Source: a virus. From it: a DNA stretch of 25,749 nt. Shown piece after piece: positions 1 to 25,749 of the stretch; position 1 is the first letter of the stretch, and each line of letters opens with the position of its first letter. A model generated the notes under the pieces. The model saw only the letters and a program-made list of their open reading frames with translations. It did not search any database and was not told the origin of the DNA. The stretch covers positions 1 through 25,749 of the IMG/VR virus record IMGVR_UViG_3300027963_000302; one strand, 5' to 3'. The translations under genes and the position numbers were made by a program.

Positions 1-312
1 TAACGGGTAGGCTTCTTTTCGGAAGCCGACTCCGACTTGTCTTCTGAAGATTGCGTTGTTAAAGAACTTTTGGCTTCCTCGGATTTCTCCTTGGTAGCTG
101 AAACCTCATCCGAGGCTTCTAGTTTTGTTTTTTCGGCTTCTTCAGCAGTCGCGGGTGTCTGCTCGGTATCTCCGCTGGCCTTTTCCTCAACAGGTGTTTC
201 TATTTTGGCTTTTTCGTCTTCTTTGGGAGTAGGACTAAAGTCCCGTCCCTCGTCAGCCGCTTGCGCCATAGCCAATACATCCGCCTCGGTCAGGTTATTT
301 GAATCTGCCATT
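1..312 (-). CDS. Scaffold-like acidic protein, N-terminal part (runs off left edge)
   Basis: The first 104 codons are inside the window and the frame is still open at base 1. The start ATG at 312 is preceded by an AGAAAGGG-type ribosome binding site. The visible protein begins MADSNNLTEADVLAMAQAAD. It is then almost entirely Glu, Lys, Ser, Thr and Ala, with no predicted globular core and many short charged repeats such as EEAEKTK and KEKSEEAK. It lies downstream of terminase and portal, where tailed phages usually place the scaffold or capsid-assembly protein before the major capsid gene. The composition and position support scaffold, but no sequence family was recognised. It could also be an unrelated low-complexity virion protein. 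Confidence 0.55.
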
Positions 313-359
313 TTGACCCTTTCTTACACTTGTCGGCAGGGAGTCATTCTGCCTAAAGG

Positions 360-683
360 TTAGTTGGCTATTGTATCATCCGATCCGTCCTCATAGCCAA
401 GAACGGCGAAGTTAAGTTTTTGGGTTGCGAGCGATTCTAAGGTCGCTACACAGCCACGGAAACCTTTAGCATACCCACAAGCGTCTGCAAGAGCGTCACG
501 TTTTTTCATCACGGCAGTCGAGTTTTGGCGCAAAGTAAGGTTTAGAAGAATAAGGCTAAGGCGCTTTCCGGTAGGCGTGGAAAGGAATCCCGTCCACGCT
601 TTCTCGTCTTCGTCCTCCCACTTTGGTTCGTCAATCCACTCTTGGTCGCGGATGAACGCCAATGCTGCCTTTAGCTTTCTCAC
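360..683 (-). CDS. Unknown 107-residue protein of the head gene cluster
   Basis: The frame is open upstream to a TTG at 722, but I chose the GTG at 683. It forms a GTGA overlap with the stop of the preceding small gene and has AAGAAGG about ten bases upstream. The protein starts (M)RKLKAALAFIRDQEWIDEP. It has a Trp/Asp/Glu-rich stretch near residues 15-35, then a mixed helical region ending in LNFAVLGYEDGSDDTIAN. There is no signal peptide, membrane segment or recognised motif. It sits between the portal-linked genes and the scaffold-like gene, so a head-assembly or head-completion role is possible. That is inference from position only. Confidence 0.6.
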   Translation of the reverse strand: MRKLKAALAFIRDQEWIDEPKWEDEDEKAWTGFLSTPTGKRLSLILLNLTLRQNSTAVMKKRDALADACGYAKGFRGCVATLESLATQKLNFAVLGYEDGSDDTIAN

Positions 684-811
684 TCTGAAAACCCACCCTT
701 CTTGGCTTTCATCATGCGCCAAATCTTAGGCTTAATGGTTGATTTCTTCTTGCTACGGCTTGTGCCAGCCTTGCGGCGGGCATTGATATTTGCGTATAAA
801 CCTTTTTTCAT
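680..811 (-). CDS. Small basic phage protein (43 aa)
   Basis: A 43-codon gene with ATG at 811, just after the methyltransferase stop. It ends in a GTGA overlap with the next gene. It begins MKKGLYANINARRKAGTSRS and stays highly basic (KKK, KPK, KAKK), with one Trp. Short proteins opening MKKGLYANI followed by a basic tail occur widely in tailed phages near structural genes, usually annotated only as hypothetical. Nucleic-acid or virion binding is suggested by charge but not shown. Confidence 0.6.
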   Translation of the reverse strand: MKKGLYANINARRKAGTSRSKKKSTIKPKIWRMMKAKKGGFSE

Positions 812-815
812 GTGC

Positions 816-1355
816 CTATTTTACCACATTTATATCTTTGGACAGTTTTATCGCCCAAGAGTCACCATTGAATAAAGTGTAATCTTTATCACCAATCTCT
901 TCCTTCAAGGCCTTGTTGACTAATTCCCAGCTCCAATCGTGTCCAGCCATAATACCGCCATATTTAAGCTTCTTGCGCCATCCTTTTAGATCAGCCAAAA
1001 CGCCTTCGTACCTGTGATCTCCGTCAATATAGATAAGATCGCACGATTCATCTTCAACAAATTCAAGCGCATCCAAGCTTTTCCCGCGACTAAACATGAC
1101 GTTGCTCAATCCTTTTGTTCTTTCCTGAAATGCATCAAACACAAACTTCATTGGGCATTGTTGGCTTGCCCTGTCGTTAATGTCGTATCCGTTAATCCAG
1201 GGGTCTATTGCCAGCACCTCAATAAAATATTTCGCAAGAACAACTGTACCCTCTCCGCTATATGCGCCAATCTCAATCGCCTTGCCCATTGAGCCTTGTA
1301 TGTTTGCCCACTTGCAAAGATCGGCCAAGCCTTCCTGCTGGAAGGCATCCCGCAT
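816..1355 (-). CDS. Class I SAM-dependent methyltransferase (Methyltransf_24-like)
   Basis: Predicted to transfer a methyl group from S-adenosylmethionine; the acceptor is unknown. Numbered from the ATG at 1355 (179 aa), motif I is EIGAYSGEG at 28-36. The acidic end of strand 2 is LAIDPW around 48-53. The strand-4 motif is DLIYIDGDHRYEGV at 106-119, followed by GGIMAGHDW at 133-141. These features are typical of small-molecule or sugar methyltransferases of the TylF/Methyltransf_24 type rather than DNA methylases. A TTG at 1370 would overlap the portal stop (TTGA) and add five residues. I prefer the ATG because GAAGG lies at good spacing before it. It sits between portal and scaffold genes, an unusual place for a metabolic enzyme. 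It may act on a glycan or virion component. Confidence 0.75.
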   Translation of the reverse strand: MRDAFQQEGLADLCKWANIQGSMGKAIEIGAYSGEGTVVLAKYFIEVLAIDPWINGYDINDRASQQCPMKFVFDAFQERTKGLSNVMFSRGKSLDALEFVEDESCDLIYIDGDHRYEGVLADLKGWRKKLKYGGIMAGHDWSWELVNKALKEEIGDKDYTLFNGDSWAIKLSKDINVVK

Positions 1356-1366
1356 TACCGGAACCT

Positions 1367-3244
1367 TCAAGCCTGCATCGGTACGGGTGCTTGGCCTTGC
1401 ATTGATCCAGCCTGCATCTGTGCCTGCTGTTGCATTTGAGCCTTACCTGCATCACGAAGCTGTTTCTGGATAGCGCGGGATGTGTTTGGATCGGTCTGCT
1501 CAAGAGCCTGCAAGTGCTGTTGCAAGTGAGCCATTAGTACTTGTACTGCGCTCGGATCGACAGGTTGCTGTCTTGCCTGCGCAGCTTGGTTGAATGCAAA
1601 GAGAACAGATATGTGCGCTTTGTGATCATCGCTAGGTTTAATTGCGACAGGGAATCCGGTTGCAAGCATGGTCGCAATCTCAGTCGCTTGATCTTCAGCC
1701 TGATCGCCGGTTCCGGCTTGCGGGTCTGTAAATAAACGCCTGACGAGGCTTGGATCGTCCTGTTCAAGCACTGACTTTACCAACTCGGCTTGATTGATGA
1801 AAGGATTATTTTGGAACATCTGCATCCGAGCTACCGACTTCTGTAATGCAAACTGCCGATTGATAAAGTCCAATCCACCTTTAGGTTCAATCGAATACTC
1901 GTCATGGATGCCTTCCGGAGGCATGGAGCCTGTTTCCTCGGCATACCTATACATCAAGTCTTTCTTGTTGTACTGAGTGTAAAGCGACCAGCATTGTTTG
2001 AATAGATGAGCAAGACCCATCCGGAACATGCGGTTGCGAAGGTCACCGGAAGCGGCAGCCTGCGACTGCAACGCTTGGATTTCTGTGGCAGTCTTTCTAT
2101 CGCTTATCTGGAACTGCGATCCGGCACCAAAGTCAGGATTGCCCATGCGCTGTTCAGACAGCAAACGCTCTTCGAGCATCAGCTTCTGGAAATCAAACGG
2201 AGGCTGGCTGAACTGAACCGGCTTCAATCCTTGCGGCAGGATCTGACCAGGCTGCATCTTCAGATTCGATGTGTTCAACGAGATCGGGTTCTGTGCCTCA
2301 AAAACGGGTCGGTTGGCAAGCTCAACGTAATCGGAGAGGGAGTTCTTTAGTTTGTTCAGCAGGTTCTCGTTCGGGAGCAGGATCTCTGCAACACCTCTCG
2401 GGCTATACCAACCGCCCCCTGTGACCTCATAGGGGAAATCTACGAAAGGAGGTTCGCCGTGACGATACGGCAAAGTGAAAGGCTTACGGACATCTTCGGT
2501 TACGACAAGCGGGCTGTATGTCTCGACCTTCCATCCGTCTTCAGAAGGTGTGTACATCTCCCAAAGAATGATGCGATCATTCTCAGCTTCTTGAGTAATT
2601 CCTTCCCGTCTATAAATCTCATCCTGAATCTCACTTCGTAAGCCCACCGATTTGGAGGGTTTACCAGAAATTGTTTTGATGAACTCGTCGTCCTGCTTGT
2701 AAAGCGGATTCGCCTTATAGGAATCGACACTTGTCGAGACGATGTGAACGATGAAATCTGCATCCTTAAACTCCTTTGTGTATGCCGGAACAATAATGTG
2801 GAAAGGATCAATAGCCTCAAAGTCGATGCGCTTCTTGTCCTCGTTCCATACAATCTTGGCAACACCGCGCCCGTAGAGCAGGATGTTATCAATTACGGAA
2901 ACAATCTCCTTCTGGAAGTTTGTCTTTTCGCGCATCTGGTAGTCAAACCAGCGTTCAGCAGAAACAGTCAGCGGTGTCAACTGCTGACGCATTGGGACGA
3001 AGCTGGAGAGAATGTCGTTTCCGATTGCGCTGTTGACGAAGGAAGGCTTTAGCTTCTCAATCGCCGTGTCGATCAACTGGACGTGCAGGTCTGCGGCGGT
3101 AGGCCAAGGCTTGACCTTGCGGCGAACACCAAAGTAGCGGGCTTGGTAAAACAGACGTTGACGATTCTCCCATGTCTCGCGCTGATTGAGCGAGTCAATG
3201 ATTCTGGAATAATATTCTGTTCTACGGCTGTCTTTGGCGTTCAT
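1367..3244 (-). CDS. Portal protein
   Basis: A 625-residue protein directly downstream of the terminase and lysis-like genes, the normal place and size for a portal. The portal forms the dodecameric ring at the capsid vertex through which DNA is packaged and ejected. The N-terminal third contains a conserved-looking KPWPTAADLHVQLIDTAIEK stretch (about residues 45-64). The middle holds a Trp/Gly/Pro-rich segment near GGGWYSPRGVAEILLPNENL. The last 80 residues are Gln/Met/Ala-rich and probably disordered. ATG at 3244 overlaps the upstream lipoprotein stop (ATGA). The call rests on context, length and overall resemblance to environmental phage portals. No catalytic motif is expected. Confidence 0.8.
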   Translation of the reverse strand: MNAKDSRRTEYYSRIIDSLNQRETWENRQRLFYQARYFGVRRKVKPWPTAADLHVQLIDTAIEKLKPSFVNSAIGNDILSSFVPMRQQLTPLTVSAERWFDYQMREKTNFQKEIVSVIDNILLYGRGVAKIVWNEDKKRIDFEAIDPFHIIVPAYTKEFKDADFIVHIVSTSVDSYKANPLYKQDDEFIKTISGKPSKSVGLRSEIQDEIYRREGITQEAENDRIILWEMYTPSEDGWKVETYSPLVVTEDVRKPFTLPYRHGEPPFVDFPYEVTGGGWYSPRGVAEILLPNENLLNKLKNSLSDYVELANRPVFEAQNPISLNTSNLKMQPGQILPQGLKPVQFSQPPFDFQKLMLEERLLSEQRMGNPDFGAGSQFQISDRKTATEIQALQSQAAASGDLRNRMFRMGLAHLFKQCWSLYTQYNKKDLMYRYAEETGSMPPEGIHDEYSIEPKGGLDFINRQFALQKSVARMQMFQNNPFINQAELVKSVLEQDDPSLVRRLFTDPQAGTGDQAEDQATEIATMLATGFPVAIKPSDDHKAHISVLFAFNQAAQARQQPVDPSAVQVLMAHLQQHLQALEQTDPNTSRAIQKQLRDAGKAQMQQQAQMQAGSMQGQAPVPMQA

Positions 3245-3474
3245 TTATTGCGCTCCGTTTTTAGTTCGTATGAAAGATCGTTGACTGCGTTTAATGCCTT
3301 GCGCGCCCATTCACGCGCCCCAGGCGTACCACGACGGATTTCAATGTAGGTAGGATCTTTCATCAGTTCCTCAACTATCCCTGTTGTGTGGGTTACTGGT
3401 GTCGTTGTTGCGCATCCACCAAGAGTCACCACGCAGATCACGCTCAATAGCTTTACGATTCTCCCGCCATTCAC
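3241..3474 (-). CDS. Outer-membrane-type lipoprotein, possible o-spanin
   Basis: A 77-residue protein with a short basic N-terminus (MNGGRIVK), a hydrophobic core (LLSVICVVT) and a lipobox LGGC. The mature part would start at the Cys and be Thr/Pro-rich (CATTTPVTHT), then a charged helix. I chose GTG at 3474 because it gives a complete type II signal peptide. The frame is open further upstream to 3561, but that extension reads through the overlapping gene and has no signal features. It lies partly inside another small gene in a different frame. It follows a holin-like gene, recalling embedded Rz/Rz1 spanin pairs. Its C-terminus is longer than typical Rz1 proteins. It overlaps the portal start by four bases. 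Confidence 0.6.
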   Translation of the reverse strand: MNGGRIVKLLSVICVVTLGGCATTTPVTHTTGIVEELMKDPTYIEIRRGTPGAREWARKALNAVNDLSYELKTERNK

Positions 3475-3559
3475 CTTCAATGTTCTGGACGCGTTTCTCG
3501 CGCCAGCTAGGGATGAGTCGAAAAACCGCTGCGATGATCTCGAAGATTGCACGCAGCAC
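3371..3559 (-). CDS. Small N-terminally hydrophobic protein, possible i-spanin-like partner
   Basis: A 62-codon frame with a GTG start at 3559. Residues 1-19 form a hydrophobic or amphipathic segment (LRAIFEIIAAVFRLIPSW). Residues 20-62 are strongly charged (REKRVQNIEGEWRENRK and onward). An overlapping lipoprotein frame begins inside it at 3474. Holin-like gene, N-anchored charged protein, embedded lipoprotein is the order expected for a Gram-negative lysis cassette. Reservations are the short length for an inner-membrane spanin, charged residues in the hydrophobic segment, and no clear ribosome binding site. Confidence 0.45.
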   Translation of the reverse strand: MLRAIFEIIAAVFRLIPSWREKRVQNIEGEWRENRKAIERDLRGDSWWMRNNDTSNPHNRDS

Positions 3560-3567
3560 AAATAAAA

Positions 3568-3738
3568 TTATTTAATATTCAACCCGACTGTCTTTAGGAA
3601 ATTGACAATCTTTTCCAAGAGGGAATCGTCAGCGGGCGTAGGAGTAAGCTTAACAATAATACGCGCGGCAAGAACGATGCCACCAACAGCGGCTACGATC
3701 TCTTGCCAGTTAGCAGTAATAAAATTCCAAATGTTCAT
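3568..3738 (-). CDS. Holin-like single-membrane-segment protein (56 aa)
   Basis: The protein begins MNIWNFITANWQEIVAAVGG, continues with a hydrophobic stretch to about residue 29, then the motif KLTPTPADD and a short amphipathic C-terminal helix. Small phage proteins with an N-terminal Trp-containing helix, one membrane segment and a KLTPTP-type motif are common next to lysis or packaging genes and are often annotated as putative holins. That is family-level resemblance, not proof. It has a very strong AGGAGG ribosome binding site whose bases also encode the last Gly-Gly codons of the large terminase. Two small lysis-like genes follow at once. Expected location is the inner membrane. Confidence 0.6.
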   Translation of the reverse strand: MNIWNFITANWQEIVAAVGGIVLAARIIVKLTPTPADDSLLEKIVNFLKTVGLNIK

Positions 3739-3741
3739 AGT

Positions 3742-5052
3742 TTATCCTCCTGGGTCAAATCCGGCCATGACAGGGTCGTGTACCACCATCATTTCCTGAA
3801 GTGACTTCCAAGTTGGACGTTCTATCTGGAAAGTCAAGCCCAGCCCGATATTTGAGCTACTTAGGCACAAGGCAAGCGCGTCAGCCCTATCCGGTGATGC
3901 AAGCCCCCTAGCCCGCATGGAGTCCTTGGATTCCACGCCAAGCTTGCCCTTGCTGTTTGTAATGGTGCGCCTACAGGTTAGCTGTGCGGTCAGGTCTTCG
4001 TCATCCGGCAGAATGATCTCTGCATCCTCGATCTTCTTTGCCATCCCGTACCACATCTCGGCTGACCTGTTGGTATAGGCGTTGCCGTCATAAGCAGATC
4101 CGCCAAAGTTAACCCTATTGACAGTCCATCCGGCCTCCGCCAATGCATCACACATGACCATGCCCATGCCACTAGCGTCCGCGTATATATTGCTTGGCTC
4201 AAGTCCAGCCTTCTTAAACTCCACGATAAATCTGCCTACTGCCGACATCGTATCCTTTTCGCGCCATGCAATCATGGGCAGGATCTTGTTGCCATCGCTA
4301 ATGCAAATGACGTTCTGATCCCCACCTGCGGCAAAGTCTACGCCTGCAATCCGTACCCCAGGCTTGAAGCGAGGAGGGGCATTATAGCAGTTTTGGAGTT
4401 GTGACAGGTTAATGACCAAGCTTTCAGCCCCTATGTCCACAAACTCACCATAGATCATGGAGCGGGTCAATGGGTGCTTTTCGCCGTAACGCTGGATGAT
4501 CTCGTCAATCTGCTCTTGGGTGATATGTGGGCAGTCAAACGCCGTTACTGCGTGCTTCTTCCACATAGCCGATTCCTTTGTAAAAGCTCGGTAGAAGGCT
4601 CCGCTGGTTCCTCCAGGGCTTGAGGCAATAAGCAGGCGGGTTGGTTGGCAACGGCTGATGGCTTCAAACAGGGGGTCGGATACAGTTTTGGCCTCGTCAA
4701 CCACCATGAGCAAGGGCGCAGTCTTGTGGTTCTCTGCGTGCCATCCTTCCGCCCTTCCAGGGTCTGTGGCCGAATAACCTATGATACGGCTAGTGTTGCC
4801 GTTAGGGTGGAGGTATCTGATTTCACCGGATGTGACCTCCCATCCTGACCCTATCTTGGCTACTAAGGAACGCAGGTTAGGCCAAAGCTGACTTTCAACC
4901 TGCCGGAATACGCCAGCAGTTGTTACAGCTATAGAACGCTGGAACATGAAACAATGCCATAACAGTATTGAAGCTATTATAGTAGAAGTCTTTCCAGATC
5001 CGTTGGCGGCACGCAAGGCTACTCTAGCCTGTTGTGGCTCCATATCTTTCAA
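3742..5052 (-). CDS. Terminase large subunit (packaging ATPase-nuclease)
   Basis: The DNA-packaging motor. The ATPase domain has Walker A ANGSGKT at residues 16-22, Walker B LMVVDE at 115-120 and a coupling motif SSPGGTSG at 144-151. The nuclease domain has an RNase H-like acidic set: GVDFAAGGDQN (Asp239), YADASGMG (Asp292) and SPDRADA (Asp388 and Asp391). The coordinates begin at a TTG, the only standard start in frame. However, the coding sequence clearly continues upstream with LKLYDWQRKVL, a terminase-like N-terminus (see the separate entry). The true protein is probably about 45-60 residues longer. The small subunit gene lies immediately upstream and the holin-like gene starts four bases after the stop. 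Confidence 0.93.
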   Translation of the reverse strand: MKDMEPQQARVALRAANGSGKTSTIIASILLWHCFMFQRSIAVTTAGVFRQVESQLWPNLRSLVAKIGSGWEVTSGEIRYLHPNGNTSRIIGYSATDPGRAEGWHAENHKTAPLLMVVDEAKTVSDPLFEAISRCQPTRLLIASSPGGTSGAFYRAFTKESAMWKKHAVTAFDCPHITQEQIDEIIQRYGEKHPLTRSMIYGEFVDIGAESLVINLSQLQNCYNAPPRFKPGVRIAGVDFAAGGDQNVICISDGNKILPMIAWREKDTMSAVGRFIVEFKKAGLEPSNIYADASGMGMVMCDALAEAGWTVNRVNFGGSAYDGNAYTNRSAEMWYGMAKKIEDAEIILPDDEDLTAQLTCRRTITNSKGKLGVESKDSMRARGLASPDRADALALCLSSSNIGLGLTFQIERPTWKSLQEMMVVHDPVMAGFDPGG

Positions 5053-5224
5053 AACCTTACGTTGCCAATCGTAAAGTTTTAGTCCTAGAACATGTTGCGC
5101 AAAGCCAATTGGTTTGGCTATCTCTGCAACAATCTCTTCTGGCGACTTTTGCTTGGATTTAGGAGGCTTCGTAAGATAGACCTCTTTTTATTTTGTGGCG
5201 CAAACACTTAGGGGGTATTAACAT
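5053..5224 (-). other. Terminase large subunit 5' extension without a usable start codon
   Basis: The large-terminase frame stays open from 5052 back to a TAA at 5190-5188. It encodes a plausible N-terminus including AKPIGFAQHVLGLKLYDWQ. In this stretch there is no ATG, GTG or TTG. Two starts lie just upstream in other frames: ATG at 5224, inside the end of the small-subunit gene, and GTG at 5207, right after its stop. A one-base change at the A5 run (minus strand, 5185-5189) would join either to the terminase frame. Possible explanations are a sequencing or assembly indel, ribosomal frameshifting on A-AAG, or a non-standard start. ACG at 5172 has GAGG eight bases before it. Confidence 0.6.
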
Positions 5225-5936
5225 TTTTCTCGGGGGGTTGGGGGCTGGCGGTAGGGGTGTCGTGTCCCCTGGCTAACCTCTTGCGTCTCATGGGCTTATG
5301 ACGTTTTCTTTTCTCCGGAACGACCGCCGGTTCCTGCGGTTGGGCATTTGTCGCACAATGATTATTGTCTTCACTAGGTTTGAGATGTTGCACGTCAACG
5401 ATTTCCGCCTCAATTTCTCTAACGTCTTTGGGTTCAATCGCTTGCGGATTCTTTGAGTTGTAACCCGCAAGAATCTGCGCCAAACCGGGCGAAAGGCCAT
5501 GCTGGATTTCTTGCCTAACATCCACACGGGCAGGGGCTTGGGTGTATCCGAAAGACCTTTCTAGCATCCATGCCCGCGCTTGCCATGATTTCTCCCCCGC
5601 ATTGTTTATTGATTCAAGAAGGTTGACTTCTAGTTCTCTTCGCGCCTTTTTTATAGCGGACGCAAACGTCTCGTTTCTTTGTGTCCATGACTTCAAAGTA
5701 GATGGAGGGATGCCTAGAATCTCCCCTGCCTTTTCCCAAGTAAGTCCGCGCCGGATGTAGTCACAAACCTTTTGTTGGATTTCTTTTGTTAGCTTGGGTT
5801 CCGCCGCCGCCGTTCCAGATACTACTTGTAAACTTTTTTCGTCTTTTGTTTCGCAAGTATCCGGCAAACCGGGCGGAGGTGTTTTCGTTTCCCCGTTTGA
5901 AATTAGATGGGGTTCGGAATTGGAAGGGTTTTTCAT
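5208..5936 (-). CDS. Terminase small subunit
   Basis: A 242-residue protein immediately upstream of the large terminase. Terminase small subunits recognise the packaging site and regulate the large subunit. Residues about 49-85 form a helix-turn-helix (IRRGLTWEKAGEILGIPPST followed by LKSWTQRNETF), then a charged helix and a conserved-looking AWMLERSFGY near 122. The first 45 residues are Pro/Thr/Glu-rich. The last 70 are low-complexity and very basic (EKRKRHKPMRRKRLAR), probably disordered DNA-binding tails. ATG at 5936 has no good ribosome binding site. It is the first gene of the minus-strand packaging operon, so its promoter should lie in the gap before the divergent plus-strand island. 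Confidence 0.8.
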   Translation of the reverse strand: MKNPSNSEPHLISNGETKTPPPGLPDTCETKDEKSLQVVSGTAAAEPKLTKEIQQKVCDYIRRGLTWEKAGEILGIPPSTLKSWTQRNETFASAIKKARRELEVNLLESINNAGEKSWQARAWMLERSFGYTQAPARVDVRQEIQHGLSPGLAQILAGYNSKNPQAIEPKDVREIEAEIVDVQHLKPSEDNNHCATNAQPQEPAVVPEKRKRHKPMRRKRLARGHDTPTASPQPPEKNVNTP

Positions 5937-6146
5937 GTTTTGTTTGCACGTTTGACCTGGATGATGGTTTTGCTGCCAAACCTTAAAACACGGGTTGCGG
6001 GTTCAATCCCCAAAAAAAAATCGTTCCAGAATGCCCCTAGAAATCGTTTTGAGAAACCGGATGGATAGGCCATACCCCCCTAAAATAGCATGCCGGAGGG
6101 GTAAAAAAAGGGTGACACATAGTAGGGAAAGGCGCATTCTCTACCT
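5937..6146. other. Divergent intergenic region between packaging operon and plus-strand island
   Basis: About 210 bases separate two divergent genes, so promoters in both directions are expected here. I see no confident -35/-10 pair. Visible structure includes a five-base hairpin GGTTT/AAACC (5966-5982), an A9 run at 6012-6020, and an inverted repeat TACCCC/GGGGTA (6073-6078 and 6098-6103) followed by an A7 run. A tRNA T-arm-like word GGGTTCAATCCC is present, but no complete tRNA folds around it. Confidence 0.4.
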
Positions 6147-7208
6147 ATGGAAAACACACAAGGCAGAGCGGAAGCGGTATCCGCCAAAGAATACCGCGAA
6201 ATGTTAAAGGAACAGATCGCCCATAAGGTTTTGAAAAGCGCTTATCAGGACTATTTATGGGATGCCGACATCGTTCACAAACGTAGCATGACTATCCGGA
6301 GCGCCATGACCGACGAAGAACGTCATGAAATCCGTTGCGCCCGCAACATGATGCGGAGAGCGCGCCAGATCATGCAAAAGAACAATGCTCCGGAACGTGA
6401 AGTGGACATGAAGGAAAAATACATGAAGGCATTCTCCGGAAACCTTGTTTCGGTTGAGTTGGAATGCGTGTTCCATCGTGACTATCCCGTACCCTCAGAG
6501 AAAACCTTGGGAAGCATGACGGAAGTTGTCGGGGATGGTTCCGTGCGTTACGAAGACCATTCCGGAGATTCCGGAGAGGGAGCGGAAGTAAAGGTGACAA
6601 TGCGTAGCGAAAACCCGCTCCGGTTGAAATCCGTAGTGGATAAGATTAATCAGGCCGGAGGTGAAGTGAACACGACATGCGGAATGCATATCCACCTAGA
6701 TCAGCGCGGAGTATCAAAGGTGACTGCGACAAAACGGGCGAAAAGGTTGGTGAAATGTTTGCCCGCTCTTATGAAGATGGTTCCGCAATCGCGTTTGAAT
6801 AATCGGTTCTGCCAACAAAACACGATGATTCCGAAAACCGGAACATATCGTTTCAGCAGTAACCGATATATGATGATCAATTATCTTCCGGCCTACCGGA
6901 AACACCAGACTTGCGAAGTCCGTTTACATGGCGGAACATTGGATTTCTGGAAGGTTTTGGGTTGGATTAAACTTTGCCAATTCATCCAAAATTGTTCAGA
7001 GGTTGACGTAGTAGCGAAACAAGCTTCCGGATACTACGCAAACGTCACAATCGAAAACTTAATCCGCATGGAAACTCTTCCGGAATCTATTAGGAATTAC
7101 GTTTGGCGCAGGTTCCGGCAATTTAATCAGGCGCAAGCTAACACGCTCCGCGAAAAGCTAATCGCGGAAAACCTTATTCATCTCACCGACGGTATGGCAA
7201 TCAGCTAA
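6147..7208 (+). CDS. Amidoligase_2-family enzyme (carboxylate-amine ligase-like)
   Basis: Predicted ATP-dependent ligase of the glutamine-synthetase/GCS-like fold that joins an amine to a carboxylate; the substrate is unknown. The first 95 residues are a charged helical region. The catalytic core has SVELEC at 102-107 (metal/ATP-binding Glu pair), GDGSV at 129-133, EVKVTMR at 147-153, CGMHIHLD at 178-185 and EVRLHGGTLDFWK at 257-269. These match the EhE, DGS, ExxxP-like, GxHhH and EhR signature set of the family. It is the first gene of the island, with a class II glutamine amidotransferase 17 bases downstream, a pairing known from bacterial and phage amidoligase loci. Together they could ligate or amidate a peptide or cell-wall component. 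The assignment is strong; the role is inference. Confidence 0.85.
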   Translation: MENTQGRAEAVSAKEYREMLKEQIAHKVLKSAYQDYLWDADIVHKRSMTIRSAMTDEERHEIRCARNMMRRARQIMQKNNAPEREVDMKEKYMKAFSGNLVSVELECVFHRDYPVPSEKTLGSMTEVVGDGSVRYEDHSGDSGEGAEVKVTMRSENPLRLKSVVDKINQAGGEVNTTCGMHIHLDQRGVSKVTATKRAKRLVKCLPALMKMVPQSRLNNRFCQQNTMIPKTGTYRFSSNRYMMINYLPAYRKHQTCEVRLHGGTLDFWKVLGWIKLCQFIQNCSEVDVVAKQASGYYANVTIENLIRMETLPESIRNYVWRRFRQFNQAQANTLREKLIAENLIHLTDGMAIS

Positions 7209-7225
7209 AGAAAGGAAAACACAAT

Positions 7226-8269
7226 ATGTGCAAACTACTTGGATTCTCGGTATCACAAAAAGTTGGCGAAGAAAAATTGGCGGAGATCATCCAAACGTGT
7301 CGCGATCTCCTCAAAGATCAAAAAGACGGGTTTGGGTACGCTCTATCCGGAGGGGATATTAAAGGTATCACCTCCCTGCGCCTCACTACGGGTTCCCTGC
7401 TTGGATACGGGTATCCGGAGGCAGGTGAATGGGCGGACGTTGTAAAGGATGCCCCCTTCGAAGCGCGCGGGAAGATTTCCCCTTGCACCGGAGGGGTATT
7501 CCACGGGCGCACGTCGACCAATTCCCTAGGGGTTGAGAACACACACCCTTTTGTGAATGAAGACCTTGCCTTGGTTCACAATGGGATTGTGGATTACACC
7601 GGAAAGAAGCGCAAAAAACGCGGAGTATGTGACAGCGAAGACCTATTTAATACCTTCACAATTGGGAAGGGTTGGAGGGAGTTTCACAAGCATTACACCG
7701 GATACGCTGGTTTGCTTATCCTCCGGAAGGGCGGGACGTTGACCATCTACCGCGACGCATCCCCCAACCTTCATATTTGCAAGGTTGAGGGTGGAATCGT
7801 TGTGGGAACGACGCTCCATGACGTGACGAAGCTTGCAAGCTTGTTTGACAAGGTTCCCAACGCACCGTGGATGCTCAAACCGGATGTCGCGACGACTATC
7901 CATGAAGGGAAGATAATCGACAAAGAATCAGTCAAGGCCATGCGCTCCAGATCGTTTGGCGCGAAGGATTCTCTGTCTCTTTACTCTTCCGGAGGTTACT
8001 CCGGATATGGTTCATATTCGACCGGAAGCGCAACGAAGACGAAGGAAAAGGAGTTGTTTCCCGATTATGAAGCGCCGTCCGGTGTGGATGAAACGTCGGA
8101 AGCTTGGGAAGATGGATACCAAGCGGGTTACGACGACGGGCTGAAGGGCTACACCCATACGATCTTAAGCGCAGATCGTAACTACAAGGCCGGATACAAT
8201 GAGGGATACAAAGACGGCGAATTGGAAAAGAACGTCCCAAGCGAAGGCATGGGAGAGGTTGTCCTATGA
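7226..8269 (+). CDS. Class II glutamine amidotransferase (Ntn hydrolase)
   Basis: Predicted to release ammonia from glutamine for a partner ligase or transferase. The protein starts MCKLLGF, placing the nucleophile Cys at position 2 so that Met removal exposes it, as the N-terminal-nucleophile family requires. Family motifs include DGFGYAL (about 34-40), HGRTSTNSLGVENTHPF (about 93-109) and LVHNGIVDY (about 115-123). The catalytic domain ends near 235. A Ser/Tyr/Gly-rich linker follows, then two or three repeats of a Gly-Tyr pattern (DGYQAGYDDG, AGYNEGYKDG) of unknown function. It resembles GATase_4/YafJ-type enzymes. Start ATG has AAAGGA upstream. It follows the amidoligase gene closely and overlaps the next gene by ATGA, so the genes are co-transcribed. 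Confidence 0.88.
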   Translation: MCKLLGFSVSQKVGEEKLAEIIQTCRDLLKDQKDGFGYALSGGDIKGITSLRLTTGSLLGYGYPEAGEWADVVKDAPFEARGKISPCTGGVFHGRTSTNSLGVENTHPFVNEDLALVHNGIVDYTGKKRKKRGVCDSEDLFNTFTIGKGWREFHKHYTGYAGLLILRKGGTLTIYRDASPNLHICKVEGGIVVGTTLHDVTKLASLFDKVPNAPWMLKPDVATTIHEGKIIDKESVKAMRSRSFGAKDSLSLYSSGGYSGYGSYSTGSATKTKEKELFPDYEAPSGVDETSEAWEDGYQAGYDDGLKGYTHTILSADRNYKAGYNEGYKDGELEKNVPSEGMGEVVL

Positions 8270-8412
8270 AGTTCACCTATTACATAGTGAACGAAAAAAA
8301 TATCGTTCTTGCGTCCGGATTCAGCACGCCGAAACGTGCTTTGGGTTGGATAATCCGGAACGGCGGAGAATGGCGAACTTGGTATGTAGTTAAAAAGGAG
8401 ATTCAGTCATGA
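8266..8412 (+). CDS. Unknown 48-residue protein
   Basis: The ATG at 8266 overlaps the amidotransferase stop (ATGA) and the TGA at 8412 overlaps the next start, so this frame is bracketed by coupled genes. It starts MKFTYYIVNEKNIVLASGFS and ends basic (VVKKEIQS), with two Trp in the middle (GW and EWRTW). It looks like a small alpha/beta protein of the kind phages carry in early clusters. No family was recognised. Confidence 0.6.
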   Translation: MKFTYYIVNEKNIVLASGFSTPKRALGWIIRNGGEWRTWYVVKKEIQS

Positions 8413-8498
8413 ACATAGCAGTCATATTCACGCACGGGCTTTTGATAGGTGCGGGTCTTGTCGCGTTTGTTTGGATGTTTTGGGATAACAAAAAATAA
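8409..8498 (+). CDS. Predicted 29-residue membrane peptide
   Basis: ATG at 8409 overlaps the upstream stop (ATGA). The peptide begins MNIAVIFTHGLLIGAGLVAF, continues VWMFW, and ends DNKK. This gives one hydrophobic segment of about 22 residues with a short charged C-terminal tail. It would be a single-span inner-membrane miniprotein. Role unknown. It could influence the host membrane or be an accessory of the amidoligase island. Confidence 0.5.
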   Translation: MNIAVIFTHGLLIGAGLVAFVWMFWDNKK

Positions 8499-8503
8499 CG
8501 TCC

Positions 8504-8542
8504 AACCTTGTCGCCCCCTTTAGCACGGGGGGCGCAAAGGTT
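8504..8542 (+). terminator. Strong stem-loop between small genes (attenuator or partial terminator)
   Basis: Bases 8512-8518 (CGCCCCC) pair with 8528-8534 (GGGGGCG). The flanks AACCTTG and CAAAGGTT extend the stem with one bulge, leaving a loop of about nine bases. No U-run follows; instead there is a purine-rich AAAAGAAAAG tract and a good ribosome binding site for the next gene. It could reduce read-through, protect the 3' end of upstream mRNA, or simply be an intercistronic structure. Confidence 0.4.
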
Positions 8543-8594
8543 TGACCCGATAGGGTTGACCGAAAAGAAAAGAAAAGAAAAGGAGACACACACA

Positions 8595-8852
8595 ATGAGC
8601 ATGGAGCCAGCAGGGTTCGAACATGAAAGCGGGGTTTGGATAACAAACCCATTCTTATCCGTTTGCGCCCGATTCCAAGTGAATCCGGAGACGTACTACG
8701 GAAAGACGCAAAAGGAGTTGTCCGAAATCTACGGGGAGAAGTATTTCTCCTTCGTTTCGGATATGACGAAACTCCTTTTGGAGACGATAGAATGGAACAG
8801 CGCAGCAAACCCGGTTCGCCAGGGCGAACGAAAGAAAAAGGAGGAAAAATAA
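8595..8852 (+). CDS. Unknown 85-residue protein
   Basis: The ATG at 8595 is chosen because AGGAG lies nine bases upstream. The frame is open further back but would run through the stem-loop. The protein begins MSMEPAGFEHESGVWITNPF, has a Tyr-rich middle (ETYYGKTQKELSEIYGEKYF) and a basic Lys/Glu tail. No membrane segment or known motif. It is the fifth gene of the plus-strand island and probably co-transcribed with the next ones. Confidence 0.6.
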   Translation: MSMEPAGFEHESGVWITNPFLSVCARFQVNPETYYGKTQKELSEIYGEKYFSFVSDMTKLLLETIEWNSAANPVRQGERKKKEEK

Positions 8853-8853
8853 T

Positions 8854-9063
8854 ATGGAAGCAGAAATGAAACTACGGGAAGAAAACCTTAAACTTCTCAT
8901 GAAATTATTCAACGCGGGTAAGATGAAACTTGAAACGGACAAAGATGGCTTTGTTTTCCGCTGTTCCGGCGGAACGTATCCGGTTGAAATCTATGAAGAC
9001 GGGCATTGGGACGGGTCTTTGACCCAATCTCTCTGCCATATGGAAAGGGAGGAAAAGGCATGA
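8854..9063 (+). CDS. Unknown 69-residue protein
   Basis: ATG at 8854 follows AAGGAGG at good spacing; the Shine-Dalgarno sequence overlaps the end of the previous gene. The protein has an N-terminal amphipathic helix (MEAEMKLREENLKLLMKLFN). A likely beta-rich part follows (GFVFRCSGGTYPVEIYEDGH). It overlaps the following gene by ATGA. No family was recognised. Confidence 0.6.
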   Translation: MEAEMKLREENLKLLMKLFNAGKMKLETDKDGFVFRCSGGTYPVEIYEDGHWDGSLTQSLCHMEREEKA

Positions 9064-9350
9064 AATACAAAAAAACTAGAATTGACAAATGGGGTTGGCG
9101 GTTTGCCTGCAACCCGTGGGAGCCAGACTTGCGAGACACGCGCCCGATTGGGAAACGGGGTCTCAATTCTTCCACGGGAATATGTGCGGTATGTGGTGAA
9201 GATGCGAAATGGTCTTTCCACTATGTTCCGTCAACTTCGGTTCATCGCATGATGCAACCTAAGGCCAGCCATGTCGCAGTATGCGAAAACAAAAAATGTG
9301 CGGTTGCTTTGGAGAATGTTGGGTTCACCGGATGCGGGTGCGGAGGTTAA
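9060..9350 (+). CDS. Small Cys-rich protein, possible zinc-binding
   Basis: The ATG at 9060 lies in an ATGA overlap; the frame is open upstream but that start is shadowed by the previous gene. The 96-residue protein has a basic, Trp-rich N-terminus (KYKKTRIDKWGWRFACNPW), then GICAVCGEDAKWSFHYV and VCENKKC, and ends TGCGCGG. A CxxC pair plus a CxxxxC pair fits a zinc ribbon or treble-clef-like site. The WSFHYVP segment resembles small phage HNH-like or zinc-finger proteins, but no HNH catalytic set is visible. Confidence 0.55.
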   Translation: MKYKKTRIDKWGWRFACNPWEPDLRDTRPIGKRGLNSSTGICAVCGEDAKWSFHYVPSTSVHRMMQPKASHVAVCENKKCAVALENVGFTGCGCGG

Positions 9351-9354
9351 GCGC

Positions 9355-9531
9355 ATGAAACATATTTATATATTTCATGAAGACAAACCCAACGGAGGGA
9401 TGATCGTGGAATGCGGAGCGTGTGAAAAACTCTTCGACATTCCGAACGCGATAGAATCAGGGTTCAAACTAGAACACACCTGCCCGCATTGTGAAGCCTT
9501 GGTTCACTATCCGGAGGGAGCGTCATGGTAA
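9355..9531 (+). CDS. Small zinc-ribbon-like protein (58 aa)
   Basis: ATG at 9355 is preceded by GGAGG nine bases upstream, overlapping the end of the preceding gene. The protein has MIVECGACEKLFDIP and, further on, HTCPHCEALVHYP. These two CxxC knuckles about 25 residues apart are typical of a rubredoxin-like or zinc-ribbon fold. It is the last gene of the island and is followed by a strong terminator. Such miniproteins often bind nucleic acid or host polymerase; no specific role can be assigned. Confidence 0.65.
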   Translation: MKHIYIFHEDKPNGGMIVECGACEKLFDIPNAIESGFKLEHTCPHCEALVHYPEGASW

Positions 9532-9552
9532 AATAGCAGGACGTATCCCAAG

Positions 9553-9592
9553 TAAACCGGAAGAGGTTCAAAACCTTTTCCGGTTTATTTTT
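9553..9592 (+). terminator. Rho-independent terminator ending the plus-strand island
   Basis: A 16-base-pair stem: TAAACCGGAAGAGGTT at 9553-9568 pairs with AACCTTTTCCGGTTTA at 9572-9587 with one G-U pair, around a three-base loop. It is followed by a T-rich tract (ATTTTT). It lies 21 bases after the last stop of the island. Confidence 0.85.
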
Positions 9593-9762
9593 GCCCACGT
9601 CGCCCGGTAGCGCAGCATGGCGCGAAACTTTTTTGACGTTTTGTTTTGCTTTATTTATCCCAATAAACTCTTCTTGCGTGTGGATATTCCAGGTGTGTGG
9701 ATATTTCACATGTGTGGATATTTCACATGTATGAACTATTTGACCGGCGGGGAACCCCTATT
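9593..9762. other. Untranscribed-looking gap, candidate replication origin
   Basis: This gap lies between the plus-strand island terminator and the opposing terminator of the minus-strand replication operon. No gene is visible. It contains an AT-rich stretch (about 9627-9671, many T runs) directly beside three DnaA-box-like repeats. It is near the primase and helicase genes. An AT-rich unwinding element plus iterated initiator sites between convergent transcription units is a usual origin layout. No experiment or homology supports this directly. Confidence 0.4.
9677..9727 (+). repeat. Three 17-bp direct repeats containing DnaA-box-like TGTGGATAT
   Basis: Copies 2 and 3 (9694-9710 and 9711-9727) are identical: TGTGTGGATATTTCACA. 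Copy 1 (9677-9693) matches at 13 of 17 positions. The core TGTGGATAT occurs at 9679, 9696 and 9713 with an exact 17-base period. It differs by one base from the reverse complement of the DnaA box TTATCCACA. Each full unit also has TGTG/CACA ends, so a dimeric repressor site is an alternative. Confidence 0.75.
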
Positions 9763-9801
9763 AAAAAATCCCAAAAAAGCCCTATAAGGGGGAATTTGGG
9801 A
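9763..9801 (-). terminator. Rho-independent terminator of the minus-strand replication operon
   Basis: Read on the minus strand, TCCCAAA (9801-9795) pairs with TTTGGGA (9775-9769). An inner CCCT/AGGG pairing sits in the loop, and a run of six T follows (9768-9763). It lies downstream of the last gene of the operon and faces the plus-strand terminator. Confidence 0.6.
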
Positions 9802-9825
9802 AATGCCCTATAAGGGGGAATTTGG
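9779..9825. repeat. Tandem duplicate containing GCCCTATAAGGGGG
   Basis: Two copies of a 21-base unit, at 9779-9799 and 9805-9825, with a 26-base period. Each has CCCT-ATA-AGGG dyad symmetry followed by GGAATTTGG. The first copy forms the core of the minus-strand terminator; the second lies just upstream of it in the direction of transcription. This may be a duplicated terminator hairpin or a protein-binding pair. Confidence 0.7.
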
Positions 9826-9857
9826 AAACTTGAAAAACCAAACTTTTTTTGAGTTTT

Positions 9858-10028
9858 CTATTTACCAATTGAGCAGCAGCAAGCCCGGTTGCCTAATGGC
9901 CTTAACATAGCCACCCTATACGCTTCGGTATGCTTATTTTGGCTACCCTCTACTTGCTTGGTGGTAATGACGCGTTCTAGGGGCTTTTCTGTTCGATTTT
10001 GAGGCATTTTAACGACCTTCTTTTTCAT
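9858..10028 (-). CDS. Unknown small basic protein (56 aa), last gene of replication operon
   Basis: ATG at 10028 overlaps the previous stop (TAATG) and has GGGGGATGAG upstream. The protein opens MKKKVVKMPQNRTEKPLERV, is basic, and ends NRACCCSIGK with three consecutive Cys. No family was recognised. The opposing terminator follows about 60 bases downstream of the stop. The coupling and ribosome binding site argue for a real gene despite its small size. Confidence 0.55.
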   Translation of the reverse strand: MKKKVVKMPQNRTEKPLERVITTKQVEGSQNKHTEAYRVAMLRPLGNRACCCSIGK

Positions 10029-10360
10029 TACTCATCCCCCTGTGGGCATTCATCATGCAGTTTCTTTAAGTTAACCTGATGCCTGGAAAAGAACGAAGCA
10101 AGCCTGTCCATAGATTCGGATATGTCTTTCCACTCGGCCTCAAATACCTCATAGGAGCAATTGTGATCCATGTCATCTACAAGCTGGCCTAGTAGCCTTA
10201 CAACAGCGTGTAGCTGTGCATTCTCAAGCCTTAATAGGTGTATAAACCTACAAGCACGCTTGTAACGCTCTTTATCCGTATCCATCTGTGTGCCTAGTGT
10301 ATCACACCCTTCCCCAATCGGTAACCACACGGCCTCGTCCGGCTTGTCGTTGTTGTTCAT
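10028..10360 (-). CDS. Unknown 110-residue helical protein
   Basis: Starts MNNNDKPDEAVWLPIGEGCD. Residues about 30-60 form a leucine-rich helix (RFIHLLRLENAQLHAVVRLL). A second helical part follows and it ends acidic. The start ATG lacks a Shine-Dalgarno sequence, but a promoter-like sequence and a large hairpin occur in the 161 bases upstream. The protein may be expressed separately from the helicase gene before it. No known domain is visible. Confidence 0.6.
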   Translation of the reverse strand: MNNNDKPDEAVWLPIGEGCDTLGTQMDTDKERYKRACRFIHLLRLENAQLHAVVRLLGQLVDDMDHNCSYEVFEAEWKDISESMDRLASFFSRHQVNLKKLHDECPQGDE

Positions 10361-10521
10361 TTTTTAGTCCGAAACACTACGCAGGAAGGCAGGGGACAGG
10401 CCAGTAATGAGCCTGTACCCCTTCCTGCTTCGTGATGTATTATATATTGTATATATATAGGGTCTGTCATAGTGTTCATGTCAGTATTTTGGCGACAGTC
10501 AGTTGATTTTGACAGTAAAAC
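10361..10521 (-). promoter_or_regulatory. Promoter-like leader with large hairpin and repeated TGACAGT words
   Basis: On the minus strand, ATGACA (10470-10465) is followed 17 bases later by ATATAT (10447-10442). A perfect TATAAT lies at 10444-10439. Between this and the start at 10360, bases 10381-10428 form a long imperfect stem: GCAGGAA/TTCCTGC, GGGG/CCCC and ACAGGC/GCCTGT. Upstream, four TGTCA/TGACA words occur within about 55 bases, in both orientations (for example TGTCAGT, GACAGTC, TGACAGT). This would fit a regulated promoter with a structured leader. Confidence 0.4.
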
Positions 10522-11535
10522 CTAGAAAGTTGACTGGTTGGCGCTATATAACCCGCTCTCCACCAATATCTTGCCAGCATTGACAAGCCTCTTGATGTAG
10601 CGATAGACAGTCCTGTCTGACACCTCAAACTTACCTGCCATGGTTTTGACTAGGTCATTGGCCACCCACTCCTTGCTACCCATCTCACGGAGTAGCCTAG
10701 AATCCTCAATATTCTTATGCGCCCCAGGTTTCTTGAGTTTATCCGGATTCAGGGCGTAGTTAGCCTTAAACATTGGGTAAGCCCATTGGACGACAAAGCT
10801 GTCAATCGGGGCAAAGTTCCGCAAAGTCACCTCGCAGGTGAAGGTGCGCTCGTCCTCTTCATGGGCGGTCAAAACGACCAAGGAGTCTGGATTACGCGCA
10901 AAGACACCTGACCCGCTGAACCTGTCAATAGCCTCCGACCCGCTCTTGTTACCCTTGCTGAAGTGATGTGACAGGATAACCGACAGGTTGTGGCGGGTTG
11001 CAAGCAACTCAAACTCATTCATTAGCTGTGCCATGTCTCCGGCATTGTTCTCGTCCCTGTCGCCCATAAGCATGTAGTTTGGGTCTAGGATGATCGCCTG
11101 ATAGCCCTTGTCGCGGATATGCTCCTCAATGATAGGCCGGATCAAGGCAAGGTCTGCCGCGTGTCCGCGCAACGTCCAGATCGACATGTCACCAACCTGA
11201 TCCTGCACGCCCTTGGCCTTGGCTACGTCAAACAACCTGCCTCGGAACGACCACTCCTGAATCTCGAAGTTAATGAACAGGACGCGGGACTTGGCACACT
11301 TGATGCCCCACCAAGGGGTTCCGGTGTGCAAGCTTATGGCTAGGTCAATTAGGCTCCACGACTTGTAAGCCTTACTGCCACCTCCAAGCAAAAGCTTTCC
11401 GCCTTGGTGAAGCAGTCCATCCATAAGAACATTCGGTTCCTTGATGTCTTCCGACATTAAATCCGCATACGTCTTGATTGGCGGGATGCTGTTTGGTTCC
11501 TGTATCAGTCCGAACGCTACTGCTGGATCTATCAT
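10522..11535 (-). CDS. RepA-like replicative helicase / AAA_25 ATPase
   Basis: A RecA-fold ATPase predicted to unwind DNA at phage replication. The Walker A region is GGGSKAYKSW at 51-60, the Lys-Ser variant found in RepA/AAA_25 proteins rather than the usual GKT. Walker B is AIILDPNY at 147-154, followed by SHHFSKGNKSGSEA at 189-202 and a GSGVFARNPDS segment. These match plasmid and phage RepA-type hexameric helicases. The last 60 residues look like a winged-helix/HTH (VANDLVKTMAGKF, SDRTVYRYIKRL). ATG at 11535 overlaps the primase stop (ATGA), so the pair is translationally coupled. The C-terminal HTH could bind the origin or the primase. Confidence 0.82.
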   Translation of the reverse strand: MIDPAVAFGLIQEPNSIPPIKTYADLMSEDIKEPNVLMDGLLHQGGKLLLGGGSKAYKSWSLIDLAISLHTGTPWWGIKCAKSRVLFINFEIQEWSFRGRLFDVAKAKGVQDQVGDMSIWTLRGHAADLALIRPIIEEHIRDKGYQAIILDPNYMLMGDRDENNAGDMAQLMNEFELLATRHNLSVILSHHFSKGNKSGSEAIDRFSGSGVFARNPDSLVVLTAHEEDERTFTCEVTLRNFAPIDSFVVQWAYPMFKANYALNPDKLKKPGAHKNIEDSRLLREMGSKEWVANDLVKTMAGKFEVSDRTVYRYIKRLVNAGKILVESGLYSANQSTF

Positions 11536-12464
11536 TTACCCTCCTTGCAGAACCAAAGTAAGCTCTGCGTTCTGTCTTCTCTTTTTGCCCCTGCCATCCT
11601 TACTGGTTGGCTTGGCTTGAACGTCGCAGGATCGCATCCCATTGGAATAAGGAAAGACTTTAATCTCCTTTCCCATTCCGGCTTGGGCGGATTCTCAAAC
11701 CATGCATGGAGGCTTTTGCCTCCGGTGTCAACGATTGCATAAAGCTTCATCTTGACCTTCTCGCGCATAACCTTAAACACCGCGCCCATCTGCGGTTTGG
11801 TAAGCACATCGGATTCAACCACCATGTACCGGCGGGTATCCACGTTCTCGTTCGACCTGCTGATTGTTCCAGACTTAAACACCGCGCCAGTTGTGAATTG
11901 ACCAACAGGCGAGTCCATCCTCATCCACTCCTCGACCTTCCGGAAGTTCTGCGGATGGTTACCGCTGTCCTTGACCGCCCCAATCCATACGATGTCATCC
12001 GGCTTGAACAACGAAAGCATCCCGTGGTAATCGCTGAAGTTCTCGTCCAGCTTCTGAGGACTTTCTTCCATCATGTCTGCTGGGTCCCAATTATATTCGT
12101 TTAGATACTTGACCTTGTTGGATTCAGTAATGATCGAGATTCGCTCGTTTAACTCAGTCTCAGCATCCTTCTGAATTATCAATTTCGCCGCATTAGTACC
12201 AAGCGTACTCATGGAGGCCAACGGCTTCATAAGGGGGTCATTAAGAAGAACCTTCCTCAGCCTGTAGTTCATCTCATCTCGAACCATTTGGCAACTTGTA
12301 TGCCAGCAAAAGATGGTCGGAACCCCGTCAATGAATACAGTCGTATCCCTTACGCGGGTGTGGCTTGAATGAAGATGTTCCCCTGGACAACGGCAAAGCC
12401 CGTGGTTCTCGGACTGCCATTCAATCGGTCCAACGATCTTCTCTGCTGTTGATTGCGCGCTCAT
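11532..12464 (-). CDS. DNA primase with N-terminal zinc-binding and AEP-like catalytic domains
   Basis: Residues 20-60 carry a Cys/His-rich zinc-binding module (HGLCRCPGEHLH, VRDTTVFIDGVPTIFCWHTSC) of the kind seen at the N-terminus of many phage primase-helicase proteins. The C-terminal half fits the archaeo-eukaryotic primase fold of RepB-type replicases: MVVESDVL (acidic pair Glu217/Asp219), AIVDTGGKSLHAWF at 243-256 and RMAGAKRED near 291-299. It should make primers for phage replication, working with the coupled RepA-like helicase. It overlaps a small upstream frame by ATGA. Confidence 0.75.
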   Translation of the reverse strand: MSAQSTAEKIVGPIEWQSENHGLCRCPGEHLHSSHTRVRDTTVFIDGVPTIFCWHTSCQMVRDEMNYRLRKVLLNDPLMKPLASMSTLGTNAAKLIIQKDAETELNERISIITESNKVKYLNEYNWDPADMMEESPQKLDENFSDYHGMLSLFKPDDIVWIGAVKDSGNHPQNFRKVEEWMRMDSPVGQFTTGAVFKSGTISRSNENVDTRRYMVVESDVLTKPQMGAVFKVMREKVKMKLYAIVDTGGKSLHAWFENPPKPEWERRLKSFLIPMGCDPATFKPSQPVRMAGAKREDRTQSLLWFCKEGK

Positions 12465-12598
12465 ATTAAATCATCCGGCTTTGTTTCAAGTGGCGACACA
12501 CAATGGAGGCTCCAGCCGCAGGATCTCCCTGCGTACCATACGCCGGATTGATTAGGCTTTGTCTTTGAAGTTCTTGAGCTGTTCGTCCAACTGCGCAA
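12461..12598 (-). CDS. Possible small protein (45 aa) coupled to the primase
   Basis: A frame from TTG at 12598 to a TGA that forms an ATGA overlap with the primase start, the junction style used throughout this operon. The C-terminal part reads GVWYAGRSCGWSLHC then VSPLETKPDDLI, with aromatic residues and two Cys. The first 15 residues overlap the end of the coiled-coil gene in another frame. There is a weak GAGG before the TTG. The real start is uncertain, and the frame could be chance. Confidence 0.35.
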   Translation of the reverse strand: MRSWTNSSRTSKTKPNQSGVWYAGRSCGWSLHCVSPLETKPDDLI

Positions 12599-12701
12599 TC
12601 ACCTCGCGCATCTGCATCTGAACCCGCTCGCAGTTGTTGTAGATATACCGAGCGCGCTCGATATTTTCCTCAAACTTCTTGATCACGTCTTGCTTTGTCA
12701 T
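12552..12701 (-). CDS. Small coiled-coil protein (49 aa)
   Basis: Starts MTKQDVIKKFEENIERARYI, then YNNCERVQMQMREVIAQLDE, and ends in Lys. It is almost entirely charged helix with heptad-like spacing. ATG at 12701 overlaps the stop of the glycosyltransferase gene (ATGA), with AAAGGAGACAAG upstream. It may be a small dimerising protein; there is no known family. Confidence 0.6.
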   Translation of the reverse strand: MTKQDVIKKFEENIERARYIYNNCERVQMQMREVIAQLDEQLKNFKDKA

Positions 12702-13819
12702 TTCTTGTCTCCTTTTCCGAAATCTAGGTCAACAGCCTTCTTCGATGCAAGCACAATATCTTCCGCCGTGATATTGCGAAGCGCGTTGCAAAAGTACTGC
12801 GTACCCTTGGTCTTGTTGGTTGCGTCCTTACACTTCGCCTGTGGCAATCCTGCATGAGGACGGCACGGCGAGTGCGGGCATACTTCCGGCTTAAACACCG
12901 ATATGTTGAGCGGATAATATGTCATCCTGTCTTGCGGGTCGTAGCTACCCCACAAAGACACGCAGGGTGTATTAAGCCCCGCGGCGATATGGTTGACGCT
13001 ACTATCCGGAGCCACCACAAAGTCTGCGTTGGCAACGACAGGGAATAGCGACCTGATTGCCTTGGTTGTGTTAAACAGGTCAATCACGCGGGGATGATCG
13101 ACAGCAAAGTTGTTGCTGTTGTCCATCCCTATGATTACGGCGTGATGCTCCGGAAAAGCCTCCAGCAACGCCAGCACCGCGTCCTGACCCATCCGAGGAG
13201 GATAGGTTCTGGTGGGACCGGAAGACGAAACGTGGTAGGCAAAGAATTTCTCAGGCAAAGGCCATTTGCCCAACGCCTTCAGTTCTTCGTGGTCTGGTTC
13301 AATCAGGTGAAGCATCGGCTTGCAATACTTCGCCATATTCTTCTCATCCCACACGCCCATCCACTCGTAGATCCGTTTGTAACAGTTCCCACCACCCGTC
13401 CCGAGCTTGGTCTCCCCAACCTGCCCGCTGAACAAGTCATCGGTAGGAAGGTGTGCATCATAGCTGTCCCAAGCCTCAAGCGTGCATGGCAGGGGATAGA
13501 GCTTTGCACCTAGTCCGGCATAAAGCGGAAGATTCCTGGCGGGGGCATAAACATCGACAACCCCACCCGACTCCTGCACCAAGTAGTTCACGAACGCCGT
13601 TGCGATCACGGCATCGCCAATCGCTCCTGCGCGGTAGACGGCAGTAGCCCCGCCAATCGACCTGCCCTTATAGTACGGCTTGATCTTGTGGGGGCATGGT
13701 ATTGAATCCGACCATATACCGCCGGTTAGTTCGTCCGGAAGCATATATGTGTTGCGGACGTGAAGTAGATTGTCATCTACCTTGTGGATTGAGTTTGTAT
13801 TATTAGTCCATAGCTTCAT
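12698..13819 (-). CDS. Glycosyltransferase family 9 (heptosyltransferase-like)
   Basis: Predicted to transfer a sugar from a nucleotide donor. The N-terminal Rossmann domain has RAGAIGDAVIATAFVNYL (about 63-80), the GT9 GDxhhxTP-like loop. The C-terminal domain has ADFVVAPDSSVNHIAAGL and PCVSLWG, the classic GT9 donor-site motif of ADP-heptose:LPS heptosyltransferases. The N-terminal 50 residues and the Cys-rich end (CPHSPCRPHAGLPQAKC) are extra. Length 373 fits the family. ATG at 13819 is coupled to the upstream frame. In a phage it could glycosylate modified DNA, virion proteins or host LPS; the acceptor cannot be read from sequence. Confidence 0.85.
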   Translation of the reverse strand: MKLWTNNTNSIHKVDDNLLHVRNTYMLPDELTGGIWSDSIPCPHKIKPYYKGRSIGGATAVYRAGAIGDAVIATAFVNYLVQESGGVVDVYAPARNLPLYAGLGAKLYPLPCTLEAWDSYDAHLPTDDLFSGQVGETKLGTGGGNCYKRIYEWMGVWDEKNMAKYCKPMLHLIEPDHEELKALGKWPLPEKFFAYHVSSSGPTRTYPPRMGQDAVLALLEAFPEHHAVIIGMDNSNNFAVDHPRVIDLFNTTKAIRSLFPVVANADFVVAPDSSVNHIAAGLNTPCVSLWGSYDPQDRMTYYPLNISVFKPEVCPHSPCRPHAGLPQAKCKDATNKTKGTQYFCNALRNITAEDIVLASKKAVDLDFGKGDKK

Positions 13820-14105
13820 TTAGTTCTCCTTATGTTTGGCATGGTATCAACGAAGATGGGCATTTGACCAGCGAAATTATTCTGAATGATGTTGTAGTAC
13901 GCAAAGTCAATTGCGTCCTCCTGCTCCACTTGTTTGTCTTCATCAGGGACTTGACAATCCATTCCACGGAATAGACAGCGTAAAACTTTCCGCCTATGTC
14001 TGTTACTCCAAGCAGAGCATCGTCAAGCCCATTGATTACATAGGTTGACGCATCATCCGGCATCAATTCGACTATTGGGTGAGTCTTTCCACTTCGTTTA
14101 TACAT
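13816..14105 (-). pseudogene. Small phage protein split by a -1 frameshift
   Basis: Frame A starts at 14105 and encodes NGLDDALLGVTDIGGKFYAV, then YSVEWIVKSLM. After that it becomes Thr/Ser/Arg-rich and stops at 13830. One frame back (-1), from about 13950, the sequence reads EDKQVEQEDAIDFAYYNII, then NNFAGQMPIFV, and stops at 13816 in an ATGA overlap with the glycosyltransferase start. Joined, they resemble a common phage hypothetical protein with LDDALxGV, AVY, ILM, EEAxEYxxFN and TPIFV blocks. Either one base is inserted or deleted near 13936-13950, or the gene uses frameshifting. The second part also has its own ATG at 13962. Function unknown. Confidence 0.6.
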
Positions 14106-15199
14106 CTGATGATTTCCCTAGCGACTTGCGGTACAATTGCGTTTCCGAGGGACTTAAGTCTAGCCACCCGATTGGGTACCCCATGAGCCACTCGACCCAC
14201 GTCGGGTTCAGTGAGCCAGATTGCTTTTCCTGATTGTCTGTGTGCTGTACGGCCACATCCAGCGTGTCCTTTGATACCTTCCCGTTCCGTATCCTCCCGC
14301 CCTTGTAGCCACCCTTCCCATCCCTGCTCGATGGGGTCGGCCACATCTTGACTGCCGTCTGTAGGGTTGCCCCCCACTTGGTTCCGTTGGCTGATGTCCT
14401 CGTCTTCCCGTCCTCCGACACGCTCCAGCTCTTGGCTCCGGTGTGCGCTCCCCTCGGACAGGCTGATGGAGTCGGCCACATGTTCGGTTCCGGACACGCC
14501 CTGATCTGATCCTGTAGGTTCAGAGTGTGTCCCTGCCTCTCCTCCAGGGTTGAGGCATTCTTCCAGTTGTTTGCGTGAGGAGTCCTCCACATCATGTTCG
14601 GGGGTTGATAATAAACCTGCTCCCGAAGGGTTGAGTGGGTCGTGCGACCCTTGCGATTGGAATCGTACTGCTTCTTCAACGCCTCTTCGCTCCGCACCGG
14701 AAGGCTGTCCATTGTGTTTGGAGTGAGCCACAATCCAGCATCTGTCGCGCCTGTGCGATGCGTCGACGGAGCAAGCTGGAATAATGAGCGTTTCGACTTC
14801 GTAATCTTCTGCTTCCAAGTCAGAATGCACTTGGTCGAGTGCCATGTTGACGATTCCAGCAACATTCTCACCAATGATCCAATCCGGCTTTGCTTCGCGT
14901 ATAACTCGGAGCATTTCCGGCCAGAGATAGCGGTTATCATCCTTGCCTCTTCGCTCCCCGGCAACGCTGAATGGCTGGCAGGGGAATCCGCCTGTGAGAA
15001 GAGAGACTTTTGGATATAGGTTGCCTCGTACTTGGCGGATGTCTTCGATGATCGGGACTTCCGGCCAATGCTTTTTGAGGACTGCTTGGCAGAATTTGTC
15101 CTGTTCGCAGAACCCGACTGTTTTGTATCCGTTCCACTTTGCGGCAAGGGCGAAGCCACCGATTCCAGAAAAAAGATCGAGGTGTGTTTTTTCATTCAC
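14072..15199 (-). CDS. C5 cytosine DNA methyltransferase (Dcm-like)
   Basis: Methylates cytosine at carbon 5 in a specific DNA site, probably protecting phage DNA from host restriction. Motif I is LFSGIGGF (9-16). Motif IV is GGFPCQPFS (70-78) with catalytic Cys74. Motif VI is ENV (111-113), and motif VIII-like SHRRDRCWIVA lies at 148-158. After a long variable target-recognition region, motif X is LGNAIVPQVA (351-360). The variable region is rich in Gly, Ser and Glu and contains repeated VADS/VADP/VEDS words. The start is GTG at 15199, with AAGGAG ten bases upstream. Almost the entire gene is overlapped by another long frame on the same strand. No restriction endonuclease partner is visible nearby. 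Confidence 0.9.
   Translation of the reverse strand: MNEKTHLDLFSGIGGFALAAKWNGYKTVGFCEQDKFCQAVLKKHWPEVPIIEDIRQVRGNLYPKVSLLTGGFPCQPFSVAGERRGKDDNRYLWPEMLRVIREAKPDWIIGENVAGIVNMALDQVHSDLEAEDYEVETLIIPACSVDASHRRDRCWIVAHSKHNGQPSGAERRGVEEAVRFQSQGSHDPLNPSGAGLLSTPEHDVEDSSRKQLEECLNPGGEAGTHSEPTGSDQGVSGTEHVADSISLSEGSAHRSQELERVGGREDEDISQRNQVGGNPTDGSQDVADPIEQGWEGWLQGREDTEREGIKGHAGCGRTAHRQSGKAIWLTEPDVGRVAHGVPNRVARLKSLGNAIVPQVAREIIRCINEVERLTQ
14098..15195 (-). CDS. Overprinted 365-residue frame within the cytosine methyltransferase gene
   Basis: Starts at ATG 15195, four bases after the methyltransferase GTG, in an ATGA overlap with the preceding gene. It stays open for 365 codons. It is Ser/Thr/Lys/Trp-rich. 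It contains LTWKQKITKSKRSLFQLAPS (about residues 123-142), then WxTP words at four places (WLTPN, WRTPH, WPTPSA, WPTPSS) and LNPTWVEWLMGYPIGW at 329-344. These phrases recur in phage proteins annotated as hypothetical or methyltransferase-associated. Here they are the shifted reading of methylase motif VIII and motif X. It may be a real overprinted gene or a frame kept open by constrained DNA. No catalytic motif is recognised. Confidence 0.45.
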   Translation of the reverse strand: MKKHTSIFFLESVASPLPQSGTDTKQSGSANRTNSAKQSSKSIGRKSRSSKTSAKYEATYIQKSLFSQADSPASHSALPGSEEARMITAISGRKCSELYAKQSRIGSLVRMLLESSTWHSTKCILTWKQKITKSKRSLFQLAPSTHRTGATDAGLWLTPNTMDSLPVRSEEALKKQYDSNRKGRTTHSTLREQVYYQPPNMMWRTPHANNWKNASTLEERQGHTLNLQDQIRACPEPNMWPTPSACPRGAHTGAKSWSVSEDGKTRTSANGTKWGATLQTAVKMWPTPSSRDGKGGYKGGRIRNGKVSKDTLDVAVQHTDNQEKQSGSLNPTWVEWLMGYPIGWLDLSPSETQLYRKSLGKSSDV

Positions 15200-15371
15200 T
15201 TTCTATTAACTCCTTTGCTACTAAAGCTCCGGCATCAACCAAAGCTATGATTTGAATAATATCAATCGCATGTCCGTGGTTTGCGCGATCCCTCTCAACG
15301 GCCAGCTTGTTGCGGGCATTGAGAAGGATGTCGCGCATCCACTTGAGTCGTTCTTTTGCCTCCACGTTCAT
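15192..15371 (-). CDS. Unknown 59-residue helical protein
   Basis: ATG at 15371 shares a base with the upstream stop (TAATG). The stop at 15192 overlaps the ATG of the overprinted frame in the methyltransferase locus. The protein is helical: MNVEAKERLKWMRDILLNAR, a charged middle, and a hydrophobic C-terminal part (AIDIIQIIALVDAGALVA) ending KELIESE. The AAGGAG near its end doubles as the ribosome binding site for the methyltransferase. Unknown function. Confidence 0.6.
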   Translation of the reverse strand: MNVEAKERLKWMRDILLNARNKLAVERDRANHGHAIDIIQIIALVDAGALVAKELIESE

Positions 15372-15547
15372 TACATTCCTGACTTCATGCGAAACTTGCG
15401 AGGCTTGCTCTTTCCTGCGGCAGCAAGAGAGATGGCAACCATCTGCTTGTGAGAGCGGGGAACCCCACCGGCACCACGAGCCTTGCCCTTCTTCTTATTG
15501 TCCATCGCCAGTTCATGCATGTTCTTCGATACGTCTTTGCCTAGCAT
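15371..15547 (-). CDS. Small basic protein (58 aa), DUF6496-like
   Basis: Begins MLGKDVSKNMHELAMDNKKK and continues GKARGAGGVPRSHKQMVAIS then LAAAGKSKPRK. A short helix, a Gly/Lys/Ser linker and an R-x-H-K-Q-x-x-A-I-x-L helix resemble small basic phage proteins of the DUF6496 type. That is an impression from memory, not a search. ATG at 15547 has AAGGAG upstream. It may bind nucleic acid. Confidence 0.6.
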   Translation of the reverse strand: MLGKDVSKNMHELAMDNKKKGKARGAGGVPRSHKQMVAISLAAAGKSKPRKFRMKSGM

Positions 15548-15559
15548 ATTCAGTTCTCC

Positions 15560-15784
15560 TTATATGTTGTAATAGGGATTAGGCACTTCTGGTGCTTTTA
15601 CCCCGAAGCTTGGATTTTCGCATCTGCGACAATCGCGCAGGTCAAAATCAAGAATCTCGCCGTGATTAAGCATTATCGTAAATATCTTGTTATGATCTAA
15701 TCCGTAGTCAGTCACCAGGAATGCAAGCCCTTCACCTTTTGGAGTCATCATCCACAACTCCGGCTTTAGTTGAATTATCTCCAT
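15560..15784 (-). CDS. Unknown 74-residue protein
   Basis: Start ATG at 15784 overlaps the end of the oxygenase gene by ten bases; a GTP-rich upstream extension is the oxygenase tail in another frame and was excluded. The protein reads MEIIQLKPELWMMTPKGEGL, a beta-rich middle (AFLVTDYGLDHNKIFTIML), then DLRDCRRCENPSFG. The C-terminal CRRC plus PNPYYNI is typical of small phage proteins encoded next to modification enzymes. The fold looks like a small beta-barrel. No family assigned. Confidence 0.6.
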   Translation of the reverse strand: MEIIQLKPELWMMTPKGEGLAFLVTDYGLDHNKIFTIMLNHGEILDFDLRDCRRCENPSFGVKAPEVPNPYYNI

Positions 15785-16341
15785 GCTGGTCCTGTAAACC
15801 AAGCTACCAGCACCCACCTAGTACCCCATATCGGCGCACGGGCGCGATGCTCTAGGTAGGATGGGAACCAACATCCGGCTCCCTGTTCGCGAATAAACTG
15901 CACGTTGTCGATGTCGGCCTTGATCTGCAATCCACCACCCAAATATTCAGAAGGATCGGATAGGTTGACTACTGCAGTAAGTTTCCTGTCGCTTCCGTTG
16001 TACAGGTCATAATGCCACATAAATCTCTGGAATGCGTTGTACTTTAGGATTTGTAACTGTTGCACTCCTGTAATATCAAATTTCCAATTCTCCTCGTTGA
16101 TAGCCCTATTAAGCTCATTCATAATGTTGTAGATCCATTTATGATGCTGGCTGTTTGGAACCCAGCATGACGAGCACGTTCTGGTGTATGATCTTTTTGT
16201 CGTTCCATCTTTGTTCATCACAGCTGCGCGCTTCATTCCTATAATATTTGCATCTTCCCGCAACATCATGCATTGCGCCGGAGTGAGAACATATCTGTCA
16301 ACCGCTGCGCTCATTAACTTCTGTATATATTTCTTTTCCAT
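15775..16341 (-). CDS. 2-oxoglutarate/Fe(II)-dependent oxygenase
   Basis: Predicted hydroxylase of the prolyl-4-hydroxylase/PKHD type. From ATG 16341 (188 aa), the iron ligands are His110 and Asp112 in FMWHYDLYNG and His165 in SYLEHRARAP. Arg175 (WGTRWVLVAW) is placed to bind 2-oxoglutarate. SDPSEYLGGGLQI forms the expected strand between them. The ATG at 16341 shares a base with the upstream stop (TAATG) and was chosen over an open upstream extension that runs across a membrane-protein gene. In phages such enzymes can modify bases, nucleotides, or protein side chains. The nearby glycosyltransferases raise the idea of hydroxylate-then-glycosylate modification. Confidence 0.8.
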   Translation of the reverse strand: MEKKYIQKLMSAAVDRYVLTPAQCMMLREDANIIGMKRAAVMNKDGTTKRSYTRTCSSCWVPNSQHHKWIYNIMNELNRAINEENWKFDITGVQQLQILKYNAFQRFMWHYDLYNGSDRKLTAVVNLSDPSEYLGGGLQIKADIDNVQFIREQGAGCWFPSYLEHRARAPIWGTRWVLVAWFTGPAWR

Positions 16342-16481
16342 TATTCTAATTCCTTTTTTATCCAGCAGAACAATGCATAAACACCAAACAATAGGAATGC
16401 GAGTAAAGATGCCAACAGGGACATGTAAAGCACAATCCAGCATATAGTCCAAGCGAAGTCTGCTAATGAAATAAGCAACAT
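16341..16481 (-). CDS. Small membrane protein (46 aa)
   Basis: ATG at 16481 to a TAA that overlaps the oxygenase start (TAATG). The protein is hydrophobic throughout: MLLISLADFAWTICWIVLYM then SLLASLLAFLLFGVYALFCW, ending IKKELE. It fits one long or two closely spaced transmembrane helices with a charged cytoplasmic tail. Its role is unknown; superinfection exclusion or lysis control are possibilities only. Confidence 0.6.
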   Translation of the reverse strand: MLLISLADFAWTICWIVLYMSLLASLLAFLLFGVYALFCWIKKELE

Positions 16482-16483
16482 CT

Positions 16484-16792
16484 TCAAGCACCAAAGACTC
16501 GCCTAATCAGCGTTTTGTTGTCAATCGGAATCCCAGCTGCTCTGCACCAGAACCCAACAATTCCGGTCTTAAAATCGTTTATTAGTTTGTATATTTGATG
16601 GATCTTCTTGTATTCATCGCAGTCACCAAGGTTTAGGTCTGAACCCATGTTCTTCCTTATTACCCTCATGCCATCAAGAATGCCCCTGCGTTGCAACAGC
16701 CTTACGTCATCAATCGCGCGCTTGGCCACCTCTCCAGCTAATTGCTGTAGCTTGTCATCGTAGTTACCCTTAACCAAGTGTGTTGATCTCAT
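16484..16792 (-). CDS. Unknown 102-residue protein
   Basis: ATG at 16792 overlaps the previous stop (TAATG). The protein opens MRSTHLVKGNYDDKLQQLAG and continues helical and basic (EVAKRAIDDVRLLQRRGILD). It then has an acidic stretch (LNLGDCDEYKKI) and a C-terminus with FWCRAAGIPID. No signal or membrane segment. No family was recognised. Confidence 0.6.
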   Translation of the reverse strand: MRSTHLVKGNYDDKLQQLAGEVAKRAIDDVRLLQRRGILDGMRVIRKNMGSDLNLGDCDEYKKIHQIYKLINDFKTGIVGFWCRAAGIPIDNKTLIRRVFGA

Positions 16793-17016
16793 TAATATTT
16801 TCTCTTTGTTTTCTTTTTATGTTGCTCAATCCATTTGGCATATTCGTTCCATAAATACGCGGCATCCTGCGCTTCTTCTTTCGTATCAAATATATCTGTA
16901 AGCGGAGGCAACCCGTTTGCTGGAACAGCACCCCAAAGGCGCGGGCCAATTGTGTATCCGGCTGTTGTATGAATGCGCCACTTACCACACTCGGCAACTA
17001 CCTTGACTGTGGTCAT
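16792..17016 (-). CDS. Unknown 74-residue protein
   Basis: ATG at 17016 overlaps the glycosyltransferase stop (ATGA). The protein reads MTTVKVVAECGKWRIHTTAG, then a Gly/Pro-rich loop and a C-terminal helix (TKEEAQDAAYLWNEYAKWIE) with a poly-Lys tail. The pattern of N-terminal beta strands and a helix beginning TKEEA is common in small phage proteins of the single-domain alpha/beta type. Function unknown. Confidence 0.6.
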   Translation of the reverse strand: MTTVKVVAECGKWRIHTTAGYTIGPRLWGAVPANGLPPLTDIFDTKEEAQDAAYLWNEYAKWIEQHKKKTKRKY

Positions 17017-17678
17017 CGACCAAGCTCCACAAGCTTGGCATCGTCAGACTTAATCTGTTCAATCAATTTAGGCATGTCTCCGGACTGCCCAGCGTAATGA
17101 ATGCAGTACGCATCTTTGTAGCGGTCTAGGCCAAAGTGCGACTCAACGCTGGTCATACAATTGTATGCGGGATCAAGTTCTTGTACCGGAACATTCCACA
17201 GGTGGACCATAATGTTCATCCAGGTCTGTTCGGCAAAATGGTTTGGCAGCAGTCCGAGTGGAGGCATCGACAGGACACCAACAGCCTTGGATGAGATCAC
17301 AAACACGCCTGTGTTGACGTAGAACCTGGGATCAATCTGCGCCCCAAATGCACTTGCCAGCTTGCCCATCTCATACTTGCGATCTAAGAACGCACCCTCA
17401 TCGAATGCGCAGAACATGTTTACTTCAGCACCCATGTCATCGCAGTCGTTTGCAATCAGAATATCCGAGTCAACAAACGTGATCTGCTCATATCCTTTCG
17501 TTGCCATGATGTTCCCAATTGCGGACTTGCTATACTGCACCGGCTCGACCAATGGTTTCTCAAGCGCAAGGAAATCAATCTTATGCCTCTGGCAGTAAGC
17601 CTCCATCCTTGGCCTTGTAAGATCCAAGACCTTCTTCCAATCATCCCCGAATGCCTGCGTAACTAATGCGCGCTTCAT
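17013..17678 (-). CDS. GT8-like glycosyltransferase (nucleotide-diphospho-sugar transferase)
   Basis: A GT-A-fold candidate. ITFVDSDILIANDC at 66-79 supplies the metal-binding DxD (Asp70/Asp72). FYVNTGVFVIS at 119-129 is the typical acceptor-side strand. AEQTWMNIMVH and AYCIHYAG near the C-terminus match the D/E-Q and HY/HF-G motifs of GT8-like enzymes. At 221 residues it is a minimal catalytic domain. It is coupled to genes on both sides by ATGA overlaps. It lies a few kilobases from a second, unrelated glycosyltransferase of family 9 and from an oxygenase, so a shared glycan or base-modification role is plausible but unproven. Confidence 0.7.
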   Translation of the reverse strand: MKRALVTQAFGDDWKKVLDLTRPRMEAYCQRHKIDFLALEKPLVEPVQYSKSAIGNIMATKGYEQITFVDSDILIANDCDDMGAEVNMFCAFDEGAFLDRKYEMGKLASAFGAQIDPRFYVNTGVFVISSKAVGVLSMPPLGLLPNHFAEQTWMNIMVHLWNVPVQELDPAYNCMTSVESHFGLDRYKDAYCIHYAGQSGDMPKLIEQIKSDDAKLVELGR

Positions 17679-17851
17679 TTCTTATTCCTTCTTTTGGGCT
17701 TTGCTTCCTTCCACACATCAAACTTGTCATCAAGTTGAACTGACCAAAGCATAAGGTTCTTGTAGATTCCGTATCCAATACCGGCACGCAACAATGTCCG
17801 GCTGGTTATATCCCCTAAGTAATATAGTGCTAAAGACAGAGCAAGTTTCAT
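17675..17851 (-). CDS. Small protein with N-terminal hydrophobic segment (58 aa)
   Basis: I chose ATG 17851 because it forms an ATGA overlap with the upstream stop. A longer frame to 17941 reads through the neighbouring gene. The protein opens MKLALSLALYYLGDITSRTL, continues LRAGIGYGIYKNLMLWSVQL, and ends in a basic tail (KPKRRNKK). One weak membrane or amphipathic segment is likely. Small phage proteins with an N-terminal LALYYLGD-type start are frequent in these clusters. Role unknown. Confidence 0.6.
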   Translation of the reverse strand: MKLALSLALYYLGDITSRTLLRAGIGYGIYKNLMLWSVQLDDKFDVWKEAKPKRRNKK

Positions 17852-18030
17852 TTGTCTCTCTTGTCGTAATCTTCCCAAGTATAATTCCAGCAGGCTTCTA
17901 CTGCTTCGTCTCTCGAGGCGTAGGTATCGAAGTGCGACCAATCATCTTCGTTCCCATAACCAGGATCGTCAATATAAACAGACCACTCTGGCTTTCCGTC
18001 TTCATCCAACTCTTTCTTAATCCATCTCAT
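17848..18030 (-). CDS. Unknown acidic 60-residue protein
   Basis: ATG at 18030 overlaps the upstream stop (ATGA), so the open extension to 18075 was not used. The protein is acidic and aromatic: MRWIKKELDEDGKPEWSVYI then DDPGYGNEDDWSHFDTYASR, ending with a helix containing two Trp. It looks like a small alpha/beta protein. No family was recognised. Confidence 0.6.
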   Translation of the reverse strand: MRWIKKELDEDGKPEWSVYIDDPGYGNEDDWSHFDTYASRDEAVEACWNYTWEDYDKRDK

Positions 18031-18323
18031 AATCTTGGTACTTCTTTCTTTATTTGTGCCAACGTGAACAAGCATCGTACAAGCCCGCGCTCTAAGTGGT
18101 CAATACTTGTTTCGCCGTTATTATCCGGACAAGGCGTGGATTTATGCAACTGCATCTGCGCTGTTGCAAGGTGGCGAATAGCCCTAGCTATATGGTAATC
18201 ATGAGTAGGCCGATCCTTCTCAAGCCAATCACCATAACCAGATTTATCCGATCCCTTGCCCATTACGCGCCACACAATCTCTTGTGCTGCGTTGCCCATA
18301 TCTTGAATCGTAGGCGCAGTCAT
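18027..18323 (-). CDS. Unknown 98-residue helical protein
   Basis: ATG at 18323 overlaps the previous small gene (ATGA). The protein has a KGSDKSGYGDWLEKDRPTHD segment, then a His/Ala-rich helix (YHIARAIRHLATAQMQLH), a short loop with CPDNNGETSIDHLERG and a final helix. The helix pattern with conserved His and Asp recalls small phage proteins related to nucleotide pyrophosphohydrolases, but no complete EExxE metal site is visible. I do not assign an activity. Confidence 0.6.
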   Translation of the reverse strand: MTAPTIQDMGNAAQEIVWRVMGKGSDKSGYGDWLEKDRPTHDYHIARAIRHLATAQMQLHKSTPCPDNNGETSIDHLERGLVRCLFTLAQIKKEVPRL

Positions 18324-18439
18324 TTGGCAAGTCTCCTATAGAATTGATCTAACAATCCCTCCAACCAAAGCACATCGCCTCGGTTTATTGTTGCTTCATT
18401 TTCAAATTCAAACAAATAAGCATCTTTTCTTTGCTTCAC
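18320..18439 (-). CDS. Unknown 39-residue protein
   Basis: Starts at GTG 18439 in a GTGA overlap with the nuclease stop and ends in an ATGA overlap with the next gene. This double coupling is the main support. It reads (M)KQRKDAYLFEFENEATINR then GDVLWLEGLLDQFYRRLAK. It is a charged, probably helical miniprotein of unknown function. Confidence 0.5.
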   Translation of the reverse strand: MKQRKDAYLFEFENEATINRGDVLWLEGLLDQFYRRLAK

Positions 18440-19254
18440 AACTTCATCCCTGGAGGAGTGTAATTCTTAACCCAAGACCATACTTTCTGCATGGCGCAGA
18501 AAGCTATTCCGGCCTGATACAGTTCGTTATCATCCCAAACTTTTGTGATGATTTTGTTTGCATCGTTTGATGCCAAGACAACAGACACGCAAGCACATTG
18601 TGGGTTTTCAGAAGCAGTTCTGTAAGCCCACAATTGTGCGCAATCGGTGTCGTAGAACGGCTCGTAGCGCGGGTTTACCTTCCGGTTCTTGAGGTCGATG
18701 ATAGCATCGCCAACTCCTGACAACCGCACATAGGCATCGCATCGCCCAGCGTAACCAGCACCGACCAGCGACCTTTCGCACCAGTAGGTTTTCTCGACGT
18801 TTTCGTCCGCCCACTTCTTGAAGGTTTCGATATACGGAGCAAGTTTTTCATCTCCGGATACAGGTTTTCCGAGGAGGATGTTCTCCATACATTCATGCAT
18901 TTTGGTTCCGTGTTCCGCCGCTTTGTTGGTTGATTCGCGCGAGTCTCTGACGACCCTTTTCGCGTAGTCTTCGAGTCTTTCATTTTCCTCCTTTGGCAAC
19001 GTCAATGAAGACATGATTGCCTGTTCGATCTTCCACGCTGTTAGCTGTGGCTTATCCATGATGCCAAGAATGCTCGTAACGGATGGGTAAAGCCCCATCT
19101 TACGCGCATCGGCAACAGTTGTGTTTCTTTCGTTTCCGTTCTTGCCGATTACAACATGGGCGGATTCACCCTCTGCTGTATACCAATGACCCGCCTGATC
19201 CGTATGGACCAGACGGGTATTGGATGGCTCCTTACTCGTAATGGTAAGTGCCAT
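18436..19254 (-). CDS. PD-(D/E)XK nuclease (RecB/Cas4-like exonuclease)
   Basis: Predicted DNA exonuclease for replication/recombination. Family motifs: HGTKMHECMENIL at 115-127 (motif with His120), CERSL at 159-163, YAGRCDAYVRL at 168-178 (Asp173), AIIDLKNRKVN at 184-194 (Asp187, Lys189) and AQLWAYRTA at 206-214 (QxxxY). This is the arrangement seen in Cas4 and phage RecB-type nucleases. The N-terminal 60 residues are extra. It lies next to an SSB-like protein and a resolvase-like protein, and no annealing recombinase is visible between them. No CRISPR array occurs in the window, so a Cas4 role is unlikely. Confidence 0.78.
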   Translation of the reverse strand: MALTITSKEPSNTRLVHTDQAGHWYTAEGESAHVVIGKNGNERNTTVADARKMGLYPSVTSILGIMDKPQLTAWKIEQAIMSSLTLPKEENERLEDYAKRVVRDSRESTNKAAEHGTKMHECMENILLGKPVSGDEKLAPYIETFKKWADENVEKTYWCERSLVGAGYAGRCDAYVRLSGVGDAIIDLKNRKVNPRYEPFYDTDCAQLWAYRTASENPQCACVSVVLASNDANKIITKVWDDNELYQAGIAFCAMQKVWSWVKNYTPPGMKL

Positions 19255-19259
19255 ATAAC

Positions 19260-19901
19260 TTAGAACGGGACGTTTTCGCCGTCTCCGCTCTTGTCTCCGA
19301 TTTTAACAGGTGATGCAGAAGCTTCGCCAAACTCCTTGGAGCCACGGATCTTCTCCTGCAACCACTCCGGCATGTCATTGAATTGCCCTCCGTTCTTCTG
19401 CTCGATCTCGTAGTAGATTTGATCGTTTACAGTCGATTCGGGAGCTTTGAGTCCCTTCGGGAGCTTGGAAGCTCCGGCAATCGCGCAATACTGCCGTCCC
19501 TGCTGGCTTGTCTTGTGGATCAAGGTCAGCATGGCTGGCTTTCCAAGAAGGTTCTTCAGGCTGAACGCTTTCAGCTCTGAGGCTGTGAACGTCTGCCCCC
19601 GCCATTGTTCCAGAAGCTTCCGAAGGCTGGCTTTTTCGCCAAGGCTACGGGTCTGCTCGATGGATACGATCATGGGTTTGCTGATCTTGGTGCGCTTGCC
19701 GTTCTCCTCGACCTCAAACTCATCGGTCTGGTCGGGGAGTTCGAAACTCAAGCGGACTTTTGGAGTCCACTTCTCCTGACCATCCCAATTGGTTTTCTGG
19801 TGACCGAGGTCAACCAAGCTGTACAGGATGCCGACAGTTGCTCCGGCTTCCGGCAATTTACGCTCGGTGTTTTTTGATGCTTCACTTAGGGTTAGTGCCA
19901 T
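19260..19901 (-). CDS. Single-stranded DNA-binding-like protein
   Basis: A 213-residue protein starting MALTLSEASKNTERKLPEAG. The middle region (VGILYSLVDLGHQKTNWDGQ, VRLSFELPD, then SLGEKASLRKLLEQWRG) matches a recurrent phage protein found beside recombination nucleases and thought to be OB-fold and DNA-binding. The C-terminus is GDKSGDGENVPF, an acidic tail ending in Pro-Phe like the DDDIPF tail that bacterial SSB uses to contact partner enzymes. AAAGGAG lies eight bases before the ATG, one of the strongest ribosome binding sites in the window, consistent with high expression. I cannot confirm ssDNA binding. Confidence 0.65.
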   Translation of the reverse strand: MALTLSEASKNTERKLPEAGATVGILYSLVDLGHQKTNWDGQEKWTPKVRLSFELPDQTDEFEVEENGKRTKISKPMIVSIEQTRSLGEKASLRKLLEQWRGQTFTASELKAFSLKNLLGKPAMLTLIHKTSQQGRQYCAIAGASKLPKGLKAPESTVNDQIYYEIEQKNGGQFNDMPEWLQEKIRGSKEFGEASASPVKIGDKSGDGENVPF

Positions 19902-19914
19902 TTTAGTATCTCCT

Positions 19915-20367
19915 TTATTTATTTGGGTTTATTGGTTGTCTGTATGTGGGGTAAAGTTCGTCTGGTTTGCTGATCCAAAATCCTCCTCCTACTGCTGTGT
20001 TCGTTGGCATGTGTTCGATATTGACATTGGCGGGTGCGATCTGTCTAGCTAATTCGCATACATCATCCGCGCGCATGATAACAAGCCATTCCTTTCGACC
20101 ATTACGCCTAAAGAATACAGATGGGATCTTTCCCTGTGGGCAATCGTTCTGCGCCTGAGTCATCCACTCCTCTGGTTTCAAGGCCTCACATCGCTTGCCC
20201 TCAATATGGAACGGAAAGTTCTCGCAAACCACATCTCCTGAGCCACCTTCGGGATTACCGGCATATTGCTGAGTTCTTCTGGCCTTTTGCCATCCCTGAT
20301 CGCGCAAATACTTTGCAAGTTCGCGCTCACCAGCAGCACCTTTAGCCCGACTATTTATTTTTCCCAT
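19915..20367 (-). CDS. Holliday-junction-resolvase-like nuclease
   Basis: A 150-residue protein beginning MGKINSRAKGAAGERELAKY. The Hjc/PD-(D/E)XK-type active site can be traced as Glu14 in GERE, Asp45 in GGSGDVV and the E-x-K pair Glu56/Lys58 in FHIEGK. The RRTQQYAGNPEGGSGD segment before the Asp is typical of phage resolvases. It should cut branched DNA intermediates before packaging. It has GGAG six bases before the ATG and overlaps the preceding gene by 13 bases. Confidence in fold is good; junction specificity is inferred. Confidence 0.72.
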   Translation of the reverse strand: MGKINSRAKGAAGERELAKYLRDQGWQKARRTQQYAGNPEGGSGDVVCENFPFHIEGKRCEALKPEEWMTQAQNDCPQGKIPSVFFRRNGRKEWLVIMRADDVCELARQIAPANVNIEHMPTNTAVGGGFWISKPDELYPTYRQPINPNK

Positions 20368-20588
20368 TTTAGCTCCACAGTCAGGTCTGTTGATTCGTCG
20401 CCATCGACGCTGAATTTTGGAAGCCCCTCTTTGGCTCCATCAATAAACTCCTTAATTGCGCGCTGAGATATCGTAAAAGACCTGCTTTTTGACTCCATGC
20501 ACATCGAACCAATCAGGAAAACAAGAAAATCTCTCTGGAGTTTTGATCCCAATCTGTGAATTGAGATTTTACTGGAATTTTCGGACAT
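20355..20588 (-). CDS. Unknown 77-residue protein
   Basis: Starts MSENSSKISIHRLGSKLQRD and continues FLVFLIGSMCMESKSRSFTI with a mildly hydrophobic patch. It ends with an acidic beta-like part (DGDESTDLTVELKWEK). It overlaps the resolvase-like gene by 13 bases. No family was recognised. Confidence 0.55.
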   Translation of the reverse strand: MSENSSKISIHRLGSKLQRDFLVFLIGSMCMESKSRSFTISQRAIKEFIDGAKEGLPKFSVDGDESTDLTVELKWEK

Positions 20589-20643
20589 CCCACTATGGCT
20601 AGGGATTCATCCGGTATCGGTCAACAACAAAAATAACCGCTAT

Positions 20644-20823
20644 TCAATTTCTATAATACTTATTAGCTTCGCTTATGTCCCTGTTAAACTGACGCATCAT
20701 TTCAAAAACAGTAAGATTCTCTTTAATCTCAGGATGCTTGTTGAGCCATTTAATAGCATCCTCAAAGGACTCAATATTCCTCATGGCCTCCTCAAACTTT
20801 GCCCAAGCTTCTTCTTCCGTCAT
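20644..20823 (-). CDS. Unknown 59-residue helical protein
   Basis: I chose ATG 20823, which forms an ATGA overlap with the endonuclease-like gene; the open extension to 20889 overlaps that gene heavily. The protein reads MTEEEAWAKFEEAMRNIESF then EDAIKWLNKHPEIKENLTVF and ends basic. It is a compact helical, acidic protein. Function unknown. Confidence 0.6.
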   Translation of the reverse strand: MTEEEAWAKFEEAMRNIESFEDAIKWLNKHPEIKENLTVFEMMRQFNRDISEANKYYRN

Positions 20824-21203
20824 AGATTTAGGAATATGCGCCACCCCTGGCCGGTGGATGGACAAAGTTTTGTGGTCAAAGTCTTGCACTTAGCGATTGG
20901 CAACAACCAGAATATGTCATCCTGCATCGCCCAGCAAGCAACGTAGTCCACGTTTGTAATTGGCCTTTTTGGGATATTGAATCCGTTTCCAATAGATGTC
21001 GTAAACCTGTATTTAGTCCTTCCGGTTTCGATTGTTTGCGCTGTTTTAACTTGGATACGAGTAAATTTTCCGTTCTTTTCAGCTACAAGGTCGTATCCGG
21101 AAAAGTCCTCGTATGGAAGAAGCACATTGTAGCCACATCGTAGCAAGGCTCCTGTAACCCTGGAGACACCTACCGCTCCAACTTGTCTTGATCCTAGCTT
21201 CAT
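20820..21203 (-). CDS. PD-(D/E)XK endonuclease-like protein
   Basis: From ATG 21203 the protein is 127 residues (MKLGSRQVGAVGVSRVTGAL). A GTG at 21221 would add six. The core matches the small PD-(D/E)XK endonuclease fold related to group I intron endonucleases and Hjc: GYDLVAEKNGKFTRIQVKTA at 37-56, with Asp38 and the Q-x-K pair Gln51/Lys53. The rest is beta-rich, with ITNVDYVACWAMQDDIFWLL in the middle. It is the first gene of the long minus-strand operon, divergent from the secreted-repeat gene. It has no good ribosome binding site. Whether it is a homing nuclease or a phage repair nuclease is undecided. Confidence 0.65.
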   Translation of the reverse strand: MKLGSRQVGAVGVSRVTGALLRCGYNVLLPYEDFSGYDLVAEKNGKFTRIQVKTAQTIETGRTKYRFTTSIGNGFNIPKRPITNVDYVACWAMQDDIFWLLPIAKCKTLTTKLCPSTGQGWRIFLNL

Positions 21204-21246
21204 ATTTAGTGTTGACTGCACATGTAAATTAATACAGACTTTTTAT

Positions 21247-21609
21247 ATGAAAACCACACAAATCCTATTAAGTCTCATTATCGCAACCTCCACAGTCAAC
21301 GCCCAAGAAGTCCTTGAGGCTATTGATGCTGTCACCGGAGGAGTTTATGACGGAGGCGGAGCCTTCGCTCGCGCTGGTAATGTTGCTGTTGGGTCTGGCG
21401 GGGCGATTATCCAAGCTGGAACAACATTCTTTACACCAACAGGAGTCGTTCAGCAGGCAGGATGTTCTTATCTTACGGCTCATGGTACAACAGTAAGGGC
21501 TGGCGATTCCTTCGTTTCAAATAAATCAACAGTTGTTTATGCTGATGGCGTGTTTGCTGGTACGCATCCATCGGTTGTTGCCGGATGCACGATTTTGAAG
21601 TCTAAATAA
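21247..21609 (+). CDS. Secreted 14-residue-repeat protein on the opposite strand
   Basis: A 120-residue protein with a clear signal peptide (KTTQILLSLIIATSTVNA, cleavage likely after Ala19). The mature part is Gly/Ala/Val/Thr-rich. Ala-Gly (or Ala-Asp) occurs at residues 43, 57, 71, 85 and 99, an exact 14-residue period, suggesting a small beta-solenoid. Two or three Cys are present. It is the only plus-strand gene between two long minus-strand operons and ends exactly where the convergent muramidase gene ends. That is the position of a moron-type cargo gene. It may act in the host envelope or after lysis. No family was recognised and no ribosome binding site is obvious. Confidence 0.65.
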   Translation: MKTTQILLSLIIATSTVNAQEVLEAIDAVTGGVYDGGGAFARAGNVAVGSGGAIIQAGTTFFTPTGVVQQAGCSYLTAHGTTVRAGDSFVSNKSTVVYADGVFAGTHPSVVAGCTILKSK

Positions 21610-22326
21610 TCAACCATTGCCAAACAGGGCAAATCGGTTGTTTATCCTGTTCTGCAATCCATTCAGGAACTTCTTCCTGTCTGGATTTTGGGTTGCCATC
21701 CGCAATTCATCATTCCATTGAGCCTTGCTTGCCTCAAGCATGAGGCTCTTGGGGTCAACTTTGCTCATGGCCTCAATTGTTTTTGGCCCAATAGCCCCGT
21801 CAACTTTTACGGGCGCACCGAGGACATTTAACGCCTGTTGCATGTACTTTGTTGCACCGCCCACACCTCGATTAAACGCTAGATCTTGTGCGAATGGCCT
21901 GACTGCGTCCGGAAGCTTTTGAGTGAATGGAGATGTGTATTGGACAACGTATTCTGCGGCGGCTTGTTCTCTTTGTTCTGGCGGTAGGGATGAGATGGCT
22001 TTGAACGCATCAGGATGATACTTATTGTTGATTCCGGCTACCTCGTAACTTCCACCCATATCACCAGATGGCAACTTGTAGACTGAAAGATTTCCGCTCT
22101 TATCACGCCTAGCCTCAAAATCCACAGTTTTCATCGCGGCAGAAACTAGCGGGTCAAGACCATTATTGTTTTGCACCAGAGGTAGTGCTTCATTCATGCG
22201 CTCAAGTTGCGGGTTCTTTGGTGTTTCAATTTCTTTGCGGATAGATGAGTCCATAATGTCCCTTTCAATCTTTTTGGGTATGAAGTTCGACTGCCTTTCG
22301 GCTCCGTACACTTGGAACGATGCCAT
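21610..22326 (-). CDS. GH108-like muramidase / peptidoglycan hydrolase
   Basis: A 238-residue candidate endolysin or virion lysin that cuts glycan strands. Residues about 63-110 hold MKTVDFEARRDKSGN (Glu71 at the usual catalytic position) and GGSYEVAGINNKYHPDA. This is a divergent version of the GH108 EGGxxxxPxDxGGxTxxGI block. PFAQDLAFNRGVGGATKYMQ (144-163) and KVDGAIGPKTIEAM (174-187) form a peptidoglycan-binding_3-like second domain. It is coupled to an ejection-type protein just upstream and lies far from the holin-like gene. A role in cell-wall penetration at infection is as likely as lysis. It ends with zero bases between it and the convergent secreted gene. Confidence 0.75.
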   Translation of the reverse strand: MASFQVYGAERQSNFIPKKIERDIMDSSIRKEIETPKNPQLERMNEALPLVQNNNGLDPLVSAAMKTVDFEARRDKSGNLSVYKLPSGDMGGSYEVAGINNKYHPDAFKAISSLPPEQREQAAAEYVVQYTSPFTQKLPDAVRPFAQDLAFNRGVGGATKYMQQALNVLGAPVKVDGAIGPKTIEAMSKVDPKSLMLEASKAQWNDELRMATQNPDRKKFLNGLQNRINNRFALFGNG

Positions 22327-22327
22327 A

Positions 22328-24400
22328 TTATTTACCCAATGAGCCTTGGATTGCCTGCTTCTTTAGCAATTTAGCCATCGCATCCAGGTCGGGATCATCC
22401 TCGTCATTTGCCAAAGCTTGTAGGCTTGCAACTGCTGACGGGACTTGGTTTGGCTTGATGTCAATGTTCTTGGCCAACCAGCGCACATACCTTGGATCTG
22501 TAAAGAGTTTTGACCCAAGATAACTTGATGCAAGAAGTCCTGCCACACCGCCCGCCGCGCCAAACCTTCCGGCACCAATTGAACCAAAAGCGGTTGTTGC
22601 CAATGCAATCGGAACAAGTCCAGCAGCTGTACCCGCCGGATTTGCAAGGACGTTGCCACCACCACGAATAAGCTCGGAGGCTTTTGCAATTTTATTGATG
22701 TCGCTCAAGAATCCAGATCCATATCTTCCGAAAAGCTGTTGCTTGGCTGGATTGCTCAATTTATTAAAATTTGTTAAAAAAGTATTTGAAGACCAAATAT
22801 CTCCAGCCATGTTCTGCGCGCTAGGCGCAGACTTGCCCATCCTGTCAACGAATGTGGTTGTTATTGCCTTCTGTTCTTCCGGTTTAAGGCTTTTCATAAG
22901 CGCTCCGAGCCTTGTTCCGCCTGATTTTGAGCCTTCAAAAGCCGAGTTGTAGATCAATTCAGGCTCATTCTTGTTGATGAAACTTTGAAGCTTGTCAGCG
23001 CGATCATGCAATGTTCTTGAGTAATTGCTTGCCCTGTTAAACAGGTTTAATGCCTTGTTGCCTTGCTCTGCCGCCAATGCCTTAATGTCCTCAGTAAGGC
23101 CAGCATAAAGCATCTTAAATTCACGCCTTGGAACATCGTTTAGCAGACTTATTCCCGACAGAGCATTTCCTATTTTGCTCCTAAGAACCCTAAGTGCTTC
23201 AACACTCAGCGTTCCCGTCTTTTTGATGTCGCTTTGAAAATCAGACTTAATTTTGGCAAGCATTGGATTTTCCATTCCAGCGCTCAATGCAGGGGCGCCG
23301 GGGATTGGTTCTGTAACGTCTTTAAGCATTGCTTGGAAATTATCAACGCTACTCTGAGTTTTTGGCGGAAGAAGCGTTTCAAGATTATTGTAAAGCCTGG
23401 ATTCAACAACACGCTTTTGAGCGAAAGCCTTTGGTACTCCTTCTTTGATTCCTGTTCCGGCAACAGTAGGCTCCTTAACCGGAGATAATTCTTCTGTAAT
23501 CCTAGCAAGAAAATCTTTGAGTTTATTTTGTTGTTTTGTCCCAAAATCACGAAGAACATCATACGATCCAGGCACCTTGGCCATGCTTGCTTCAACAGCC
23601 TTAATTGGTGTTGATTGTGTAGCCTGCCCTGCGGATGGGGTAATCCCAGCCTGCTCAAAAGCCCTGATATTTGAAGCAACATCCTCTGCGCTTGCTCCAC
23701 CTCTTAACAATCCCCTCAATCCTTGTTCGCCAAGAGTTGCCGCGCTAGGAATCATGAGTCCGCCAACTCCTGCCGCCATTTGACCCATCGGCCCTGCTCC
23801 AGTTTGTCTTGCAATATCAGATGCAACTCCTGAACCAACAGCCTGCAATGACTGTAGGGCTGGCTTTTCTGTCAGAATATTTCCAACACCGCGCAACACG
23901 GGAGACGTTGCCTGCTGGAGAGCTTTTCCAGCACCAAGTGTAGGAACCATTGATGTTCCGGCCTCAATTGCTGCCTGCGATACCTTTTCCATCGGAGTGA
24001 CAGGATTTGGTAATCCTGCCTCATTCTTCAGTTGCTCAAGAACGTCGCCCAACGCAGGAAGCTTTCCTTTTGCGCCAAGCATTCCTGCTATTGCATTGTA
24101 AACTCTAGGTGCGTAATCAGTAATTGCTCCAGCGGTTGCTCCAGCAAGCGCACCTGGAACTGCTCCAATCCCGCCAACAACCGAGCCAATTCCAGCTCCA
24201 GCCAATGCTCCTGTTGTAACCGGATTGATTGCAGCGCGAGCTGTCAGGCCAGCTTGCCTTGCAATATAATCTCCAGTACTTGTTGGACCCTCGGCAGTCT
24301 TTACTTCATTTAGGTCGGATACAAATTTATTTATCTGTTCCGGAGTTGAATTTTCCGGAAGGTCAAACTGACCGACTCCAGGCACATCTAGGATTGGCAT
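22328..24400 (-). CDS. DNA ejection / internal virion protein
   Basis: A 690-residue protein beginning MPILDVPGVGQFDLPENSTP, an N-terminus common to phage ejection proteins. Residues about 58-95 are Gly/Ala-rich and hydrophobic (GALAGAGIGSVVGGIGAVPG), as is a second region near 600-640. Such membrane-active segments let these proteins form a channel for DNA entry. The centre is long charged helix. It overlaps the upstream virion gene by TAATG and is followed two bases later by the muramidase gene, so the pair may act together at the envelope. Called by composition, size and neighbourhood; sequence identity to a named family was not tested. Confidence 0.65.
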   Translation of the reverse strand: MPILDVPGVGQFDLPENSTPEQINKFVSDLNEVKTAEGPTSTGDYIARQAGLTARAAINPVTTGALAGAGIGSVVGGIGAVPGALAGATAGAITDYAPRVYNAIAGMLGAKGKLPALGDVLEQLKNEAGLPNPVTPMEKVSQAAIEAGTSMVPTLGAGKALQQATSPVLRGVGNILTEKPALQSLQAVGSGVASDIARQTGAGPMGQMAAGVGGLMIPSAATLGEQGLRGLLRGGASAEDVASNIRAFEQAGITPSAGQATQSTPIKAVEASMAKVPGSYDVLRDFGTKQQNKLKDFLARITEELSPVKEPTVAGTGIKEGVPKAFAQKRVVESRLYNNLETLLPPKTQSSVDNFQAMLKDVTEPIPGAPALSAGMENPMLAKIKSDFQSDIKKTGTLSVEALRVLRSKIGNALSGISLLNDVPRREFKMLYAGLTEDIKALAAEQGNKALNLFNRASNYSRTLHDRADKLQSFINKNEPELIYNSAFEGSKSGGTRLGALMKSLKPEEQKAITTTFVDRMGKSAPSAQNMAGDIWSSNTFLTNFNKLSNPAKQQLFGRYGSGFLSDINKIAKASELIRGGGNVLANPAGTAAGLVPIALATTAFGSIGAGRFGAAGGVAGLLASSYLGSKLFTDPRYVRWLAKNIDIKPNQVPSAVASLQALANDEDDPDLDAMAKLLKKQAIQGSLGK

Positions 24401-25365
24401 TATTTTGGAATGACAATTCTGCCGTTTGCGTCAATAGTTGTTGTAATTACCTGTCTGGATGGAGCGCCGGTTGCGTCTGCTTTTTCTGCAGATTTCTTTC
24501 CTGCGCCCATAGCCTCGCGAAGATCATCCGGAAGTAATGTATCTGGAATATCATATCCAACATCACGAAGAACCTGTAATTTTGTTAAATATTCGCGCCT
24601 TCTTTGTGCTGTAAAGGCTGTCATCCTATCCTTAAAATCATTTGAGGTGGGATCTCCTATTTCAGCCCTAAATCTTTTAGCTTCGTCATCCGTTACTGCG
24701 CCACCTGACCTGGCCTTCAATATCTGATTATTCACACCAGAAAATGATTGCATCATTTTGGTGTAATCAGGATTTCCAACTGTTGCGGCAAGAGCTGGGT
24801 TAACTCTTCCCATTAGTGGACCATAAAGATTTGGGCTTGAAATTGAATCAACAGTAGATTTACCAAGATCCACAAGAGATTTATAGTCTGTAAGCTCATC
24901 AATTTTATTAACTGGGAGCTTTTTCATCATATCTTTTGCAGATTTGTATGAATCATCCCTAGCTACAGTAAGCGCTTGAGCCAATGCTGTATCTCCAGAT
25001 GCTTGTGCTTCTGCAATTGATTTATTTGCATAAGCAAGACCCCTTGCCATTGTATTGAATTGGTTCTGCTTAATTGCTAGAGCGTCATCAGATGAAAACA
25101 TCGCAGGAACATTTCCGTATCCCTGTACTGCAACTTGACCACCAAATTGCCCCATTCTTTGCATTGCAACAGCACGCCTTCCTGGGGTTGTATTTGGATC
25201 ATTGTAAACGGCGTATTCCTGATCTGCTGCAACGCCCTGCTCCTCCGGAGTCATGGTTCTTGGATCTGACTGCAGGCTCCTGACATTAAGATCAACAAGC
25301 CTGCGACGAAGCTCATTTTCCCTTTTGGTTTCAGGCCCCTCAAAATTAAAGCTTAAACCACCCAT
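24400..25365 (-). CDS. Virion structural protein (ejection-cluster type)
   Basis: A 321-residue, mostly helical protein. AGGAG seven bases before the ATG overlaps the preceding stop. It contains LKARSGGAVTDDEAKRFRAE (about 216-235), a motif widely seen in phage internal virion proteins, and a Gln/Ala/Asn-rich N-terminal third. The C-terminus is TTTIDANGRIVIPK. It is encoded between two other putative virion genes and coupled to the large ejection-type protein. No enzyme signature is visible. Likely a partner of the ejection apparatus. Confidence 0.6.
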   Translation of the reverse strand: MGGLSFNFEGPETKRENELRRRLVDLNVRSLQSDPRTMTPEEQGVAADQEYAVYNDPNTTPGRRAVAMQRMGQFGGQVAVQGYGNVPAMFSSDDALAIKQNQFNTMARGLAYANKSIAEAQASGDTALAQALTVARDDSYKSAKDMMKKLPVNKIDELTDYKSLVDLGKSTVDSISSPNLYGPLMGRVNPALAATVGNPDYTKMMQSFSGVNNQILKARSGGAVTDDEAKRFRAEIGDPTSNDFKDRMTAFTAQRRREYLTKLQVLRDVGYDIPDTLLPDDLREAMGAGKKSAEKADATGAPSRQVITTTIDANGRIVIPK

Positions 25366-25375
25366 ATATTTACTC

Positions 25376-25749
25376 CTATCTGCTGAATGAGAATGAGGGC
25401 ATTAGCGAACCAATGCCTCCAGCAATCTGAGCAAACTGTTGCGCACCCGAAGGTTGGCTGGCAACTGCCCTTGTATAATCACCATAAGTTTGAGCCTGAT
25501 AGTTAGACATCGTATTGTAGATGCTCGCAGCCTGACCGCTCATAGTAACAGGGATTGCTGGATTCGTTGTCTGGTAGAACTGGCTGGCATAAGGCTGAGT
25601 ATTGAACTGACCAGGTTGAGCCTGGTTTGCATTGATATAATTCTGGAATTGGCCTTGCTGGTTGGCAAGACGCGCATTCCCAAGATTGTATAGCGAAGGT
25701 CCGGAAGCCACAAAACCAGCAGCCGCTCCAAGTCTGTTTTGCTGTAGCG
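25376..25749 (-). CDS. Gln/Asn-rich virion protein, C-terminal part (runs off right edge)
   Basis: The frame is open to the window edge (124 codons visible), so this is the C-terminal part of a longer gene. A GTG at 25711 could be read as a start, but coding-like sequence (LQQNRLGAAAGF) continues upstream. The protein is Gln/Asn/Ala/Tyr-rich and low in charge (ANQQGQFQNYINANQAQPGQ), and ends GIGSLMPSFSFSR. The composition is common in tail-knob or internal virion proteins. It is followed ten bases later by the next virion gene. Confidence 0.6.
   Translation of the reverse strand, partial: LQQNRLGAAAGFVASGPSLYNLGNARLANQQGQFQNYINANQAQPGQFNTQPYASQFYQTTNPAIPVTMSGQAASIYNTMSNYQAQTYGDYTRAVASQPSGAQQFAQIAGGIGSLMPSFSFSR

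Follow-up and report, generated by a model that had tools for sequence, protein, structure and literature searches.

An amidoligase-glutamine amidotransferase pair as a probable interchangeable payload beside a conserved frame of two small genes and a structured RNA element in a phage lineage

The DNA analysed in this work, referred to hereafter as the window, is a stretch of 25,749 nucleotides from the IMG/VR virus record IMGVR_UViG_3300027963_000302. An amidoligase gene (AmL), a glutamine amidotransferase gene (GAT) and six small ORFs (viz. s48, s29, s85, s69, s96 and s58) follow one another in the part of the window that separates TerS, the small terminase gene, from the genes of the replication region, and are closed by a strong terminator, all of them on the strand opposite to that of their neighbours (Table 1). 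The interpretation of this island that we favour, and to which we assign a probability of roughly 65%, is that it is a cassette with a variable payload, belonging to one phage lineage, in which the frame is formed by two of the small genes, s48 and s29, together with a structured RNA element, and the AmL-GAT pair is a payload predicted to act as a glutamine-dependent ligase on a target outside the small genes. Enzyme pairs of the AmL-GAT type are already known in phages, and the less expected of these results concern the frame and its structured RNA. To our knowledge, phage amidoligase-GATase pairs have been catalogued for years without a known substrate.

Table 1. Positions of the cassette features and of the flanking genes in the window
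Feature	Position	Strand	Basis or observation
TerS	5208-5936	-	flanks island upstream
Upstream region of operon	5937..6146	+	alignment of 9 loci; repeat positions; promoter scan
AmL, Amidoligase_2, glutamine-synthetase fold, 353 aa	6147..7208	+	Pfam, PHROG, fold, catalytic residues
GAT, class II (Ntn) glutamine amidotransferase, 347 aa, catalytic Cys2	7226..8269	+	fold, residues, GATase_6 in aligned members
GX3 (GYxxG) helical hairpin, GAT C-terminus, residues 292-335	8099..8230	+	two model helices; invariant G/Y positions
s48, small protein, cassette core gene	8266..8412	+	52/54 loci, independent of pair
s29, 29-aa one-span membrane peptide, cassette core gene	8409..8498	+	46/54 loci; hydrophobicity 2.28 over 19 aa
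Conserved structured RNA element, ~65 nt	8498..8566	+	starts at s29 stop; 54/54 lineage loci
s85, variable cassette gene	8595..8852	+	2/6 pair, 8/48 pairless loci (best 80 of 207)
s69, variable small gene	8854..9063	+	no relative in loci examined
s96, Cys-rich small protein, CxxC + CxxxxC	9060..9350	+	no relative in loci examined
s58, zinc-ribbon-like small protein	9355..9531	+	weak zinc-ribbon matches; one relative, L003, 78%
Intrinsic terminator at operon end	9550..9591	+	hairpin + T-run; -31 kcal/mol, z -7.0
Neighbouring gene	10028-10360	-	flanks island on other side

AmL and GAT are encoded by the + strand, and TerS and the gene at 10028-10360, located on either side of the island, by the - strand; several of the small ORFs overlap their neighbour in the form ATGA. 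In the region preceding the operon, the 3' half is kept within the lineage (alignment of 9 loci) and two direct repeats of AAATCGTT (6018-6025 and 6041-6048) lie upstream of AmL; no sigma-70-like promoter was found by a promoter scan of 5937..6146. The terminator hairpin at 9550-9591 recurs in the related contigs L003, L005, L006 and L008 (contigs carrying relatives of the pair are denoted by L and a number), and as it is near-symmetrical, it could act on both strands. A preliminary description of the island, made from its sequence alone, had pointed out the opposite-strand placement, the separate terminator, the six small genes following the pair and a one-span membrane peptide among them (viz. 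s29), and in all of these respects it was borne out. A reading of the island as a defence system was set aside, as none of the eight cassette proteins matched any of the PADLOC defence models.

The distribution of the pair shows how tightly its two genes are held together. GAT relatives with 50-91% identity are present on 18 IMG/VR contigs, with AmL directly upstream in each, and a second scan, based on the AmL alignment, recovered the same contigs and one additional contig that is cut at its end. On all contigs carrying a complete AmL, this gene continues into GAT, and the two are inseparable. The flanking genes place L003-L015 and L020 in the window's own phage lineage. The contigs L016-L019 also carry the pair and share no tested flanking gene with this lineage, and therefore the pair occurs in two or more phage backgrounds that are unrelated to each other. 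None of the six small genes was found in L016-L019.

For a census of the cassette, the lineage was scanned by TerL, which matched 207 contigs, and the best 80 of these were kept; 53 of them, together with the window, cover the whole distance between TerS and the following conserved gene (spanning loci). The figures obtained from these 54 loci refer to contigs and not to independent events, as near-identical phages are included, and since the ORFs were called mechanically, a few of the rare family assignments may be spurious. The pair is present in only 6 of the 54 loci (best 80 of 207 TerL matches). It is fixed among the closest relatives in this set (TerL 92% or more), and therefore no exchange is seen at the finest scale. 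In the same 54 loci (again from the best 80 of 207), s48 is found in 48/48 of those lacking the pair and in 4/6 of those containing it, the corresponding numbers for s29 being 40/48 and 6/6. The ORF immediately preceding s48, or preceding s29 in loci without a called s48, is GAT in 6 loci; elsewhere at least 16 other ORF families (including DUF7227, GP88 and many unknowns; best 80 of 207) occupy the GAT position; for 5 loci no upstream ORF family was assigned at the payload position. The alternative cargo genes often overlap s48 by ATGA, and the four small genes downstream of s29 turn over freely. Thus, s48 and s29 constitute a fixed frame, and the AmL-GAT pair is one interchangeable payload.

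Within the lineage, loci containing the pair have s29 wherever the contig extends past GAT and often s48; s85 and s58 are rarely seen in them, and relatives of s69 and s96 never. The preliminary description had suggested that the small proteins may be partners or substrates of the pair and had proposed co-occurrence as a check. This part of it did not stand: s48 and s29 are found mostly in loci lacking the pair, due to which the small genes are not dedicated partners of it; further, among the loci examined, 8 of those lacking the pair contain s85, a single other locus contains s58, and s69 and s96 were found in no other. Its identification of the enzyme families, their pairing, their active sites, the tail of GAT and the independent operon was upheld. 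Of the six small proteins, s96 and s58 alone are clearly rich in Cys. The peptide s29 has an HG motif inside its single hydrophobic span, and it is a real gene, as its dN/dS value between the window and L003 is 0.05. A narrow sequence pattern for s29 matched pair loci only, and exclusivity of s29 to the pair was ruled out by the many pairless TerL relatives that carry it. As s29 accompanies the pair in all members of the lineage that have the pair, a link specific to this lineage remains conceivable.

The third component of the frame is the RNA element at 8498-8566, which is absent from the preliminary description of the island. A covariance model detects it in 54/54 of the spanning loci (best 80 of 207 TerL matches), directly after s29 in most of them, and in about 20 of these loci a second, more divergent copy is detected downstream. 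Compensatory changes are seen at 4/19 of its base pairs with 8 sequences and at 11/19 with 28 sequences. In the latter alignment, the covariation amounts to 77 cells as compared to 22 in shuffled alignments, none of the shuffles (0/500) being as high, and slid controls are far lower; covariation extends to the outer helix (columns 3-7 with 46-50), three pairs of which show it. Matches to an exact pattern had suggested that the element is restricted to loci containing the pair, and this was ruled out by the covariance model, which finds it in every spanning locus. Neither L013-L015 nor the unrelated contigs carrying the pair (L016-L019) yielded the element. A comparison of 8498-8566 with Rfam (4227 families) gave no match at the gathering score or at a relaxed threshold, which speaks against a known riboswitch, and a role as terminator is ruled out by the absence of a T-run after the hairpins. 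Two helices in the element, CCUU/AAGG and AGGU/ACCU, would compete with each other, and both can form. However, AGGU/ACCU varies on one side only, and because it lacks two-sided changes, the covariation does not prove this second helix, and a two-state switch is only a suggestion. It is a tentative idea, to which we would not give even odds, that the element represents a new regulatory class governing the swappable payload, possibly by helix switching, with s48-s29-RNA as the standard frame for cargo acquisition. The element provides a testable candidate for a regulatory RNA, and the conserved frame with its covarying RNA, shared by a large set of phages from metagenomes, is a marker for further cargo genes.

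The two enzymes of the payload are assigned by several lines of evidence, which agree with the preliminary identification of an Amidoligase_2 enzyme adjoining a Cys2 Ntn amidotransferase. AmL matches PF12224 (Amidoligase_2; E 9e-12, 45.8 bits, above the cut-off of 22) and phrog_2443 (9e-19), and phage amidoligases resemble it in both sequence and structure. Its catalytic residues (D130, S132, C178, H181, H183, N245, E257 and R259) are invariant in comparison with distant phage homologues, from Arthrobacter and Pseudomonas phages and a Porphyromonas phage; for D130, S132, H181, H183, N245, E257 and R259, the comparison covers four such enzymes. The AmL model, which has the glutamine-synthetase (GS) fold and moderate confidence (pLDDT 75), aligns with a Z of about 10 to plant glutamate-cysteine ligase and to YbdK, which we take from later work to be a glutamate-cysteine ligase as well. 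For GAT, the match to Pfam GATase_6 (E 0.014, 15.8 bits) is under the cut-off of 27 owing to the divergence of this protein, and the family is matched by 12/12 of the aligned GAT members, the best at 5e-5. The GAT model, also of moderate confidence (pLDDT 60), has the class II GATase fold (Foldseek probability 1.0) and aligns to PurF, GlmS and EgtC with Z 16-18 over ~200 residues at an rmsd of about 3.5; its residues C2, R95, N119, G120 and D136 are invariant with respect to the distant Arthrobacter and Pseudomonas phage homologues. A sequence search identified no solved structure close to AmL or GAT.

The Gly-Tyr repeat tail noted earlier on the amidotransferase is real, as its G/Y positions are invariant across two unrelated phage lineages, and in the predicted structure it consists of two helices built on GYxxG repeats. 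This GX3 hairpin is absent from the GATases of the phages Ottawa, Edmundo and UFV-P2, and among the sequences compared, it is a particular trait of this GAT subfamily. When the tail alone was compared with Pfam, Yae1_N gave E 6e-5 and 23.1 bits, which is below the cut-off of 27.5, and the likeness to the Yae1/Lto1 deca-GX3 proteins is that of a similar glycine hairpin only. Because Yae1-Lto1 function as adaptors (PMC4523923), it is a fair guess, and no more, that the hairpin might serve as a docking surface. Similarity of the tail to RMF is limited to a Pfam match of E 0.11 (13.1 bits, cut-off 27.9) and a structural Z of 6.4 on a short hairpin, and a ribosome binder of the RMF type was set aside due to this short match and the acidic appearance of the tail by eye.

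In the mechanism proposed here, GAT would free ammonia from glutamine via Cys2 and pass it on, and AmL would activate a carboxylate with ATP through its GS fold, leading to an amide or isopeptide bond; as an alternative step, GAT might remove a gamma-glutamyl group. The pair probably forms an amide bond, and its substrate probably lies outside the cassette, because no small gene is present wherever the pair is. The most probable target is a host molecule or a phage-wide component, e.g. a cell-envelope peptide. The preliminary description had proposed that a peptide or a cell-wall amide is made or altered, and this may be so. As the pair is swappable and the small genes are not its partners, the search for its substrate is narrowed to molecules outside the cassette. 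A more specific form of this interpretation is that the pair alters an amide of the host envelope (in peptidoglycan or O-antigen), resulting in a block of superinfection. Such a role has been proposed for phage amidoligases, including that of phiEco32, in papers citing Iyer 2009 (PMC10580990, PMC11318856), and glycosyltransferase-like genes are also present in this phage. However, a search of the open literature found no experiment on this role, and the cassette is without a cell-wall gene; hence, we consider this specific form to be possible, but on the doubtful side.

The enzymes could also divide their work differently, with AmL ligating a gamma-glutamyl (or another aminoacyl) group and GAT acting as the matching hydrolase, similar to EgtA/EgtC, so that a glutamyl tag is cycled and no ammonia is added. 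The GAT model resembles EgtC (Z 16.0) about as closely as GlmS (Z 16.2), the above alignments of AmL to YbdK and plant glutamate-cysteine ligase are consistent with such a cycle, and the residues binding the glutamate group are common to both activities. However, ammonia transfer is usually encoded by a synthetase gene adjoining that of a class II GATase, and as the sequences separate neither route from the other, the glutamyl cycle is regarded by us as rather unlikely. A still smaller probability is given to a dedicated system, in which AmL-GAT would modify a small protein (e.g. s29 or a Cys-rich protein) to yield a modified peptide. It is in its favour that s29 follows the pair, translationally coupled to it, in all lineage pair loci reaching past GAT, and that s58 bears a faint likeness to LysW, a carrier of amino groups (E 0.02), but s48 and s29 mostly occur without the pair (54 loci, best 80 of 207), L016-L019 have the pair without any small gene, and s58, s69 and s96 are found in almost no relatives. 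The specific reading of s58 as a LysW-like carrier was ruled out in view of the E value and its single relative.

A payload acting on a target beyond the small genes can be compared with several known systems. In the LUZ24-like phages (UFV-P2 ORF23/ORF25), an Amidoligase_2 and a class II GATase with the same catalytic residues are likewise encoded in one operon; however, UFV-P2 contains in addition genes for a COOH-NH2 ligase, an ATP-grasp protein and GGCT, and its enzymes show only marginal sequence similarity to those of the window. In the Arthrobacter phages Ottawa (genes 65/66) and Edmundo (97/98), the amidoligase, which is ~27-30% identical to AmL, is directly followed by the GATase, as is the case here, but besides lacking the hairpin, these phages have other small genes, and those stretches of them that were searched contained no RNA element. 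EgtA/EgtC of ergothioneine synthesis combine a GS-fold ligase with a class II GATase fold, and this likeness, as seen with the models, is at the level of fold only; no other ergothioneine gene was recognised in the window. MurT is a ligase of the Mur type and GatD a class I GATase, and MurT-GatD is not homologous to AmL-GAT. In the amidation of peptidoglycan by MurT-GatD (PMC3267633), an ATP-using ligase nevertheless works with a glutaminase, as is proposed here. For the OM43 marine phages, genes of PF12224 and PF13522 are described in one genome (PMC10580990), and they are set beside the window by this description.

With regard to the host, its placement via prophage relatives was abandoned, as these gave a single weak match only (Blastococcus, 29% over 141 residues). 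The named records nearest to the TerL of the window are from Akkermansia phages (35-39%), one of which, Chambord, has no annotated amidoligase. This TerL relationship hints weakly at a host among the Verrucomicrobiota.

A structured RNA element with strong covariation across the window and other loci of its phage lineage is present in all 54 spanning loci (those covering the region from TerS to the next conserved gene, window included), and a second, divergent copy occurs in about 20 of them. No Rfam family was matched by the element in the window. In the cassettes of loci L087, L089, L094, L114 and L146, the position that the glutamine amidotransferase (GAT) has in the window is filled by DUF7227 and GP88 proteins, which are both uncharacterised phage families. 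In the unrelated lineage with the same amidoligase (AmL)-GAT pair, small one-span membrane peptides are encoded upstream of the two enzymes, at a distance of about 5 kb.

Coordinates of features in the window and other loci
Feature	Position	Strand	Remark
Structured RNA element	window 8498-8566; L095:5518-5586; L141:1797-1865		covariation
Large terminase (TerL)	window 3742-5052	-	nearest: Akkermansia phages
Small one-span membrane peptides, GxxxG pattern	L016:3755-3856; L018:4786-4890; L019:3531-3644
AAATCGTT x2, direct repeats	window 6018-6048		upstream of AmL; spacing 23 bases
GTGTGGATATTTCACATG and CCCTATAAGGGGGAATTTGG, tandem-like repeats	window 9690-9830		immediately beyond operon terminator
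Downstream genes	window 12698-17678	-	include glycosyltransferase family 9 protein, 2OG-Fe(II) oxygenase

The likeness of TerL to Akkermansia phages (35-39%, the closest among named records) hints at a Verrucomicrobiota host. The AAATCGTT repeats, a possible regulator site, lie within sequence that close relatives share, and the repeats beyond the terminator may represent an origin or operator. The glycosyltransferase and oxygenase genes possibly form a surface or DNA modification set.
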